From Thermoplasmatales archaeon (GTDB lineage Archaea > Thermoplasmatota > E2 > DHVEG-1), in assembly GCA_020350825.1 (NCBI GenBank), contig CP070724.1:1675169-1739168 (forward strand): a DNA stretch of 64,000 bases, in the 5' to 3' direction. The notes below the pieces were generated by a model. It had not been told where the DNA came from, did no database searches, and saw only the letters and a program-made list of their open reading frames with translations. A program made the translations under genes and the position numbers. Position 1 is the stretch's first letter. Each line of letters opens with the position of its first letter. This document shows positions 1 to 64,000 of this stretch, in pieces.

Positions 1-38
1 AAGGTTTTAATCCATTTATCAGAGGGGAAACGCACCAT
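1..38 (-). CDS. SCP2-like lipid-binding protein, 5' fragment cut by window edge
   Basis: Only the first twelve codons are visible, reading MVRFPSDKWIKT. They closely resemble the first residues of the SCP2-type protein at 1415-1828 (MVKFLSEEWIEI), so I infer a second paralogue. The ATG at 36-38 follows the stop of the LuxE-like gene by a few bases, and a GGAGG ribosome binding site lies at 49-53 inside the 3' end of that gene. This would make it the last visible member of the same minus-strand operon. The identification rests on twelve residues and needs the flanking sequence. Confidence 0.5.
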   Translation of the reverse strand, partial: MVRFPSDKWIKT

Positions 39-43
39 CGGTT

Positions 44-1399
44 TTATTCCTCCTGCATCAATTCTGCCATTACAGCTGCACAACCTCGTCCTTCAACACC
101 AGGTAACCTAGAAACTTCAACATCAAGTACTGGACCCTCTCGACTACAAACTGGGCATTTTCTCAAAAGTTTCACTCTGTCACCTGTGATAATAAAACCA
201 GGATAACTTTCAGGTATGGGATCTATAAAAGCAAAACGGCCAAACTCATTATATCCAATTGGATTTAGTTCCTCATTCAAAACAATTGGGATTACTGTTG
301 GAGGGACATGCTTATAATGACCTTCGCAACTTAGAAAAATTGAGCTGCATTCGGACATAGCATAAACATCGTGATATCGATCTTGTGTAATTCCGAGAAT
401 ATTTTCCACTTTTTCTCTGAAGATTTCTTCAGGTGCCCGTTTGTCTTCTTCAGCCTTCCAACCGCCACCTGTAAGTACTTGACTATCTGGAAGTTTTACC
501 TTTCTTCCCTCTTTTATCATTTTTTCTAAAATACGATTAAGCCAAAATGGTGGACCTGCAATATTTGCTCTCCTTCCCTCTTTTTCTAAATTTTCTAGAA
601 GATTAATTATTTTTGCATCAGATCTTTTCTGAACCATTGGGCTGAGCTTTGACATTGCTTTTGCCTTAAGTTTTTCTTTAATCCCAATTGCTTCATTACG
701 TTGCATCCGTAAAAATGATGTAGTAATTTTTGTATCCTCTAGTGCTACATGGATATTTTCAGGATCGTATAAATCATATGCTATTCCAAAGAGACTTGCT
801 ATTGTAAGATTGGTTAAACGAGGATCTGGAATTAGTAAAATAACAGTATCATTCGGGTTATAATCCATTAGTTCAACAACAGATCTCATTGCATTGTATT
901 TTAAACGATTCCATGAGCCAGTATCACGTGGAATAAAACTAAAGCGACCACTAGTACCGCTGGTAAACATGATACTTACGCCTTTTTTATTGAACTCTTC
1001 AATAACGTTATCATGATCTGGAGTTTCTGTTCTAAACGTAGGCATCGGAGTGGAGCCTGTATATACATTATCTAACCAATTGAGAAATCCTTTACCTTCA
1101 GGATAATCCTTAAAAAATGAATCTGGTACAAGTGGAATTTTGTTGAAATCTTCCTTAGATTTTATAGCATCTGGGGTAATTTTGTTTACCCCACATAACC
1201 GACGATAGAGGGTGTTGTTTTCATAATGATGATTGAAGCTGTATTTTATGGCATCAAAGGTTAATTCTGCTGTACTTTGGTAATTTTTAAAATAGATATT
1301 TTGTGTGAAAAGAGCTTTATCAATTGGTGTCCAATTTTCTTTTAAAGGAATGAATTTTCCTATCCTTTTTTCAAATTCTAAAGCTGCTTTAGGTATCAT
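44..1399 (-). CDS. LuxE-like acyl-protein synthetase / adenylate-forming enzyme
   Basis: A 451-residue protein of the LuxE / phenylacetate-CoA-ligase-like branch of adenylate-forming enzymes. The phosphate-binding loop FTSGTSG is at residues 145-151, LTGGGWK at 309-315, YAMSEC at 346-351 and ITGDRV at 404-409. A CPVC pair at 415-418 and Cys440 in RGC near the C terminus are notable, because LuxE passes its acyl group through a C-terminal cysteine. Family knowledge suggests activation of a carboxylic acid to acyl-AMP and transfer to a thiol. The substrate is unknown. It lies 15 bases after an SCP2-type lipid carrier and in the same operon as an Fe-S/FAD oxidoreductase, which suggests a long-chain or isoprenoid acid. 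A coenzyme F390 synthetase-like role is the main alternative. Confidence 0.7.
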   Translation of the reverse strand: MIPKAALEFEKRIGKFIPLKENWTPIDKALFTQNIYFKNYQSTAELTFDAIKYSFNHHYENNTLYRRLCGVNKITPDAIKSKEDFNKIPLVPDSFFKDYPEGKGFLNWLDNVYTGSTPMPTFRTETPDHDNVIEEFNKKGVSIMFTSGTSGRFSFIPRDTGSWNRLKYNAMRSVVELMDYNPNDTVILLIPDPRLTNLTIASLFGIAYDLYDPENIHVALEDTKITTSFLRMQRNEAIGIKEKLKAKAMSKLSPMVQKRSDAKIINLLENLEKEGRRANIAGPPFWLNRILEKMIKEGRKVKLPDSQVLTGGGWKAEEDKRAPEEIFREKVENILGITQDRYHDVYAMSECSSIFLSCEGHYKHVPPTVIPIVLNEELNPIGYNEFGRFAFIDPIPESYPGFIITGDRVKLLRKCPVCSREGPVLDVEVSRLPGVEGRGCAAVMAELMQEE

Positions 1400-1414
1400 T
1401 TTTTAAATCACTTT

Positions 1415-1828
1415 TTAATCTTCAAATTCATCTGTTATTTCTGTCAGCGCTACAATTACTCCATCAAGTGGCTTTATTAATTTAAGTGCCTGCAATTTAC
1501 TACCCTTGACCTTTAATCTATTTTTTAAAACAGCTATCCCCAGGCTCATTTCGCCTTTGAGAACGCTTTTATAAGTTCCATAGTTGCCTCTTACTTCATA
1601 AATAGCTTCTTTTTCCTCAAAAGTATTACCAGTATTTACAATAAAATCCTTTAATTTTCCGTCCTCAAGTTCAAGGTAGAAATTCATCGTTATATCGTCT
1701 GGGGGAATATGCTCTACCACTCCAAGCAATGATGTAGTAATACTTCTTAGGTCTTTTTCTGGATCGAGTTTTTCAAGCATATAATTTTTACCAATCTCAA
1801 TCCATTCTTCTGAAAGAAATTTCACCAT
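1415..1828 (-). CDS. SCP2 sterol-binding-like domain protein
   Basis: A 137-residue single-domain protein. The C-terminal pattern, with a strand-rich stretch around residues 65-110 (GDLT-like turns, LKGEMSLG, KLQALKLIKPL), matches the SCP2 fold, a small alpha/beta domain with a hydrophobic tunnel that binds lipids or acyl-CoA-like molecules. There is no signal peptide or membrane segment, so it should be cytosolic. The ATG at 1826-1828 is 5 bases downstream of the preceding stop, with a GGGAGA site just upstream. Between an adenylating enzyme and a redox enzyme, it may present a hydrophobic substrate to one of them. No catalytic residues are recognised. Confidence 0.7.
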   Translation of the reverse strand: MVKFLSEEWIEIGKNYMLEKLDPEKDLRSITTSLLGVVEHIPPDDITMNFYLELEDGKLKDFIVNTGNTFEEKEAIYEVRGNYGTYKSVLKGEMSLGIAVLKNRLKVKGSKLQALKLIKPLDGVIVALTEITDEFED

Positions 1829-1833
1829 AATTA

Positions 1834-3798
1834 TCAGTCTCCCAAAACAGTATCAATTAATTCATCAAACAGTTCTTCTTCTTCCTCGGAAATTCCCTCA
1901 GGTATTGGATACATGACATGTTCTTTTCGATATATTCCCTTGAAAAGATAGTTTAGAATCGTCAGTCCCTTACCCATTACCAAAGTTTCTTTCATTGATT
2001 CAATGAGAGACTTGCTTACTCTTTCACATTCATCTGGATTGTTATGATCATAATAATAGTCATATTCCATATAAGCAAACTTTCCATGATCAAGTGGACT
2101 AATAAAACCAAGAGTATGTTCTAAATTATATTTTTCTCCCATCTCATCAAACATCTTAATCCAGTTAATATAATGATCTTCATCACCAGTCCACATAGCT
2201 GCTCCTGGACCCATGAACATTTGCTGTCTCATCATTCTTGTTGGAAGTATTCGGAATGCATGTAACCAAACGATATCAGTCATTTCTGGTTTAGAATATA
2301 CTTTTGTGAAAAACTCTTGGAGATCCTCATCAAAAACTTTAGCAACATTTTCAGGTGAAGGATCTAATGCTTTTTCTAGATGTTTTCTCATTGGTCCTGC
2401 AAATATCGCTTTGAGTGGATCATCTTCTTCAGAGAGTATTTTCATAAATTCACTATCTCTAAGACTTGTAAATCTAGGTGCACCCAATATCAAACTTTTC
2501 ATTAAGGATTCATCTATTGTATAATCTACCATATCTTCGACTATTTTTTTATCATCTTTATTACAAACAACAGCTACTACATAGTTAAGTTTCAGATAAT
2601 TTTTACATACATAATTAAAATCTTTTGAGATTTGTAGAGTTGGACTTAGAAATTCTGCCAGATATTTTCGTGAAAGAACTGCAAGTGATAATCCTACATC
2701 ACGTTTTCCTAATTTTATTAAAAGTCTATATGCATCTCTTATATTATCAAAGGGTACTAGTACAGCTTTTTCATCATCCCAAACAGGATGAAGTTTAACA
2801 AACGCTTCTGTTAATATAAAATTTGGACAAAGAGTTAGATTTGTAAAACCTGGTTCCGTAGAATATGGATTTTTCCTCTCCCAATCACTATGTTTTTGAA
2901 TATTTCCTTCTTCATCTACTGTTGTTAAATCAATAAAGTTGTCTGCCATAGCACCATATTTGTTCCCCCAAGTTGAAATAATTCCAGTTGTTAAAATATT
3001 TGAACAAACATGAGCTCCTGCTTCTGCAGCAAGTGCCCTTAATTTATGTCCGAGTGCTTCTTTTTGAAGTTCAAACATGGTAATTCCGGCACCTACAGTT
3101 GCAGTTTGGCTTTCAGGATGAATCTCGAGTTTTTTCAATCTATACATATCAATAATTATTCCTTTCTCAAGTGAAATACCTTTTACTAAAACAGTTGGGG
3201 CAGCTGCTGAAAATGCAGTTCCACCACTTCGTGGTTGATAAGGGATATTATTTTTAATAGCGAATTTGACAATTTTTGAAACTTGTTCTGTATTTTCTGG
3301 CATTACTATATAATAATTTAATTCAGCATCTCTTGGAACAATAGTCATTGTGTAGGATGAAATTATAACGGGATCATTAGTTGCCCATTTCTCTCCAACA
3401 ATTTCACGAAGTCCTTGTAAAATATCGTCCTCAGGAATTTTTTGAAATTCACTTTCATCTAATCCATCGACATACTCTTTCAAAGCTCTAGCAACTTTTT
3501 CTGGTCGTAATTGAGTTGTAAAATTACATTGTTTATCACAAAAACCACAAAAATTACATGAATTGACAATATCTTTCAATGCCTCTGTTGGCTTAATACG
3601 ACCTGAATCTAATTGTTTAGCAATTTCCATACGACCCTGTGGCCAATAAGCTAAAAAACCATGTTTTCTACCTGCTGAGCATACACCGGAACCAAGAAAA
3701 TCAAATCTACACATACCACAATGGGTACCTTTTTTAGCTATAACAACTGCTTCTTCAAAAGATGTTTTTTCGAAAGTTAAAACATTATCTGATGTCAT
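1834..3798 (-). CDS. Fe-S / FAD-linked oxidoreductase (GlpC-like N-terminus, GlcD-like FAD domain)
   Basis: A 654-residue fusion. The N-terminal region has cysteines at 27, 30 and 40, then a classic 4Fe-4S motif CNFCGFCDKQC at residues 81-91. An FAD-binding type 4 (PCMH) domain follows from about 140 to 330, including PRSGGTAFSAAAP and ICTTGIISTW-like glycine-rich turns. The C-terminal half resembles the substrate/cap domain of glycolate oxidase, D-lactate dehydrogenase and alkyl-DHAP synthase relatives. Putting the Fe-S module before the FAD module is unlike the separate GlcD/GlcF arrangement. I chose ATG 3798 because a GGGGGGT ribosome binding site sits immediately upstream. An upstream TTG would place that site inside the gene. 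It is first in an operon with SCP2-type and LuxE-like genes. The substrate is unknown. Confidence 0.75.
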   Translation of the reverse strand: MTSDNVLTFEKTSFEEAVVIAKKGTHCGMCRFDFLGSGVCSAGRKHGFLAYWPQGRMEIAKQLDSGRIKPTEALKDIVNSCNFCGFCDKQCNFTTQLRPEKVARALKEYVDGLDESEFQKIPEDDILQGLREIVGEKWATNDPVIISSYTMTIVPRDAELNYYIVMPENTEQVSKIVKFAIKNNIPYQPRSGGTAFSAAAPTVLVKGISLEKGIIIDMYRLKKLEIHPESQTATVGAGITMFELQKEALGHKLRALAAEAGAHVCSNILTTGIISTWGNKYGAMADNFIDLTTVDEEGNIQKHSDWERKNPYSTEPGFTNLTLCPNFILTEAFVKLHPVWDDEKAVLVPFDNIRDAYRLLIKLGKRDVGLSLAVLSRKYLAEFLSPTLQISKDFNYVCKNYLKLNYVVAVVCNKDDKKIVEDMVDYTIDESLMKSLILGAPRFTSLRDSEFMKILSEEDDPLKAIFAGPMRKHLEKALDPSPENVAKVFDEDLQEFFTKVYSKPEMTDIVWLHAFRILPTRMMRQQMFMGPGAAMWTGDEDHYINWIKMFDEMGEKYNLEHTLGFISPLDHGKFAYMEYDYYYDHNNPDECERVSKSLIESMKETLVMGKGLTILNYLFKGIYRKEHVMYPIPEGISEEEEELFDELIDTVLGD

Positions 3799-4091
3799 AT
3801 TACCCCCCAAATTATAATTTATATGGAGAATTATACCCTTCTCACTATTAAAACTTTCCCCTTAGTCCTTAACAAAATATCTAGATTGTTGAAAAATAGA
3901 TACTAAAATAAAGAACATGCAAAGAGAATTATGTAAAATATCAGTTATGATAATGATTGTTAATCTTTATTTTTTTAAACTGAGATTAAAAGATGAAAAA
4001 AGGAAAATAATATTAAATGGGATAAGGGTAAATGCTATATATTACAACCTTATTCAGGACTTACTTTATAATTTCCTAGAGGTAAAATATA

Positions 4092-4547
4092 ATGGCTCGT
4101 ATGCATGCTAGAAGAAAAGGAAAATCAGGGTCTACCCATCCTATTAGAAAGAAACATCCTGAATGGAGTTCACTTAACCCTAGAGAAATAGAGGCGAGGA
4201 CCATAGAACTGGCAAAGAGTGAGAAAACCACAAGCGAGATAGGAATGATTTTACGAGACCAATATGCTATTCCAGATGTAAAAATTGCTACAGGTAAAAA
4301 GATTATGCAGATACTAGAAAAAAACAACATTAAATCCGAGATACCAGAAGATTTAAGAAATCTTATACGAACTGCTTTAAAGTTAAGAAAACATCTTGAT
4401 GTGAATAAAAAGGATTTGAAAAATAAAAGGAATTTACAGCTTACCGAGTCAAAGATAAGACGTCTTACAAAATACTATCATGCAGAACATAGGCTCCCAA
4501 AAGGTTGGAAATACAGTCCTGCCCAAGCGAAACTGATGTTTGAATAA
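4092..4547 (+). CDS. rps15: 30S ribosomal protein S15 (uS15)
   Basis: A 151-residue archaeal/eukaryotic-type uS15. It opens with the highly basic MARMHARRKGKSGS segment, and the helical core that binds the 16S rRNA central domain ends in HRLPKGWKYSPAQAKLMF. The archaeal form is longer than the roughly 89-residue bacterial protein, as here. A GAGGT site about eight bases upstream of ATG and a TTTATAAT box near 4066-4073 support the start. It heads a conserved archaeal neighbourhood with a RecJ-like nuclease and Pcc1. Confidence 0.95.
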   Translation: MARMHARRKGKSGSTHPIRKKHPEWSSLNPREIEARTIELAKSEKTTSEIGMILRDQYAIPDVKIATGKKIMQILEKNNIKSEIPEDLRNLIRTALKLRKHLDVNKKDLKNKRNLQLTESKIRRLTKYYHAEHRLPKGWKYSPAQAKLMFE

Positions 4548-4564
4548 TCACTATCTTTTTTAGG

Positions 4565-4573
4565 TAGTATAAG
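4565..4573 (+). promoter_or_regulatory. TATA box for the RecJ-like gene
   Basis: TAGTATAAG lies 16-24 bases upstream of the ATG at 4589, in the short gap after rps15. The spacing fits a leaderless or nearly leaderless archaeal transcript, so this gene probably has its own start site in addition to any readthrough from rps15. Confidence 0.5.
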
Positions 4574-4588
4574 TTTTTACTTTTAAAC

Positions 4589-5932
4589 ATGTCAGATGAT
4601 ATTTCAAAATTAAGCAAAAAAGCAGTAAAAATCGTTTTATCATTACCAAAGTCCACCAGGATAAGGGTTGTTTCTCATTATGATGCTGATGGAATTACTG
4701 CTGCAGGTATAATATGTAATGCTCTTTATCGTGAAGGCTATGATTTTCATGCAACGCTTATGAGAAATCCTTTTGATAAAGGTCTAGAAAGATTGTCAAA
4801 AGAAGAAAATGAACTGATTATCTTTTCTGATATGGGTAGCGGACAAATTGAAACTATAGAAAAACTTGGATGCAATGTGATTATTTTTGATCACCATCAG
4901 TATCTTAAGTCAGAAGTTGGGAGAAATGTTCTGCAAATAAATGCAAATCTGTGTGGAATAGATGGCAACTATGAAGCATCTGGCGCTACACTTAGCTCTC
5001 TCTTTGCAAAGATACTCAATGTTGATAACGAAGATTTATCTTCTCTGGCACTTGCTGGTGTGATTGGCGATAAGCAACATATTGGTGGCATTAGAGGTTT
5101 AAATAAAGAAATTTTAGTAAATTCTCTCAAGAAAGGATTTCTAAAAGAACAGATGGGTATCAAACTTTATGGAGATTCGATATTTGATGCACTCTATTTT
5201 TCAATTGACCCATACTACAAAAGTTTTTCTGGCAATAAAGATGAAATTGAAAGAATTCTCGGTAGAATAAATATTGATAAAAATCAAAAAATTGAAGATA
5301 TAGACAAGGACAAACTGATACGATTGCAGTCTTTTCTTTTATTCAAACTTATAAAAGCAGGTTGTCAAAATAATATTTTAGATGTTGCTATCAGTAAAAG
5401 ATATTTTTCCAAATCACTAGGTTGTGAATTGGAACGATATGCAGATCTTATAGATGCATGTGGGAAGAATGGTTATCGAAGTCTTGGATTGTCAATCTGT
5501 CTTGGTGATATTAATGCTTTCGAGGAGGCGAAATCCGTTGAAAAGGATTATAAACAAAAAATTCTTAATTATCTCATAGAATTAGAAGAAGGCAAGACAA
5601 GAGAAGCAGAAGGGATGAGGTACTTTTATAGTGATAGTTCCTCCCTCGGCGGCGTTGTTGCAGGAATTGCTATCAACTATATTCTTGATGAGAAAAAACC
5701 GCTGTTTTCGATTGCAAAAAAAGAAGATGAAATCCATGTCTCTTGTAGAGGTAATCAGAAACTTGTAAAGGAGGGATTGGATCTTGGAGATGCAATGAAA
5801 AAAGTCACTTCAGAATTAGGCGCATACGGAGGTGGACATAAGATTGCAGCAGGTGCTACCATAACTTCAGAAAAAGAAAAAGAGTTTTTAGAAAAAGTTG
5901 ATAAAATTCTTGTACAACAGTTAAAGGGATAG
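4589..5932 (+). CDS. RecJ-like single-strand exonuclease, DHH family (archaeal GAN type)
   Basis: A 447-residue DHH/DHHA1 phosphoesterase. The N-terminal domain has the metal-binding DADG in SHYDADGITAAG near residue 33, an SDMGSG motif near 81, and FDHHQ near 101. The C-terminal DHHA1 domain ends with the glycine-rich GAYGGGHKIAAGA. In Thermococcales the counterpart binds GINS in the replisome (GAN), degrades single-stranded DNA and relates to eukaryotic Cdc45. All catalytic aspartates and histidines that I can identify are intact, so an active nuclease is expected rather than a Cdc45-like inactive form. It follows rps15 and is followed after one base by pcc1. Confidence 0.9.
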   Translation: MSDDISKLSKKAVKIVLSLPKSTRIRVVSHYDADGITAAGIICNALYREGYDFHATLMRNPFDKGLERLSKEENELIIFSDMGSGQIETIEKLGCNVIIFDHHQYLKSEVGRNVLQINANLCGIDGNYEASGATLSSLFAKILNVDNEDLSSLALAGVIGDKQHIGGIRGLNKEILVNSLKKGFLKEQMGIKLYGDSIFDALYFSIDPYYKSFSGNKDEIERILGRINIDKNQKIEDIDKDKLIRLQSFLLFKLIKAGCQNNILDVAISKRYFSKSLGCELERYADLIDACGKNGYRSLGLSICLGDINAFEEAKSVEKDYKQKILNYLIELEEGKTREAEGMRYFYSDSSSLGGVVAGIAINYILDEKKPLFSIAKKEDEIHVSCRGNQKLVKEGLDLGDAMKKVTSELGAYGGGHKIAAGATITSEKEKEFLEKVDKILVQQLKG

Positions 5933-5933
5933 T

Positions 5934-6158
5934 ATGAAAGTGTCTTGTAAGGTAATTTTTAAATACAATAATTCAGAGAAAACAGAGAAGGTTCTACGTT
6001 CCATCAAAGTCGATGATTTTAATTTTGTTAGATCCAAGTTGAACAGGAATAGGCTTGAGGTATTAATTGAAAGTAAATCTGTGTCATCACTTATTCATAC
6101 GCTAGATGACTATCTGGCTTGTATATCTGTTGCTGAAAAGATAATAGATAAGAATTAA
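5934..6158 (+). CDS. pcc1: KEOPS complex subunit Pcc1
   Basis: A 74-residue protein with the Pcc1 pattern: an N-terminal strand, a central R-S-I-K-V-D-D stretch, and the conserved VLIESKSVSSLIHTLDDYL segment. Pcc1 is the dimerisation subunit of KEOPS, which works with Kae1, Bud32 and Cgi121 to install t6A37 in tRNAs. The start is one base after the RecJ-like stop, so the two genes are co-transcribed. The rps15-recJ-pcc1 order is a recurrent archaeal arrangement. Confidence 0.85.
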   Translation: MKVSCKVIFKYNNSEKTEKVLRSIKVDDFNFVRSKLNRNRLEVLIESKSVSSLIHTLDDYLACISVAEKIIDKN

Positions 6159-6163
6159 GTATA

Positions 6164-6171
6164 CTTATATT
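6164..6171 (+). promoter_or_regulatory. TATA box for serS
   Basis: CTTATATT lies 15-22 bases upstream of the serS ATG at 6186, with no ribosome binding site between them. This indicates a leaderless transcript. Confidence 0.5.
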
Positions 6172-6185
6172 ATAACTATCTAAAC

Positions 6186-7691
6186 ATGAGATTTGATTTA
6201 GAAGCACATTTTACATTTAGCAGTGACATATCTTCCATAAAAAAAGATATGGAGAAATTTATTTCTGATGCTAACGAAGATTTGATAAAAAAACATTATA
6301 AGGAAATTGCTAATATTGAAATTTTTAAGATTGAAAAAAACTCGTTATTTCTCAACATTGTTTCTTATGGAAACTTTCGTCCACATAATGCATTACTTCA
6401 GATAAAAAACTCTCTAGGTAAAGAACTCGGTAAAAAATATCATATTGGGATTAGAGAAATAGATATACATGATTACAAAATAGAATTTGGATTAGAACAA
6501 AAACCTTTGAAAGATATATCTATTCCTTTTGCCAAAGTAAAATCAAAAGGAAAACAAGTAACAATTATATTGCAAAATGTTTCTGAGGAGTTTTTAAGAA
6601 GAAACTATATTGACAGAATGATTAAGGTTGTAAAAGAGAAGGTTGAAAACCAGTATTATGAAGGGAAAGGGGAATTCTGGGAGTCTATATGGGAATCAGA
6701 AGAAAAAAAACCTATTTGGGCAAAAGATCCGACAGAAGAAATGGTCGACCTTGGTTGGCTAAAACAAGGCCCTACGAAGGGAAAATGGTTTTATCGACCT
6801 CAAATCGCAGCAATATTGAGGACTATGGAAGAAATAGCCATAAACGAAGTATTGAAACCTCTTGGTTTTCAAGAGATTATAGAATCTTATGTAGTTCCCT
6901 TTGACATTTGGTTGAAAACCGGGCATTTGGAAGGCATGCCTGGCGAGTTTTATTATGTTGCAGAGCCAACAACTCGGGATGTTGAAAAATGGCAGAGATT
7001 CATTGATCTTACTAAGATTACAAAGGAGATATCATTTGATGAATTAAACAAGAATCTGAGCACTCCACATGCGGGGATTTGCTATGCTCAGTGTCCAGTT
7101 ATCTACTGGTCTTTTAAAGGTAAAACAATATCAGAAAAATCCCTCCCAATCTTGGTTTATGATAAAACTGCTGTTTCTGCTAGATATGAATCTGGAGGAA
7201 GGCACGGCATAGAACGGGTTGATGAATTTCACCGCATCGAACCAGTTTACATTGGAACGAGAGAGCAGCTCCTTAATCTTCGCGAGAAGTTATTGGAAAG
7301 ATATAAGCATGTTTTCAACAATATTTTTGATCTTGAATGGCGTATGGCATGGGTTACTCCTTGGTATATGCAACAAGCAGGAAAAATTGGTGATGATAGC
7401 ATACAACAAGATACTGGCACCATCGATTTTGAAGCATATATGCCTTATCGTGGCAGCCGTAAAGAATCAGAATGGCTTGAATTTCTAAATCTGAGTATCC
7501 TTGGAGACAAGTACATCAAAGCATTCAACATAAAAGCTCAGAAAAGTGAACTCTGGAGTGGGTGTTCAGGCATTGGACTTGAAAGATGGGCAATTGCATT
7601 TTTAGCGCAAAAAGGATTAGATCCTAAGAAATGGCCACCAGGTTTTAAAAGCTATATGAAAGAACTACCTAAAGGCATTGAATTTTTATGA
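6186..7691 (+). CDS. serS: Seryl-tRNA synthetase, methanogen (type 2) form
   Basis: A 501-residue class II synthetase whose whole length aligns by eye with the rare methanogen-type SerRS rather than the common bacterial/eukaryotic type. It has the unusual N-terminal tRNA-binding domain (about 1-165), then a catalytic core with the zinc-site region ICYAQCP near residue 298, and motif 3 GCSGIGLERW near 459. In this family an active-site zinc held by two cysteines and a glutamate recognises the serine amino group. Candidate ligands are Cys in AQCP, Glu in HRIEPV and Cys in SGCSG. The rare form is best known from methanogens, so its presence is informative about ancestry. No second serS is visible here. 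Confidence 0.9.
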   Translation: MRFDLEAHFTFSSDISSIKKDMEKFISDANEDLIKKHYKEIANIEIFKIEKNSLFLNIVSYGNFRPHNALLQIKNSLGKELGKKYHIGIREIDIHDYKIEFGLEQKPLKDISIPFAKVKSKGKQVTIILQNVSEEFLRRNYIDRMIKVVKEKVENQYYEGKGEFWESIWESEEKKPIWAKDPTEEMVDLGWLKQGPTKGKWFYRPQIAAILRTMEEIAINEVLKPLGFQEIIESYVVPFDIWLKTGHLEGMPGEFYYVAEPTTRDVEKWQRFIDLTKITKEISFDELNKNLSTPHAGICYAQCPVIYWSFKGKTISEKSLPILVYDKTAVSARYESGGRHGIERVDEFHRIEPVYIGTREQLLNLREKLLERYKHVFNNIFDLEWRMAWVTPWYMQQAGKIGDDSIQQDTGTIDFEAYMPYRGSRKESEWLEFLNLSILGDKYIKAFNIKAQKSELWSGCSGIGLERWAIAFLAQKGLDPKKWPPGFKSYMKELPKGIEFL

Positions 7692-7695
7692 AAAT

Positions 7696-8046
7696 ATGAG
7701 TAAAAAGAACTTATCAACATATAAGAGAAAATACCAAGCATTTAGACATCACGCCTGGGCAGGTCTAGGATTTCTCTCAGTATTACTAGCTATTAGAGTT
7801 ATTTATCCAGAATCTTCTGGTATATTAACACCGATAATTTTTATATTGATTATATACGTCGTGGTTGCTTTACTCTTAACATACAGATATCGGGCAGGGG
7901 TTTCTGTTAAAGAAGAGGTTATACAGGTTCAACCATCAAGTAAAGTCGAGAAAGAAATAATAAGAGCCGATGTTGAAAAAGAAAGATTAAAGATAGAGAA
8001 GAAAAAAGCAAAGGCTGAAGTGAAAGCAAAGAAAAAAAATAAATAA
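7696..8046 (+). CDS. Small two-helix membrane protein with lysine-rich coiled tail
   Basis: A 116-residue protein that I do not recognise. Two hydrophobic helices (about residues 19-37 and 44-63) are followed by a highly charged tail of alternating Glu and Lys that is probably helical, ending in a lysine cluster. I chose ATG 7696 over an upstream TTG at 7678 that would overlap serS. The tail should face the cytoplasm and could contact nucleic acid or ribosomes, but that is speculation. It sits between serS and a PGF-CTERM membrane protein. Confidence 0.65.
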   Translation: MSKKNLSTYKRKYQAFRHHAWAGLGFLSVLLAIRVIYPESSGILTPIIFILIIYVVVALLLTYRYRAGVSVKEEVIQVQPSSKVEKEIIRADVEKERLKIEKKKAKAEVKAKKKNK

Positions 8047-8062
8047 AAATATGGAAAAAACC

Positions 8063-8070
8063 TTTAAATA
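8063..8070 (+). promoter_or_regulatory. TATA box for the PGF-CTERM membrane protein
   Basis: TTTAAATA, preceded by the purine-rich AAAAAACC (BRE-like), ends 22 bases before the ATG at 8093. There is no ribosome binding site in the interval, so the transcript is predicted to be leaderless. Confidence 0.6.
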
Positions 8071-8092
8071 GAAATCACTATCCTAGCGCTGT

Positions 8093-9250
8093 ATGGCTAA
8101 GAAACGTAAAGAGAAAACAGATGAAGAAGAATTAGATTTTAAATTACCTAAGTTCGATGAAGAAAAATTTTTAAATAAAGAGCGTAGAAATATTAAAACA
8201 TTGTTTATTTCCTTTCTCTTTGGTTTTGTAATTGCCCTCATATCATTTGGCTTTTGGATTCTTTTAAGTGGGAGTACTTTCCGCTGGGAGTTGATATTAT
8301 TACTTGGAGTTTTTAATATTCCATGGATAAAATATCTGTTTCTCAAACTAGACATTGATCTTACTGATTTCGGACGAAAAGGTTGGTTTGGATCATATGC
8401 CATCTATATCTTTACATGGCTTATTGTGCTCATACTACTTGTTAATCCGCCATTTTATGATGAAGAAAAACCAAGTGTTGATATTGTTGCATTGCCAGGT
8501 ATGCAAGAACCAGGTGGAACAGTAAACATTGTTGCCCACATAGTTGATAATGTTGGAGTAGAAGATCAAGATATAGATTTCACCCTGATCTATCCAAATG
8601 GTACAATTTTTTCCCCAGAGTTTACTTTTGAAAATAATATCTTCAGGTATGCTTATGAAAACCCCGACAATATATCTGGAGAATACTCATTTACCTTAAC
8701 GGCAACGGATGTTAATGGCCATAAAAATGTAATAAATAGGACTTTTGAATACAGCGAGGATGCATTAAAAATCATCTCCTCTCGTTTTACAGACATTAGA
8801 AGTGGTGATGCTATTATTATAAACGCAGATAAAAAAATAAGCTCAGAAAATTTTAGAGTTTATTATCGTATCAATAACGGTAATGAAATTAATGCTGATA
8901 GAAAGGACAAAGGAGATACTGAAAAATATGAGACAGTTGCCGAATATGAAGGGTGGTCAGAAAACTCCAATGTTACAGTAAAAGTTTACGTCGAAGTTTC
9001 TCATTATTTTTTAAATATAAATGAAAATTTTACAAATACAGTAGAGGATACTACCAAGTATAAATTTTCTACTGGATCTGATTCAAACATAGGAACTGAA
9101 CCTGCTCTAAATAATAATGAATTAACTTATAATCTACCCTATCCACGTATTACCCCTGTTACTCCAGGATTTGAAGTGATAGTGTTCATACTATCATTAA
9201 TCGTTGTTGCTTTAATTTTCAAATACAGAAAGAAAGATAAAAAGATATGA
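8093..9250 (+). CDS. Membrane-anchored surface protein with PGF-CTERM sorting signal
   Basis: A 385-residue protein. It has a charged N terminus, about three membrane helices between residues 36 and 122, then an extracellular portion of some 230 residues with Ig-like beta-strand patterns and several N-glycosylation sequons (NGT, NIS, NRT, NVT, NFT). The C terminus has PGF at 358-360, a hydrophobic helix of about 16 residues, and the basic KYRKKDKK end. This tripartite signal is the archaeosortase substrate signature. ArtA cleaves it and the product becomes lipid-linked. Both the processing enzyme and two phospholipid enzymes are encoded at 57-59.6 kb. An N-terminal multi-helix anchor on top of a PGF-CTERM is unusual. 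The stop overlaps the RaSEA start by four bases (ATGA). Confidence 0.7.
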   Translation: MAKKRKEKTDEEELDFKLPKFDEEKFLNKERRNIKTLFISFLFGFVIALISFGFWILLSGSTFRWELILLLGVFNIPWIKYLFLKLDIDLTDFGRKGWFGSYAIYIFTWLIVLILLVNPPFYDEEKPSVDIVALPGMQEPGGTVNIVAHIVDNVGVEDQDIDFTLIYPNGTIFSPEFTFENNIFRYAYENPDNISGEYSFTLTATDVNGHKNVINRTFEYSEDALKIISSRFTDIRSGDAIIINADKKISSENFRVYYRINNGNEINADRKDKGDTEKYETVAEYEGWSENSNVTVKVYVEVSHYFLNINENFTNTVEDTTKYKFSTGSDSNIGTEPALNNNELTYNLPYPRITPVTPGFEVIVFILSLIVVALIFKYRKKDKKI

Positions 9251-10293
9251 ACGAATTAACACAACTCTGTAAACTCTTAAAAAAGGATTTTACTCCCAGA
9301 ATATGCAATCCATCAAAACCGGTTCGATGTTGGTCTGAAAAAGACATTCTAGATGGTAAGATGGTGGATGCTTATGTCATTATTTTCAGAACGAGAGGTT
9401 GTTCATGGGCCCTTAAATCTGGATGTACCATGTGCGGATATTTTAATGACAGTCTGTGGAGTAAGGTATCGGATAAAGATTTGTTAAAACAGTTTGATAA
9501 AACCATGGAGAATTATTCCGGAGAAAAATTTGTTAAAATATTTACTTCAGGCAGTTTTTTAGATGATAATGAAATTAAACCTGTAATTAGAAATAAAATC
9601 CTGCGTGAGCTTGCTGAAGAGGTAGATAAAGTATCGGTTGAATCTAGGCCAGAGTATATCACAGATGAGAGACTGTCAACCGTAAAAGAAATTTTTCAGT
9701 CTAAATCGTTTGAAATTGGATGCGGTCTGGAGACAGCAAACAATTTTGTACGAGAACATGCAATAAACAAAGGTTTTACATTTAACGAATACAAGAAAGC
9801 TGCTCTAACAATGAAAAAGTTTAGCCTCAAATTAAAAACATATATTCTCATTAAACCGCTGTTTTTAACAGAAAAAGAGTCCATTAACGATAGCATTAGT
9901 ACTGGTGATAAAATTAAAAAATATACTGATACAATATCATTTAATCCAACAAATGTTCAACGCAATACAGTAGTAGAATATCTTTGGAAAAGAAAACAGT
10001 ATAGACCTGCATGGTTATGGAGCATTGTTGAAGTATTGAAAACAAGTAAAAATTTAACGGGAAATATAAGAATTCAATGTGATATTGCTGGTGGCGGGAG
10101 CATAAGAGGTGCACATAATTGTAACAAATGCGACCGGAAATTTCTCGATGCAATAGCGGATTTTTCCCTATTGCAAGATACAAAAGTTTTTGAAGATCTT
10201 GATTGCACTTGTAGGGAGAAATGGCTCGATCAACTTAATATTGAAAATTTAAGTTTTGGTTCTTTGGTTGATTTTTCTGGAAGATATCAATGA
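9247..10293 (+). CDS. raSEA: Archaeosine biosynthesis radical SAM protein RaSEA
   Basis: A 348-residue radical SAM enzyme. The cluster-binding cysteines are C52, C60 and C63 in RTRGCSWALKSGCTMCGY, a CX7CX2C spacing rather than the usual CX3CX2C, as in the RaSEA family. A cysteine-rich C terminus (CNKCDRKF, LDCTC) follows. RaSEA works with ArcS, which adds lysine to preQ0 at tRNA position 15. RaSEA then cleaves the adduct to give archaeosine (G+15). Translational coupling on both sides (ATGA overlaps) places it between a PGF-CTERM protein and the tRNA methyltransferase TrmI, and the TrmI neighbour fits a tRNA-modification role. No ArcS gene is visible in this window. Confidence 0.85.
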   Translation: MNELTQLCKLLKKDFTPRICNPSKPVRCWSEKDILDGKMVDAYVIIFRTRGCSWALKSGCTMCGYFNDSLWSKVSDKDLLKQFDKTMENYSGEKFVKIFTSGSFLDDNEIKPVIRNKILRELAEEVDKVSVESRPEYITDERLSTVKEIFQSKSFEIGCGLETANNFVREHAINKGFTFNEYKKAALTMKKFSLKLKTYILIKPLFLTEKESINDSISTGDKIKKYTDTISFNPTNVQRNTVVEYLWKRKQYRPAWLWSIVEVLKTSKNLTGNIRIQCDIAGGGSIRGAHNCNKCDRKFLDAIADFSLLQDTKVFEDLDCTCREKWLDQLNIENLSFGSLVDFSGRYQ

Positions 10294-11063
10294 AAAAATA
10301 TGTAGAAAAAAATGATTTAATTGTTCTAATCGATTCAAATTTTAAAAAATATATTGTTGACATAACTAGTAAGACAGATAAAATTAAAGGAGTAGGAGTG
10401 CTAGATCCAATTAGTCTTATTGGGAAGGAATTTGGAAAACAGATTGAAATTGGAAATAAGCAATTTTGGATCTTATTACCATCGGTACAAGATAAATTAC
10501 AAAATGTACATCGTCGCGCTCAAATTATTTTATCTAGAGATGCTGCCCACATAATTATTAATTGCTCGATTGAATCAGGACAGTACGTACTTGAGGCAGG
10601 GATAGGTTCTGGTTCGTTAACAATAGCTCTTGCAAGTGCTGTAGCACCCGGTGGTAAAATAATATCATATGATGTCAGGAATGATTTTATAGAATATGCC
10701 CTGAAAAATATTAAAAAAGCTAGTTTGGAACAATACGTTATCACAAAATTGAAAGATATCACAAAAGAAATAGAAGAAAAAGATTTAGATGCAATAATTC
10801 TAGATATACCCAATCCCTGGGAAGCTATAGAAAATGCATGGAATGCATTGAAAATCGGAGGGTATCTCTGTTCGTACTCCCCACTTATCTCCCAGGTTGA
10901 AAAAACAGTTAAAGAACTAAGAAAACACAATTTCATCGAAATTAAAACCTTTGAAAACATACAGCGGGAATTAGTTGTTTCCTCCCATGGCACTAGGCCT
11001 AGTTTTGATATGCTAGGTCATACTGGTTATCTTACATTTGCTAGAAAAATTCTACAGTCGTAG
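10290..11063 (+). CDS. trmI: tRNA (adenine-57/58-N1)-methyltransferase TrmI
   Basis: A 257-residue class I SAM methyltransferase. The short N-terminal beta domain is typical of TrmI, then comes a Rossmann domain with motif I VLEAGIGSGSLT around residues 104-115 and DIPNPWEA, which matches the DxPxPW motif of this family. Archaeal TrmI methylates A57 and A58 in the T loop. The first codon overlaps the RaSEA stop (ATGA), so the two tRNA-modification genes are translationally coupled. Confidence 0.9.
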   Translation: MKKYVEKNDLIVLIDSNFKKYIVDITSKTDKIKGVGVLDPISLIGKEFGKQIEIGNKQFWILLPSVQDKLQNVHRRAQIILSRDAAHIIINCSIESGQYVLEAGIGSGSLTIALASAVAPGGKIISYDVRNDFIEYALKNIKKASLEQYVITKLKDITKEIEEKDLDAIILDIPNPWEAIENAWNALKIGGYLCSYSPLISQVEKTVKELRKHNFIEIKTFENIQRELVVSSHGTRPSFDMLGHTGYLTFARKILQS

Positions 11064-11088
11064 GTTAGTTATTTCAGATTTATTTATT

Positions 11089-11799
11089 ATGTTTTTCAAA
11101 ACTACAACTAGAAATATTGAATATGATATTCGATATATGAATAAAATGGTCAAATCAGCTAATGATAGTTGCTTAAACCTACAAACCAAAAAACCGGATG
11201 TAATTGTAAGACTGTTGATTTTTTTAACTAATAGAATGTCAAATTTTTTCTGGGGAATTGCAGACATTCTGTCTAATAAATTCGATAAATTTGCTGAAAT
11301 ATATGAAAAATCAATAGGATCTGAATATATAACGGAGTACAAAACATTTGGTCTTTCACAAGACAAAAAAGTATTACATATTGGCTGCGGTGCATACCCT
11401 TTGACTGAGATGACACTTGCAAAAATTTTTAGTACAGAGGTTACAGGGATTGACAAAAATCTTAAAGCTGTAAAATTAGCGGAAGAATTTATCCACAAAT
11501 ACAAATTAGACGATAAAATCAATATAGAACATGGGAATGGGGTAGATTATTCTGCGAATAAATTTGATGTTATAATTATTTCAAGTTGTGCGTATCCTAA
11601 AATAAAGATTCTGCATCACATTTTTAAAAGTGCTAAAAAACAAAGTATTATCGTTGTTAGAGAATTAGATATTGCTTCAAATGATATTTTAGAATGTATT
11701 GATTCACACGAAGATATTATTCTTGAGAAAAGAATGCACCATCCGGCTCCTCTACTAGTACTAACCGGCTGGGATGCTTTCTTTTTAATAAAAAGATAA
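11089..11799 (+). CDS. SAM-dependent enzyme resembling nicotianamine synthase
   Basis: A 236-residue Rossmann-fold protein. The SAM-binding segment HIGCGAYPLTEMTLAKIF near residue 102 and the VTGIDKN acidic turn resemble nicotianamine synthase and its archaeal relatives more than ordinary methyltransferases, because the Pro-Leu-Thr after the glycine loop is characteristic of that group. Such enzymes transfer aminobutyryl units from SAM to make metal-chelating metabolites. A generic methyltransferase is the alternative. I chose ATG 11089. An upstream TTG at 11038 would overlap trmI. A metallophore role would fit the nickel module at 45-50 kb, but that is only a suggestion. Confidence 0.45.
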   Translation: MFFKTTTRNIEYDIRYMNKMVKSANDSCLNLQTKKPDVIVRLLIFLTNRMSNFFWGIADILSNKFDKFAEIYEKSIGSEYITEYKTFGLSQDKKVLHIGCGAYPLTEMTLAKIFSTEVTGIDKNLKAVKLAEEFIHKYKLDDKINIEHGNGVDYSANKFDVIIISSCAYPKIKILHHIFKSAKKQSIIVVRELDIASNDILECIDSHEDIILEKRMHHPAPLLVLTGWDAFFLIKR

Positions 11800-11856
11800 T
11801 TTATTCTCGGAATTTCCAAATTATTCTTTTTGTGAAATGGTAAAAAATTTATTTTT

Positions 11857-13455
11857 TTACCATACATCACGTTGGAAGAATGTTAGATCTATACGATTCC
11901 AATCATCATAATCATTCTTTCCACGTGAACCATCTGAGTAATCAATTAAATAATAAGTGTAATGATAGTTCATGCAACTTCTGTAGTTATGGAATTTTGA
12001 CCAGTCTTTAAAAGGAAATACGCTATCCGGATTATCGCATCCTGGGGTATTCCCACGGAAGATACCAAGAGTATGTCCTATTTCATGCATTATTGCACCA
12101 GCATAGATAATTGCTCGTTGGTAGTCTTTATTTAAACTTTTACGTCTAAATGCATTAATCAAGGGATATTGTTTTAATGGGCCAGCATCATGATTCTTAG
12201 TTGAAATCTGAAGACTATCCAACAGATAGTGCTCTTCATCAATTGTAGTTGAAAAGACAAAACCTGGATATCGAGCGGAATTATATATAATAAGGCAATA
12301 ATGAAAAGCCCCTCTTTTCCAATTATTTGGGGAACCATCAAGGAAATAATTAAAGTATAAATTTTGCAACTCTTCGTCTGTTGTTGATTCATCAAATGGT
12401 ATCTTACCGCCATTATTATCAATATGGAGCATTATATTGTGTTTCGAAAATGCTACAATCATCAATTCCTTTGATAAATTTGGTACAAATGATCCTTCGC
12501 TGTTAGGTCCTATTTCCATTTGATCTATTTCAAGAAAGATATCCTTTCGAAATGGATCAGATTTCCATTGAGATGTTAGATATTCTTCGACGTTGTCTAA
12601 TCCATCTTGATCGAGATCCAGATTCTTATGAGCCTCTGGTTCAAATGGATCATATTTCCAAAAATGTTCATCCCACCATTGACTGTAGTAATGACCCCAT
12701 TTATGTTCCCATTCAATTGGAACACCATCATTATCTGCATCCTCCCCTGAGTTATCTATCTCGGGATCTGTTTCATATACGTTTATCTCCGTCCAATATG
12801 GGATGCCATCGCCATCAAAATCGTTTTGATAAATATCAAACCATAGTTCACAATCTCGTTCGTTTTGATAGATGCTATTATCGTCGCATCCATTGAGTCG
12901 CCCATAACCACTTGGATCAAAGCTTGCTGGCTCATAATTAGCGTAGTCATCTCCCCACCAATGGCCAGTTTTTATGCTATAAACAAGCTCTACATCAAAA
13001 CTGTCTAGATAACCTCCGTAATCTCGACTGATATCGCATAGTCTGTTGATACCAGGGTTCCAATCCCATAGTTGAATTTTTATGTTTACAAATTCTTCTT
13101 CATCAGGTACATTAAGTGTTGCTGACCATTCTGGATTGGAAATATATTTAGTATTATGCCAAACAGTACTCAAAAATTCATTATCATTAATGAACACTTT
13201 AACGAAGAAATCAGGGTCGCTGAACTTATCAATTTTATCTATTATAAAGTATCTAATGCCTCGTTTTTCAAGGGATCTTATTTGTTGCAGTTCAAAAGTA
13301 ACAACAACATCAATTAATGGGTCTAAATCCGTGTTATCAAACCTTGCTTCTGTAGGTGAATTTTTTAATTTTATAGCAATAGCAGAACTTGAAAATAACA
13401 AAGAAATAGTTATTAAAAATACCCACATCGCTCTTATTATAATTGTTTTATTCAA
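11857..13455 (-). CDS. Secreted zinc metalloprotease-like protein with calcium-binding repeats
   Basis: A 532-residue secreted protein. A signal peptide covers about residues 1-27 (hydrophobic MWVFLITISLLFSSSAIA). Around residues 210-300 there are three aspartate-rich loops of thrombospondin-3/EF-hand-like type (DFDGDGIPYW, DADNDGVPIEW, DLDQDGLDNVEEYL) that should bind Ca2+. The catalytic HEIGHTLG is at about 457-464 and a Met-turn SCMNYHY at about 493-499, giving a metzincin-like layout. The usual third ligand three residues after the glycine is replaced by arginine (HEIGHTLGIFR), so the third zinc ligand must lie elsewhere, or activity may be altered. A TTG start at 13455 is preferred because of the GGGGGT site just upstream. 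Confidence 0.7.
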   Translation of the reverse strand: MNKTIIIRAMWVFLITISLLFSSSAIAIKLKNSPTEARFDNTDLDPLIDVVVTFELQQIRSLEKRGIRYFIIDKIDKFSDPDFFVKVFINDNEFLSTVWHNTKYISNPEWSATLNVPDEEEFVNIKIQLWDWNPGINRLCDISRDYGGYLDSFDVELVYSIKTGHWWGDDYANYEPASFDPSGYGRLNGCDDNSIYQNERDCELWFDIYQNDFDGDGIPYWTEINVYETDPEIDNSGEDADNDGVPIEWEHKWGHYYSQWWDEHFWKYDPFEPEAHKNLDLDQDGLDNVEEYLTSQWKSDPFRKDIFLEIDQMEIGPNSEGSFVPNLSKELMIVAFSKHNIMLHIDNNGGKIPFDESTTDEELQNLYFNYFLDGSPNNWKRGAFHYCLIIYNSARYPGFVFSTTIDEEHYLLDSLQISTKNHDAGPLKQYPLINAFRRKSLNKDYQRAIIYAGAIMHEIGHTLGIFRGNTPGCDNPDSVFPFKDWSKFHNYRSCMNYHYTYYLIDYSDGSRGKNDYDDWNRIDLTFFQRDVW

Positions 13456-14222
13456 TATTATACCCCCGATTAGTTTCCTAATAGTACAAACTCTTTTATT
13501 TTTGGTATTAACCAGTTATTTATGTAATTAACGGGCCCATATATTGTTTTTTATTCTATATATAGTTTTTTATTTCTTAATAACAAAGAGCAGGGGAAAA
13601 ACTTTAAAAAATAATATAATATAAACTATTTTATAATATTTAATATAACAATATTTAATCCATAAGTAGCAAACTTGAAATTATGATTTATAAGGATAAA
13701 AATAAATCCTGATTACATTAAGTAATTAACTATAGTTAACATTTTATACACAGGGTTGATAAGATAAAAAAATTAGAGAAGAACCTTATATCAAATAATT
13801 ACAATTACTTTCCCAATGGTTTAATAGTTTTTATTACTAATTCTATAAATGATATTATCGACGAGGATTTTAATTTCCAAAAATAATCTCCTCAAAACCT
13901 CGTTTATTAACAATAATCGTAACGTTTTTGTAATCAAATCTCCTTTTTTGAACTATTCGAAACCATTGAGTAAATATCTGAGATTTTCCTGATCGCTTTA
14001 GTTTTCCTGTTTGAATCGTTAGGAGCATATGGTATTTTTTTAAAAAATGGAGAAATAACATTAGTTCTTTCACTTTTAGGTCATCTCATAACAAATGAAT
14101 ATACTGGTTTCTATGTGTTTATAGAATCAATTGTTGTTAGAGGGAACCATAAAAAGTCTGAATTTATTTGAAATAAAAGATACACTTAAAAAAGATACTC
14201 AAGTTAAAAGAAAGTAGGCAAC
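13456..14222. other. AT-rich intergenic region with hairpin and decayed sequence
   Basis: About 770 bases without an intact gene, between the divergent metalloprotease and the first glycosyltransferase. The first 350 bases are extremely AT-rich. A hairpin is formed by ACGAGG at 13861-13866 and CCTCGT at 13898-13903, extended by TTTT/AAAA across one bulge. After it comes an open frame with no start codon (see 13974-14171). The region looks like a scar at the left edge of the glycosyltransferase island. Confidence 0.5.
13974..14171 (+). pseudogene. Remnant of a membrane protein gene
   Basis: An open frame of 65 codons, bounded on the left by TAA at 13971 and lacking any ATG or GTG. It encodes two strongly hydrophobic segments (EIFLIALVFLFESLGAYG and ITLVLSLLGHLI) and ends in a polar NHKKSEFI tail. 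This composition is typical of a membrane protein and unlike the surrounding intergenic DNA. I infer a 5'-truncated gene. I do not recognise the family. A chance AT-rich open frame is possible. Confidence 0.3.
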
Positions 14223-15527
14223 ATGATTAAAAAAAGTTCATCAGACAAAAAGCCACTTGTAGGATTCTTCCCTCTTTTTTATAATCTTGCTGAAAGCGGT
14301 CGTGCTGTAATCATCGCTAAACGATATAAGGAGCTTGGTGGAAAAGCCATTTTTTTTAGCCACGGTGGTAAATATGAATATCTTGCAAAAGAAATAGGAT
14401 GTAAGGTCGTTAGAGTTAAACCCATCTATACTGAGCAATTCATAGAACATTTATGGAAGTGCTCGCGAATGGAAGAACTTAGACCCCCTTTTTCAAAAAA
14501 AGTTCTCTTAGAACATGTGGAAGAAGAGATAGCTGCGTACAAGAAAGCAGATGTAAAAATAATTTTAACAACCAACAACTTTCCGTGCAGTATCTCTGCT
14601 AGAGCAGCCCAAATACCTCTTATATCCGTAACGCCAAGAATAAAGGGAGAATTTACTAAATATCCTGATGATGCTGAATTTTTCTTTACTCGTTTCATAC
14701 CGCATTCATGGAAACTAAAAATTCTCAATTGGTATGCTCCTAGATCTAGAATCTGGGCTAGGCCATTTGGAAAGGTAGCAAAAAGATATCCAGATATTCC
14801 AAGCCTTAGACTGACAAGCGATATTAATAAAGGCGACTACAATTTTTTCACAGATTTTATTGAACTATTAAATTTGGAAAAAACGGATATTTCTGCTAAT
14901 GAACACTATATAGGTCCTATTTTTTTTGATGAACTTTTTGTGAAATCTTTCTCTGAAAAAAATTCTTTAAAAGAAGTAAATGATATCGAGTTGCATCTTC
15001 AAAAACCAGGTAAATCAATCATGATATCGTTAGGTAGTTCTGGAACAAAAGAGTTGATCTTAAAAATTTTAGAAACATTGAATGAAGCAGATTACAATGT
15101 AATAGCTGTTTATGGTTCAATTTTAAAAGAAGGTAATTTGCCTAAGTTAAATGATAATATTCTTCTAAAAAAATTTGTCCCCTCTTTGAGAGCAATAAAT
15201 TCGTCAGTCGATTTAGCGATTCTTCACGGTGGACAAGGTACCATTTATACAGCTGCATATTCTGGAAAACCAGTCATAGGATTTCCTATGCAATTTGAAC
15301 AACATCTTAATCTTGAGATGTTGGTTAAACATGGGATGGCCATTATTTTATCAAGGAAGTATTTCAAGAAAGAGAAATTGTTGCAAGGAATCGATGAAAT
15401 CTTTAATAATCAAGATAAATATCTAAAAAATGCTCAAGATTTAGTTAAAAAACTACCAAAACCTGAGGGGGACAAAAACGCAGTGCAAAAAATTATTGAA
15501 ATTCTAGAACAAAAAGGACTGATATAA
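14223..15527 (+). CDS. Glycosyltransferase, GT1/MurG-like (GT-B fold), copy 1
   Basis: A 434-residue GT-B glycosyltransferase. The N-terminal acceptor domain begins LVGFFPLFYNLAESGRA, and the C-terminal donor-binding domain has LHGGQGT near residue 335 and GKPVIGFPMQFEQHLN downstream, the UDP-sugar-binding signature of the UGT/MGT branch. There is no signal peptide or membrane helix, so it should act on the cytoplasmic face. It is followed after 40 bases by a clear paralogue. Together with the sulfotransferases downstream it suggests assembly of a glycolipid or surface glycan. Donor and acceptor cannot be deduced. Confidence 0.8.
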   Translation: MIKKSSSDKKPLVGFFPLFYNLAESGRAVIIAKRYKELGGKAIFFSHGGKYEYLAKEIGCKVVRVKPIYTEQFIEHLWKCSRMEELRPPFSKKVLLEHVEEEIAAYKKADVKIILTTNNFPCSISARAAQIPLISVTPRIKGEFTKYPDDAEFFFTRFIPHSWKLKILNWYAPRSRIWARPFGKVAKRYPDIPSLRLTSDINKGDYNFFTDFIELLNLEKTDISANEHYIGPIFFDELFVKSFSEKNSLKEVNDIELHLQKPGKSIMISLGSSGTKELILKILETLNEADYNVIAVYGSILKEGNLPKLNDNILLKKFVPSLRAINSSVDLAILHGGQGTIYTAAYSGKPVIGFPMQFEQHLNLEMLVKHGMAIILSRKYFKKEKLLQGIDEIFNNQDKYLKNAQDLVKKLPKPEGDKNAVQKIIEILEQKGLI

Positions 15528-15567
15528 GCATAAGTAGTAATTCATATAAGGGAGTTGAATATTAATA

Positions 15568-16860
15568 ATGAGTAGACCTAGTAAAAAACCATTAATAGGT
15601 TTCTTTCCGTTATTTTATAACCTTGCTGAAACAGGTCGTGCTATACTAGTAGCAAAGCGGTATATTGAACTTGGTGGTAAAGCAGTTTTTTTTAGTCATG
15701 GTGGTAAGTATGAATACCTAGCTAAAGATTTTGGATATGACATTGTTAGAGTCAACCCAATCTACACTGAAGAATCTATAAGAAAAATAATAAGAATAAA
15801 CCGAGGGGAGCAAAAGGGAATTCCGTATTCGGAAGCGTTTCTAAGGGAAGCTGTCACAGAAGAAATTGCTTTTTTTAAAAAAACAGGGGTAAAAATGATT
15901 GTGTCCTTCGTAAACTTTCCTTGTTCCATATCCGCTCGAGCTGCAGGAATACCGCTAGTCTGTATTTCACCTGCACCAGGAAATTTTCATCTAAGGATCC
16001 CTGATGATTTTGAAAACAATTTCACTCGTTTGATTCCACAATCAATAAAGATTCCACTTTATAATTGGATTTTCAAATATTCTAAAAAATTTTTAAAACC
16101 ATTCAACATAATTGCTGAGGAATTCGGTCTCAAACCATTTAAAAATACGATGGATGTTGTATATGGTGATGTGACACTGGGAACAAATTTTTTAGAGTTT
16201 ATTAATGTCTTTTCAGATCAGCAGTTGTTTCCAAATGAAGATTATGTTGGAATTATCTCTCTTAAAGAAGTGTTTTCAGAACGTTTTTCAAAAGAAAAGG
16301 CAAAAGCAATTGAACATGACATTAAACAGCATTTAAACAAATCAGAGAGATCGATTCTGTTAACTATGGGCAGTAGTGGTGACAAACGGCTCTTTCTCAA
16401 CATATTACGTGGGTTAAACAAGACTAATCACCGAATTATTGCTGTATATACAAACATCCTAAATGAAGATGAACTACCAATTATTAATGAAAACATTCTC
16501 CTAATGAAATTTGTGCCATCCATTGAAAAACTGCATAACATGGTAGATCTCACGATTATGCATGGTGGTCAGGGAACCGTCTATGCTGCAGCATATGCTG
16601 GCAAACCGGTTATTGGTTTTCCTATGCAGTTCGAACAGCACCTTAATCTGGAAAAAATGGTTGGTCATGGTGTAGGTTTCATTTTATCTAAAAAATATTT
16701 CAAGGAAAAACACCTCCTGAATGCAATAAAAGAAATCTTCAATAATTATGACACTTACTTAAAAAATGCACAGATATTAGCAAAAAAATTGCCCCAACCA
16801 GAAGGAGATAAAAATACTGCAAACAGGCTTGTAAAGCTCCTCCAAAATGCTGAGGACTGA
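15568..16860 (+). CDS. Glycosyltransferase, GT1/MurG-like (GT-B fold), copy 2
   Basis: A 430-residue tandem paralogue of the preceding gene. The N terminus (LIGFFPLFYNLAETGRA), the FPCSISARAAGIPL centre and the donor motif MHGGQGTVYAAAYAGKPVIG near residue 332 are shared with it, while the middle third diverges. That pattern is what one expects for enzymes keeping the donor sugar but adding it to successive acceptors. A GGGAG site precedes the ATG. The duplication is old, because codons and many residues differ throughout. Confidence 0.8.
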   Translation: MSRPSKKPLIGFFPLFYNLAETGRAILVAKRYIELGGKAVFFSHGGKYEYLAKDFGYDIVRVNPIYTEESIRKIIRINRGEQKGIPYSEAFLREAVTEEIAFFKKTGVKMIVSFVNFPCSISARAAGIPLVCISPAPGNFHLRIPDDFENNFTRLIPQSIKIPLYNWIFKYSKKFLKPFNIIAEEFGLKPFKNTMDVVYGDVTLGTNFLEFINVFSDQQLFPNEDYVGIISLKEVFSERFSKEKAKAIEHDIKQHLNKSERSILLTMGSSGDKRLFLNILRGLNKTNHRIIAVYTNILNEDELPIINENILLMKFVPSIEKLHNMVDLTIMHGGQGTVYAAAYAGKPVIGFPMQFEQHLNLEKMVGHGVGFILSKKYFKEKHLLNAIKEIFNNYDTYLKNAQILAKKLPQPEGDKNTANRLVKLLQNAED

Positions 16861-16916
16861 TTTGGTTTTATAGGAAGAATTATAATAGGCAATAACCATC
16901 CAAACACAATATTTTC

Positions 16917-18143
16917 ATGGAGCAAAAAGTCATGATCCTCAAAGATAATTTTACCTCAAAGCGTCCGGTAGAAATTGGGATCTTTGAAATGCGCCGTCAT
17001 ATACCTATATTATATACTTTTAGTAAGATATGTAAAACAAACAATACAAACGTGACCATATTCACAACTAAAGAACTATTTTCGAGATTGAAATCTTACA
17101 TGGGGGAAAAAGATAGGAAAAACTATAACATTGTACTTAAACGAGACACTGAAAATATTTTTTCCTTTATGAAACGAGTTGAAACTATTTGTAATAAAAA
17201 AATCGACGTTTTATTTATCAATACAATCCATGAAACCATACTCGACCTTATCTATTATCTTAAATTTAATCCTAAGTCCAAAACCATTCTTCTTATACAT
17301 CATGTCAACGCTTGGATGAAACCCAGGCTTATCTTCAATATAAAACATCCAATACGAACTATTGACACAAATCTCTCATCTACTTTAATTCGTAAATTCA
17401 TATTTCCCAAATTCGATGCTATCAATGTTATTTATTACCCACTTAAAGATCACATTCGAGCAAACACCGATTACGAAAAGGAGATATTTACACTCCCGAC
17501 ATCCATCTTTGAAAATGTCAAAACAACAGAAGGACAAAAAGAAGATGGGAAACTGAGAATAGTGATTCCGGGTTTAATCCAAGAACATCGTAAAGATTAC
17601 AGCGCTGTCTTCCCAGCCTTTGAAAACCTTTTTGAGAAATATAAAGGAAAAATTAAGCTATACGTAATTGGACTTCCAGTTGCTAAGTTTGGTAAGCAAG
17701 TGTATAACAGATTCAAAGACATGTGGCAAAAAGGTTGTGATATCGTAATATTTGATCATTTTGTACCCGACGAAATCTTTGATGACATTCTCATAAAAAG
17801 CGATATCATCTTGGCCCCAATACGAATCAAAACAAGAGCCGATAGTGACATCGAAGAAATATATGGGATAACTGTTGGAAGCGGTATCATATTTAATGCA
17901 ATTCAATATGCTAAACCAATTTTTGTGCCGGCTGAGTTTAACATGTTGCCTGATCTAGAAAGCTCCACGTTGAAATATTCAGATTCACAAGAACTCGAGA
18001 AAATCGTAACAGAATTGATATCAGATTCAGTAAAGTTGAAGGGATTAAAGAAAGAGGCTATGAACAACTCACATAAATTCTCCTTAAAAAACCTTCAGGA
18101 TTATTTCGAAAAAAACATATTAACATGGCTGAATGAATATTAA
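16917..18143 (+). CDS. Glycosyltransferase-like protein (GT-B fold)
   Basis: A 408-residue protein with the outline of a GT-B enzyme: an N-terminal Rossmann-like half with LLIHHVNAW near residue 126, and a C-terminal half starting at LRIVIPGLIQEHRKDY near 215, which looks like the donor domain. The late glycine-containing segment GSGIIFNAIQYAKPIFVP corresponds to the donor-phosphate region. I cannot assign a CAZy family. It follows the two GT1-like genes on the same strand and converges on the alkaline-phosphatase-superfamily gene with a 39-base gap. Confidence 0.6.
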   Translation: MEQKVMILKDNFTSKRPVEIGIFEMRRHIPILYTFSKICKTNNTNVTIFTTKELFSRLKSYMGEKDRKNYNIVLKRDTENIFSFMKRVETICNKKIDVLFINTIHETILDLIYYLKFNPKSKTILLIHHVNAWMKPRLIFNIKHPIRTIDTNLSSTLIRKFIFPKFDAINVIYYPLKDHIRANTDYEKEIFTLPTSIFENVKTTEGQKEDGKLRIVIPGLIQEHRKDYSAVFPAFENLFEKYKGKIKLYVIGLPVAKFGKQVYNRFKDMWQKGCDIVIFDHFVPDEIFDDILIKSDIILAPIRIKTRADSDIEEIYGITVGSGIIFNAIQYAKPIFVPAEFNMLPDLESSTLKYSDSQELEKIVTELISDSVKLKGLKKEAMNNSHKFSLKNLQDYFEKNILTWLNEY

Positions 18144-18182
18144 ATCCATACAGTTATTTTATTTATCAAGTTGTCTTCCTGG

Positions 18183-19796
18183 TTAAAAAATCTTTCTTAG
18201 TCCTCGAATTTTTTCTAGTTCGCCTTTTACCAAGGTTTGCTTGCTGGAGGAGAGAGTCCAATCTATCTTTTTTACGGTTGGCTTTTTTATGAAAATATCC
18301 TCATGAATCCGCCCATCAACACTATTAGGTGTTGGAATACCCATAGATGTAAAAATCATGGGCAACACATCTTCAACAGACATATTACTAACTCTATAGT
18401 TTGTTTTAATTCCTTTACCGTAAGCAAAGAATACGCCGTATTGAGAATGATCCCCTGAACGTCCAGCAGGGTCTTGATTGAAAATATATGGAATATCTCG
18501 TTTCTTTGATTGCATTATATCATAGAGACTATTTGGGAAACGTATCCATTCAGCTGCAGTTGTACCTTTTTTAAGCTCGAATATAAGATCTGGAGGATCA
18601 ACTGCATTTTTACCATAAATCTCGTTCCAGTGATACACCTTTTCTATAACTTGACTGCCATCATTAGGATCTTTCAAATCCTTAAGTAGTTTTGATACTT
18701 CATTACATATTTTTTCGTAGTCTTTTTCTTCCACTATCCCGTTTTTATATTTGTTTTTACGACATATTCGAATACAACGACCTTCTGCAGTAGAAAAAGC
18801 TATAGTCTTTGAAAAATCAATTAGTTTAGCCTTTGAAGCACCTGAAAAAAGAAGTTTTCTAATTCCTTTTGACTCCTTAAGAAACTTTTGTGGAAGGAGT
18901 TTTAAAAAATAATTTACAGCTCGATGAATCAAAAGATAAAATTGAGAAACAAGGCTATTATATGGATCTTGAGAAGGTGTCAAATATTTGACATTATATA
19001 AGACATTATCTGGATAAAATATTTTTTTAATTTCTTCAAAACCATGATCAGAAACAATAAAAAAAACTGCATTTGGAAAATTATCAATAATCTTCCCGAC
19101 AAGCTCATCAATTTTCTGATAGCTCAATAGCAATAGATCCTTTTCTTCGAAGAGAAAATGTTGTGCAGTATCTGTACCGCGAAAAACGATCATAGTAAAA
19201 TCCCAGTCTTTTTCTTTCATTAGATTTAACCCCACCTGTAAGCGAGAGGTCATTTGTTTATTAATATAATTCAGTAATTTTTCAGGAGCATGTTTTTTCT
19301 TACGTGAACGAGAGAAATCTTCGAGCCAGAGTTGTTCTAACTCGTATTCACCTAGATCATTTCTAGTCAATCGTTCTTTGATATTTTTAGGATAGGTAAA
19401 ATTTGATTCCTTAGACGGAGTTAGTAATCCCGTAATCATTACCCCATTGATTTTCTCTGGGGGATATGTTCCAGGAGTATTGACTATAATATTCTTCACT
19501 CCAATGTCTGTTAAATAATTCCAAATAGCAGGAATTTTCCTATCTCGAGAGCTAATGAGATGTGGTTCTAGAGTACCGGTACTTTCAAAACCATAAATTC
19601 CATGTTTACCTGGGTTGCAACCGGTGACAATGGAGGTCCATGCTGGTGCGCTGAAAGGTGGAATGGTGGATTTGAGCTTTCCCCATGCGCCGTTTTTTCG
19701 TATCTTTTGATAATTTGGGAGTTTTCCATTTTCCATCCATTTATTCATAAAGTCAAGAGTTGCACCATCTATTCCTATCATTACCGTTTTATTCAT
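18183..19796 (-). CDS. Alkaline phosphatase superfamily phosphodiesterase / nucleotide pyrophosphatase-like
   Basis: A 537-residue protein. The N terminus MIGIDGATLDFM carries the first metal-binding aspartate, PAWTSIVTGCNPGKHGIYGF (from about residue 51) the nucleophile region of the type I phosphodiesterase branch, SDHGFEE (near 250) a metal-binding Asp-His pair, and GRSGDHSQYG (near 452) the last histidine. No signal peptide is seen, so the enzyme is probably cytosolic or peripheral. This branch hydrolyses phosphodiesters or transfers phospho groups, and some members act as sulfatases. Its place among glycosyltransferases and sulfotransferases suggests trimming or modifying an activated surface-polymer intermediate. 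Confidence 0.75.
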   Translation of the reverse strand: MNKTVMIGIDGATLDFMNKWMENGKLPNYQKIRKNGAWGKLKSTIPPFSAPAWTSIVTGCNPGKHGIYGFESTGTLEPHLISSRDRKIPAIWNYLTDIGVKNIIVNTPGTYPPEKINGVMITGLLTPSKESNFTYPKNIKERLTRNDLGEYELEQLWLEDFSRSRKKKHAPEKLLNYINKQMTSRLQVGLNLMKEKDWDFTMIVFRGTDTAQHFLFEEKDLLLLSYQKIDELVGKIIDNFPNAVFFIVSDHGFEEIKKIFYPDNVLYNVKYLTPSQDPYNSLVSQFYLLIHRAVNYFLKLLPQKFLKESKGIRKLLFSGASKAKLIDFSKTIAFSTAEGRCIRICRKNKYKNGIVEEKDYEKICNEVSKLLKDLKDPNDGSQVIEKVYHWNEIYGKNAVDPPDLIFELKKGTTAAEWIRFPNSLYDIMQSKKRDIPYIFNQDPAGRSGDHSQYGVFFAYGKGIKTNYRVSNMSVEDVLPMIFTSMGIPTPNSVDGRIHEDIFIKKPTVKKIDWTLSSSKQTLVKGELEKIRGLRKIF

Positions 19797-19949
19797 GGTT
19801 ATTATGCCTCATGATTTAACTACTGAATCTTTTTTGTATGGTATTAATTTTATTCAATGCATGCTTCTTGATTTAAAGTTTATAAGATATGCTATACTTT
19901 TTTGTATTTCAGATATATATTAAACCATTTAAAACATAATGAGATTATT

Positions 19950-20933
19950 ATGAAAAACATGAAGAAACCCCTGAATTTGGATCAACAATATCTAAATAGA
20001 TTAGAGAATGTAACATTTAACCCGATATTCATAATGGGTGTGCAAAGATCGGGAACAAGCATACTCTATAAACTACTAAGTGAGACAAATAGCTTCAACA
20101 TAGTTACAGCATACCATATCATCAAATATAACGAACTTCTACACAATAATATAAAAAAGTTGGAGGGGAAAATAAAACTCGAACTTGAAGAGTTCTTTAA
20201 ATATAAATCTCAAACTGATAGAGGTATCGACAAATTACAGATAACTCCTGATTTTCCTGAGGAATACGGTTTTATATTAACTCAAAAAACTGGGCAATCG
20301 AAATTAACCCATGAAACACTAAAAATCTTTACAGAGTTCTGCAAGAAAATTCAATTCATATCAAAAAATGACAACCTACTATTGTTAAAAAATCCATTTG
20401 ATTTCTCTAACTTTGTATACATTAAATCAGTTTTCCCAGAAACCAAATTTATCTTTATTCATAGGAACCCTATCAAAACATTAAATTCTCAACTTAAAGC
20501 GATGAGAACGCTATTGGAATACAAGAGTGAATATATGGCATTGTTATCACCGGAATATGATAGAGTTTTTGATAATAAAATTCTTTTTAATTATTATCGA
20601 TTTATGTACTCTTCTTTTGCACCGATTAGATCTAACAAAGCTATTAAAATTTTAGTTAAATCTACAGATTTATTTTTAGAAAATATTGAATCACTAACTC
20701 GTGAAGAGTATATCTGCACTAGATATGAAGATATATGTAAAAAACCTGAAATAGAAATTGAAAAAATCCTAAAATTCCTAAACATAGAAGCAAAGTCTCA
20801 TGTACAATACAGTGATTTTATTAAACCACGTAAAACAACAAATTTAAAAGAAATACAAAAGAAAGAAAAATTCATACTCAAACGGATGAAACCTTATCTA
20901 TCCTATAACAAATATTTAGAAAACAAACTGTAA
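19950..20933 (+). CDS. Sulfotransferase family protein
   Basis: A 327-residue protein with a PAPS-binding 5' loop GVQRSGTSILY at about residues 30-40 and a 3'-phosphate-binding segment FIHRNPIKTLNS near 170. A YEDICKKPE segment near 262 is typical of P-loop sulfotransferases, in which a Tyr-Glu pair followed by basic residues contacts PAPS. I chose ATG 19950. An upstream TTG would add 16 residues not seen in the family, and a TTTAAAAC box lies about 20 bases upstream. A second sulfotransferase is convergent 11 bases downstream. The acceptor is unknown. Confidence 0.75.
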   Translation: MKNMKKPLNLDQQYLNRLENVTFNPIFIMGVQRSGTSILYKLLSETNSFNIVTAYHIIKYNELLHNNIKKLEGKIKLELEEFFKYKSQTDRGIDKLQITPDFPEEYGFILTQKTGQSKLTHETLKIFTEFCKKIQFISKNDNLLLLKNPFDFSNFVYIKSVFPETKFIFIHRNPIKTLNSQLKAMRTLLEYKSEYMALLSPEYDRVFDNKILFNYYRFMYSSFAPIRSNKAIKILVKSTDLFLENIESLTREEYICTRYEDICKKPEIEIEKILKFLNIEAKSHVQYSDFIKPRKTTNLKEIQKKEKFILKRMKPYLSYNKYLENKL

Positions 20934-20944
20934 TAATTTTTCTA

Positions 20945-21754
20945 CTAGTATCCCATTTTTTTAAGGTTTTCTTTGAGTGAAATTTTAATTATTGCTTTTT
21001 CAACAGTATTCAAGTTTTTCTTCCATTTGCCAACACTTGATTGAAATATGGGTTTGCTGGGAGAGTGTCGTAATGGTCTTTTTTCTATTTTAAAGTCGAT
21101 GTTTTTTCCTGTTTTTGTGTTGAACCAGAAATCATGTTGTTTGGTGTGATGTTCGAGTAGTTCAGGAATCCATTTTTCTCCGAGGAAAGTCATCATTCGT
21201 TTTGTTTCTTTTTCAGGATTAGATACCAACTCTTCATATCTGGTTTCCATATACCGTTCTTTATTGAATTTAGTTCGGTATTCAAATGTTAGATTTATGC
21301 TTTTATTCCATTTTTTTATTGCATTAAAAATAGTTTTGCTTCCCCATCTTTCTTTAAATGAGCAGACAACATCTCTTCCATCTCGAATTATGTTAATAAA
21401 TTGGCAGTCTGGAAAAAGTTTGTTTATAAAATCTACATAAAATATGTTATCTGGTGTTTTTTCAGCCCATCTTTGTTTTTCCTTTGATTTCATGTAATTA
21501 TTATGATATGTTTTGAAAAGATCACTAAGTTTTTTAATATGTATATATTTGCTGAGTCCATAAGGTTCAAGTCTTTTCCAATTATTATCGATTTTTTCAT
21601 TTAGTGTTTTAATAGATTCTATAAGATGAGTTTCGGGTCCACAACAGATATTTGGATGTGTATCAAGTATAACTCTAACCAATGTAGTTCCTGAACGAGG
21701 ACAACCGATGATAAATATCGGTGGTTTTTCCATTTTATCTGTTTTTGGAATCAT
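20945..21754 (-). CDS. Sulfotransferase family protein
   Basis: A 269-residue P-loop sulfotransferase. The 5' PAPS loop GCPRSGTTLVR covers residues 17-27, the 3' segment NIIRDGRDVVCSF lies near 125, and YEELVSNPEKETKRMMTFLGE near 177. It is only distantly similar to the convergent neighbour at 19950-20933, so this is not a recent duplication. The family transfers sulfate from PAPS to hydroxyls or amines of glycans, lipids or small molecules. No PAPS-synthesis genes are visible here. Confidence 0.8.
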   Translation of the reverse strand: MIPKTDKMEKPPIFIIGCPRSGTTLVRVILDTHPNICCGPETHLIESIKTLNEKIDNNWKRLEPYGLSKYIHIKKLSDLFKTYHNNYMKSKEKQRWAEKTPDNIFYVDFINKLFPDCQFINIIRDGRDVVCSFKERWGSKTIFNAIKKWNKSINLTFEYRTKFNKERYMETRYEELVSNPEKETKRMMTFLGEKWIPELLEHHTKQHDFWFNTKTGKNIDFKIEKRPLRHSPSKPIFQSSVGKWKKNLNTVEKAIIKISLKENLKKMGY

Positions 21755-21912
21755 AAATGTTTAATAAATTTTTTCGCATTAACTGTTAAATATTTTTTGT
21801 ATTTTGTAAAATAATGGGTGATTAAGTAAATTGTATAGAAAATATAAAAAGTGCATTTGACATATTTTATATAACTTACATTATGTATACAATATAAAAA
21901 TTTGGTGATAAA

Positions 21913-22701
21913 ATGGATTTAAATGGAAAGGTTGTTCTAATCTCTGGAGCCACAGGTGGCATTGGTGAAGAAATTGCAAAACAACTTTCTAAAGAAGGAT
22001 GTAAATTAGCGCTTTTCGCCAGGAGAGAACAGAAACTCAAGGAAATTTCCACCAAATTAAATAACGACAAAACAAAATGCATTTTTCAAAAATGCGATGT
22101 AAAAAACAAAGATAATGTAAAAGAAACCATTGAATTTACTCAGAATGAATTTGGCAGAGTTGATATCGCGATATTAACAGCAGGGATATTAGCACCAAAT
22201 CCCATTGAAACTTTCAATAGTAGTATTATAATGAATTCGATGGAAGTAAATTTTCTAGGTTATGTTTACTTTATCCAATACCTACTTCCCATTATGAAAT
22301 CGCAAAATTCAGGAACTATCGCAGCAACCTCTACATTACCTGATCAAAGAGGAGTTCCAGGTTGGGGTGCTTATGGTGCTAGTAAAGCAGCACTGAGTTG
22401 GCTTATGGATAGCCTGAGGGCTGAAGCAAAGCAAAAATATAATATAAACTTTATAACGATAAAACCTGGTTCTGTTGAAACCCCAATGATTGAAGGCTAT
22501 TACAGAAAGGGTGCTATTCAAGCGGAAAAAGCAGCAAAACTCATTATAAAAGGTATCAAGAAAGAAAAGAAAATAATTCAATTTCCACTCTCTCAGGTTG
22601 TCACGACAAGATTGACAGATCTATTTCCTCTTTTTGCCTATGATAATTTAGATATAGAAATGATGAAGGGTCATGGATATCCCGATGTTGAGGAAAAATA
22701 A
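21913..22701 (+). CDS. Short-chain dehydrogenase/reductase (SDR)
   Basis: A 262-residue classical SDR. The cofactor loop GATGGIGEE is at residues 11-19 and the catalytic Tyr-Lys pair lies in YGASKAALSW near 153, preceded by the active-site serine region ATSTLPDQ. Arg and Lys after the glycine loop (FARREQK) favour NADP(H). A GGTGAT ribosome binding site lies directly before the ATG. The substrate is unknown. Its position beside the sulfotransferases makes a sugar or lipid intermediate plausible. Confidence 0.85.
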   Translation: MDLNGKVVLISGATGGIGEEIAKQLSKEGCKLALFARREQKLKEISTKLNNDKTKCIFQKCDVKNKDNVKETIEFTQNEFGRVDIAILTAGILAPNPIETFNSSIIMNSMEVNFLGYVYFIQYLLPIMKSQNSGTIAATSTLPDQRGVPGWGAYGASKAALSWLMDSLRAEAKQKYNINFITIKPGSVETPMIEGYYRKGAIQAEKAAKLIIKGIKKEKKIIQFPLSQVVTTRLTDLFPLFAYDNLDIEMMKGHGYPDVEEK

Positions 22702-22940
22702 CAATAAATTTACGAGATGTTGGTAGTTCTGTAGATAAGATTACCAAGGATATAACAGAGATTTATCATAAAAAAGTTGGATTTTAAGTTACAATAAAAG
22801 TTAAAGAAGTCGATGAAATCTTAAATGATAAATATGCATGTAAATCGCCACCGATTGTTGTATCCCATGCAAAACCTAGAAAAAGATATAAGGTATTAGA
22901 GTTTAAGTCATGGAAGATATGGGGTAGCAGACGGATATGA
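22692..22940 (+). pseudogene. Degenerate open frame interrupted by a stop
   Basis: One frame stays open from 22692 to 22940 except for a single TAA after KKVGF. It reads as a plausible soluble protein on both sides (INLRDVGSSVDKITKDI, then IKVKEVDEILNDKYACKSPP), and ends KPRKRYKVLEFKSWKIWGSRR before TGA. The composition is coding-like, with no good start codon. I infer a decayed gene between the SDR and serC. The family is not recognised, and readthrough or a sequencing error at the TAA cannot be excluded. Confidence 0.35.
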
Positions 22941-23026
22941 AAATTACTGCAAAACATTAGAGTGCGTTCTCCGAATTCTTTAAATTCCTTTTCATAATAC
23001 ACTGCTTCATCAAAATGGTGATTATT

Positions 23027-24112
23027 ATGACAAAGCGTGTTTACAACTTTTATGCAGGTCCAGCAACCTTACCACTCCCGGCTCTGAAGAAAGCACAGGA
23101 GGAACTATTAGACTTTCAAGGAACAGGAATGTCACTTATGGAGATTTCCCATCGTTCCAAAGAATATGCTAAAATGCATTCAGAGGCATCAAGTTTAATC
23201 AAGGAACTTATGAATCTACCAAATGATTATAAGATCTTGTGGCTCCAGGGTGGCGCCTCTTCACAGTTCTATATGATTCCCTTGAATCTTCAGCAAAAGG
23301 GGAAATCAATGGAATATGTAAATACCGGTGTGTGGTCTAAAAAGGCTATCAAGGAGGGGGGATTCTATGGTGATGTGAAGATTGTTGCTAGCTCTGAGGA
23401 CGAAAATTTTTCCTATATACCAAATGATATTGAGTTTAGTGAAAATGCGGCATTCGCCCACATTACAGGGAATAACACTATCTATGGAACCGAATACCAT
23501 GAATGGCCTAAGGTACCAAGCGATGTTCCTCTTGCCTGTGATATGTCCTCGCACATAATGGATAAGGTTATTGATCCAAAGAAGTTTGGAGTTATTTATG
23601 CAGGTGCACAAAAGAATATAGGACCTGCGGGGGTTACTCTATTGATCGTGCGGGAAGATCTTTTTGATCGAGTACCTGAAAATACTCCGACCTTGCAGAA
23701 ATGGAAAATCCATGCAGAAAAGGACTCTTTGTTTAACACAGGTCCATGTTGGGCGATTTATATGTGCAAGCTTTCCTTGGATTATCTGAAGAGTTTGGGC
23801 GGGGTCCCTGGTATTGAAAAGATCAACAGGAAAAAAGCCAAGATACTGTATGATGTTATCGATAACTCTAGCGGTTTTTATAGAGGACATGCCAAGCCTA
23901 ATTCTAGATCCTTGATGAACATTACATTTAACCTGCCTACATCAGAATTAGAGGTGAAATGTATAGAAGAAGGATTATCAAAAGGAATGGTTGGTCTAAA
24001 AGGTCATAGATCCGTTGGTGGCATGAGAGCATCTATCTACAACGCTATGTCAATTGATGGTGTACAAGCACTTGCTGAATTCCTGAAAGAATTCCAAGAG
24101 AATAACCAGTGA
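23027..24112 (+). CDS. serC: Phosphoserine aminotransferase
   Basis: A 361-residue class V PLP aminotransferase. It opens with YNFYAGPATLPLPAL and has LQGGASSQFYMIP near residue 70 for phosphate binding. The Schiff-base lysine is in YAGAQKNIGPAG near 189, and HRSVGGMRASIYNA closes the active site. It converts 3-phosphohydroxypyruvate to phosphoserine. The ATG at 23027 is preferred over 23015 because GGTGATT at 23017-23023 is a good ribosome binding site for it. The preceding enzyme of the pathway, SerA, lies at 31237-32190. The higher GC and codon choice relative to flanking genes hint at a different history. Confidence 0.93.
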   Translation: MTKRVYNFYAGPATLPLPALKKAQEELLDFQGTGMSLMEISHRSKEYAKMHSEASSLIKELMNLPNDYKILWLQGGASSQFYMIPLNLQQKGKSMEYVNTGVWSKKAIKEGGFYGDVKIVASSEDENFSYIPNDIEFSENAAFAHITGNNTIYGTEYHEWPKVPSDVPLACDMSSHIMDKVIDPKKFGVIYAGAQKNIGPAGVTLLIVREDLFDRVPENTPTLQKWKIHAEKDSLFNTGPCWAIYMCKLSLDYLKSLGGVPGIEKINRKKAKILYDVIDNSSGFYRGHAKPNSRSLMNITFNLPTSELEVKCIEEGLSKGMVGLKGHRSVGGMRASIYNAMSIDGVQALAEFLKEFQENNQ

Positions 24113-24227
24113 AAAAATTTGGTAAACTAATAAAGTAAAAAATATTTAAATCAATTCTTTCTTGTATTCATAAAAAAAATATTTTGTTTAAATAATATCC
24201 TCCAAGGTTAGAATTTTTTCTAAAAAA

Positions 24228-24884
24228 TTAAAAATTATCTAATTTTCTTATTTTGCTGTCTTTTATAAGATTTTGAGTGGTTTTCCATGAATGTCTAACA
24301 TGAGGAGGTAACTCTTTGTAGGTTTCAAACCAAGTTTTAAGAAACTGTTTAGTGAGTGGATCCGCAGGATAACCACTACCAATGGGAAGATTTAGCTTCT
24401 TTTGTAAATTTTTTGACAGTTTTTTTATTTTTTCATCTCTTACAGTTTTAGCGAGAATAGAAGCAGCTCCTACAATAGGGTACATATCATCTGCCCTATG
24501 CTTTGACACAATCGTTGGTTTAAAAGTTAGGTTTGATAAAATGTCGTTGCCAAAACGCTTTTCATTGACATCGGCAGCATCCACATAGCAAAATTCTGGT
24601 TTTAATTTATTAATAATTTTACTAAAAGCATATACTTCAATTTCATTTAATGTCATAACTTTTCTCATGTCATCTATGCTAGAAGCAGAAATAACTAAAA
24701 TATCATAATTAACCGCAATTTCTTTTATTTTTTTAGAAAGAATTTGTCGTTTTTTTGGAGTTAATTTTTTTGAATCTTTAACTCCAAGTTTCTTTAATTC
24801 TAAATCATCTTCAAACGCAATCCCAGCAACTATTAGAGGGCCAATAACTGGGCCTCGACCGGATTCATCAACACCACAAATCAT
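24228..24884 (-). CDS. rnhB: Ribonuclease HII
   Basis: A 218-residue RNase HII. The N-terminal CGVDESGRGPVIGPL carries the first two acidic catalytic residues and the GRG motif that recognises the RNA-DNA junction. YVDAADVN near residue 97 holds the third, and the fourth lies in SGYPADPLT near 170. It removes single ribonucleotides and RNA primers from DNA. The length and motif spacing are standard. It is transcribed away from serC's end, leaving an AT-rich gap of 115 bases. Confidence 0.95.
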   Translation of the reverse strand: MICGVDESGRGPVIGPLIVAGIAFEDDLELKKLGVKDSKKLTPKKRQILSKKIKEIAVNYDILVISASSIDDMRKVMTLNEIEVYAFSKIINKLKPEFCYVDAADVNEKRFGNDILSNLTFKPTIVSKHRADDMYPIVGAASILAKTVRDEKIKKLSKNLQKKLNLPIGSGYPADPLTKQFLKTWFETYKELPPHVRHSWKTTQNLIKDSKIRKLDNF

Positions 24885-24976
24885 TCAAATCTAGTAATGT
24901 TTGTAAGTAAAAAGATGTTGCGGAAAGCAAATAGATAGACAATTTTTTATTATTAAATCATATTCAGCCCATGAAT

Positions 24977-25049
24977 GCCGCCGTAGCTTAGCTGGTGGAG
25001 CGGCTGATTCGTAATCAGCAGGTCAGGGGTTCGAATCCCTTCGGCGGCT
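24977..25049 (+). tRNA. tRNA-Thr (anticodon CGT)
   Basis: A complete 73-base cloverleaf. The acceptor GCCGCCG at 24977-24983 pairs with CGGCGGC at 25042-25048, with T as discriminator base at 25049. The anticodon stem GCTGA/TCAGC encloses the loop TTCGTAA, whose central CGT at 25010-25012 reads ACG codons. The T loop GGTTCGAATCC is canonical. There is no intron and no encoded CCA. Confidence 0.96.
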
Positions 25050-25151
25050 TATTTTTTTTATTTATCTGAATTTTGAGCTGATACAAGAGATAGAGCAAAT
25101 CACACTTATTGATCAAACTCTAAAAATATAGACGATTTGGATAAACAAAAT

Positions 25152-25159
25152 GTTTATAT
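25152..25159 (+). promoter_or_regulatory. TATA box for a small membrane protein
   Basis: GTTTATAT ends 23 bases before an ATG at 25182 that opens a 32-codon frame. Its spacing matches other leaderless genes in the window. Confidence 0.45.
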
Positions 25160-25181
25160 CAAATTGAACAAATATGCCAAC

Positions 25182-25280
25182 ATGGATTGGAAGACAATTA
25201 TCTATAATCCTTATACCTTAGCAGGTATCTTTGTAATAATTGCAGTGATAATTTTAATATGGGCTATATTTCTATACTAG
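25182..25280 (+). CDS. Small single-helix membrane protein (32 residues)
   Basis: The frame encodes MDWKTIIYNPYTLAGIF followed by a run of Val, Ile and Leu, ending in FLY. This is a short cytoplasmic start and one hydrophobic helix of about 20 residues. A TATA box is placed correctly for a leaderless transcript. I do not recognise it. It lies between tRNA-Thr and the convergent polyprenyl synthase gene, 7 bases from the latter's stop. The promoter spacing and the clean single-helix composition support it, but a chance frame is possible. Confidence 0.45.
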   Translation: MDWKTIIYNPYTLAGIFVIIAVIILIWAIFLY

Positions 25281-25287
25281 GTACCAT

Positions 25288-26283
25288 TTAGTAATTCCTA
25301 GTTATACTGTAATCAGCTAGCGCCATCAATATTTTTTTACTTTCTGATCCTTCTACAACATCCAAGCACAATTTCGCTTTTCTCCTAAATTCTTTTAACT
25401 TGTTTTGTGCAAAATCTATTGAACCTGCTTCCCTAAATATATCTATAACGTCCATGATGTCGTTTTGAGTTGTCTTCTCATTTCCTATAATATCCATCAT
25501 CTTTTTCTTGGTTTTACCAGTTACACTTGATAATGCATGTACAACCATCAGCGTGCGCTTTCCGTTTAAGATGTCACTCCCTACCATTTGTTTTCCTAAT
25601 TCAGCCTGATCAGTTAGTATATTTAAAAGATCATCTTTGATTTGAAACATTAAGCCGAACAACTTTCCATATTCTGCCATGTTTACTACTTGTTTTTTTG
25701 TACCTTTACCTATCAAGGCCCCCCCTTTTCCTGCTACCCAATACAGTTGAGCTGTTTTTTTCTCGATCATAACCATGTATTCTGGGAGAGTAACGTCAAA
25801 TCTATGAGCAAATTCTATGTCCATGGCTTCTCCCTCATAAAATCTTTTTGCTGCATCAGCTATAGATCTGATGATCTCTTTGTATGTTACAGATTCCATC
25901 TCGGGAGGTGCCATATAGGACAGCATCCTGTACGTTTCACCGATAAGTGCATCTCCAGCAAGTATAGCTAATGATAAGCCAAATTTATTATGAGTCGTTT
26001 GCAAGCCCCTTCGCCATTCATCCCTGTCAATTATATCGTCGTGAACCAACGTTGAATTATGCATATACTCAAGTGATATCCCCAAAGGTATTGTATTTTC
26101 TGGCACGCCTCCAACAACTTCACATGAAAGCATAGTGATAATAGGACGAAGTCTCTTCCCCCCAGATAGAGGAATCCATCGTAGTGCTTCATAAAATGTT
26201 TTTGTTTCCCGAGGAGTCAGATTCCCATTCAAAGCACTATCAAATATAATTGCTCTCTCTCTAAGCACCTTTTCTAAATCCAT
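25288..26283 (-). CDS. idsA: Polyprenyl (geranylgeranyl-type) diphosphate synthase
   Basis: A 331-residue trans-prenyltransferase that builds C20 or longer isoprenoid diphosphates for archaeal membrane lipids. The first aspartate motif HDDIID is at residues 81-86, and GGKRLRP near 41 binds isopentenyl diphosphate. The second aspartate-rich motif reads KDDLLN at 216-221, with Asn in place of the usual last Asp. Small residues five positions before the first motif fit products of C20 or longer. A DsrE-like gene begins 9 bases upstream on the same strand. Confidence 0.88.
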   Translation of the reverse strand: MDLEKVLRERAIIFDSALNGNLTPRETKTFYEALRWIPLSGGKRLRPIITMLSCEVVGGVPENTIPLGISLEYMHNSTLVHDDIIDRDEWRRGLQTTHNKFGLSLAILAGDALIGETYRMLSYMAPPEMESVTYKEIIRSIADAAKRFYEGEAMDIEFAHRFDVTLPEYMVMIEKKTAQLYWVAGKGGALIGKGTKKQVVNMAEYGKLFGLMFQIKDDLLNILTDQAELGKQMVGSDILNGKRTLMVVHALSSVTGKTKKKMMDIIGNEKTTQNDIMDVIDIFREAGSIDFAQNKLKEFRRKAKLCLDVVEGSESKKILMALADYSITRNY

Positions 26284-26292
26284 AAACTTACC

Positions 26293-26775
26293 TTATCCAA
26301 TTACAAAATGTGCATCAGATTCCATTGATATTTCTAAAAATTCAGCCATCCTTAAGACTTTTATTCCACTTATAAACATTTCCTCTTTTATACCCATAGA
26401 AATCATAGATGTATAACAGATATATAAATTTACACCCATGTCCTTTGCCTGATACATTAAATTTGCGAGAATAGGCCCACCTCTTTTTCGAATATACGCC
26501 TCTTTCCATCCAATAGGCGCCTCTCCCCATCTGGCACGTCTTGGTTTATAGGCTTTTTTTAAAATGTTTACGCCACGTGAGGTAAAAAACATATTCACTT
26601 TCATACCCATTTGAATCCCCCCAACTCCAATATTAAATGCGGTTAATGCCTTATCATATGTATCCTCAATAACAACAATAGTCATGCTCCCTACTTTTTT
26701 TTTAATCTTTCTTTTCATTGTTTTTTCATACTCTCTCCTCGGAACCCTCCAAATAGCTTCTTCAATTTTTTCCAT
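26293..26775 (-). CDS. DsrE/DsrF-like family protein
   Basis: A 160-residue protein. After a basic N-terminal 28 residues, the DsrE-like fold starts at MTIVVIEDTYDKALTAFNIG, a nucleotide-free Rossmann-like pattern. A single conserved-type cysteine sits in YICYTSMISMGI near residue 122, the position used by DsrE, TusD and related proteins to carry persulfide sulfur. It is likely a small sulfur-carrier or peroxiredoxin-like protein. It is co-directional with the polyprenyl synthase, with a 9-base gap. A functional link between the two is not obvious. Confidence 0.7.
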   Translation of the reverse strand: MEKIEEAIWRVPRREYEKTMKRKIKKKVGSMTIVVIEDTYDKALTAFNIGVGGIQMGMKVNMFFTSRGVNILKKAYKPRRARWGEAPIGWKEAYIRKRGGPILANLMYQAKDMGVNLYICYTSMISMGIKEEMFISGIKVLRMAEFLEISMESDAHFVIG

Positions 26776-26970
26776 ATTCTGTCACCGGTTATCTTCTCGC
26801 AGGTCAATTTAATATATTGTTTTTTGAATATAAATAGTTTAGGTTTGTGATCATCTAGATGAATAACCTTCTTTTTGATGAAGTTAAGGGTTTTGGATAA
26901 CAAGTGTACAACAAATCCTTTATAAGTAAAAAAAGAAAACAAAAACAAAGAGAATTTCGAGGAGATTAAA

Positions 26971-28089
26971 ATGTTACCCTGGAGTGCTTTGCCATGGAAC
27001 ACCATTGGCATAGTAATTGGATTGTCAATACTTGTACCAGTTCTCATCACAATTTTGTTTATGAAAATGAAAAAATTTGAAGAACTTGGTATGGTTATAG
27101 GGGTTTTTTTAATCATTCTAAGTGTTGTAACCTATTTTTATATAATTCCTCACGAAGTAGTTGGAGATGCAACAATCCCAGAAGAGTACATCTGGGAAGA
27201 TGAAGGTGATGTCTATTATTGGGAAAAAAATAGTGTTATTTCAACAGAAGATAATTTAATTAACTTACCGCCACGTATAAAAAACCTTTTATCAAAACGC
27301 GATCCGATAGAGAAAAATTTCATAGGAAAGGAAGTAATTTACGTCACAGAATATGACCAAGATGAAAAAAAGGCAATAATTAATGATGTTATGTATGATG
27401 ACAAAGGGGAAATATTTAAGGTTATCAATGGACAGGAGAAAGTGAGTGAATGGTATGGAATAGATATTCACCTGACAAGTCTGGAATATTTTAATGTAGA
27501 TGCGGGACGAATGGGAATTCCAGCTAATTCCAAGGGAATTAATAGTGTAAGAGTTGGATGGGTGGAATCTAATGGTGAAAGAGAAGGGAGAGAAAACATT
27601 GTTTTAATTCGAGATATGAAAAAAATTAGAACAGGGTTTATTGATGGGGTAGAATTCTGTGTATGGGAATCGATTATTTATAATGAACCTATTACTTGGC
27701 ATGGAGAATCATATATCTGTGATGAAACATTACGGTTGATTGTTGAGCCAAGGACGGGATATATAATACATGTATACAGGCATCTAGTGCTATCTGCTCA
27801 TCTTTCACGATTTATTGATATATATCATCCTGATATTACTGAACGCCGTCCAATTTTGGAAAGATTTTTAAAATCATATAATCCTATTGGGGAAGCTGCA
27901 GAACTGATTTATGAGACCACTGAGGAATCACGAGACAGACATATTGCCGAGGTAAAAGGTTTAGATTTTCAACTCGTTTATCTTCCAATAATTGCATTTC
28001 TTCCAATTCTACTATTTGGCATTGCGTTTTTATGGAGGTACGGGGGTAGAAGCTACTACTGGAAAAGATACAAAGATTTCGAGAGGTAA
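26971..28089 (+). CDS. Two-anchor membrane protein resembling DUF3068 (PorA family)
   Basis: A 372-residue protein with two N-terminal membrane helices (about 10-31 and 40-60), an exported region of roughly 265 residues, and a C-terminal helix near 337-357 with a basic tail. The region includes CVWESIIYNEP and IVEPRTGYIIHVYRHLV, reminiscent of the DUF3068/PorA family in which an EPxTG-like strand precedes the last helix. That assignment is by eye and tentative. A GGAG site precedes ATG, and TTTATAAG lies near 26920. The next gene, lipocalin-like, starts 4 bases after the stop, so they are co-expressed and probably act together at the cell surface. Confidence 0.55.
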   Translation: MLPWSALPWNTIGIVIGLSILVPVLITILFMKMKKFEELGMVIGVFLIILSVVTYFYIIPHEVVGDATIPEEYIWEDEGDVYYWEKNSVISTEDNLINLPPRIKNLLSKRDPIEKNFIGKEVIYVTEYDQDEKKAIINDVMYDDKGEIFKVINGQEKVSEWYGIDIHLTSLEYFNVDAGRMGIPANSKGINSVRVGWVESNGEREGRENIVLIRDMKKIRTGFIDGVEFCVWESIIYNEPITWHGESYICDETLRLIVEPRTGYIIHVYRHLVLSAHLSRFIDIYHPDITERRPILERFLKSYNPIGEAAELIYETTEESRDRHIAEVKGLDFQLVYLPIIAFLPILLFGIAFLWRYGGRSYYWKRYKDFER

Positions 28090-28093
28090 TAAA

Positions 28094-29311
28094 ATGAGAA
28101 AATCCAGAATTATCATTTTATGTATAATTATCATATCTTTATACCTGAGTTATTCCCTTTTTTTTAATGTTATCAACACTGATGATAAAAAAGAACCATT
28201 CCCAGATGAAGAAATGCCTATTTACGGCGAGGAAGAACCTACACCTCCCGGAAATAAAAGAACAATTGATGCAGGTAGACATATCCTTGAATTGAAAGAT
28301 GAAAGTCCTCATAAACTTAGTGTGAGAGAATGGTGGTATTTTAATGTCTTCTTTAACGAACCTGAAAGTGATCTTAAAGATTGGTCGATGATTATATCCT
28401 TTAATAAAATGGCAAAGCTTGATCTTAGATTTATAGATAGAGATAATTTATTTATTATTTTATATGATAATGTAGATGAAAGTTATCATTTTGGTTCTAT
28501 AGATAAAAAACGTGGCACCCTTGAGGATAAAGGGCCAGGGGTCAATATTTACTTTGAAAAAAGTTGGGCGAAAGGTCAATATCCAAATTGGCATGTACAT
28601 GCAGAAAATGTCGAGAGTAGTTTTATTGCAGATCTCGATTTTACTGCTGATTTCTTACCAGTTTGGGTCGAAGGAAGAAGTTCAAATTTAGTAATTGGAG
28701 GATATGTGGCTGGAGATTATTATATTCCAAGATGTAAAGTTGAAGGAAATATTATATGGGAGGGAAATGAGTACAAAGTTAGCGGAATAGGGTATCATGA
28801 TCATGTTTGGGAAACTAACATACCCCGTTTTATCTCAAGGGGATGGGATTGGTTTAACCTCCATTTTGACAATGGATGGGAAATGTATATCTCAAAATTC
28901 CAACTTCGAGCCATTAGAGATGCTTATGCAGGATCCCTAACAATATCTCCAAATAATAGAAATATCGTTGAATTTTATAAATATAAAATGACATATGTGG
29001 AATCAGCTAATGCTAAAGATTTACCATCACTGATCTATCCAAAGAAAATCCATATAGAAGTAGAAAAAGAAGGTATGGCTTTAGAGCTTGATATTAGTGT
29101 TTATAATACAGGCGAAGTTGTCTTTAAAAAATCAAGAATTGGACTTTTTGAAGGACCTTGTCATGTTACAGGAACCTTCTCATGGTCTGGACATACCGTA
29201 GAGCTAAATGGATATGGTATGACAGAGTTTACAAGGGTAAAATATTTACTACAACGACCACGTATATTACAAACTATACAGAGTATATTACAAAATATAC
29301 GATTCAATTGA
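28094..29311 (+). CDS. Exported lipocalin-like protein (CrtC / AttH family)
   Basis: A 405-residue protein. The first 25 residues are a signal anchor (IIILCIIIISLYLSYSLFF). The mature part follows the CrtC/AttH lipocalin-like layout: REWWYFNVFF near residue 78, GIGYHDHVWE near 233, WDWFNLHFDNGWEMYI near 253, and GYGMTEFTR near 381. CrtC proper is a carotenoid hydratase. Most exported relatives have unknown hydrophobic ligands. Histidines in the GYHDH segment match the family's conserved site. ATG 28094 was chosen for the GAGAGGTAA site and the signal sequence. It is coupled to the DUF3068-like gene. Confidence 0.75.
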   Translation: MRKSRIIILCIIIISLYLSYSLFFNVINTDDKKEPFPDEEMPIYGEEEPTPPGNKRTIDAGRHILELKDESPHKLSVREWWYFNVFFNEPESDLKDWSMIISFNKMAKLDLRFIDRDNLFIILYDNVDESYHFGSIDKKRGTLEDKGPGVNIYFEKSWAKGQYPNWHVHAENVESSFIADLDFTADFLPVWVEGRSSNLVIGGYVAGDYYIPRCKVEGNIIWEGNEYKVSGIGYHDHVWETNIPRFISRGWDWFNLHFDNGWEMYISKFQLRAIRDAYAGSLTISPNNRNIVEFYKYKMTYVESANAKDLPSLIYPKKIHIEVEKEGMALELDISVYNTGEVVFKKSRIGLFEGPCHVTGTFSWSGHTVELNGYGMTEFTRVKYLLQRPRILQTIQSILQNIRFN

Positions 29312-29318
29312 AGAGAGA

Positions 29319-29870
29319 TTATTTGTGGATAAGCCCTAATGATGTCAGTTCTTTTGATAATTTATCTACCGCAAGAGACACATCTGATATCTTTCTCGCA
29401 CCAGTACATACTATTTTCCCAGAGCCGAATAATAGCATTGCAACACGTGGATCTTTTATTCTATAAACCAAACCTGGGAACTGCTCAGGCTCATATTCTA
29501 CATTTTCCAAACCGAGAGCCATAGCAACTTCATTAAGATTAAGCTCTCCACCTAGATCAGATATAGCTACAATATTTTGTATTACTATTTCAGGATCCTT
29601 ATAAACATCTACACCTAACTTTTTTAGCTTTTCTGCAATTATATCTATAGTGGCCCTCACATCTTCGATATTTTTAGCACCAGTACAATTTGCTTTTCCA
29701 CTTCTGAAAAGAAGTGTTGCAGTTTTTGGATTGGACAATCTGTAAACTAATCCAGGAAACTGTTCTGGTTCATATTCAGCTTCTTCTAGAGATTGTGCTA
29801 TTACATCTAAATCCAATTTTTCAGAAAAAGATGTAGACGCAACAATATTTTCTACTATTACTTCTGGCAT
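29319..29870 (-). CDS. tbp: TATA-box binding protein (TBP), copy 1
   Basis: A 183-residue TBP made of two direct repeats of about 90 residues. Each repeat starts with the IENIVAST / IQNIVAIS pattern and carries YEPEQFPGLVYR, then a glycine strand (LLFRSGKANCTGAKNIEDV; LLFGSGKIVCTGARKISDV). The saddle that bends TATA DNA and recruits TFB is therefore intact. GGAGG lies just before the ATG. A second TBP gene lies 15 bases upstream on the same strand. This copy retains the more canonical repeat sequence. Confidence 0.95.
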   Translation of the reverse strand: MPEVIVENIVASTSFSEKLDLDVIAQSLEEAEYEPEQFPGLVYRLSNPKTATLLFRSGKANCTGAKNIEDVRATIDIIAEKLKKLGVDVYKDPEIVIQNIVAISDLGGELNLNEVAMALGLENVEYEPEQFPGLVYRIKDPRVAMLLFGSGKIVCTGARKISDVSLAVDKLSKELTSLGLIHK

Positions 29871-29885
29871 ATTTTTTCCTCCATT

Positions 29886-30422
29886 CTATAAAATTCCTAA
29901 AGACGAAAGTTCATTCGTCATTTTATCTAGAGCGGTCGATATTTTTTCCGGTTCTGATCCGTTGCAAACTATTTTTCCCGAATTAAAAAGAAGTAAAATA
30001 GTGTCGTGATCATCGGTTTTATAAACCAAACCTAGGAAATGTTTAGGATCGTATTCTGCATTTTCTAATGACCTTGCAATTGATTTTAAATTAAGGTTCT
30101 TTTTAATATCTGTTGACGCAACTATGTTCTGTATCTTTAAATCTGGCCGTTTATATACTTTTATTCCAAGGCTGTTTAATTTCTTACGTATATTTTCTGT
30201 TATTTCATGGGCGTCTTTCATAGTTTTTAGCCCTGTAAAAACAACCTTCCCTTTTGAAGAAAGCATTGCAACAGTTTTAGGCTTTTCAAAATGTATAATA
30301 AGAGCTGGAATCTCTTGAGGATTGTATCTGGAATTTGGGATAATTTCTGCTAACTTGTTGAGATCCAGCGATTTAGCAATCTGTGTTGAAGCAACGACAT
30401 TTTCAATTTTTATGTCTGCCAT
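29886..30422 (-). CDS. TATA-box binding protein (TBP), copy 2, divergent
   Basis: A 178-residue TBP paralogue. The first repeat is divergent (YNPQEIPALIIHFEKPKTVAML, where the sister copy has PGLVYR), and the end of the second is shortened (CNGSEPEKIS). The IVAST strands and glycine turns are retained. I chose ATG 30422 (MADIKIENVVAST) because GGAGG sits just upstream. The longer frame from 30515 adds non-homologous residues and overlaps the translin gene. Two TBPs in tandem suggest promoter-class specialisation. Altered DNA-contact residues could change TATA preference. Confidence 0.9.
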   Translation of the reverse strand: MADIKIENVVASTQIAKSLDLNKLAEIIPNSRYNPQEIPALIIHFEKPKTVAMLSSKGKVVFTGLKTMKDAHEITENIRKKLNSLGIKVYKRPDLKIQNIVASTDIKKNLNLKSIARSLENAEYDPKHFLGLVYKTDDHDTILLLFNSGKIVCNGSEPEKISTALDKMTNELSSLGIL

Positions 30423-30444
30423 AAAAGGAATTTCCCCTCCTGAA

Positions 30445-30467
30445 GTATATAAAGGTTTCTTATAAAG
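30445..30467 (-). promoter_or_regulatory. Two adjacent TATA boxes ahead of the tandem TBP genes
   Basis: Reading on the minus strand, CTTTATAAG (30459-30467) is followed by CTTTATATAC (30445-30454), then the ribosome binding site and the ATG at 30422. Only the outer box leaves room for the ribosome binding site. The inner box could be a TBP site that represses the operon by self-binding. Confidence 0.45.
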
Positions 30468-30498
30468 ATTTCGTATTATCCTAGAAAAAATAATTAAA

Positions 30499-31197
30499 TT
30501 ACCACACTTTGTCAATGTCGATATCCATTGTGTCTTTTTTCTTTTCTTTTACCTTTTTCTTTCCATTAATTTTGTCAAGCAAACCACGAAACTCGTGAGT
30601 TCGGTCATCTATCCTTCTTTCACAACTTGCAACAGCCAGTTCGCCCCTTGTTTTTTCTATTAAACCTCTTACAATATCCTGTTTTCTTTTTATTGGAATT
30701 AACCCCGATGGATAATCTAAACTCATAATAGCATCATATATTTTATCCATATGATTGAGGTATTCGTTTGCTTTTGAAGCTTCTCCTTCAAGAATGAAAT
30801 CGAGTGCACCTCTCCTTAATTCTCCAACAACATCACATAAGCCCAATAAATATGAACTGTATGTAGTTTGTATTGTATCTGGATCTGGTAATTCTTTACC
30901 AAGCATTATGTTATATAGACAATGTGCTTCTACAAGTTCTTGTGAGGCATTTTCGACATAACCTGCATGGAAAAGGTCAGGATACTTTCCAGTTAAATCA
31001 TATAAATCTGCTAACTTATCAGATGCTTGTTTAATATAACTCTTAGCATCTTTTTTTAAATCTCTATGTAGAAATTGAATGGCTTTTCTACATCCAATGA
31101 TTATATCTCTAGAGGATCTCAATGCCTGTTCCCGTATTTTGTCTTTCTCATTGATATGCTTATCTATTTTTTCTATTATGCCATCTAAATTTTTCAT
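30499..31197 (-). CDS. Translin family protein
   Basis: A 232-residue all-helical protein of the translin/TRAX family. REQALRSSRDIIIGCRKAIQFLH near residue 22, the LYDLTGKYPDLFHAGYVENASQELVEAHCLY segment (cut here into recognised parts) near 78, and GLCDVVGELRRGALDFILEG near 124 match archaeal translins. They assemble as octameric shells that bind or cleave RNA. Translin itself binds RNA, while TRAX carries the catalytic acidic triad. The EA-H and ELRR positions here include candidate acidic residues, so RNase activity is possible. It lies upstream of the TBP pair on the same strand with a 76-base gap containing promoter boxes. Confidence 0.8.
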   Translation of the reverse strand: MKNLDGIIEKIDKHINEKDKIREQALRSSRDIIIGCRKAIQFLHRDLKKDAKSYIKQASDKLADLYDLTGKYPDLFHAGYVENASQELVEAHCLYNIMLGKELPDPDTIQTTYSSYLLGLCDVVGELRRGALDFILEGEASKANEYLNHMDKIYDAIMSLDYPSGLIPIKRKQDIVRGLIEKTRGELAVASCERRIDDRTHEFRGLLDKINGKKKVKEKKKDTMDIDIDKVW

Positions 31198-31236
31198 TGT
31201 TTAAAGTAAAACATTCCATATAATTATATTTTTCCA

Positions 31237-32190
31237 TTACATTAAATCCTTATTTATCCAAAATTCAGGTGTTTCTTCATTTAACACTTTAATTATTTGC
31301 TGGGCACATACGGTACCTGCTCTTATCTGCCCTTCTTTCGTATTCGCTCCGATATGTGGGGTTAACACTACATTTTCAAGCTCCAACAAGGGGCTATCTT
31401 TTGGTGGCTCATTCTCAAATACATCTATACCTGCCCCAGCAATCTTGCCATTTTTCAATGTATCATAGAGTGCTTTTTCATCTACGGTTCCACCTCGGGC
31501 ACAATTGATGAGATATGCAGACGGTTTCATTTTTGAAATCATCTCTTTATTGACAATATGGTGTGTTGCTGAAATATGAGGGAGATGAAGCGAGATAAAA
31601 TCTGCAGTTTTCATTAGGTCCCCAAGCTCTTCTAACTTTTTTATTCCGTCTTTCTGCATATCTTCTTTTGAAATAAAAGGGTCGTAGCCAATGATTAACA
31701 TATTGAATGCTTGGGCATATTTTGCAGTAAGTTTTCCGATATTACCACAGCCAATAAGGCCAAGTGTTTTTCCATATAATTCATTTCCTTTCAGTTGTTT
31801 TTTTGCCCATTCTCCATTTTTCATTGTCGAGTCCGCTTTTGTTAAATGTCTTGATAGTGACAACATATGAGCGATGGTCAATTCCGCAACACTGGCAGTA
31901 GCACCTGTAGGTGCATTAACAACCTTTATTCCTTCTTTAGCAGCTGTTTTTAAATCTACATTATCAACACCAATACCTGCTCTCCCAATTACTTTCAATT
32001 TTCCCTTTGCTCCAGTTTTTACTATATCTTCTATTGCCTTTGTTCTTCCTCTTATCATTAAAGCATCATAGTTTGCGATATTCTTAAGTAGTGTCTCTCC
32101 ATCCATCTCATCAATAGTAATATCGTGACCTGCATCTTTTAAAAGTTGAATTGCTTCATTTGCCATTTTATCTGTGATAAGTACTTTCAT
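31237..32190 (-). CDS. serA: D-3-phosphoglycerate dehydrogenase (short form)
   Basis: A 317-residue D-2-hydroxyacid dehydrogenase. The NAD-binding GLIGCGNIGKLTAKYA is near residue 144, the catalytic Arg is in NCARGGTVDEKAL, the Glu in VFENEPP, and the His in LTPHIGANTKEG. It lacks the C-terminal ACT regulatory domain, so serine feedback through ACT is absent. With SerC at 23027-24112, it supplies the first two steps of serine synthesis. ATG 32190 was chosen over 32199 because a TATATATAA box lies 21-28 bases upstream, which fits a leaderless start. A related hydroxyacid reductase cannot be excluded. Confidence 0.85.
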   Translation of the reverse strand: MKVLITDKMANEAIQLLKDAGHDITIDEMDGETLLKNIANYDALMIRGRTKAIEDIVKTGAKGKLKVIGRAGIGVDNVDLKTAAKEGIKVVNAPTGATASVAELTIAHMLSLSRHLTKADSTMKNGEWAKKQLKGNELYGKTLGLIGCGNIGKLTAKYAQAFNMLIIGYDPFISKEDMQKDGIKKLEELGDLMKTADFISLHLPHISATHHIVNKEMISKMKPSAYLINCARGGTVDEKALYDTLKNGKIAGAGIDVFENEPPKDSPLLELENVVLTPHIGANTKEGQIRAGTVCAQQIIKVLNEETPEFWINKDLM

Positions 32191-32210
32191 AAATAACACT
32201 CAATGTGGGT

Positions 32211-32218
32211 ATATATAA
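32211..32218 (-). promoter_or_regulatory. TATA box for serA
   Basis: TATATATA (minus-strand TTATATAT) lies 21-28 bases upstream of the serA ATG at 32190, indicating a leaderless transcript. Confidence 0.55.
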
Positions 32219-32241
32219 CCAAATAAAAACATTTGTGGCAG

Positions 32242-33522
32242 CTAAATCATACGGAAATCAATTCCAGGATACTCCGCTTTTTCCCCAAGTTCCTCCTCGA
32301 TACGTATCAATTGATTATACTTAGCAGTTCTATCACTTCTAGCTGGAGCACCAGTCTTTATCTGTCCTGCGCTAGTTCCAACAACAAGATCAGCAATGAA
32401 ATTATCCTCAGTTTCTCCACTTCTGTGACTTACTACTGCAGTCCATCCTTCATCCTGTGCCATTTTTATTGCATTCAATGTTTCAGTAACAGAACCAATC
32501 TGGTTGAGTTTAATTAAAACAGAGTTGGCTGCATTTATTTCAATACCTTTCTGAATTCGTTTTGTATTGGTGACAAATAGATCATCACCAACAATTTGGA
32601 TAGTTGTTCCCAGTTTTTTTGTCATTTCAACCCATGAATCCCAGTCATCTTCAGCAAGACCATCCTCGATACTTACAACAGGGAATTTTTTACAAAGATT
32701 AGCATAGAAATCAATCATTTCTCCTCCTGAATATGATTTTTTACCTATCTTATATATTCCATCATAAAAAAATTCGCTTGATGCCGGATCTAATGCTATT
32801 TTCATCATGTCTTCATACCCAGCGTTTTCTACTGCTCTAAGCATTAATTCTAATCGCTCATTTACATCAATTATCTGAGCAGGGGCAAAACCACCTTCAT
32901 CTCCTATTAAAGTTCCCCCAGCACCAAACTTTTTCTTTAGTAATTTTGCAAGATGATGATAACTTTCAGAAATCATTCTAATTCCTTCGGTAAAACATGT
33001 TGCACCGGTAGGCACAAGCATATGTTCTTGTATTGAATTTTCCTGCCCCGCGTGTTTGCCACCATTAATAACATTACACATTGGTACAGGCAATTTGTAT
33101 GGAGAAACACCAAATATTTCTCCAATATATGAATATAGAGTGAGGTTCTTGGCAGCAGCACCAGCTTTTATTACTGCCATGGAAATGGGGAGTATTGCAT
33201 TAGCGCCAAGCTTATCCTTGTTATCAGTTCCATCTAACTTAAGCATTATATTATCAATTGCCTCTTGCTGACGACAATCCATTTCAATGATTTTTGGAGC
33301 AATTATTTTATTAACATTTTCAACAGCTTTTAACGTTCCTTTACCAAAATATCTATTTTTATCTCCATCCCTAAGTTCTAGTGCTTCATGTTTTCCAGCA
33401 CTTGCACCGCTCGGAGTCATGGATTTAAAAATCCCATCTTCAGTTAATACATCTACTTCAACAGTGGGATTTCCTCGTGAATCTAGAACTTCCCGAGCTT
33501 TAATGCTGGTAATTTTAGACAT
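32242..33522 (-). CDS. eno: Enolase
   Basis: A 426-residue enolase. The N-terminal domain starts ITSIKAREVLDSRGNPTVEVDV, with the mobile loop SGASAGKHEA near residue 36. The barrel has IGDEGGFAP near 208, SIEDGLAEDDWD near 285, VGDDLFVTN near 311, LIKLNQIGSVTET near 334 and SHRSGETED near 365, so all metal and substrate residues are in place. It dehydrates 2-phosphoglycerate to phosphoenolpyruvate. I chose ATG 33522 because GGAGAT lies just upstream. The 33537 start would place that site inside the gene. Confidence 0.97.
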   Translation of the reverse strand: MSKITSIKAREVLDSRGNPTVEVDVLTEDGIFKSMTPSGASAGKHEALELRDGDKNRYFGKGTLKAVENVNKIIAPKIIEMDCRQQEAIDNIMLKLDGTDNKDKLGANAILPISMAVIKAGAAAKNLTLYSYIGEIFGVSPYKLPVPMCNVINGGKHAGQENSIQEHMLVPTGATCFTEGIRMISESYHHLAKLLKKKFGAGGTLIGDEGGFAPAQIIDVNERLELMLRAVENAGYEDMMKIALDPASSEFFYDGIYKIGKKSYSGGEMIDFYANLCKKFPVVSIEDGLAEDDWDSWVEMTKKLGTTIQIVGDDLFVTNTKRIQKGIEINAANSVLIKLNQIGSVTETLNAIKMAQDEGWTAVVSHRSGETEDNFIADLVVGTSAGQIKTGAPARSDRTAKYNQLIRIEEELGEKAEYPGIDFRMI

Positions 33523-33657
33523 TGTCCATCTCCGCATTTACGATATATGCTATTACATCATATAAATTATGTTGATATTATGATTTAAAATACGAGTATA
33601 AGGGTATATTTTTAAATAATTAGATGTTACGAAACTCTAATTTAAGTAGGAGCTAAA

Positions 33658-34308
33658 ATGAAAAACATAGATTTGAAGATGATTGCAAAAGTCATTTTAA
33701 TCGTGGGAATCATCTTATGCGGTGTTGCTCAGTTTTTACCGTGGGGCGAACTTGATCTACTGATCACCGAAGAACTTCAAGAACAAATATCAGTGCCAGT
33801 AGATATTAAAATCAAAATCAATTTTTTTCATTGGGGAGGTATGAGAATAAGTCCAAAATTCCCTGATACACCAGAATGGTTCCTCACACCTACAGATTTT
33901 TCCGGAATATCCGATTCCCCAGAAATATATGGAATCGCATTTGGAACACTATTTTTGTATTTTATTATTCCTTTAGGCCTGATTTCTTTTATAACAGGTA
34001 TATTTGCCTATAGAAAGGGTAAACAAAAACGTAGTAAAAATTCTCTTCATGCTGCTGTTTCCTCCATAGCTGCTATTTTTTTCTTTATCATCTTTATGCA
34101 GCTGACATACTTGTCTAATATCGGGGGGTTTGAAAATGAGGGTTTTTCTGCAACCTATTACTGGTCTCCGGGTTTTTATTTAATGATAATATCAGCGATA
34201 TTGTTTTTTATCTCCTATATTCTAATACGAAGAAAGGTCAAGGAGGTAAAAAATAGAAGAATCCCAAAAAAGGAAACAACCGAAGACGAACTTAAAAAGA
34301 AGGTATAA
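33658..34308 (+). CDS. Four-helix membrane protein of unknown function
   Basis: A 216-residue protein with helices near residues 10-27, 98-118, 128-150 and 170-195. A long first extracellular loop (about 30-95) contains FLPWGELD near the start and HWGGMRISPKFPDTPEWF. A basic tail follows the last helix. The leader has a TTTTTAAATAATT box near 33611 and GGAG directly before ATG. I do not recognise the family. The outline resembles small four-helix archaeal membrane proteins described only as hypothetical. Confidence 0.7.
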   Translation: MKNIDLKMIAKVILIVGIILCGVAQFLPWGELDLLITEELQEQISVPVDIKIKINFFHWGGMRISPKFPDTPEWFLTPTDFSGISDSPEIYGIAFGTLFLYFIIPLGLISFITGIFAYRKGKQKRSKNSLHAAVSSIAAIFFFIIFMQLTYLSNIGGFENEGFSATYYWSPGFYLMIISAILFFISYILIRRKVKEVKNRRIPKKETTEDELKKKV

Positions 34309-34794
34309 CATCAAGTAAGGTAAAAAATAATTTTTCTTTCTTTTAATAAAAAACAACCTTTTAATTATAATTAGTTGAATAATGCAACTATACTAATTAG
34401 ATAGAATAGGGATAGAGATTTGTTAAATAATGTGACAAATGTTGCAATATTTTTGCATAACATTAAAATATAATTGAAATATTCTTGTTTTGAAAGTATT
34501 CATGTGGAGAGGAGAAAAAACTTGGGTAGAATTATAAGGAAAGGTGAGGTGGAAAAACATGTTACTTTTTGTAGTTAAACTGCTCATTGCGGGTTGTGGG
34601 CTGGGAATTTTAAGTTGGTTTTTTAACAAGAACACAAAGATAAATTGAAAATAATAAAACTAGATCACATCAAAAGGAGAGAGATCTATATATTTTCAAA
34701 ATCTCCTCCTAATTTTCCCTTTTTCTTTTGTAATTGTCGTGAACTACATGTATTTTTAGAATATATTTTAATATCATCTTAACTTAACAAAATT
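34309..34794. other. Intergenic region with a possible small ORF and an imperfect hairpin
   Basis: 486 bases between two plus-strand surface-protein genes. It holds a 29-codon frame described separately and an imperfect hairpin from AGGAGAGAGAT near 34673 and ATCTCCTCCT near 34701. The hairpin is followed by a pyrimidine-rich tract ending in TTTTTCTTTTG, resembling a terminator. A TATA-like GAATATATTTTAATA near 34758 serves the lipoprotein gene. Confidence 0.4.
34559..34648 (+). CDS. Possible 29-residue membrane peptide
   Basis: ATG at 34559 opens MLLFVVKLLIAGCGLGIL, then SWFFNKNTKIN and TGA, a single hydrophobic helix with a basic tail. A GGTGAGGTGG purine tract sits 8-17 bases upstream and could be a ribosome binding site. 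There is no recognised family. The evidence is a leader signal plus composition only. Confidence 0.3.
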   Translation: MLLFVVKLLIAGCGLGILSWFFNKNTKIN

Positions 34795-35187
34795 ATGAAC
34801 AAAAATATCATAATGATCGGATTGATTTTAAGTGTAATTTTAATTGTTGGTTGTGTTCAAACTCCTCCTGAATCTTATCCCAGCATCGAAGGGAATTGGA
34901 TTTTAAGACATTATAGTTGGGAGGGGAATCTAACAGAAACAGAGAGTGTTCAAATCGAAAGAGATAATGACATTGTTACTATTTTTTCTGGAGATGAGGT
35001 TTTATGCAATGGAACAATAATTAAAAATAATCAAACTTATCCAAAAAATCATACGGATAATATTTTGAAATGTAATGACTTCAGAGGTCTAGGAGTTAAT
35101 GTTATTTTTATTTATAATGAATCGTATCTTGAAACAGAATTGCCTCTATGTGAATCTTGCAACCCATCCATATTTACTAAAGAATAA
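34795..35187 (+). CDS. Small predicted lipoprotein
   Basis: A 130-residue protein with a signal peptide ending in a lipobox-like LIVGC (Cys20), so the mature protein is probably lipid-anchored at the outer face. The remainder is a small beta-rich domain beginning IEGNWILRHYSWEG, similar in outline to META/DUF306-like heat-shock lipoproteins, though I cannot confirm that. It contains several NxT/S sequons and two late cysteines (LCESC) that may pair. A TATA-like box lies about 30 bases upstream. Confidence 0.6.
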   Translation: MNKNIIMIGLILSVILIVGCVQTPPESYPSIEGNWILRHYSWEGNLTETESVQIERDNDIVTIFSGDEVLCNGTIIKNNQTYPKNHTDNILKCNDFRGLGVNVIFIYNESYLETELPLCESCNPSIFTKE

Positions 35188-35275
35188 TTTTTCGATGGGA
35201 ACTATATTATTTTTCTATTGATACTAATTCTATGTGGTTGGGAACAAATTGACACATATCGCTTTAGAAAATAAC

Positions 35276-35327
35276 GATATAAATACTTTCTATGGAAACA
35301 CTTAAAAATACAAATTAGTTGTTTCCA
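35276..35327 (+). promoter_or_regulatory. TATA box and overlapping palindromic operator before the slipin-NfeD operon
   Basis: GATATAAATA at 35276-35285 is a TATA box. Just downstream, TGGAAACA (35293-35300) and TGTTTCCA (35320-35327) form a perfect 8-base inverted repeat with a 19-base spacer, which covers the expected transcription start. GGAGG at 35331-35335 follows. A repressor binding here would block the operon. Confidence 0.5.
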
Positions 35328-35341
35328 ATGGAGGCATATGA

Positions 35342-36118
35342 GTGGTAGATGTTAACACCATAAGTATAGCAATTATTATAATCATATTTTTTCTGATGCT
35401 ACTTGCTTCAGCAATAAAAATAATGGCAGAATATCAAAGAATTGTTATATTTAGATTAGGTAGATTACTAGGAATAAAAGGTCCGGGTCTTGTTTTTATT
35501 GTACCGATTATAGATAAAATAATAAAACTTGATTTGAGAACGCGGGTCATTGATGTTCCGAAACAAAGGGTTATCACTAAAGATAATGTTACTGTCGATG
35601 TTGATGCAGTAGTTTATTTTAGAGTAACAGATCCACAAAAAGCAGTTGTTGAAGTTCAGAGATATGATGTTGCTACAAGCTTACTGGCACAAACAACTCT
35701 TAGAGATGTTCTCGGACAAGAAAGCCTTGACCATTTGTTATCAAAACGGGAAGAACTAAACAAAAGCCTTCAATCAATAATAGATCAAGGTACAGATCCC
35801 TGGGGAATAAAGGTTTCTGCTGTAACAATTAGAGATGTGGCATTACCTGAAGAGATGCTAAGAGCCATTGCAAAACAGGCTGAGGCAGAAAGAGAGAAAA
35901 GATCAAGAATAATTATAGCTGAAGGGGAATATCAAGCATCAGAGAAAATGACTGAAGCAGCAAAACTTTACGAAAAGACGCCAACTGCACTAAGGCTGAG
36001 AGAACTTCAGACTCTTGCAGAAATAGCTAGGGAGAAAAATCTTATAATAGTTCCAGGTGGCGACATAGGAAGAGTGGCTGGAATAGCAAGAGCAGTTAAC
36101 AAAAAAGTAGTAGAATGA
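35342..36118 (+). CDS. Slipin / stomatin-like SPFH-domain protein
   Basis: A 258-residue membrane-associated protein: one N-terminal helix (about 7-26), the SPFH domain starting RIVIFRLGRLLGIKGPG near residue 36, and a coiled-coil region from AIAKQAEAEREKRSRI near 180. The GTG start at 35342 is fixed by GGAGG seven bases upstream, and the nearby ATG is out of frame. It overlaps the NfeD gene by four bases (ATGA). In archaea the paired NfeD protease can cleave stomatin in membrane-quality or microdomain control. Confidence 0.92.
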   Translation: MVDVNTISIAIIIIIFFLMLLASAIKIMAEYQRIVIFRLGRLLGIKGPGLVFIVPIIDKIIKLDLRTRVIDVPKQRVITKDNVTVDVDAVVYFRVTDPQKAVVEVQRYDVATSLLAQTTLRDVLGQESLDHLLSKREELNKSLQSIIDQGTDPWGIKVSAVTIRDVALPEEMLRAIAKQAEAEREKRSRIIIAEGEYQASEKMTEAAKLYEKTPTALRLRELQTLAEIAREKNLIIVPGGDIGRVAGIARAVNKKVVE

Positions 36119-37434
36119 AGTTAAGATTCTCTCTTCCTCTGTTATTCTTTATTCTTATTTTTTTATTCACTAGTGCATTTGCTCAAAATTCGAATGTATT
36201 AATTGTGGAAATATCAGATACCATTGATCAATCTACTGTTGAGATAGTACAAGAGAGTATTCAGGAGGCTGAAAATATAAATTCTCAAGCTATTATTCTC
36301 CTACTGGATACGCCGGGAGGGGGATTACAAGAGACTATTCAGATTTGGGAATTAATCCGAAGTAGCATCAAACCCGTTATCGGATATGTATATCCTCAGG
36401 GATCAGCATCATGGTCTGCGGGAACTTTTATTTTAATTGGTACACACATCGCAGCAATGGCGGATAATACTGTAATTGGGTCTGCACAACCAGTAGAAAT
36501 TTCTTTTGAGGGGACAAGAACTATTAACGACTCTAAAACAATTAATGCATTGGTAGCAAGGTTACAAGAGCGGGCAGATATTTACGGAAGAAATAAAACA
36601 ATTGTAGGAGAGTTTATTACAAAAAATCTTAATTTAAATGAAACTCAAGCATTAGAATACGAAGTTATTGAGTTTGTTTCTGACTCCATTGATCAACTTC
36701 TGGATGATATTGATGGCACTATTATTACTACGTCAGCAGGAAATATTACCTTGTACACAAAAAATGCTGAACAAATACTGTATTCTCCATCTTTTAAAAT
36801 CCAAGTTCTAAAACTTATTTCAAATCCAATTCTTACATCTCTACTGCTAGTTCTTGGCATAATCTCATTAATAATAGGTATACAGTCGCCAGGTTTTGGA
36901 GCTGAGGTATTTGGGGTTATTGCAATTCTTCTGTCATTAATAGGCTCAGGATTTAATGTTTCTACGTTAGGCATATTTTTTATAGCTATTGGATGTTTAT
37001 TGCTCATTATTGAATTATTTGTTTTACCAGGGTTTGGTGTCGTTGGTATTGGAGGAGTGATATGTTTAATAATGGGAGCTATATTTCTTATACCAACTTA
37101 CTCTACTAGAGAATGGTTGATATCTATGGAATGGACTAATACTGCAATTTTGATTGTACTCGTGATTATTGGGCTGCTTGCTGTTTTTTTTGTCTTTTTA
37201 TTGTATAAAATATTGCAAATCAGGCGGAAAAAATCAAGAGTTGGTACATTTATTGGAGAGAAAGCCAAGACCATTGATCGGATAACACCTGATAAACCTG
37301 GATATGTTCGTTTTAAAGGGGAATATTGGCAGGCTAAATCTGATACAACAATTGAGCCGAATACGAAGGTATTCATTTCGGACAAGGACGAATCAACACT
37401 AATTATAAAACCTATCAGACCGAGAGAAAAATGA
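36115..37434 (+). CDS. nfeD: NfeD family membrane serine protease
   Basis: A 439-residue long-form NfeD. A signal peptide ends near FAQ (about residue 24). A ClpP/crotonase-like serine-protease domain follows, with LDTPGGGLQET near residue 65, SASWSAGTFI near 97 holding the nucleophilic serine, and a basic residue that should come from the later helical segment. Four to five membrane helices span about 238-370, and an OB-fold NfeD domain (EKAKTIDRITPDKPGYVRFKGEYW) ends the protein. It is translationally coupled to the slipin gene upstream. Confidence 0.92.
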   Translation: MKLRFSLPLLFFILIFLFTSAFAQNSNVLIVEISDTIDQSTVEIVQESIQEAENINSQAIILLLDTPGGGLQETIQIWELIRSSIKPVIGYVYPQGSASWSAGTFILIGTHIAAMADNTVIGSAQPVEISFEGTRTINDSKTINALVARLQERADIYGRNKTIVGEFITKNLNLNETQALEYEVIEFVSDSIDQLLDDIDGTIITTSAGNITLYTKNAEQILYSPSFKIQVLKLISNPILTSLLLVLGIISLIIGIQSPGFGAEVFGVIAILLSLIGSGFNVSTLGIFFIAIGCLLLIIELFVLPGFGVVGIGGVICLIMGAIFLIPTYSTREWLISMEWTNTAILIVLVIIGLLAVFFVFLLYKILQIRRKKSRVGTFIGEKAKTIDRITPDKPGYVRFKGEYWQAKSDTTIEPNTKVFISDKDESTLIIKPIRPREK

Positions 37435-37477
37435 CCAAACATTAATCAACCTCTTCTTTCTTAAAGGGTCTGATTTT

Positions 37478-38719
37478 ATGGATAACGGTATTACAAGTCA
37501 GTTTCTCGGTGGTAGCGATGAAATAGGAAATCTAGCAATGGTACTGGAGTTAGATGGTATGAGGTTACTTTTTGAATATGGTATGACTCCTAGCAAACCG
37601 CCATCTTTTCCTCTCCCTCCACCTCCTGTTGATTTAACATTATTAACACATGCTCATCTTGACCATTCTGGGATGATTCCTTGGTTATGTGCCAGAGAAG
37701 ATCACCGAATTTTAGCAACAGAACTGACAAAACAAGTCGGTACTATATTACATAGAGACACAGTAAAAATCGCAAAAATGGAGGGTTATGCCTCTCCTTA
37801 TGATAATAAGGATATAAAAGAGGCTGAGCATAGTTTTATTCCAGTTGAACCAAAACAACAAAAAAACATCGGGGATGATCATGAATTTCGTTTTCACTCA
37901 GCAGGGCATATACCGGGTTCATTGATGTTTGAAATTGTTGCATCTAAAAAAATTTTGTTTACTGGGGATTTAAATATCATTAACACAAAACTTATGAAAG
38001 GAACAAAACCAGTTAAATGCGATATTTTATTTTTAGAAACCACTTATGCAGGTAGAGATCACCCTAAAAGAGAGGAGTTAGAAAAGGGATTTTTAGATAA
38101 AATTGACGAGGTTGTAAATCGAGGAGGCGTGGCGGTAATACCTGCTTTTGCTGTATCAAGGTCTCAGGAACTTGCTATTGTTCTAAAAAATTCAGGTTAT
38201 AATGTTTGGTTTGATGGAATGGGCAGAAAGATTTCTAAGATATTTTTGAAATATCCTAAGTGTCTTAGATCTGCAGATGATCTTAAAAAAGCGTTAAATA
38301 AGATAAATTTTGTTCATTCAGATCATGGTAGAAAAATGGCATTGAAATCAGAGGTTATATTAACATCTAGTGGAATGATGGATGGTGGGCCCGTTTTGAG
38401 CTATATGAACAAGTTAAAAAATGATCCAAAAAGTGCAGTTTTGCTCACTGGTTATCAAGTTGAAGGTACAAACAGCAGACTTCTTGTTGATAAAAGTAAG
38501 TTAGATTTCTATGGTGTTATTGAAAATGTAGAATGCGAAGTAGAATATTTTGACTTCTCTGCTCATGCAGGACATACTGAATTGATTGAATTTGCAAAGG
38601 CTTGTAAACCTGAAAAAATTGTGCTTTTTCATGGTGAGAGTAGAGAATCATTGATAGAACCTTTAATGGATGTTGCAGAAGTTTATACTCCTCACACTGA
38701 AGAGATATTGAATTTATAA
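37478..38719 (+). CDS. MBL-fold / beta-CASP RNA-processing nuclease
   Basis: A 413-residue metallo-beta-lactamase with beta-CASP insertion. HAHLDHSG near residue 57 is motif 2, SAGHIPGS near 147 motif 3, FTGDLN near 165 motif 4, and DFSAHAGH near 364 the beta-CASP motif B/C histidine. It lacks the N-terminal KH domains of aCPSF1, so it is closer to the shorter aCPSF2-type archaeal nucleases that act as endonuclease or 5'-3' exonuclease. It lies 43 bases after nfeD and before aRF1. Confidence 0.9.
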   Translation: MDNGITSQFLGGSDEIGNLAMVLELDGMRLLFEYGMTPSKPPSFPLPPPPVDLTLLTHAHLDHSGMIPWLCAREDHRILATELTKQVGTILHRDTVKIAKMEGYASPYDNKDIKEAEHSFIPVEPKQQKNIGDDHEFRFHSAGHIPGSLMFEIVASKKILFTGDLNIINTKLMKGTKPVKCDILFLETTYAGRDHPKREELEKGFLDKIDEVVNRGGVAVIPAFAVSRSQELAIVLKNSGYNVWFDGMGRKISKIFLKYPKCLRSADDLKKALNKINFVHSDHGRKMALKSEVILTSSGMMDGGPVLSYMNKLKNDPKSAVLLTGYQVEGTNSRLLVDKSKLDFYGVIENVECEVEYFDFSAHAGHTELIEFAKACKPEKIVLFHGESRESLIEPLMDVAEVYTPHTEEILNL

Positions 38720-38796
38720 CTTTGGTTATTATAACTTTTATATGGTTGAATTAATTAGAGGTAAACAATCAATCGCACACAAAAGGTGAAATTTTA

Positions 38797-40044
38797 ATGG
38801 CAGAAATGACACAAAGACAAAAGTACGATCTTAAGCGAAAAATTGAAGAGCTTAAGTCATGTAAAGGTAAACATACAGAGCTAATTTCGTTATATGTTCC
38901 TCCATCCAAACAAATCTTTGATGTCAACTCTTATCTCAAGAATGAATTTTCCCAATCCCAGAATATTAAATCAAAGACGACTAGGAAAAATGTACTATCT
39001 GCCATAGAATCTATAATGAGTAGGTTAAAATATTTTAAACAACCTCCTGAAAATGGGGTCATCTTTTTTGTTGGTCATAAAAGCATTGGTAGTGATCAAA
39101 CAGAAATGGTGGCCTATATTATAGAACCACCCATTCCAATTACAACATTTCTTTATCGTTGCGATTCTTCATTTTATGTTGAACCTCTGGAAGAGATTTT
39201 TACTGAAAAAGAAATATACGGACTTTTATTAATTGACAGGAGAGAATGTACTGTTGGCATTCTGAGAGGTGACAAAGTAGAGTTGCTTAAATATATGACA
39301 TCACAAGTGCCAGGTAAACATGGGAGAGGCGGGCAGTCTCAGAGAAGATTTGAGCGCCTAACAGAGATTGCAGCACATGAGTGGTTCGTTAAATGTGGTG
39401 AGAAGGCAAGTGAGATATTTCTAGCAGATGAAAAATTGAGGGGTATTTTTGTAGGGGGATCTGGCCCAACAAAACAATATTTTATTGATGAAGGTTATTT
39501 GCACTATGAAATTCAAAACAAGGTCATTGACACTTTTGACACAGGTTATACTGATGAGTTTGGGCTAAAAGAACTAGTTTCTGCAGCATCTGAAACTATG
39601 ACCGATCTAAAAATATCCAAGGAAAAAAAAGTTATGAAGCGATTTCTTAAAGAAGTAACTAAGGCCGAAAAAAGTCTTGCAGTATATGGGGAAGTGCAAG
39701 TTAGAAAGGCACTAGAAATGGGAGTCATAGATACCCTTTTACTTTCCGAAGATCTGAGAAAATACCGATTAAAAATGAAGTGTCAATCATGTGATTATAT
39801 GGAAGATAGGATAGTTGATGAAGAAGCTTTGAATGATTTTTCTCCACCAACTTGTTCAAAATGTAATACATCTATTCAGATGGAGGTTCAAGAGAAAATA
39901 GATCTTATTGATGAGTTTTCAGATATAGCAGAGAAAATAGGAGCTAAAGTTCAGCTAATTTCAAGGAATAGTGAGGAGGGAGATTCATTGTATAGGGCAT
40001 TTAGCGGTTTGGCAGGTATATTACGCTATCCTGTGGATATATAA
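38797..40044 (+). CDS. prf1: Peptide chain release factor aRF1
   Basis: A 415-residue class I archaeal release factor. Domain 1 carries NIKS at residues 56-59 for stop-codon decoding, domain 2 the GGQ at 178-180 (GKHGRGGQSQRRF) that triggers peptide release, and domain 3 a zinc-ribbon-like CQSC/CSKC pair near 328-360. The length matches the family. A TTTTATATGG box near 38735 and an AAAGGTGA site just before ATG are present. Confidence 0.96.
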   Translation: MAEMTQRQKYDLKRKIEELKSCKGKHTELISLYVPPSKQIFDVNSYLKNEFSQSQNIKSKTTRKNVLSAIESIMSRLKYFKQPPENGVIFFVGHKSIGSDQTEMVAYIIEPPIPITTFLYRCDSSFYVEPLEEIFTEKEIYGLLLIDRRECTVGILRGDKVELLKYMTSQVPGKHGRGGQSQRRFERLTEIAAHEWFVKCGEKASEIFLADEKLRGIFVGGSGPTKQYFIDEGYLHYEIQNKVIDTFDTGYTDEFGLKELVSAASETMTDLKISKEKKVMKRFLKEVTKAEKSLAVYGEVQVRKALEMGVIDTLLLSEDLRKYRLKMKCQSCDYMEDRIVDEEALNDFSPPTCSKCNTSIQMEVQEKIDLIDEFSDIAEKIGAKVQLISRNSEEGDSLYRAFSGLAGILRYPVDI

Positions 40045-40106
40045 TAATGTATTATTAAAAAGTTTTTAAAAGTTGTAAAAGGAATTGATATTTAAGATAT
40101 AGTTAT

Positions 40107-40141
40107 TTTATAAAAACATATAAAAGCGATGGTTTTATAAA
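40107..40141. promoter_or_regulatory. AT-rich inverted repeat upstream of the OPT transporter
   Basis: TTTATAAAA (40107-40115) and TTTTATAAA (40133-40141) form a perfect 9-base inverted repeat with a 17-base spacer that itself holds ACATATAAAAG. Each arm is TATA-like, so this may be overlapping promoters or an operator. The ATG is at 40176. Low base complexity limits confidence. Confidence 0.3.
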
Positions 40142-40175
40142 TAATGAAATATATTATTCTTATTGGTAGTACACC

Positions 40176-42212
40176 ATGCCATCACGAGATGATTTTAAGT
40201 CATTTATCCCATCAAAGAAGACTATACCGGAATTAACGATAAAAGCTATTTTAGTGGGAGTTTTTCTTGCAATTATATTAGGAGCGGCAAACGCATATCT
40301 TGGTCTATATGCGGGTATGACTGTTTCAGCTGTTATTCCTGGAGCGGTAATGGCTTTTGCATTGTTAAGACCATTTAAAGGAACTATTCTTGAAGTAAAC
40401 ATCGGTATGATGGGGGCAGCAGCAGGAGAAGCTCTTGCTGCGGGTGTAATTTTCACAATTCCTGCTCTGGTTATATTGGGAACTTGGACTGAGATTCAAT
40501 ACTTTGAGACAACAATAATTGCACTTCTCGGTGGTATTCTTGGAGTACTTTGGATGGTTCCCCTTAGAAGGGCACTTGTCATTAAAACAGATTTACCATT
40601 TCCAGAGGGAGTTGCCGTTGCAGCAGTTCTTACAACAACTGTTGGAGAAGCACCATCATCAAAAACAAAAACCTCAGTCGGTGGTGGTATCTGGCTTATT
40701 GTAGGTGTCCTTGTAGCGGCACTTTTAAAATTCTGTCAAGTAGCACTCAATGCAATTGGGGGAGCTATCCACTTTATCACCAATATCGGGAAATATAATA
40801 TTGGTGGAGGAGAACGTTCTGGTTATCTTTATGGTGGAGTAGCAACCTCACCTGCGCTTCTTGCCGTTGGATGGATTATTGGTCCAAAAATCTCATCCTT
40901 TATATTTGTCGGAGGGCTACTCGGTTGGGTGATACTTGCCCCTCTGGTCGCACTTGCAACAGGTTTGCCGATGCCAGTTGAACCAAGCGAAATAGCGGAT
41001 GCTCTTGCATTTGGATCCGGTAATTTTGATATGGGTAGCCAAATATGGGGATTTTTCCAAATATGGGGTAACTACATCCGTTACATCGGTGTCGGTGCAA
41101 TGGTCGTAGGTGGTCTATACACCATTTTTAAACTGAGAGCAAATCTTGCAAGTGGTATAAGAGAAGCAATAATTGGAATAAGGGGTGGTCAGATAGCAAC
41201 AAAGGAAAGAACAGATCAGGATATGAACTTTAAAAGAGTTTTTCTTATGATTGCCGTTCTTGCCATTCCAATTTTTATTGTATATGGTGTCATATCACAA
41301 CTATGGGCTGTTTCGGCAATAATGGCAGTATTTGCGATATTGTTTGCATTTGTTGCCTCTGCAATTGCTGGATATATGGCAGCACTGTTGGGTTCTTCAA
41401 ACAATCCAATTTCTGGTGTAACAGTATCTGTTCTACTTATCACAACTCTTATTTTACTCATATTTGGAGTTAGTGGAGCGGGTGCATTTGGTGTTGCCAT
41501 TCTTATTGCCGCAGTTATTTGTTGTGCAGCAGCAATCTCTGGAGACGTTCTCCAATCTATGGCATGCGGTAGAATGATTGGTGCAACACCCAGAAAGCAG
41601 CAAATAGCTGAAATGTTTGGAGTTATTGCAGCAGCACCATTTTTAGCAATAGTAATACAAGCTCTTGACAAAGCATATGGAATAGGTACCCCAAACCTCC
41701 CAGCACCACAATCCTTCCTAATGGCAGGTATTGTAAGAGGCGTCCTAGGGGGAGATATGGTTTGGCCATTTGTCGTAGCAGGAATGGTACTAGCAATTGT
41801 ACTCATTCTCATTGATCTACCAGTTCTCCCAGTCGCAATTGGAATATATCTGCCATTCACTCTTGCAATTCCAATATTTAGCGGTGGAATAATAAGAGCA
41901 ATTACTAACCGCCATATGAAAAAGAAATTTGGAAGTGCAGATGAAGAAGAGGTAAGTGACTGGGAACTTGCAATAAAACAACATGATGTTAAACCAAAAG
42001 AAAAAGTTATAAGAACAGGGCTTCTTCTCACTGCTGGGCTTATAGCTGGAGAAGCACTCATGGGAGTCATAGTTGCCTTTATGATAATTGGAGGCATCGA
42101 TCTAGCAATATTTGAATTCCCACCGATATTGCCGGCAATATTACTGTGGCTCTTTATAGCATTACTCCTGGCATATATCCCATTGAGGGAAATATTTGTT
42201 CAAAAGAAATAA
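40176..42212 (+). CDS. OPT-family oligopeptide/metal-chelate transporter
   Basis: A 678-residue polytopic protein with roughly 14-16 hydrophobic helices. The start IPELTIKAILVGVFLAIILGAANAYLGLYAGMTVSAVIPGAV is typical of prokaryotic OPT (EspB/YSL-like) proteins, and NIGMMGAAAGEALAAG and the charged loop between halves are also typical. Members import oligopeptides or metal complexes with nicotianamine-like chelators by proton symport. The substrate is undetermined. A nicotianamine-synthase-like gene at 11 kb makes metal chelates worth testing. The gene has higher GC than neighbours, perhaps reflecting Ala/Gly-rich helices. Confidence 0.85.
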   Translation: MPSRDDFKSFIPSKKTIPELTIKAILVGVFLAIILGAANAYLGLYAGMTVSAVIPGAVMAFALLRPFKGTILEVNIGMMGAAAGEALAAGVIFTIPALVILGTWTEIQYFETTIIALLGGILGVLWMVPLRRALVIKTDLPFPEGVAVAAVLTTTVGEAPSSKTKTSVGGGIWLIVGVLVAALLKFCQVALNAIGGAIHFITNIGKYNIGGGERSGYLYGGVATSPALLAVGWIIGPKISSFIFVGGLLGWVILAPLVALATGLPMPVEPSEIADALAFGSGNFDMGSQIWGFFQIWGNYIRYIGVGAMVVGGLYTIFKLRANLASGIREAIIGIRGGQIATKERTDQDMNFKRVFLMIAVLAIPIFIVYGVISQLWAVSAIMAVFAILFAFVASAIAGYMAALLGSSNNPISGVTVSVLLITTLILLIFGVSGAGAFGVAILIAAVICCAAAISGDVLQSMACGRMIGATPRKQQIAEMFGVIAAAPFLAIVIQALDKAYGIGTPNLPAPQSFLMAGIVRGVLGGDMVWPFVVAGMVLAIVLILIDLPVLPVAIGIYLPFTLAIPIFSGGIIRAITNRHMKKKFGSADEEEVSDWELAIKQHDVKPKEKVIRTGLLLTAGLIAGEALMGVIVAFMIIGGIDLAIFEFPPILPAILLWLFIALLLAYIPLREIFVQKK

Positions 42213-42561
42213 AGAAAGACAACAACCACGTCTACCGACAGCTGAAGAATTTCTTCAGTACAAACCAAGGCGACTCGATTTCGAGTGGTCTGAAAAGGCA
42301 GACGGGCTTATTGAATTAAAAGTACCGAAGTTCAAAAGCAGCTTCGGTAAATCTTTTTGTAAAGTTATTAAAAAAGACAATATGTTTATTGCAAACTTAG
42401 ATGGAATTGGATCTCTTGTTTGGAAAAATTGTGATGGTAATAAAACGGTAGAACAAATCTTAGAAATAATGAAAAAAAAATTTTCTGAACAAAAAAATAT
42501 TGATCAAAGATTATTCTTATTTCTTCAACAAATGAAGGGTCTAAACTATATAGATTTTTAA
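42196..42561 (+). CDS. PqqD-like domain protein
   Basis: A 121-residue protein. Its C-terminal half (about 65-118) has the PqqD winged-helix pattern: the MFIANLDGIGSLVWKNCDGNKT segment, then helices of the KTVEQILEIMKKKF type. PqqD domains bind leader peptides of ribosomally made peptides for radical SAM partners. No radical SAM or precursor gene is adjacent. The TTG start at 42196 overlaps the transporter by 17 bases. No better start exists before residue 60. Co-transcription with a peptide-class transporter is notable. Confidence 0.6.
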   Translation: MFKRNKERQQPRLPTAEEFLQYKPRRLDFEWSEKADGLIELKVPKFKSSFGKSFCKVIKKDNMFIANLDGIGSLVWKNCDGNKTVEQILEIMKKKFSEQKNIDQRLFLFLQQMKGLNYIDF

Positions 42562-42562
42562 T

Positions 42563-43228
42563 CTACTCAAGATGTGCTTTTTTTACCTTTAAAATGCCGC
42601 TGTCTCGTTTCCATTCTTTTGATATTTCATCTAAAATAAGTTTCTTACGAAAGATAGGTCCATCCAAAACCAATGTTTCAAATTCTCCACCTTCGCCTGC
42701 TTGGTTTATTGAATATTTTTTTCTTAATTTTATAAGTTCATCTATTGATTCTTCATTGATTGTTTTTCCAAGCCATGTCTTATCAAAACCGTGTGCAAAC
42801 ACACCGACAATGATTATTTTGAAACCAGCGCTAATCTGATCTCTTAAAATTAACTCTTGATTTTTATGCCATATTGGAGTAAATGATTTTATTCTTAATT
42901 CGTTGCAGATTTTTTCAATTCTTGTTCTTTGATATTCTGAGGCAATAGCTCCACTTATGACGCCATCTATTTTCAGATCCTTTAAGATATCTTTCAAATC
43001 TTCAAGTTCCTCTTCTTTTTCACCTTTTGTTTGTTTTTTGATAAGAGGAATATCAATTGCTTCAGCTAGTTTTTCAGTGAGGTGTATATTTATAGAATGA
43101 AACATCCAGGAATCCCGTTTTTCAGGTTGTAGTGTTATAAGGTGAGTAACATCCCATCCCCATTGTTGAGTAATGTAGATGGAGAAGACTGAATCTTTCC
43201 CGCCAGAAAATAGAGAAGCTACTTTCAT
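42563..43228 (-). CDS. dph6: Diphthine-ammonia ligase (Dph6-like, PP-loop ATPase)
   Basis: A 221-residue adenine nucleotide alpha hydrolase. The PP-loop SLFSGGKDSVFSIY is at residues 5-18. GVISGAIASEYQRTRIEKIC near 102 and the GEGGEFETLVLDGPIF segment near 180 are specific to the Dph6/MJ0570 family. It performs the last amidation step of diphthamide synthesis on elongation factor 2, using ATP and ammonia. ATG 43228 begins exactly at MKVASLFSGG. The longer frame from 43252 adds an unconserved tail. It is convergent with the PqqD-like gene, separated by one base. Confidence 0.85.
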   Translation of the reverse strand: MKVASLFSGGKDSVFSIYITQQWGWDVTHLITLQPEKRDSWMFHSINIHLTEKLAEAIDIPLIKKQTKGEKEEELEDLKDILKDLKIDGVISGAIASEYQRTRIEKICNELRIKSFTPIWHKNQELILRDQISAGFKIIIVGVFAHGFDKTWLGKTINEESIDELIKLRKKYSINQAGEGGEFETLVLDGPIFRKKLILDEISKEWKRDSGILKVKKAHLE

Positions 43229-43308
43229 TATAATAGGTATCTCTTTAAACAAATAAACATTTGTTGTCCAGACAGCAAAGTTTGTTTAAAGCAAAACAAT
43301 TTGTTTAA

Positions 43309-43544
43309 GGATATCTGGCTTTTTATTACCCTGATGACTGTGACCTCCACAAGGGTGTGCCTTTCAATTGCACTATCATTGAGGTGAAACATATCCAGAA
43401 TCTGTTAAAAAACTGGTGAACAAGGCTTACAATGTGATAAACGAACCGATTCCTGAGGTAGGTGAGGACTGTGTTTTTTGTAAATGGAGAGAGAGACCTC
43501 AAAGATTTAAAAATACTATTTTTTTACTCGTCTCAAGCTTATGA
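43309..43544 (+). pseudogene. Frameshifted remnant of a PD-(D/E)XK, Fe-S-type nuclease
   Basis: Two overlapping frames make one protein tail. Frame A reads GYLAFYYPDDCDLHKG, then VPFNCTIIEVKH from 43309. The IEVK suits the catalytic E-x-K of a PD-(D/E)XK nuclease. A one-base shift near the HIQNL region leads to frame B: YPESVKKLVNKAYNVINEPIPE, in which the piece before CVFCKWRERPQRF recalls the C-terminal cysteine pair of Cas4/AddB-like Fe-S nucleases (first ten residues shown only as a guide to position near 43389-43500). It ends at TGA 43542. There is no start and only about 75 residues remain, so it is a decayed 3' fragment. Confidence 0.6.
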
Positions 43545-43642
43545 GTTTTAGCTAGAGGCTTAGTTAGATTTTAGCTTGAGTTCTAGCTGGGTTTTAGTTA
43601 AGTTTTTTAGCTAATTTTTTAGGCTTAATATGTGCTTAGCAG
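43543..43642 (+). repeat. Degenerate ~12-base tandem repeat, core TTAGCT
   Basis: About eight imperfect copies of a 12-base unit near GAGTTTTAGCTA follow one another (GAGTTTTAGCTA, GAGGCTTAGTTA, GATTTTAGCTT, GAGTTCTAGCTG and so on). The strand is rich in G and T and nearly free of runs of C. It starts within the stop of the nuclease remnant. There is no gene between it and the phosphorylase at 43792. Confidence 0.6.
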
Positions 43643-43791
43643 TTTAGACTAAACGATAGGTATTGGTATGTGTTTTAGGAGTTTGTTTTTTGCTAAATTT
43701 TATAGTTAACAAAAACATGGGAGAAACTATATCAGCAAATAAACATTTATTGTATAAATTACTTTAAATCTGAAATGTATTTAGGAGATAT

Positions 43792-44559
43792 ATGATGAAA
43801 ATCGGAATCATTAGTGGATATAGCATAGCCAATTTCGTAAAGGACCCAGAAAAAATTATGGTTGAAACAACCTTTGGTGATATCTCGGTTGAAGTATCAA
43901 GAATGAAAAATCATGACCTTTTTTTCATCAATCGACATGGTGAAAAATCTGATGTTCCTCCACATAAAGTTAATTACCTAGGGAACGTGCAAGCATTTGC
44001 TTCAAGCCATGTTGAATGTATTCTTTCGATAGGTACAGTTGGATCTATGAAAAAAAGTATACAACCTGGAGATTTTGTGGTACCTTATGACTTCATTGAT
44101 TTTACAAAATCAAGGAAGCTGACATTTTTTGATGATAAAAGAGTCCATGTTGATATGATAAACCCATATTGTCCTTCTTTGAGAAAATCCTTAATAAAAA
44201 ATTGTAAGAAAGTCCATGGAGCTACTTTTCATGACACCGGTATCTATCTCACAACGGAAGGACCACGGTTAGAAACTGCATCTGAAATTAGCTATTTTTC
44301 AAAATTTGCCGATATCGTAGGCATGACAGGAGTTCCTGAAGTTGTGTTAGCACGAGAGAAAAGCATTTGCTATGCATCACTTTGTGTTGTTTGCAATATG
44401 GCTGCAGGGCTTCAAAATAAATTAACTGCAGGTGAAATATCCAAGATTTATACCAAGAGAGAGCCTATTATTTCAAACATTATACAGTTGACGATAGATT
44501 CTATTGACGAGAAAAGAAAATGCAACTGTAAAAACGATTTATCAAAGGCAACATTATGA
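43792..44559 (+). CDS. S-methyl-5'-thioinosine/adenosine phosphorylase (PNP/MTAP family)
   Basis: A 255-residue member of the trimeric purine nucleoside phosphorylase/MTAP family. IGIISGYSIANF at the start forms the phosphate loop, INRHGEKSDVPPHKVNY near residue 44 contacts phosphate and ribose, TEGPRLETASEI near 162 is a family hallmark, and VGMTGVPEVVLAREKSICYA near 180 the base site. VPPH and TGVPE favour MTIP over plain MTAP, but specificity is uncertain. It salvages methylthio-nucleosides. AGGAG precedes the two adjacent ATGs. The archease start overlaps its stop by four bases. Confidence 0.85.
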   Translation: MMKIGIISGYSIANFVKDPEKIMVETTFGDISVEVSRMKNHDLFFINRHGEKSDVPPHKVNYLGNVQAFASSHVECILSIGTVGSMKKSIQPGDFVVPYDFIDFTKSRKLTFFDDKRVHVDMINPYCPSLRKSLIKNCKKVHGATFHDTGIYLTTEGPRLETASEISYFSKFADIVGMTGVPEVVLAREKSICYASLCVVCNMAAGLQNKLTAGEISKIYTKREPIISNIIQLTIDSIDEKRKCNCKNDLSKATL

Positions 44560-44966
44560 AACAATACGAACTCATTGAACATACAGCAGACATATGTATA
44601 AAAGCATATGGTAAAACTATTTCAGAAGCATTTGAAAATGCAGCTATAGGAATGTTTGATATTATAACTGATAAATCCAATATAGATGCTGTTGGGCAAT
44701 ATGATATCCAACTGAAAGCACCAGATTTAGAACAGCTCTTGGTAGACTGGCTCTCTGAACTTTTATTTTTAAATAGTGCAAAAGCCCTAGTATTTGGTAC
44801 TTTTAATGTTACAGTTAAGAATAACTATCTTTCAGCACAAGTACTTGGTGAAAAATTTGAAAGCTCTAAGCATAAAAAAGGTGTAGAGATAAAGGCTGTA
44901 ACATATCATATGCTCGAAGTAAACAATAAAAAACCATATTATGTTCAGGTTCTTTTTGATATTTAA
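44556..44966 (+). CDS. Archease
   Basis: A 136-residue archease. YELIEHTADICIKAYGKTISEAFENAA at the start (recognised by EHTADI) contains the metal-binding aspartate, LLVDWLSELLFL is near residue 63, and IKAVTYHMLEV near 113. It accelerates the RtcB tRNA ligase by assisting guanylylation. RtcB is not encoded in the window. The start overlaps the phosphorylase stop (ATGA). Confidence 0.92.
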   Translation: MKQYELIEHTADICIKAYGKTISEAFENAAIGMFDIITDKSNIDAVGQYDIQLKAPDLEQLLVDWLSELLFLNSAKALVFGTFNVTVKNNYLSAQVLGEKFESSKHKKGVEIKAVTYHMLEVNNKKPYYVQVLFDI

Positions 44967-45051
44967 CATATCATCAAAGCCAAAAATAGTTTCGGCTATC
45001 CTCAGTTTTCATTTAAATAGATGTAATTCTTTTTTAATTTTAGAAGTATCA

Positions 45052-45111
45052 CCGGACGGAGCCCATCTTATTTGAATGGTACTTTTTTCTCCTCCTAAAT
45101 CCACCGTCCGG
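45052..45111. other. GC-rich inverted repeat in an AT-rich spacer (possible structured RNA)
   Basis: CCGGACGG (45052-45059) and CCGTCCGG (45104-45111) form a perfect 8-base inverted repeat around a 44-base loop that contains a pyrimidine tract TTTTTTCTCCTCC. GC content is far above the surrounding spacer, which suggests selection on structure. It lies between archease and the DUF1858 gene. C/D box motifs are not apparent. Confidence 0.4.
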
Positions 45112-45186
45112 TTTCTCCTCACCCTCTTCAACAGTAAATATTATATGGGTAAGTTTTATTACAACCGTCAATTTATAGGTGAAATA

Positions 45187-45396
45187 ATGACTGAAAAAAA
45201 AATTACGGAAGATATGACTATACAAGAGGTAATAGAAAAGTATCCCGAAACAATGATGGTGTTCTCTAAATATAACATCGGCTGTGTCGGTTGTCTTGCA
45301 GCCTCTTTTGAAAGAGTTAAAGATATCGCTGGCGTTCATGGCACTGATATTAAAGCCCTGGTAAAAGATTTAAACGATGCAGTACAAAACAAATAA
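45187..45396 (+). CDS. DUF1858 domain protein (redox-disulfide type)
   Basis: A 69-residue protein. TIQEVIEKYPETMMVFSKYNIGCVGCLAASFE matches the DUF1858 pattern (short form: EKYPET, then CVGC near residue 33). The CxxC pair implies a redox or metal role. Family members occur next to hybrid-cluster or Fe-S proteins. ATG 45187 was chosen for GGTGAA just upstream. The longer frame from 45076 lacks homology. It converges on nikR with a 2-base gap. Confidence 0.8.
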   Translation: MTEKKITEDMTIQEVIEKYPETMMVFSKYNIGCVGCLAASFERVKDIAGVHGTDIKALVKDLNDAVQNK

Positions 45397-45398
45397 AA

Positions 45399-45809
45399 TT
45401 ATATTTGACTCTCTGTAATTACCAACTCTCCATGTTTTATTCCTTTTAATGATTTGATTTTGTCTGCTAGTTTTTTTATATTATCATTTTTTCCTTTTAA
45501 AACGAGGACTTCAAGGCAATTGTGATGATCAATATGAATATGTGTCGTGGAGAGGATTTCATTTGTATGGTCATGCTGCATATCCAAGAGCCTATTTGTA
45601 AGGTTTCCAGTATGGTGATCATATATCATTGTTAACGTGCCTATCGATACTAAATTAGGGTCTTTGTTTTTTTCTATTATGAGATTTTTTCGTATGATGT
45701 CTCTTATGGCCTCAGAGCGGTTTGTATAACCTTTTTTCCGAATGACTTTGTCAAATTTTTTTAATAAACCAGGTTCAATTGAAACTCCAAATCTCATAAT
45801 ATTTTCCAT
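45399..45809 (-). CDS. nikR: Nickel-responsive regulator NikR
   Basis: A 136-residue ribbon-helix-helix/ACT regulator. The DNA-binding domain is MRFGVSIEPGLLKKFD followed by NRSEAIRDIIR. The C-terminal ACT domain carries the high-affinity nickel ligands His79, His90, His92 and Cys98 (THIHIDHHNCLE), with exactly the 11-2-6 spacing of E. coli NikR. With nickel bound it should repress transport genes. ATG 45809 gives MENIMRFGVS, which matches family N termini. An ATTTTATATT-like box lies at 45841-45850. Divergent from a metal ABC transporter, with a palindrome between them. Confidence 0.95.
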   Translation of the reverse strand: MENIMRFGVSIEPGLLKKFDKVIRKKGYTNRSEAIRDIIRKNLIIEKNKDPNLVSIGTLTMIYDHHTGNLTNRLLDMQHDHTNEILSTTHIHIDHHNCLEVLVLKGKNDNIKKLADKIKSLKGIKHGELVITESQI

Positions 45810-45854
45810 AGTAACACGTTTTACAGATAATCGTAGCACGAATATAAAATTTTT

Positions 45855-45880
45855 GTTACCATAAAGTTTATTATGATAAC
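45855..45880. promoter_or_regulatory. Probable NikR operator between nikR and the metal transporter operon
   Basis: GTTACCATAA, a six-base spacer AGTTTA, then TTATGATAAC: a 26-base inverted repeat with 9 of 10 base pairs matching. It is the only strong palindrome between the divergent genes, sits upstream of the nikR TATA box and overlaps a TTTATTATG box that could serve the transporter. The long, short-spaced half-sites suit a NikR tetramer. Confidence 0.65.
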
Positions 45881-45935
45881 TTTGTTTGTAGGTGTTGCAA
45901 AATTTAGAAAATTATAACAAAAGGGGGTTGACAAC

Positions 45936-46913
45936 ATGAAAAACATGAACAGAAGTATACTATATTTTTTAATTATATTGTTGGTTATATCCTCCTTTAC
46001 ATTACAAATACAGGCTGAAGAAAATCATATAAACATTTTATGTACAAATTCAATCCTTGCTGATTTCACATCAAATCTAATTACTGAAAATGTTACAGTA
46101 GATTACATTATGCCCGCTGGAGTATGTCCTGTGTTTTATGATACAACTCCAAGTGATATAAATAAAATTGTTACGGCTGATATTATAATATCATTAGGAT
46201 CAGCAAAACAAGAACCGTGGTTATCCGATCTGTTGGTACACAACTCCGATTATATATTAATTGAATGCAAAGATCTGGGGGAGTGGAATTTTCCAAGAGG
46301 GGCAAAAACGTATTTAGGATTTTTAAAAAATGAGCTCTCTAAAAATTTACCTTATAATAATAAAACAATTATTTCAAATGCAGAGATTTACATTAATAAA
46401 ATAGATGAAAAAGCTCAAGAACTCTTTGACATGATTAATGACAGTGGGTACCAAAATATAAAAGTTATATGCATGGAATGGCAACAGGATTTTCTTGAAT
46501 GGCTTGAATTAAATGTTACCTATTCCCATGGTCCTCCACAAGGGCTTTCTGTACAAGATGAGCTTGAGGTTATTAATACAACCTCGTCTGGAGATGTATA
46601 TGTTGTTGTAGATAATCTTCAAAGTGGAACAGACTTTGGAGCTAGCGTTGCATCTGGATCGGGAATTTCTCATGTAATTTTCACTAATTTTCCAAGGGCA
46701 ATACCTGGAACTGATACATATCTCGATATGATTACTTATAACACTAAGCAACTCATAGAAGGTATTGAAACTTATACCCACCAACAGGGGAGAATTTCCG
46801 AATTACAAAGTCAAATATCTGATTTAGAACTTCAAAGAAATACTTCAATTATTTTCACAATTGTCTTTATTATACTTGTAGTTATTTTACTGATTTTGTA
46901 TAAGAAAAAATAA
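45936..46913 (+). CDS. Metal ABC transporter substrate-binding protein (TroA/ZnuA-like), C-terminally anchored
   Basis: A 325-residue exported protein. After the signal peptide (to about residue 27), it follows the two-lobed TroA fold: CTNSILADFTSNL, then MPAGVCPVFYDTTPSD near 60, where TroA/ZnuA proteins have a metal-binding PHxYE/D. Here Cys-Pro replaces the Pro-His. A helical linker and one C-terminal membrane helix (about 303-320, basic end) tether it, in place of a lipobox. Its cargo is probably Ni2+, because NikR, HypA and the HypB-like gene adjoin. GGGGGTT is the ribosome binding site. Confidence 0.75.
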   Translation: MKNMNRSILYFLIILLVISSFTLQIQAEENHINILCTNSILADFTSNLITENVTVDYIMPAGVCPVFYDTTPSDINKIVTADIIISLGSAKQEPWLSDLLVHNSDYILIECKDLGEWNFPRGAKTYLGFLKNELSKNLPYNNKTIISNAEIYINKIDEKAQELFDMINDSGYQNIKVICMEWQQDFLEWLELNVTYSHGPPQGLSVQDELEVINTTSSGDVYVVVDNLQSGTDFGASVASGSGISHVIFTNFPRAIPGTDTYLDMITYNTKQLIEGIETYTHQQGRISELQSQISDLELQRNTSIIFTIVFIILVVILLILYKKK

Positions 46914-46924
46914 TGGTGATTTAA

Positions 46925-47329
46925 TTGTCTGAAGAATTAAAAAAAATTGAGGAATTTCATGGGCATCTTGGGCCTTATGTCGTTGTTGGATACAGGATGG
47001 GAAAGATTGCAAATGAAAAACTCGGCTCAGATCCATTCACAAAAAAGGCAGTTGTCTGGACTGGAATAAAACCTCCTGTATCATGTATGATAGACGGCAT
47101 TCAGATGGGATCCGGTTGTACTATTGGTAAAGGTAACCTTGAAGTAAAAAATAAATGTATTCCTAAGGTAACGTTTTCAAACGATTCTGGGAAAAATATA
47201 GAGATAATTTTGAAAGAAATCATTAGAAATGAAATTGATGAAACTGTAACTGATGATAACATAGTTTGTTACTCAGAAAAGCTTTTTAAAAAAACTGATC
47301 AAGAACTTTTTGAAATAAAACGAGTATAA
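46925..47329 (+). CDS. FmdE family protein
   Basis: A 134-residue FmdE-domain protein. EEFHGHLGPYVVVGYRMG near residue 7 and IDGIQMGSGCTIGKGNLEV near 57 are the two hallmark segments. FmdE was named in molybdenum formylmethanofuran dehydrogenase clusters, but most homologues, including those without the zinc ribbon as here, have unknown metal-linked roles. It begins with TTG. Placed between the binding protein and ATPase genes, with gaps of 11 and 2 bases, it is probably part of the nickel system, perhaps as an accessory binding protein. Confidence 0.8.
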   Translation: MSEELKKIEEFHGHLGPYVVVGYRMGKIANEKLGSDPFTKKAVVWTGIKPPVSCMIDGIQMGSGCTIGKGNLEVKNKCIPKVTFSNDSGKNIEIILKEIIRNEIDETVTDDNIVCYSEKLFKKTDQELFEIKRV

Positions 47330-47331
47330 AA

Positions 47332-48087
47332 ATGATTGAAAACTCAAATGTTATTGAATTAAAAAACATTGAAACGTTCTATGAAGGGGAAAAAATACCA
47401 GTAATTCATGATATTACTTTCAACATTAAAAACGGAGAATTTGTTTCAATTATAGGCCCAAATGGCGCAGGTAAAACAACTCTTCTTGAAACTATCAACG
47501 GACTTCTCCATTATACGGAAGGAAAAGGTTACGTTTTTGGAATGGAAATTTTAAAAAATAAAACCGAAATAAGAAAAGAAATAGGGTATGTTATTCAGAA
47601 TTTCGAAATAGATCCACTATCTCCTTTTTTATGTAAAGATATAGTTCTGTCAGGTAGAACTGGGAAAATCGGAGCCTTTAAATTTACAAGCAAAAAAGAC
47701 TGGGATAAAGTCTGGTACAGCATGGGTCTTGTGGGAATGATTGATTTTGCAAATAGATCTGTTGGAAAGCTTTCAGGCGGAGAGTTTCAAAAAATATTAA
47801 TTGCACGTGCTCTTGCTCAAGAACCAAAGCTTTTGCTCCTAGATGAACCTTTTTCAAATCTTGATTTCGCTGCTAGAAAACAGATTGAAACACTTCTTAA
47901 TAGAATACATGAAAAACAAGTTATAACTATTGTGATGGTTTCTCATGATCTATCATTTGTTCCAAATAGATGTAATAGAGTAATTGTTTTAGACCGTGGA
48001 AGAATAATAATGGATGGAAAGAAACAGGATATTTTAAAATCTGAAATGATTCATAAGATATTCAATGGGAATGGGAAAAAGAAATGA
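47332..48087 (+). CDS. Metal ABC transporter ATP-binding protein (ZnuC-like)
   Basis: A 251-residue ABC ATPase. Walker A GPNGAGKTTLLE is near residue 43, the signature LSGGEFQK near 146, Walker B LLLLDEPFSNLDF near 165 and the switch histidine in MVSHDLSF near 204. All are intact. It energises import with the permease that begins four bases before its stop. The sequence belongs to the manganese/zinc/iron chelate branch. The substrate is inferred from its operon. Confidence 0.9.
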   Translation: MIENSNVIELKNIETFYEGEKIPVIHDITFNIKNGEFVSIIGPNGAGKTTLLETINGLLHYTEGKGYVFGMEILKNKTEIRKEIGYVIQNFEIDPLSPFLCKDIVLSGRTGKIGAFKFTSKKDWDKVWYSMGLVGMIDFANRSVGKLSGGEFQKILIARALAQEPKLLLLDEPFSNLDFAARKQIETLLNRIHEKQVITIVMVSHDLSFVPNRCNRVIVLDRGRIIMDGKKQDILKSEMIHKIFNGNGKKK

Positions 48088-48935
48088 TCGAGTTTCCTCT
48101 TTCTCTATTAACTGTTTCAATCCTTGGTGCAGTTCTAGCTGGTTTTGCATGTTCTACAATGGGAACATTTGTTGTAAGATTGAATCTTGCCTCTATCGGT
48201 TATCTGATGTCTCATGCAGCGTTTGCTGGCGCTGCATTTGGACTTATGATATCTATTGATCCAATGATCGGTGCAGTTATTTTCTCATTTGGAACTGCAA
48301 TTATTTTAGGTCCACTAGCTGAAAAAGCTCGACTTCAAAGCAACGTCGTTATTGGTTTTTTGTTTTCTTTTATGATTGCCCTAGCTTTTATTTTTTTAAA
48401 CTATATCCCAGGTCAAGCTGCAAGCGGAACAGCGTTACGCATCCTTTGGGGTAGTATTTTTTCTGTTAGTAACAATGATCTACTTTTTTTACTTCTCCTT
48501 TCGTTTATATTGATAATTTTTATAGTTGTTTTCTATAAGGAGTTATTAGCGGTAATGTTTAACAGAAAACTCGCAGAATCATCAGGTGTTAACACTAAAT
48601 TATTTTACTTTGCTGTACTCTTTTTCACTGGTTTTGCTGTCTCTTTGTCTCTTCAGTTAGTTGGCGGTCTTCTTGTTTTTGCTCTTATTATCAATCCAAC
48701 ATCAACCGCTTATCAATTTTTATATGATTTCAAAAAAATAGTTATTTTCTCACCTATAATTGGTATTGTTAGTTGCCTAGTTGGATTTTTTTTATCTCTT
48801 TTAACTGATTTTCCAATTGGGGCATCAATTGTCGTTATATCCGCCGCTGTGTTCGTCTTTGCAATTGTTGTCTCACCTAAACGCAGAAAAGGCAATAGCA
48901 AAAAACAGAAATTGAGTATTATTAGTAAAATTTAA
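48084..48935 (+). CDS. Metal ABC transporter permease (ZnuB-like)
   Basis: A 283-residue permease with eight or nine membrane helices. The N-terminal LLTVSILGAVLAGFACSTMGTFVVRLN and the coupling-helix region SGVNTKLFYFAVLFFTGFAVSLSLQLVGG (in part) correspond to the ABC-3 family. The ATG overlaps the ATPase stop (ATGA). With the anchored TroA-like protein it forms a complete importer. A 28-base gap separates it from hypA. Confidence 0.9.
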   Translation: MIEFPLSLLTVSILGAVLAGFACSTMGTFVVRLNLASIGYLMSHAAFAGAAFGLMISIDPMIGAVIFSFGTAIILGPLAEKARLQSNVVIGFLFSFMIALAFIFLNYIPGQAASGTALRILWGSIFSVSNNDLLFLLLLSFILIIFIVVFYKELLAVMFNRKLAESSGVNTKLFYFAVLFFTGFAVSLSLQLVGGLLVFALIINPTSTAYQFLYDFKKIVIFSPIIGIVSCLVGFFLSLLTDFPIGASIVVISAAVFVFAIVVSPKRRKGNSKKQKLSIISKI

Positions 48936-48963
48936 ACCATACTGTCTTCTATCGGAGCTTCAT

Positions 48964-49377
48964 ATGCATGAGTGGGCATTAGCTGAATCAATACTTTCAA
49001 CAACACTCGAAGAAGCAGAAAAAGAAAAACTAAAAACAATTGATGAAATCAAAATAGGTATAGGTGAGTTACAACAAATTGAACGGGATATTTTTGAGTT
49101 TGCTCTTGAAGAAATCATTAAATCCAAAGACAACAAGTTGAAAAATGTAAAAATTAGCATTGAAACAGAAAAAAGCACATTGAAATGCAAAAGCTGTGAA
49201 CATACCTGGAAGTTTAGTGATATGAAGAAGAAACTTAATGAAGATGAATCTGAAGCTATTCACTTTATTCCCGAGGTTGCTTTTGTTCATACAAGGTGTC
49301 CAAAATGTGGAAGTCCAGATTTTGAGATTACAACTGGAAGAGGTGTTTCAATAATATCAATCAAAGGAAAAAGGTAG
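48964..49377 (+). CDS. hypA: [NiFe]-hydrogenase maturation nickel metallochaperone HypA
   Basis: A 137-residue HypA. It begins MHEWALAESIL, with the His2 and Glu3 needed for nickel binding. The zinc domain has CKSC near residue 75 and CPKC near 119, separated by the longer insert typical of archaeal HypA. It hands Ni2+ to hydrogenase large subunits together with HypB. GGAG lies just upstream. The next gene starts 6 bases after its stop. Confidence 0.95.
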   Translation: MHEWALAESILSTTLEEAEKEKLKTIDEIKIGIGELQQIERDIFEFALEEIIKSKDNKLKNVKISIETEKSTLKCKSCEHTWKFSDMKKKLNEDESEAIHFIPEVAFVHTRCPKCGSPDFEITTGRGVSIISIKGKR

Positions 49378-49383
49378 TGAATC

Positions 49384-50109
49384 ATGGAAGCTAGGGTCAG
49401 TATAATAAAGAAACGATTGAGGAGCATTAAAAGAATTATTTCTGTAGCAAGTGGGAAGGGTGGTGTTGGTAAAAGTCTTGTTGCTTCTACTTTAGCATTG
49501 AATCTTGCAGAAAAGGGGCATAAAGTGGGACTGCTGGATCTTGATTTATATGGCCCTTCTTCACACATTATATTAGGAGTGAAAGATGTTTTTCCAGGGG
49601 AAAAGAAAGGTATTGTTCCTCCAAAGATTCACGGTATAGAGTTTATGTCAATTATCTACTTCACAGAGGATAAACCTTCTGCATTTAGAGGTATTGATAT
49701 CACAAATATAATTATTGAACTCCTTGCTATTACTCAATGGGGTCCCTTGGATTATCTAATTATTGATATGCCCCCTGGCATAGGAGATGAAACACTAGAC
49801 GTTATTAGATTCATCAAAAAGAGTGAATTTCTCGTTGTTACAACACCTTCAAAGGTTGCTATTAGTGCAATTTGCAAACTTCTCAAAATCCTAAGAGAAT
49901 TGAAAATTCCTGTCATTGGATTATTAGAAAACATGAAGATGGCCGAGTCATCGATTATTGAAGATACAGTTGCTGAAATAGGTGTACCCTTTATTGGTAG
50001 CATATTCTTTGATAAAAATCTTGAAGATGCAATAGGGATTGGTGATCTTCTATTAAAAACAAAGTTTATGGAAGAGCTAGACGATAATTTAAAGAAAATA
50101 AATCTCTAA
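49384..50109 (+). CDS. Mrp/MinD-type ATPase, probable HypB functional counterpart
   Basis: A 241-residue P-loop ATPase. The deviant Walker A SGKGGVGKSLVAS lies near residue 23, and DMPPGIGDETLDVI near 129 is the Mrp/NBP35 signature. It lacks the C-terminal CxxC of Fe-S scaffold members. In Thermococcus kodakarensis an Mrp/MinD-type ATPase encoded beside hypA serves as HypB and forms a nickel-acquisition complex with HypA. The same adjacency here suggests the same role. An Fe-S carrier of the Mrp type is the alternative. Confidence 0.8.
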   Translation: MEARVSIIKKRLRSIKRIISVASGKGGVGKSLVASTLALNLAEKGHKVGLLDLDLYGPSSHIILGVKDVFPGEKKGIVPPKIHGIEFMSIIYFTEDKPSAFRGIDITNIIIELLAITQWGPLDYLIIDMPPGIGDETLDVIRFIKKSEFLVVTTPSKVAISAICKLLKILRELKIPVIGLLENMKMAESSIIEDTVAEIGVPFIGSIFFDKNLEDAIGIGDLLLKTKFMEELDDNLKKINL

Positions 50110-51413
50110 CCTCTTCTTATCTGTTTTGATAGACTGACTAAATAACTTCTTGCTTCACCAACTGTAAATAACGACCCTGAAATACAAATAATATCATCTT
50201 CTTTAGTTACTGATTTGGCATGTTCGATAGCATTTGGAATTGAATCATCTATAAACAAATCTTTCTTATAACCAACTTTCTCTACTGTGTTCTTCAGAAC
50301 CTCAGGTTCACAAGCACGAACATTATTAGATTTTGTAACAATTATTATATCTGAAATAGGAGCAATTGTAGACAACATCTTTTGTATATTCTTATCCTTT
50401 AAGATCCCTATAAGAAGTACTAATCTATTATATTCAAAATCCTCTTCCAAGGTTTTTCTTAGCATTTTCATCCCGACAGGATTGTGCGCACCATCTAACA
50501 ATACTGTTGGTTTTTTAGAAATTATTTCTATACGTCCTGGATTGAGAGTGGTCGATATACCTTCTAAAACATCGTCATCAGTCAAATATACACCATTCAT
50601 TTGAAGTTGCTCTATCGTAGATAGTGCAAGTGCAATATTTTCACCCTGATATTCTCCTAATAAAGTAGTTTTCACAGTATAGTCATTGAATGCACCTTGG
50701 ATTAAGAATTCTTGATAGTTTATATTATTAGAAAGGCGTCGCCAATGATTACTATTAATAACTATAGTATGTGCATTCTTTTCTTTCGCAATTTTTTTGA
50801 TAACATCTCTAGCATCATTCTTGACGGCTGTAATAACGGGTGCATTTTCCTTTATAATGCCTGCTTTTTCAAAAGCTATCGACTTGATATCTTCTCCTAA
50901 GTAATTTGTATGTTCTAAGGATATATTTGTTATGACAGAGACCAACGGATTAACAACATTAGTTGCATCAAATCTTCCTCCCAATCCAACTTCTACAACT
51001 GCAAAATCAACAGTACAATCACTAAAAAATTGGAATGCCATCGCTGTAACAACTTCAAAAAATGTGGGGGTGTTATTTTGCTTAATCATGTCATCAACAA
51101 CAGGTTTAATTTTCTCAACAAGCAAAACAACATCTCCTTCAGAAATTTCTTCATTGTTTACAATAATACGTTCTGAAAATCTTTGAAGATGCGGAGATAC
51201 GTAAACACCAACGTTATATCCTGCTTTTAGTAATATTGATCCGATAAACTTACAGACAGATCCTTTCCCATTGGTTCCAGTGACATGAATGACCTTAATG
51301 GTGTTCTGAGGATTTCCAAGTTGTTTTATTAAATAGGAAATACGCTCTAAACCTAACTTAGAACCATATTTTTTAAAACTGTATAACCAACAAATAGATT
51401 CTTTAAAATTCAT
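50106..51413 (-). CDS. folC: Folylpolyglutamate synthase / dihydrofolate synthase
   Basis: A 435-residue Mur-ligase-type enzyme. The ATP loop VTGTNGKGSVCKF is near residue 44, then AVVEVGLGGRFDATNVVNP (recognised by GGRFDATN) near 140, EHTNYLGEDIKSIAFEKAGI-type motif near 173, and LLDGAHNPVGM near 304. It adds glutamate to folates. The start of purN is 6 bases upstream on the same strand, so folate and formyl-folate use are coupled. A related gamma-glutamyl ligase for other pterins is possible. The 3' end overlaps the Mrp-type gene by four bases, convergently. Confidence 0.88.
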   Translation of the reverse strand: MNFKESICWLYSFKKYGSKLGLERISYLIKQLGNPQNTIKVIHVTGTNGKGSVCKFIGSILLKAGYNVGVYVSPHLQRFSERIIVNNEEISEGDVVLLVEKIKPVVDDMIKQNNTPTFFEVVTAMAFQFFSDCTVDFAVVEVGLGGRFDATNVVNPLVSVITNISLEHTNYLGEDIKSIAFEKAGIIKENAPVITAVKNDARDVIKKIAKEKNAHTIVINSNHWRRLSNNINYQEFLIQGAFNDYTVKTTLLGEYQGENIALALSTIEQLQMNGVYLTDDDVLEGISTTLNPGRIEIISKKPTVLLDGAHNPVGMKMLRKTLEEDFEYNRLVLLIGILKDKNIQKMLSTIAPISDIIIVTKSNNVRACEPEVLKNTVEKVGYKKDLFIDDSIPNAIEHAKSVTKEDDIICISGSLFTVGEARSYLVSLSKQIRRG

Positions 51414-51418
51414 GATTA

Positions 51419-52090
51419 CTAGTATCCTACAGAATAAAGCACTCCTAGAATTACATCATATTTATCAATCCAAGAATCACCGGGTAAAATATTAACTTTC
51501 CTTCCATCAATTTTCAATCTGTTCTCAGCAAAAAGTTGTACGGTTCTTGGTAGTATTTGATGCTCAACTTCCAAAATACGAGCTGCTAGTTTGTCCCTAT
51601 CGTCATCAGGAAATACCTTTATGGCCGCCTGTAATATAATGGGGCCATGATCCACTTTCTCGTCAGTAAAATGAGTGGTGCAGCCAGAAATTTTTACGCC
51701 ATATTCAAGTGCATCTCCTTGACCATTTGTTCCTTTGAATGAAGGCAAAAGAGCAGGATGAACATTGATGAGTTTTCCATACCATTTTTCAATAAAAGAA
51801 GGGGTAAGTATGCGCATATAACCTGCCTCAACTACGAAATCAATCTTATTCTCCTCTAGAATGGAATTTATCTCTTTTTCGTGCTTTGTTCTTACTTTTC
51901 CTTTTGGATTGACGAAATACGTTTTTATTCCGTGTTTGTCAGCTCTCTTTAATGCATAGGCATCCTTTTTATCACTAAGTACAACAACAACTTCGGCATC
52001 AATCATACCTTTCTCGGATGCGTCAATAATGCTTTGCAGATCTGTTCCTCCACCAGATGCCAAAACAGCAACTCTTAATTTTTTAACCAT
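51419..52090 (-). CDS. purN: Phosphoribosylglycinamide formyltransferase, folate-dependent
   Basis: A 223-residue GART. LASGGGTDLQSIIDA at residue 9 onward binds phosphate. The active-site Asn/His/Asp set is present in INVHPALLPSFKG near 100, and HFTDEKVDHGPIILQ near 130. The 10-formyl-THF-dependent PurN adjacent to folC implies a working folate pool. ATG 52090 begins just before the conserved domain, and a CTATTTAAAAT box sits about 17-27 bases upstream. Confidence 0.93.
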   Translation of the reverse strand: MVKKLRVAVLASGGGTDLQSIIDASEKGMIDAEVVVVLSDKKDAYALKRADKHGIKTYFVNPKGKVRTKHEKEINSILEENKIDFVVEAGYMRILTPSFIEKWYGKLINVHPALLPSFKGTNGQGDALEYGVKISGCTTHFTDEKVDHGPIILQAAIKVFPDDDRDKLAARILEVEHQILPRTVQLFAENRLKIDGRKVNILPGDSWIDKYDVILGVLYSVGY

Positions 52091-52126
52091 ATCATTCACA
52101 GTCCAGATTTTAAATAGTTCCATCAA

Positions 52127-52461
52127 TTAGAACATATAAAACTTCCTTCTTATTGTAAGCAATACATTGTTTTTGATGTTTTCTATTCCTGATTCTGTTA
52201 CTATCTTAAGATATTGGATACATGCGAAAGTATTATAAATGATAATTAACAATTGTTAATATGGGGTCTAATGTGGTAAATTATAATATGAAGGAAACTT
52301 TTTCGTATCCTTTCTTCCTCCTTTCCTCCTCTCCTCATATGTTAGACCCCTTTAATCTCCCTAAGTAAAAAGTAAAGAGTAAGAAAGATAACTCTTGGAA
52401 CTAAGGTTCCTGTAGAAAAATAATTCAACGAATCTTTCATCTAATTCTTACTTATCGGTTT
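52127..52461. other. Intergenic region with palindrome and long inverted repeat
   Basis: A 335-base spacer between nosD-like and purN genes. ATTAACAATTGTTAAT at 52245-52260 is a perfect 16-base palindrome. Immediately after it, GGGGTCTAA (52263-52271) pairs perfectly with TTAGACCCC (52342-52350) around about 70 bases that include a C/T-rich tract. On the plus strand the arrangement resembles the element at 45052-45111. No open frame of note is present. It may encode a structured RNA or terminate both directions. Confidence 0.45.
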
Positions 52462-53640
52462 CTAGGATGTATCATTCGGTTTTAGTGCTGGTCGCCAATC
52501 AATATCCAAGTTACGTCTCATTCGTAAGGGGGTTGTTTTGAATCCCCATATAAGAACGGGAAGCAGTCTAGGCCTATTCCAAAAATTACTATTCCATTTA
52601 TTTTCTGAATCAAATGAAAAGATGCTTTTAAACATTCGGAAGGATCGAGAAAATCTGAAGTTGTTATTTAAAATATGATTACATGTTGAATTAAAAATTA
52701 TAAAATTAATTTCGTTGTTTTTAAAAGAGTTTCCCGAAATCGTGTTATATCTACTATAGTGAAGCCATGCGCCAAGTCCGTTATCCGAAATAGTATTACC
52801 TGAAATTGTGTTATTGTTTGAATTTCCAAGGAGGATGCCTCCCAAAAAGGTATTTGAAAATGTGTTGCCTAATATATAACAATTTAAGGAATCTAGTAGT
52901 TGTACACCAATAATCGTGTTAGATAGTTCTAAATCTTTAACAGTGATATTGTTACATTTTATGAGAATTACCTGTCCAGCATCATAAATGACCTCATCAG
53001 AGATATCCTCGAAATATACTAGTGGTTTACCATTAACTGTATTATTATAAACAAAATTCGGATAAAAAGTCACTATATCTAAGTTAAAAAATGCTTCCAT
53101 CCAAATACCACAATCGAAAAAAGAGTTGTTAGAAATAGTGTTATAACTTGAATTACTAATAGTTATGCCACCAAATCCAATAAAAGATTTATGTGATTTA
53201 AAAATGTTACCCGATATAGAGTTGTTATTTGCTACTTCCATTGAAAATGAAGTTATTGTAATGCCACTGCCATTTTGTATTGTAAAACCGCTAACGCACA
53301 CCTCAGAAACAACAATCGAAATCCCACTATCATTTATAATCGTGTTATCTTTGTCCTCACCAGTTAATCGAATAGATTTGTTAATGTTTATCCATTTATC
53401 TACATCATACCATCCACTATAGACAAAAATAATATCGCCATCACTTGCATTGTCAATTGCTTCTTGAATAGTGGAATAGTTGCCAGGACCACTGCCGCCG
53501 ACATACAATGTATTGCCATCATTAGACATGGCAGATGACTTTCCTACTATGTTAATTCCAGTTGATGGAATAACACTAACACTTATAAATAAAAGTATAA
53601 CAACAAAGGTAATTTCTTTTTTTATTAATTTTTTTTGCAT
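52462..53640 (-). CDS. Secreted NosD-type parallel beta-helix protein
   Basis: A 392-residue exported protein. The signal peptide ends near residue 22 (VVILLFISVSVIPSTG). The segment DGNTLYVGGSGPGNYSTIQEAIDNASDGDIIFV (start shown in part) is the usual pectin-lyase-fold N-cap of archaeal NosD/PbH1 proteins. Repeats of the NNTISGN and NTISGNSF type follow, each one coil. The domain ends without a PGF-CTERM or membrane anchor. Function is probably adhesion or polysaccharide binding or cleavage. GGGAGGT precedes the ATG. Confidence 0.85.
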   Translation of the reverse strand: MQKKLIKKEITFVVILLFISVSVIPSTGINIVGKSSAMSNDGNTLYVGGSGPGNYSTIQEAIDNASDGDIIFVYSGWYDVDKWININKSIRLTGEDKDNTIINDSGISIVVSEVCVSGFTIQNGSGITITSFSMEVANNNSISGNIFKSHKSFIGFGGITISNSSYNTISNNSFFDCGIWMEAFFNLDIVTFYPNFVYNNTVNGKPLVYFEDISDEVIYDAGQVILIKCNNITVKDLELSNTIIGVQLLDSLNCYILGNTFSNTFLGGILLGNSNNNTISGNTISDNGLGAWLHYSRYNTISGNSFKNNEINFIIFNSTCNHILNNNFRFSRSFRMFKSIFSFDSENKWNSNFWNRPRLLPVLIWGFKTTPLRMRRNLDIDWRPALKPNDTS

Positions 53641-53803
53641 TTATACCTCCCTATTATATTGCTAATACGTGTTCCATATTTATAATTTATCTCTAAAACG
53701 TAGGAAAAAATGGTGTTTAAATGCTACAAATATAACATAATAAATTTCTATAATGCAACCGGATAAATATCAGTCACAATTCGAGTTTCACATCATATAC
53801 CCC

Positions 53804-54907
53804 TTAAAACACTTTCTTTATTTCGTCTAAAGGAGCATTCGTTTTGAAACCTGTAGAGGAAAAATGGGTTCTAAATACCTTATATCCTTTATTAGTCAGT
53901 TTTTCAAAGATTTTCTCGATTTTAGGTGGGGCCATTTTTAAGAAAGAAGCAATATCGTCTGTTGTATAAAAAAAAGGTGGGGCATTTGCTTCCTCTTCAA
54001 ACAGAGATAGTAGTTTCCAAAGAGAATTTTTTGTATTCAACTCTTTTTTAAATAAAAGTGTTCTAATTTCTTTTATTGCTTTTTTATTATGCAATTTTCC
54101 TAACCATAGAGGCCCCATATCATGTTCATCATTATCTGAAAAAATAAGTATTTCTTTTGGACTAATAACAGAAAAATTCTCCATCGATTTATTTGCATAA
54201 CTCTTTCCGTTTCTAATCTTTACATAGACTCTGAAATAATAATCAGTAGAGTAGCTGATTATCGGTTCAATACCCTTATCATATTTTGCAGTCTCCCTAC
54301 AGATAAAGCCAAGCAGTATTCTCAGACCTATCTCGTGTTTAACAGAAGATTGGAATGTCCGTGCACCATATCTTCTCAAACATACATTAGGATAGATGCC
54401 GCATAACGCCGCAGTATCTGTTGCAGAACATGCAATGAGGCCATGGTTATATACACTCCTAATTGCAGAATCTACAAAATGTGCTGGAGACCCAAAAGGA
54501 TCAATATCGATATAATGATAATTGTTTTCTGATAACAACACATTCAAATTTTTTTGAGAAACAATGACATTATCTAATTTATTAAGCTCTAAATTTTTTT
54601 TAATCAAAGAAAAAGCCTTTTCATTCCAATCATTAATAGTGACATCAAAATCACCATCGAGTTCATTTGCAAGTCTTACCCCTCTGATTCCTGAGGCCCC
54701 GAGTCCATCTAACAAGTGGGCATGTTTTTTACAATTATTAATAATCCATTGATTTATTACAATAGATAAATCCCGAGATAACTCCATGGATGGATTATAA
54801 AATGGTTTATTATCTTTTGAACCAGGCCCTTTTTTAGTAACTTTTTTTTTAAAAACTAAGCTTTCAGTTTTTCCCTCTTTTACAATTTCTGTTTTTTGTA
54901 CTATCAT
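53804..54907 (-). CDS. trm1: tRNA (guanine-26-N2)-dimethyltransferase Trm1
   Basis: A 367-residue Trm1. The N-terminal SAM-binding domain has LDGLGASGIRGVRLA near residue 66 and YIDIDPFGSPAHFVDSA near 132, the DPFG catalytic motif of the family. The later ATDTAALCGIYPNVCLRRYG segment (recognised by CGIYP) and a C-terminal domain are in place. It makes m2,2G26 in many tRNAs. It lies two bases after the THEP1 gene on the same strand. Confidence 0.95.
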   Translation of the reverse strand: MIVQKTEIVKEGKTESLVFKKKVTKKGPGSKDNKPFYNPSMELSRDLSIVINQWIINNCKKHAHLLDGLGASGIRGVRLANELDGDFDVTINDWNEKAFSLIKKNLELNKLDNVIVSQKNLNVLLSENNYHYIDIDPFGSPAHFVDSAIRSVYNHGLIACSATDTAALCGIYPNVCLRRYGARTFQSSVKHEIGLRILLGFICRETAKYDKGIEPIISYSTDYYFRVYVKIRNGKSYANKSMENFSVISPKEILIFSDNDEHDMGPLWLGKLHNKKAIKEIRTLLFKKELNTKNSLWKLLSLFEEEANAPPFFYTTDDIASFLKMAPPKIEKIFEKLTNKGYKVFRTHFSSTGFKTNAPLDEIKKVF

Positions 54908-54909
54908 GA

Positions 54910-55470
54910 TTAGAATAAAGGTGGTAATTTTTCTGCCATAATCTTTTCGATTTTATATGGTAGCAAATTTCTATTGACTGCTGTGACTTCCAGAATTCTT
55001 ATATCGTCTCTCCTCCTAATATCCTGTAATAAGGGCGTTCTCGATTTCTTATGTAAGGTAACCAGTATTGGCTTATCAGAATCCAAGGCATCAATAACAA
55101 CTTCACAAAATTTTTCTGACAACATCTCCATTTTTCCAATTTCATCGATAATGATGATGTCTACATCCACGTCATTAATTGCCTTTTCAATTGCATTTAC
55201 GCCAACCTCCTCCAGTATATTTAAGTCAACACCGTATTTCCCTACTCTATCCTTTTGATCAAAATTAAGATGTGCAAAAATTTCTTTTTCTTTAGTTTGC
55301 CAATCTTCTACATAAAATCCAGTACGTTTTTTATTTTCTATAACAGCTTCTGTTATCATCCCTTCTATTGTATATCCACTACTTTCAATTTTTTCGATTA
55401 TTTTTATTAATGTTTGTGTTTTTCCGACGCTAGGCATACCTGTTATGCCGATTTTGGGTATGTCGTCCAT
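54910..55470 (-). CDS. Nucleoside-triphosphatase THEP1
   Basis: A 186-residue P-loop NTPase of the THEP1/NTPCR family. Walker A GMPSVGKTQTL is near residue 11, GFYVEDW-type strand near 52, and Walker B DIIIIDEIGKMEML near 105. Family members hydrolyse ATP, GTP and other NTPs slowly. The role is not settled. It is directly upstream of trm1, in a two-gene operon. Confidence 0.9.
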   Translation of the reverse strand: MDDIPKIGITGMPSVGKTQTLIKIIEKIESSGYTIEGMITEAVIENKKRTGFYVEDWQTKEKEIFAHLNFDQKDRVGKYGVDLNILEEVGVNAIEKAINDVDVDIIIIDEIGKMEMLSEKFCEVVIDALDSDKPILVTLHKKSRTPLLQDIRRRDDIRILEVTAVNRNLLPYKIEKIMAEKLPPLF

Positions 55471-55654
55471 ATCAGCAATATGTAATGCAATTTTTGTTTA
55501 GAAAGGTTTGGATTGTAATATTTTATTTAAAAAAGTTATTGAGGATTTAATCGATAATTAGAGAAGAGATTTTATTACAATAAAATCTTTCTCCAATTGT
55601 TCGTAAAAATATTTATATTATATAATACATAATTATTAAACGCAAAGGAAAAAT

Positions 55655-57349
55655 ATGATAAGCAAAAAAACTGTGTTAATCAGAATTTTTGTACTATTTT
55701 TATTGTTGAATTTTACATTATACCATGTTACAGGAATCGAGCCTCAAAAGACAATATTAGGAAATACAATCAATAAAGAATTACATACCGGGGAAAATTC
55801 TCCTGGCGATATAGTTGATATATCCTTTTCAAATCTATATCCAACTTTGGGAAAACCAATTGAAATATTAATTACTTTGAAAGGAAATCCATTTGGAGAT
55901 TCATTCGATGAAATGATAAACATTTCTGATGATTATGAAGGGTTGATTGTTAAATCACACAGGGTTGAATGGAAATCTGCAAGCGTATCATTAAACCAAG
56001 TATTAGTAAAAATTGGGAGATTGCCTATATATATTAAAAAAATACATTGGTATCCTGTAGTCGTTGGAAATCACACATTACGATTTAAAGCAGGATCTTT
56101 TCCATCTCAAACAAAAAACATAACTGTTGGCTTTGATACAGAAAATATCATATTTCCATCAATTGGATGTCCAAGCATTATAAACAAAGGCGAATCAGAG
56201 GAACTATTTATAGCTATCTCGGAAGAAAGACACAGTTCAGATGATACAATCGACATTCAACAAACAAAATTAGAGAGCATAGATGGAGTTTCCACATATA
56301 TATTAGACGATCAAAGTGATATGTTTTATTCATGGATACATGCAGGTGAAGATAAAGTTGAAGATGAACTCATAATAAGTTATAATATAGGTAGTATTCC
56401 CTATGGTTTTTACAATATTTCAATTACAACATTAAAAGATAACTATACGTGGCCACATGCAGTAAAAATAATTGATGCGGAGCCAGTTGAGTATACATTT
56501 GTACATTTAACAGATATTCACATAGGAAAAAGATTTAATTTGATTAATGAAAAAGAAGAATTGATTAGTGTAATAAAATACCTAAACGAGGAGATCGAAC
56601 CTGATTTTGTTGTAATGTCTGGAGATCTCGTTGACTGGTACAAAATTATTGGAAGCCATAATTTCTTTAAAGATCTTCAAGACGTAATTGTAACATGTAA
56701 CTCACCTATATTTACAACTCCAGGAAATCATGAGAGATACAAGTATGGGATACTTCACTTTTACTTCCCGTTTTACAACCTATCGCACTATCACTCGTAT
56801 TTGAATCCTTTAAATGACTATGCTTTTGAATACGGAAACATGAATTTTATCTTACTTGACTCCGGTTATGATTGGAGTAGGTGGGAGATACAGATTAAGA
56901 TATGGACAATAAGTCCGGAATGCAGTGGTCTAACTAATAATCAAATCTATCTACTTGAAAATGAGTGGGGAAACAACGAAATGAATCAGAGTTTAATTAT
57001 GCATCATCCTGCTGTAAATGATAAGGATGATACAGGATTTTCATTTGTTCCCGATGATCATCCAAGTGGTAACAACGAATGTATATCGTTCAATCGGATA
57101 GAGCTCATAGACTATTGCCTAGCTAACAATGTCTCACTTGTTCTTACAGGGCATACCCATAGTAATAAGATTTTTAATTATCTAGGTGAAGAACCAAATG
57201 ACCCTTTTGAATGGCCAATATTTATACAAACTGATTCAACTACACTCAATGGATTAAATAATGGAGGAAGAGTTATAAGAATTAAAAATGGCGGTATTGA
57301 GAGCTATGATTATGTTCTTTTTACCTATAACAATTTTTTTCTTACATAA
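55655..57349 (+). CDS. Secreted metallophosphoesterase (calcineurin-like) with N-terminal beta domain
   Basis: A 564-residue exported protein. A signal peptide covers about residues 1-27, then a beta-rich region to about 285 (Ig-like) and a calcineurin-type phosphoesterase domain: HLTDIHIGKR near 286, MSGDLVDWYK near 325, TPGNHERY near 353, MHHPAV near 449 and LTGHTHSNK near 497. All five metal-binding motifs are present, so it should be active. The substrate is unknown, perhaps nucleotides or phospho-glycans outside the cell. Its 3' end overlaps the convergent pssA by 25 bases. Confidence 0.85.
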   Translation: MISKKTVLIRIFVLFLLLNFTLYHVTGIEPQKTILGNTINKELHTGENSPGDIVDISFSNLYPTLGKPIEILITLKGNPFGDSFDEMINISDDYEGLIVKSHRVEWKSASVSLNQVLVKIGRLPIYIKKIHWYPVVVGNHTLRFKAGSFPSQTKNITVGFDTENIIFPSIGCPSIINKGESEELFIAISEERHSSDDTIDIQQTKLESIDGVSTYILDDQSDMFYSWIHAGEDKVEDELIISYNIGSIPYGFYNISITTLKDNYTWPHAVKIIDAEPVEYTFVHLTDIHIGKRFNLINEKEELISVIKYLNEEIEPDFVVMSGDLVDWYKIIGSHNFFKDLQDVIVTCNSPIFTTPGNHERYKYGILHFYFPFYNLSHYHSYLNPLNDYAFEYGNMNFILLDSGYDWSRWEIQIKIWTISPECSGLTNNQIYLLENEWGNNEMNQSLIMHHPAVNDKDDTGFSFVPDDHPSGNNECISFNRIELIDYCLANNVSLVLTGHTHSNKIFNYLGEEPNDPFEWPIFIQTDSTTLNGLNNGGRVIRIKNGGIESYDYVLFTYNNFFLT

Positions 57350-57993
57350 ATTGGACCTGCTATTGTATAGATGGCAATAGCAATGAATAGAAAAATCGGA
57401 GCGATATTGTAATAGTTATCATCCATAATAAGTGTTAGCAATATCAACACCGTAGCGATAGCGCCAATTTTCCATCCTATTTTCGGAAAGCGTAACGTTG
57501 AGATCATTGCAATGGATATCACCACAATGCAGGGAAGAATATATATAAAGTCTATCTCGAAGAGAAATGATAAAATGAGGATGAAGATTGTTCCTGCTGA
57601 TGCAGGTAAACCTACAAAGAATTTTTCCTCTTTTATTATGTGAAAAGAAGCAAGTCTAACAATGCTTAATGACAAAAACACAATGAGAATACCAACAAGT
57701 AAACTATGATAGTAAACACACCCTGAAACAAACTCGTAATATATGTTGTAAACAAAAAATGAAGGAGCAATACCTAAAGAGATCATATCAGCCATTGCCT
57801 CCATATACTCGCCAAGTTCACTTTTCCTCGTTTTTCTTGCTACAATACCATCAAGACCATCGGCCAGCAATGCTATTAGAATAAAAGAAAAAGAAAAGTG
57901 CATCTCATTTAAAAGGATCATAAGTATAGCAAAAAAACCAAAAATTGCGTTAGTAAGGGTAACTAAATCTGCAATAGATAATAATTTAATCAT
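57325..57993 (-). CDS. pssA: CDP-diacylglycerol/archaeol-serine phosphatidyltransferase (PssA-like)
   Basis: A 222-residue CDP-alcohol phosphatidyltransferase with six helices. The motif D-G-x2-A-R-x8-G-x3-D-x3-D is seen as DGLDGIVARKTRKSELGEYMEAMADM-type sequence near residue 48 (only its key Asp, Gly, Arg and Asp positions matter). It makes the serine-headgroup lipid. ATG 57993 is used; a TTG at 58005 is possible. The gene overlaps psd slightly and follows artA, the arrangement also needed for ArtA processing in Haloferax. Confidence 0.9.
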   Translation of the reverse strand: MIKLLSIADLVTLTNAIFGFFAILMILLNEMHFSFSFILIALLADGLDGIVARKTRKSELGEYMEAMADMISLGIAPSFFVYNIYYEFVSGCVYYHSLLVGILIVFLSLSIVRLASFHIIKEEKFFVGLPASAGTIFILILSFLFEIDFIYILPCIVVISIAMISTLRFPKIGWKIGAIATVLILLTLIMDDNYYNIAPIFLFIAIAIYTIAGPIYVRKKLL

Positions 57994-58633
57994 AGACTTC
58001 TGCAATTGTATCTTCTCCTGCTTGTAGTTTATCCTTTACTTTAACTGTTATCGGCTTTATCTTTTTTGTTGGTAGATATATATCTACTCTAGATCCAAGT
58101 CGTATAAGCCCAATTTTTTCTCCTTTTCTCACATTATCTCCCTTTTTGACATATGGGACAATACGACGGGCTAGGGTCCCTGCTATCTGAATAATTTTAA
58201 TACTTCCGATATTTGTTTTTAATAACAATATGATCCTCTCATTTTTTTCCGATTCTTTTTTAAAAGCAAGGATATAGGCTCCATCATGATGGGTTATTTC
58301 TTTGATCACACCATCTATTGGCATTCGATTAACATGGACATTATAGATATTCATAAACGTGGATATCTTTATGGATTTGCCAACATCTTTATCATTTTCT
58401 TTGGTTATTTCTCGTACTACCCCGTCTGCAACTGCAACAATGCCTTTACCTATTTTTCTTTCAGGATCTCTAAAAAAAATCAATAAGACAAATGAAATCA
58501 ATAGTGCTAATATAAAGATAAAAAGAATAACGTATTTAATTGGTTCATTAACGTAAATGGTCAAAACAATAAAAAACAAGGTAACTAAAAAGGAGGGGAT
58601 AATCCAATATAAACCACCTTTAGCGATTTTCAT
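57986..58633 (-). CDS. psd: Phosphatidylserine (archaetidylserine) decarboxylase
   Basis: A 215-residue decarboxylase of the short archaeal type. Two N-terminal helices anchor it (about 12-50). FMNIYNVHVNRMPIDG near residue 93 and HHDGAYILAF near 115 bind substrate, and IRLGSRVDIYLP near 186 holds the Gly-Ser at which the precursor cleaves itself to give the pyruvoyl cofactor. It converts archaetidylserine to archaetidylethanolamine. The start overlaps the archaeosortase stop by four bases (ATGA). Confidence 0.93.
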   Translation of the reverse strand: MKIAKGGLYWIIPSFLVTLFFIVLTIYVNEPIKYVILFIFILALLISFVLLIFFRDPERKIGKGIVAVADGVVREITKENDKDVGKSIKISTFMNIYNVHVNRMPIDGVIKEITHHDGAYILAFKKESEKNERIILLLKTNIGSIKIIQIAGTLARRIVPYVKKGDNVRKGEKIGLIRLGSRVDIYLPTKKIKPITVKVKDKLQAGEDTIAEVYD

Positions 58634-59571
58634 CTTGCTTTTTTCCTTAAATATTTGATAAAAAAGTTTTCAACAGGACCTTTTCTTTTTGGTAAGTCAA
58701 ATAAACAGATTATCTCATCATATAACTCCGGTAATATTTTGAACGTTATGAACAGCAATACTATAAGTACAATCAAAGATCCTGCCTTTGCTATGATATT
58801 GTGGGCTGTTTCAAAAGAGGTAATCTCTCCTCCAACAAGAAATATGACACTGACATTTCTAATGAGGTTAAGAAAATAAATCGGTATTACAGTAACCAAC
58901 ATTGCAAGTGTTTTTCTTTTTAGGTTGACATTGGGTAACGCTCCAATCATTCCTACAAACAAAACTATAGATTGAATTGCGGTACATGCAAAGATTATGG
59001 TAACTGGAACTCCATTGTAGAACACTATTGGCCCTTCTTTATATGCTTCTAAACCTATGATATTAAAAAATGTAGTAGTTTGGGCCGCAACAACATCTAT
59101 TAACCAATCTTTTAATCCGGGAATAACTCCCGTATCTATAATAAAGTAAATAATGCCAGCTAAAAAAGTGCCTCCAGCTATCCAATCTAAACATGGAATC
59201 TGTTCATTTTTTTTAATTGACAACCATTCATGATATCCGATGTATATCAGTACATAAGTGCCGATGATGCAAACTCCAGCATTAAATACATCACCACTTG
59301 GGGCAAATAAATAACCAGGCTGAGTCGCCCAAAAAAACGAGAAAGAACCCCATCCTAGTATCTTCATTTTGCAAGCCATTAAATTTGTTTTTAGGAAGAA
59401 TCCAATTCCAAGTAGTATTAAACCTAAAAATAATGGAATATAAAGAAACATTGATTCTGAAAATAGTGGAGAGTAGAGGAATATTAGGTAACCAATAATA
59501 AGCATAAGTGTGGGAATGAAAAAAAAGAAAAAGACGCTATTTTCACCTGACTTTTTTGAGCTTTTATCCAT
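58630..59571 (-). CDS. artA: Archaeosortase (exosortase/ArtA family)
   Basis: A 313-residue polytopic transpeptidase-like enzyme. The catalytic triad residues are Cys196 in FACTAIQS, Arg238 in LNLIRN and His257 in ETAHNI, all in the family's conserved positions. ArtA recognises the PGF-CTERM signal, removes the terminal helix and leaves the protein attached to an archaeal lipid. The operon order artA-psd-pssA puts the lipid enzymes directly downstream. The one clear substrate in the window is at 8093-9250. Confidence 0.93.
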   Translation of the reverse strand: MDKSSKKSGENSVFFFFFIPTLMLIIGYLIFLYSPLFSESMFLYIPLFLGLILLGIGFFLKTNLMACKMKILGWGSFSFFWATQPGYLFAPSGDVFNAGVCIIGTYVLIYIGYHEWLSIKKNEQIPCLDWIAGGTFLAGIIYFIIDTGVIPGLKDWLIDVVAAQTTTFFNIIGLEAYKEGPIVFYNGVPVTIIFACTAIQSIVLFVGMIGALPNVNLKRKTLAMLVTVIPIYFLNLIRNVSVIFLVGGEITSFETAHNIIAKAGSLIVLIVLLFITFKILPELYDEIICLFDLPKRKGPVENFFIKYLRKKAR

Positions 59572-59648
59572 TCTAAACCATTCCTTGGAATTAATATTAG
59601 ATTTAATAAAATTATGTTAAAAATTGAGAATTATTAGAGAGTTATTAG

Positions 59649-60692
59649 TTATACTAGTCCTAGCAGGTTCATTATCCACCCATCCCACATAATAAAAATC
59701 AAACCCACAAGACTAAGTAGAGTTAATGGAACCCAATAAGTATAGACTATTTGATCGATTTTTAAACGTGCAATTGCCACACGAATTAATGTCACAGAGA
59801 AAAGTATTACAAGAAAGATCTTCAGTAGATAGAAGAGGATATCAATAATATACGCAACATAACTTCCACCTTCCAAACCAAGCATCGGCAAAGAAGAAAG
59901 ATTATATGGGAAGAACAGCACAACTATTATTGATGCCATAACAACAGTTTTCACACCATCAGTTAGGTAAAACATCGCTAGATTTCTTCCAGAATATTCG
60001 ACAAGAAGTCCTCCTGCTATCTCAGTTTCAGCTTCAGGTGCATCAAATGGTATCTTAGAAAGTTCAGCTGGCGTGACAATAATTAATGCAAGTAGTAATA
60101 TTGCAAAACCAATAAATCCCAATGGTCCTGTAACACTATTCCATATAGGTGTCCCAATAATTGTGGATAATGCAAAGACATTAACACTTCCCACTTGAGT
60201 TAATTTCCAAGCAAGACTTATTATAATAATAGCAAGGGGAAATTCGTAGGCAATCATAGTTGCCATTTCTCTTTGGGCACCAACAATGGCATAAGGGGAA
60301 CCAGACGAAAAACCACCTATAACCATAGCTAATGATGGGAACATTAACAGATAAAGAATGAGTATAAGATCTCCACCCCATGACATTATTGGAGGGAATC
60401 CACCGATTGGCAAATAAATTAAAATTGATATTGTTGCTATCAGGCCTAAAAGCGGCACAAGATTAAATATCCATGGTATAGCATTTTCAGGCACAACATT
60501 CTCTTTTGTAAACAATTTTCTGACGTCTCTAAAAGGTTGTCTAATTGGTGGACCAATACGACCTTGCATATGTGCCGATATTTTACGATCTACACCCTTG
60601 TATAGTAAACCAAAGATTATTCCAAACAACGCAACAGCAATAGTACCAATAACAAGTCGTAAGATAGTCTCAGAAAGTCCCAAAATATCCAT
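59649..60692 (-). CDS. mbhM: Mbh-type hydrogenase membrane subunit M (NuoH/EchB-like)
   Basis: A 347-residue NuoH-family protein with eight helices. RIGPPIRQPFRDVRKLFTKE near residue 44 and FDAPEAETEIAGGLLVEYSG (EAETEI) near 206 are the acidic and basic loops that link the peripheral redox arm to the ion-pumping arm. It is the last gene of the visible cluster. Its ATG overlaps the preceding stop by one base. In Mbh and Mbx complexes it anchors subunits J, K, L and N, which are not seen here. Confidence 0.92.
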   Translation of the reverse strand: MDILGLSETILRLVIGTIAVALFGIIFGLLYKGVDRKISAHMQGRIGPPIRQPFRDVRKLFTKENVVPENAIPWIFNLVPLLGLIATISILIYLPIGGFPPIMSWGGDLILILYLLMFPSLAMVIGGFSSGSPYAIVGAQREMATMIAYEFPLAIIIISLAWKLTQVGSVNVFALSTIIGTPIWNSVTGPLGFIGFAILLLALIIVTPAELSKIPFDAPEAETEIAGGLLVEYSGRNLAMFYLTDGVKTVVMASIIVVLFFPYNLSSLPMLGLEGGSYVAYIIDILFYLLKIFLVILFSVTLIRVAIARLKIDQIVYTYWVPLTLLSLVGLIFIMWDGWIMNLLGLV

Positions 60693-61024
60693 TAAATCAC
60701 CTCAACTAATAAGAAAATAGCCAATACGATTACAAACCAGAGAACATAATCGCTTGTGTTTCCTGTATGCATTTTACGTAAAAGCGCGTACAATCCTTTA
60801 AGGCTCGTTGTAAAACCCCAATATAGATTACTAGCTTTGACGTGCATTTTTTCTTTTGCGTACTCAGGGTTTCCAGAGAGAAATGATTTGACCTGTTCAG
60901 TGTCTTTTTTGTATCCCTTTTTCCCTAAACTTCTAAGGATGTAGATTAATAGAAAAGTTACAACTATTACAATAGCCCAGATAATTGGATTCCAAAAACC
61001 ACTACCTGTCTCAATTGTAAACAT
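60692..61024 (-). CDS. mbhI: Mbh-type small membrane subunit (MbhI-like)
   Basis: A 110-residue protein with one helix near residues 11-32 and another near the C terminus (about 92-109), between which a basic, soluble stretch lies (KGYKKDTEQVKSFLSG). This matches the layout of MbhI, the linker between the Mrp-like module and the hydrogenase module of Mbh. Sequence similarity is weak, so placement between H and M supports the call. ATG 61024 was chosen for GGAGG eight bases upstream. Confidence 0.7.
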   Translation of the reverse strand: MFTIETGSGFWNPIIWAIVIVVTFLLIYILRSLGKKGYKKDTEQVKSFLSGNPEYAKEKMHVKASNLYWGFTTSLKGLYALLRKMHTGNTSDYVLWFVIVLAIFLLVEVI

Positions 61025-61025
61025 T

Positions 61026-62582
61026 TTAGATACCTCCTGCAACAACTTGAGATATATATTCCGAATATCCAATCAGTGCATTTGCTGCTGGTTCAACAAT
61101 ATTATTTATGATAACCTCTGGGAACAGGCCGAATATAACGATAATACAAGCAATAACTCCCATTGAAAATAGCATACTCTTTGGAACCTCCTTAACATCC
61201 TTGAACTTTGGTAATTGTGGTCCCATAAAAGCAGAATAGAATACCTTAACAAACACTGCCAGTAATAATATGCTACTTAATATTGCTACAATTGCTAGGA
61301 TAGGGTTGAGTTGAAACGTTGATTCATATATCAATAATTTTGATGCAAAACCATTTAATGGAGGCATACCTGCAACAGCAAGAAGTCCTATGACGAAAAA
61401 TACAGTTGTATATTTCATATTTCTTGCTAGTCCGCCTAATTTATCAAGTGAAGTTTCTTTAGTTGCATAATATATTGCACCTGCAACTAAAAACAGGAGT
61501 CCGACATCTAATGCATCGTTTATTATATGAAAGATACCACCATCTAATGCAGTTTTACCGTAGGCAGTTCCTAGAGCAGTAATGCCTGCACCAATCCCTA
61601 GAAACATGTATCCTAGTTCTGCAACAGCACCATATGCAATCAATCTCTTGAAATCAGTTTGAATAAGCGCCATGATTACACCGATAAGGATGGAAACCAT
61701 AGCCAAGGCTACAATAAGCCATCCAATGAATACATTTACGGGAATACCGAAATTAGCTATATTAGATAAAACATTACCATATAAAGTGAAAATAACTCTG
61801 AACACACCATATAAACTGGCTAAAGTAGCACTAACAAGTATAATTGATATTGACGAAGGGGCGCTGCCATACGAATCAGGTAGCCACATATGCATAGGTA
61901 CAATTCCTGCTTTCATTGCAAGAGCAACTATCAACAATACAAGAGCGATTTTATCCAAAAAGGTGTACTGTATCACGCTTGAAAGTAGTGCAATATTTAA
62001 TGCATTATATTGGCCATAAAGTAATGCTACTGCAAATAAGACAAACAGGGCACCCATTGCACTAATTACAATATATTTGAATCCTGCCTCGACTGATTCA
62101 CCCCTATGAATCCAAAAGGCTATGAGTGCACAGGAAGCTATTGACGTTATTTCAAGAAATACAAAGAAGTTGAACATATCGCCGGTGAGAACCATGCCAA
62201 GCATACCAGCAGTTAAAAGCAAGATAAGGGTGTAATACTTATCTAGACCTGTGTTTTTTTCCATGAACGACCACGAGTATACCACAGCTACTAATACCAA
62301 TATTGAACTGATGATTGCCATGAAAATACTCATGGCATCTACTTCGAATAATATCCTTACAATTGGATAACTAAGATCTTTAGCGCCAAAAACATATGTT
62401 TTTATTCCAGTAGTAAGGATATCTGAGGCAAGTAAAAAAACAAGGACCGCATTCAAAGCAAGAACAATGATAACAAAAATATTCCTTAGTTTATCATTAA
62501 TTCTGCTAACAAGAGGGGTAAGGAATGCGCCAAGAAGCGGAATAGCTACGATTAGAGGTATAATATAATCCGGTACGTTCAT
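61026..62582 (-). CDS. mbhH: Proton/sodium-translocating subunit MbhH (MnhD/NuoN-like)
   Basis: A 518-residue antiporter-like subunit with about 14 helices. The key lysine and glutamate lie in FLEITSIASCALIAFWIHRGE near residue 139 and ALAMKAGIVPMHMWLPDSYGSAPSS near 220. The discontinuous-helix region TLASLYGVFR and KRLIAYGAVAELGYMFLGIG follow. It pumps ions during hydrogenase or oxidoreductase turnover. It overlaps the preceding gene by four bases. Confidence 0.93.
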   Translation of the reverse strand: MNVPDYIIPLIVAIPLLGAFLTPLVSRINDKLRNIFVIIVLALNAVLVFLLASDILTTGIKTYVFGAKDLSYPIVRILFEVDAMSIFMAIISSILVLVAVVYSWSFMEKNTGLDKYYTLILLLTAGMLGMVLTGDMFNFFVFLEITSIASCALIAFWIHRGESVEAGFKYIVISAMGALFVLFAVALLYGQYNALNIALLSSVIQYTFLDKIALVLLIVALAMKAGIVPMHMWLPDSYGSAPSSISIILVSATLASLYGVFRVIFTLYGNVLSNIANFGIPVNVFIGWLIVALAMVSILIGVIMALIQTDFKRLIAYGAVAELGYMFLGIGAGITALGTAYGKTALDGGIFHIINDALDVGLLFLVAGAIYYATKETSLDKLGGLARNMKYTTVFFVIGLLAVAGMPPLNGFASKLLIYESTFQLNPILAIVAILSSILLLAVFVKVFYSAFMGPQLPKFKDVKEVPKSMLFSMGVIACIIVIFGLFPEVIINNIVEPAANALIGYSEYISQVVAGGI

Positions 62583-62923
62583 TCTTTTAACCTCCTTGTT
62601 TCTCTAGCATCCAAAGTTCCATAATGTCGATAAATATGCATGACAAGTGACAACATCAACGCAATGACAGCAACACCAATAACAATGCTAGTAAGTGTTA
62701 ATGCTTGAGGAACTGGAAAAGACATAATTCCTCCAGGTGAACTCGTATAAATTGGTGCAATACTTTCTTTTCTATATCCAAGAGTTATTAAAAATAGGTT
62801 TACTCCACTTTCAATAAGTGTTATCCCGATAACCATTTTGATAAGATTTCTTTTAAAAATTAACGCATACAAACCTAGGAGAATTAAAGCAGCAACAGCG
62901 AGGTAAGGGATATTGTAAATCAA
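62579..62923 (-). CDS. mbhG: MbhG (MnhC/NuoK-like) subunit
   Basis: A 114-residue three-helix protein of the NuoK/MnhC family. The conserved buried glutamate is in GITLIESGVNLFLITLG near residue 38. Overlap ATGA with mbhH. Confidence 0.92.
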   Translation of the reverse strand: MIYNIPYLAVAALILLGLYALIFKRNLIKMVIGITLIESGVNLFLITLGYRKESIAPIYTSSPGGIMSFPVPQALTLTSIVIGVAVIALMLSLVMHIYRHYGTLDARETRRLKE

Positions 62924-62924
62924 T

Positions 62925-63413
62925 TTATTTTCCCTCCTTCAGTCTAGTTGCATAGGCCATTAATAGAACAATTCCAAAAAGACCAGCAATCACTTTCAAA
63001 CCAACTGCAAAATTCATTAAAGGAAGAATCCCTGCGGTATTGATATTTGCAGCTGTTTCACCTAATTTTACTGTTGCTCCAAATAAGTAATCTTGTTTAT
63101 TGACTAGAAAGTTATTGAAAAATATTTTTGTGCCAAAAATAAGTCCAAAAAATGCAAGACCAATAAAACCAATTGCTCCAACACTTTCTAAAGTTTGATT
63201 TATAGAAAGATGTTTTTCTTTAAGCTTACCCATAGTCCAAACGGATCCATAAGCAACAAGTAACATAGCTAATCCAGAGGCGACAACAGCGCCACCTTGA
63301 AAACCACCACCTGGAGTCAAATGTCCATGTGCAATAACATACAATCCATATATTGTAATGAATGGAAAAATGATACTTGAGATTGTTTTTACAATCTTTG
63401 ACATCCCACTCAT
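62925..63413 (-). CDS. mbhF: MbhF (MnhB-like) subunit
   Basis: A 162-residue membrane protein of the MnhB family with about four helices. GHLTPGGGFQGGAVVASGLAMLLVAYG (key: TPGGGFQGG) near residue 31 is its signature. A periplasm-facing loop near 105-135 is followed by the last helix. The 5' end overlaps mbhE by four bases. Confidence 0.92.
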   Translation of the reverse strand: MSGMSKIVKTISSIIFPFITIYGLYVIAHGHLTPGGGFQGGAVVASGLAMLLVAYGSVWTMGKLKEKHLSINQTLESVGAIGFIGLAFFGLIFGTKIFFNNFLVNKQDYLFGATVKLGETAANINTAGILPLMNFAVGLKVIAGLFGIVLLMAYATRLKEGK

Positions 63414-63682
63414 TTCTTCAACCTCCTAAATAGAACTATAACCCCTGTAACAGCTGCAAATAAAACTGTTGCTTCACCCAATGTATCAAAACCTCGATAA
63501 TCAAAAACTACTGCTGTAACCCCATTATTAGCACCTGTTTCCTCCTGAGTATTGTCAATTATATAATCATCCATATCTGATTCGTCTGGCACTCCAAATG
63601 GATGCATGAGAAGTGCAGTAAAAATAAAAAATACTGCAACGATAGAAAAAACAATAACTCCAGCGATATTTCTAGTTAACAT
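63410..63682 (-). CDS. mbhE: MbhE-like subunit
   Basis: A 90-residue protein with two helices. DYRGFDTLGEATVLFAAVTGVI near residue 60 is the signature of MbhE and of the C-terminal part of MnhA/MnhB fusions. The acidic loop before it (DESDMDDYIIDNTQEE) is exposed. Its 5' end overlaps mbhD by one base and its 3' end mbhF by four. Confidence 0.9.
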   Translation of the reverse strand: MLTRNIAGVIVFSIVAVFFIFTALLMHPFGVPDESDMDDYIIDNTQEETGANNGVTAVVFDYRGFDTLGEATVLFAAVTGVIVLFRRLKK

Positions 63683-63936
63683 TATGCTTCTCCCTCCATC
63701 CGTTTTGTAGCTCTAATTGCAATTACAAAAATCGCAGTAGTTAAACAGGCTCCTACCCCTGCTTGTGCTATCGCTACATCAGGGGCTTGAAGTATATAAA
63801 ATTCAAGAGAAAGTAACAAACTCATAGCGGCAATAGCAATAACGGCGGCTAGTAGGTCTCTAAGTAAAACAGCAACTATGGATGCTCCAACAATTAATAT
63901 GGGGACAATTATGTGGATAAGTTCTATGTATGTCAT
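63682..63936 (-). CDS. mbhD: MbhD-like subunit (DUF4040 type)
   Basis: An 84-residue three-helix protein. LQAPDVAIAQAGVGACLTTAIFVIAI (key: APDVAIAQAGVG) near residue 49 is the DUF4040/MbhD signature also found within MnhA. A GGAGG lies 8 bases upstream, within the end of the preceding gene. Its ATG overlaps that gene's stop. Confidence 0.92.
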   Translation of the reverse strand: MTYIELIHIIVPILIVGASIVAVLLRDLLAAVIAIAAMSLLLSLEFYILQAPDVAIAQAGVGACLTTAIFVIAIRATKRMEGEA

Positions 63937-64000
63937 TTTTTGACCTCCTTCTTTTTGGCACTTTTTTCCACCGTTTTGTTTTTCAAGTCATCAACAATTG
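63933..64000 (-). CDS. MnhG/MbhC-like subunit, 3' fragment cut by window edge
   Basis: The last 21 codons and stop of a minus-strand gene are visible (IVDDLKNKTVEKSAKKKEVKK). The charged, lysine-rich tail and the position directly before mbhD fit MbhC/MnhG, which often ends this way. Its TGA overlaps the mbhD ATG. The assignment rests mainly on gene order. Confidence 0.5.
   Translation of the reverse strand, partial: IVDDLKNKTVEKSAKKKEVKK

Follow-up and report, generated by a model that had tools for sequence, protein, structure and literature searches.

Seven genes were annotated by using Pfam and NCBIfam profiles at positions 45399 to 50109 of the window (the whole stretch of 64,000 nucleotides that was analyzed), which belongs to a genome consisting of a single 2.32 Mb contig whose nearest named relatives are Thermoplasmatota metagenome-assembled genomes. 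The gene nikR, on the minus strand, is divergent from a six-gene operon in which the order is binding protein, FmdE, ATPase, permease, hypA and hypB, with neighboring genes separated by 2–28 bp or overlapping by 4 bp. All seven genes were placed as the original prediction had described, with unambiguous domain assignments, and the gene calls bore out the position of FmdE between the binding protein and the ATPase. The features are as follows.

45399..45809, minus strand: nikR, nickel-responsive regulator (in the ORF list it extends to 45839, from a GTG; the ATG at 45809 is the likelier start)
45833..45859: predicted NikR operator, GTAGCA-N15-TGTTAC, separating nikR from the six-gene operon
45936..46913, plus strand: TroA/ZnuA-fold binding protein with a putatively Cys-lined cleft and a C-terminal membrane helix (ZnuA, Pfam, 8.5e-22)
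46925..47329, plus strand: FmdE single-domain protein, H12, H14 and C54 kept (FmdE, Pfam, 2e-22; fold match to 2gvi and 2glz)
47332..48087, plus strand: ABC ATPase (ABC_tran, 8.9e-31)
48084..48935, plus strand: ABC-3 family permease (ABC-3, 2.5e-51; triad reads Tyr-His-Asn)
48964..49377, plus strand: HypA nickel chaperone (HypA, 3.4e-25; NF003008, 6.9e-52; 3a43, 3e-32)
49384..50109, plus strand: HypB-type ATPase of the Mrp/MinD kind (3vx3, 2.7e-74)

A small DUF1858 protein (hybrid-cluster-protein-associated redox disulfide; 45187-45396) lies tail to tail with nikR in most relatives, and a nickel or redox link for this neighbor is possible.

NikR contains both a ribbon-helix-helix DNA-binding domain and NikR_C (Pfam, 8.6e-32). 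Gap-free alignment to solved NikR proteins, with the ligand stretch aligned to that of 2bj1 (3.9e-40), recovered the four predicted nickel ligands (His/His/His/Cys) at the correct spacing. Given that the listed GTG start falls within the operator and that the family model NF003381 (NCBIfam, 9.2e-54) begins at residue 11, ATG 45809 was taken as the likely start. The operator is a 27-bp palindrome that fits the motif without mismatch, and the genome holds only two such exact matches (the window site and one other). Its general form, GTARCA-N15/17-TGYTAC with at most one mismatch, was found in 26/41 nikR upstream regions compared with 0.39 expected from shuffled sequences, a count that takes in related genomes and hence does not represent 26 independent cases. 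Loci at which other nickel genes lie opposite nikR (L087, L088, L091, L092, L093 and L100) carry the same palindrome. Its form corresponds to the 'reversed' NikR signal described in Desulfotalea psychrophila, GTAACAC-N13-GTGTTAC, a close variant of which lies upstream of nikK in Desulfovibrio vulgaris (PMC545781). The predicted site, an inverted repeat of the 27-28 bp kind that characterizes NikR operators, lies beside the genes that it would regulate. Another palindromic sequence within the window, GTTACCATAA-N6-TTATGATAAC, was set aside, as it did not rank with the best palindromes of the relatives.

At the distal end of the operon, HypA (best solved relative 3a43) has retained its two CxxC pairs, the N-terminal MHE motif and a counterpart of Thermococcus His98. 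HypB is an NUBPL/Mrp-type ATPase (Pfam, 8.5e-59) with a Walker A motif and, as had been proposed, is of the Mrp/MinD kind, since its closest solved relative is Thermococcus HypB (3vx3) and its gene adjoins hypA. The two proteins are closely related to the Thermococcus pair (3a43, 3vx3, 5aun) and likewise encoded side by side; unlike that pair, they are co-located with an importer under one predicted NikR operator. The large subunits of two [NiFe]-hydrogenases are encoded in the genome, each with its two CxxC pairs (CGVC/CFGC in one, CGIC/CMSC in the other), near genes that resemble, by eye, a maturation protease, HypF and HypE. A search of the genome that covered the nickel importer families CbiM/NikM and NicO, and not NikABCDE, whose family overlaps peptide importers, returned no match.

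The binding protein has a TroA-type fold, with matches to MntC, ZnuA and PsaA, and it carries a C-terminal membrane helix and no lipobox, in agreement with the original prediction. Solved binding proteins of cluster A-I bind their metal through four ligands, His67, His139, Glu205 and Asp280 (PsaA numbering). When the protein was aligned by profile with 5hx7, a Mn-binding protein of solved structure, the first position fell on Val66, where relatives have Ala, Ser or Thr, and the second in a segment that is deleted ahead of W117; the third fell on residue 181, which varies (Q, E, G, A, I or T), and the fourth on N251, which is invariant. All four canonical ligands are thus lost or unconserved in the family. 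The proposal that Cys-Pro directly replaces the ligand His did not hold, as C64 sits two residues before the ligand-His position. Conserved instead are four Cys residues (C36 in 18/18 sequences, C64 in 19/19, C111 in 17/19 and C179 in 15/19), together with W117 (18/19) and W182, D226, N227, Q229 and N251 (19/19 each). C36, C111 and C179 map to core-strand termini or to positions next to them and C64 to the loop that follows strand 2, and from this secondary structure and the profile alignment we infer that all four face the cleft. The exact ligands of the Cys-lined pocket that would replace the His/His/Glu/Asp site are among the most speculative parts of the reading. Since the canonical ligands are absent or unconserved, the protein was filed as a variant and not as a zinc or manganese importer.

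The permease of the window differs as well: by motif comparison, the Asp47-His51-Asp94 triad of manganese importers is replaced by Tyr-His-Asn; L106 and other outgroups have Asp where the window permease has Asn. This leaves only one of the three charged lining residues in place in the window, which would suit a less charged cargo, and the binding protein family has lost the classical ligands while gaining Trp, Asn, Gln and Asp, as expected if its pocket recognized a complex. Together with the invariance of W182, D226, N227, Q229 and N251, these features make import of an organic nickel chelate, in place of the bare ion, conceivable but not the favored reading. Against it, the core clade shows no variation at C36 or C64, as direct ligation of a metal would predict, clefts in TroA-type proteins are small, and no chelator synthesis genes were seen in the operon.

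A permease tree contained too many long branches to be used, and relationships were read from the binding protein. The core NikR/FmdE-linked binding proteins formed a clade of their own (support 99/99); they did not cluster with zinc or manganese transporters regulated by Zur or MntR, the outcome that had been named as counting against the nickel assignment. This notwithstanding, the wider group of Cys-Pro proteins (100/98) includes one MntR-linked transporter, at L106 (652-5444), where the binding protein gene lies beside two MntR-type regulators and a ZIP transporter. From these neighbors, the wider branch probably also includes manganese importers. Cys-Pro, to which the original prediction had drawn attention, was therefore rejected as a marker for nickel; C36 and W182 are better markers of the NikR/FmdE clade. 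NikR-like regulators were also observed next to canonical His-type ZnuA/TroA importers at L029 (636-3902) and L130 (4399-7588), the former encoding a binding protein with a His-rich loop, and no FmdE gene was found beside either of these importers.

In order to determine how widely the module is distributed, relatives were surveyed within the phylum Thermoplasmatota, where many genomes are incomplete; a single-sequence search of genome contigs reached only two close relatives, and a plasmid search with the binding protein as query gave no match. The core clade was present in 20 genomes. The full arrangement, in which nikR points away from the six genes in the order given above, recurs across genera of the family, which argues against a chance arrangement, and the FmdE-containing core extends to further families within the class and phylum (L103, L104, L128 and L129). 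nikR adjoins the module in 17/20 clade genomes and is absent near it at L023 and L129, while L109 ends with its contig and could not be judged; the L023 genome carries nikR elsewhere, with hypA-hypB (L096). In some module genomes hypA and hypB are lost or moved, and the genes at L026 are ordered differently and are followed by a NifH/ParA-type ATPase in place of hypAB.

In relatives without the module, the slot beside DUF1858 and nikR is occupied by other nickel genes. At L089 and L092 it holds NikMLQO (CbiM/NikM, NikL, CbiQ and ATPase), and at L087 and others it holds the nickel-pincer genes larC-larB-larE (all three confirmed by NCBIfam at L087), mostly accompanied by one or two small membrane proteins. 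That a single locus can hold either the module or a known nickel importer is the strongest indication of what the module transports. Genome-wide exclusion between the module and CbiM is not claimed, given that CbiM occurred in 0/18 genomes with the module and 6/61 without (p = 0.33). Because the genomes are related, the genome counts given here are not independent.

These observations also bear on whether the importer carries some other metal (zinc, copper or cobalt) and merely shares a locus with nickel genes. The annotation of the family as zinc/manganese, the suitability of Cys-rich sites for Zn or Cu(I) and the MntR-linked Cys-Pro relative would all fit such a reading, and the absence of hypAB from some module loci, and of nikR from the vicinity of two, are further points against nickel. 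We nevertheless consider another metal very unlikely, since the predicted NikR operator faces the transporter gene itself, hypA-hypB lie within the same operon, known nickel importers replace the module in relatives, and the genome yielded no CbiM or NicO importer. The original assignment of the importer to nickel was upheld by the predicted operator, the exchange with NikMLQO and lar genes, hypAB in the operon and the two [NiFe]-hydrogenases. On this sequence evidence, nickel is with high confidence the importer's substrate, and the case for regulation and nickel assignment is strong.

FmdE was assigned by both its family profile and its core fold, with a predicted model (pLDDT 92) that matches 2gvi and 2glz, and it is single copy in this genome. 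In a check of co-occurrence that the original prediction had called for, FmdE was found in 18/18 module genomes compared with 5/61 others (23/79 genomes of the class; Fisher p = 1.2e-13, which relatedness inflates). The mixed Zn/Ni site of 2glz consists of His15, His17, Cys19 and Cys55 (PMC2954224), of which the window protein keeps three as H12, H14 and C54, with Gly16 at the Cys19 position. Relative to the PF02663 structures (2glz, 2gvi and 3d00) it thus has the same fold and the His, His and Cys of the metal site; unlike them, it reads FHGHxG in place of FHGHxC, has no zinc finger and is steadily linked to NikR and HypAB. A 2010 paper remarked that most genes of the family adjoin metal-transporter genes (PMC2954224), so that a link to transport was already known; a link to NikR or HypAB was not found in the literature searched, which excluded most subscription journals. 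At L104 (7738-8826), the gene immediately after that of the module permease encodes a fusion of a TrmO domain with an FmdE domain.

Instead of carrying nickel, FmdE might assist the transporter structurally or through redox chemistry, for instance by keeping a Cys route reduced. The family has a core akin to the thioredoxin fold and no proven function (PMC2954224), C54 and C65 are invariant, and the fourth metal ligand is Gly in the window protein. This role is tentative, given that the window protein matches 2glz at three of its four Zn/Ni ligands and that the family so often neighbors metal transporters.

Returning to nickel, NikR-controlled acquisition and delivery to hydrogenases is very likely to be the explanation of the operon as a whole. 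When nickel is sufficient, Ni-NikR would bind 45833-45859 and, as the motif suggests, repress both nikR and the six genes opposite; under nickel shortage these six genes would be expressed. The binding protein, anchored by its helix outside the membrane, would capture nickel in a Cys-lined TroA-type cleft and hand it to the ABC-3 permease and ATPase for ATP-driven passage. In the most speculative, though plausible, step, cytosolic FmdE may take or buffer the nickel via His12, His14 and Cys54 and pass it to HypA/HypB, which would load the two [NiFe]-hydrogenases. A stricter version, in which FmdE docks on the permease and takes the emerging nickel so that it is never free before HypA/HypB, and in which the binding protein has a new Cys-based site in the TroA fold, is rather doubtful.

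Judged by its sequence features, the module is very probably a new type of nickel importer inside cluster A-I. With ZnuABC, MntABC/PsaABC and TroABC it shares the binding-protein fold, the ABC-3 permease and the ATPase, whereas its canonical His/His/Glu/Asp ligands are absent or unconserved in a presumably Cys-lined cleft, its anchor is a membrane helix instead of a lipobox, FmdE lies inside the operon and the regulator is NikR instead of Zur or MntR. It is linked to NikR like NikMNQO/NikMLQO (ECF), but the transporter class is unrelated. A 2009 survey listed only three nickel/cobalt importer families in archaea (PMC2667541); if the assignment is correct, this would be a fourth, from a zinc/manganese branch now annotated as zinc uptake. 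FmdE would gain a concrete, testable job, and the binding protein would be a natural case of a TroA fold in which a Cys-lined site has taken over from a His/Asp site.

Other candidates were observed in relatives without the module. At L088 (4988-5612), nikR faces one or two small membrane proteins (~97-117 aa) without a Pfam match, and similar proteins, often followed by larC-larB-larE, were found at L084, L085, L087, L090, L091, L093, L094, L095, L100, L102 and L115. They are candidates for an unrecognized nickel transporter or sensor.
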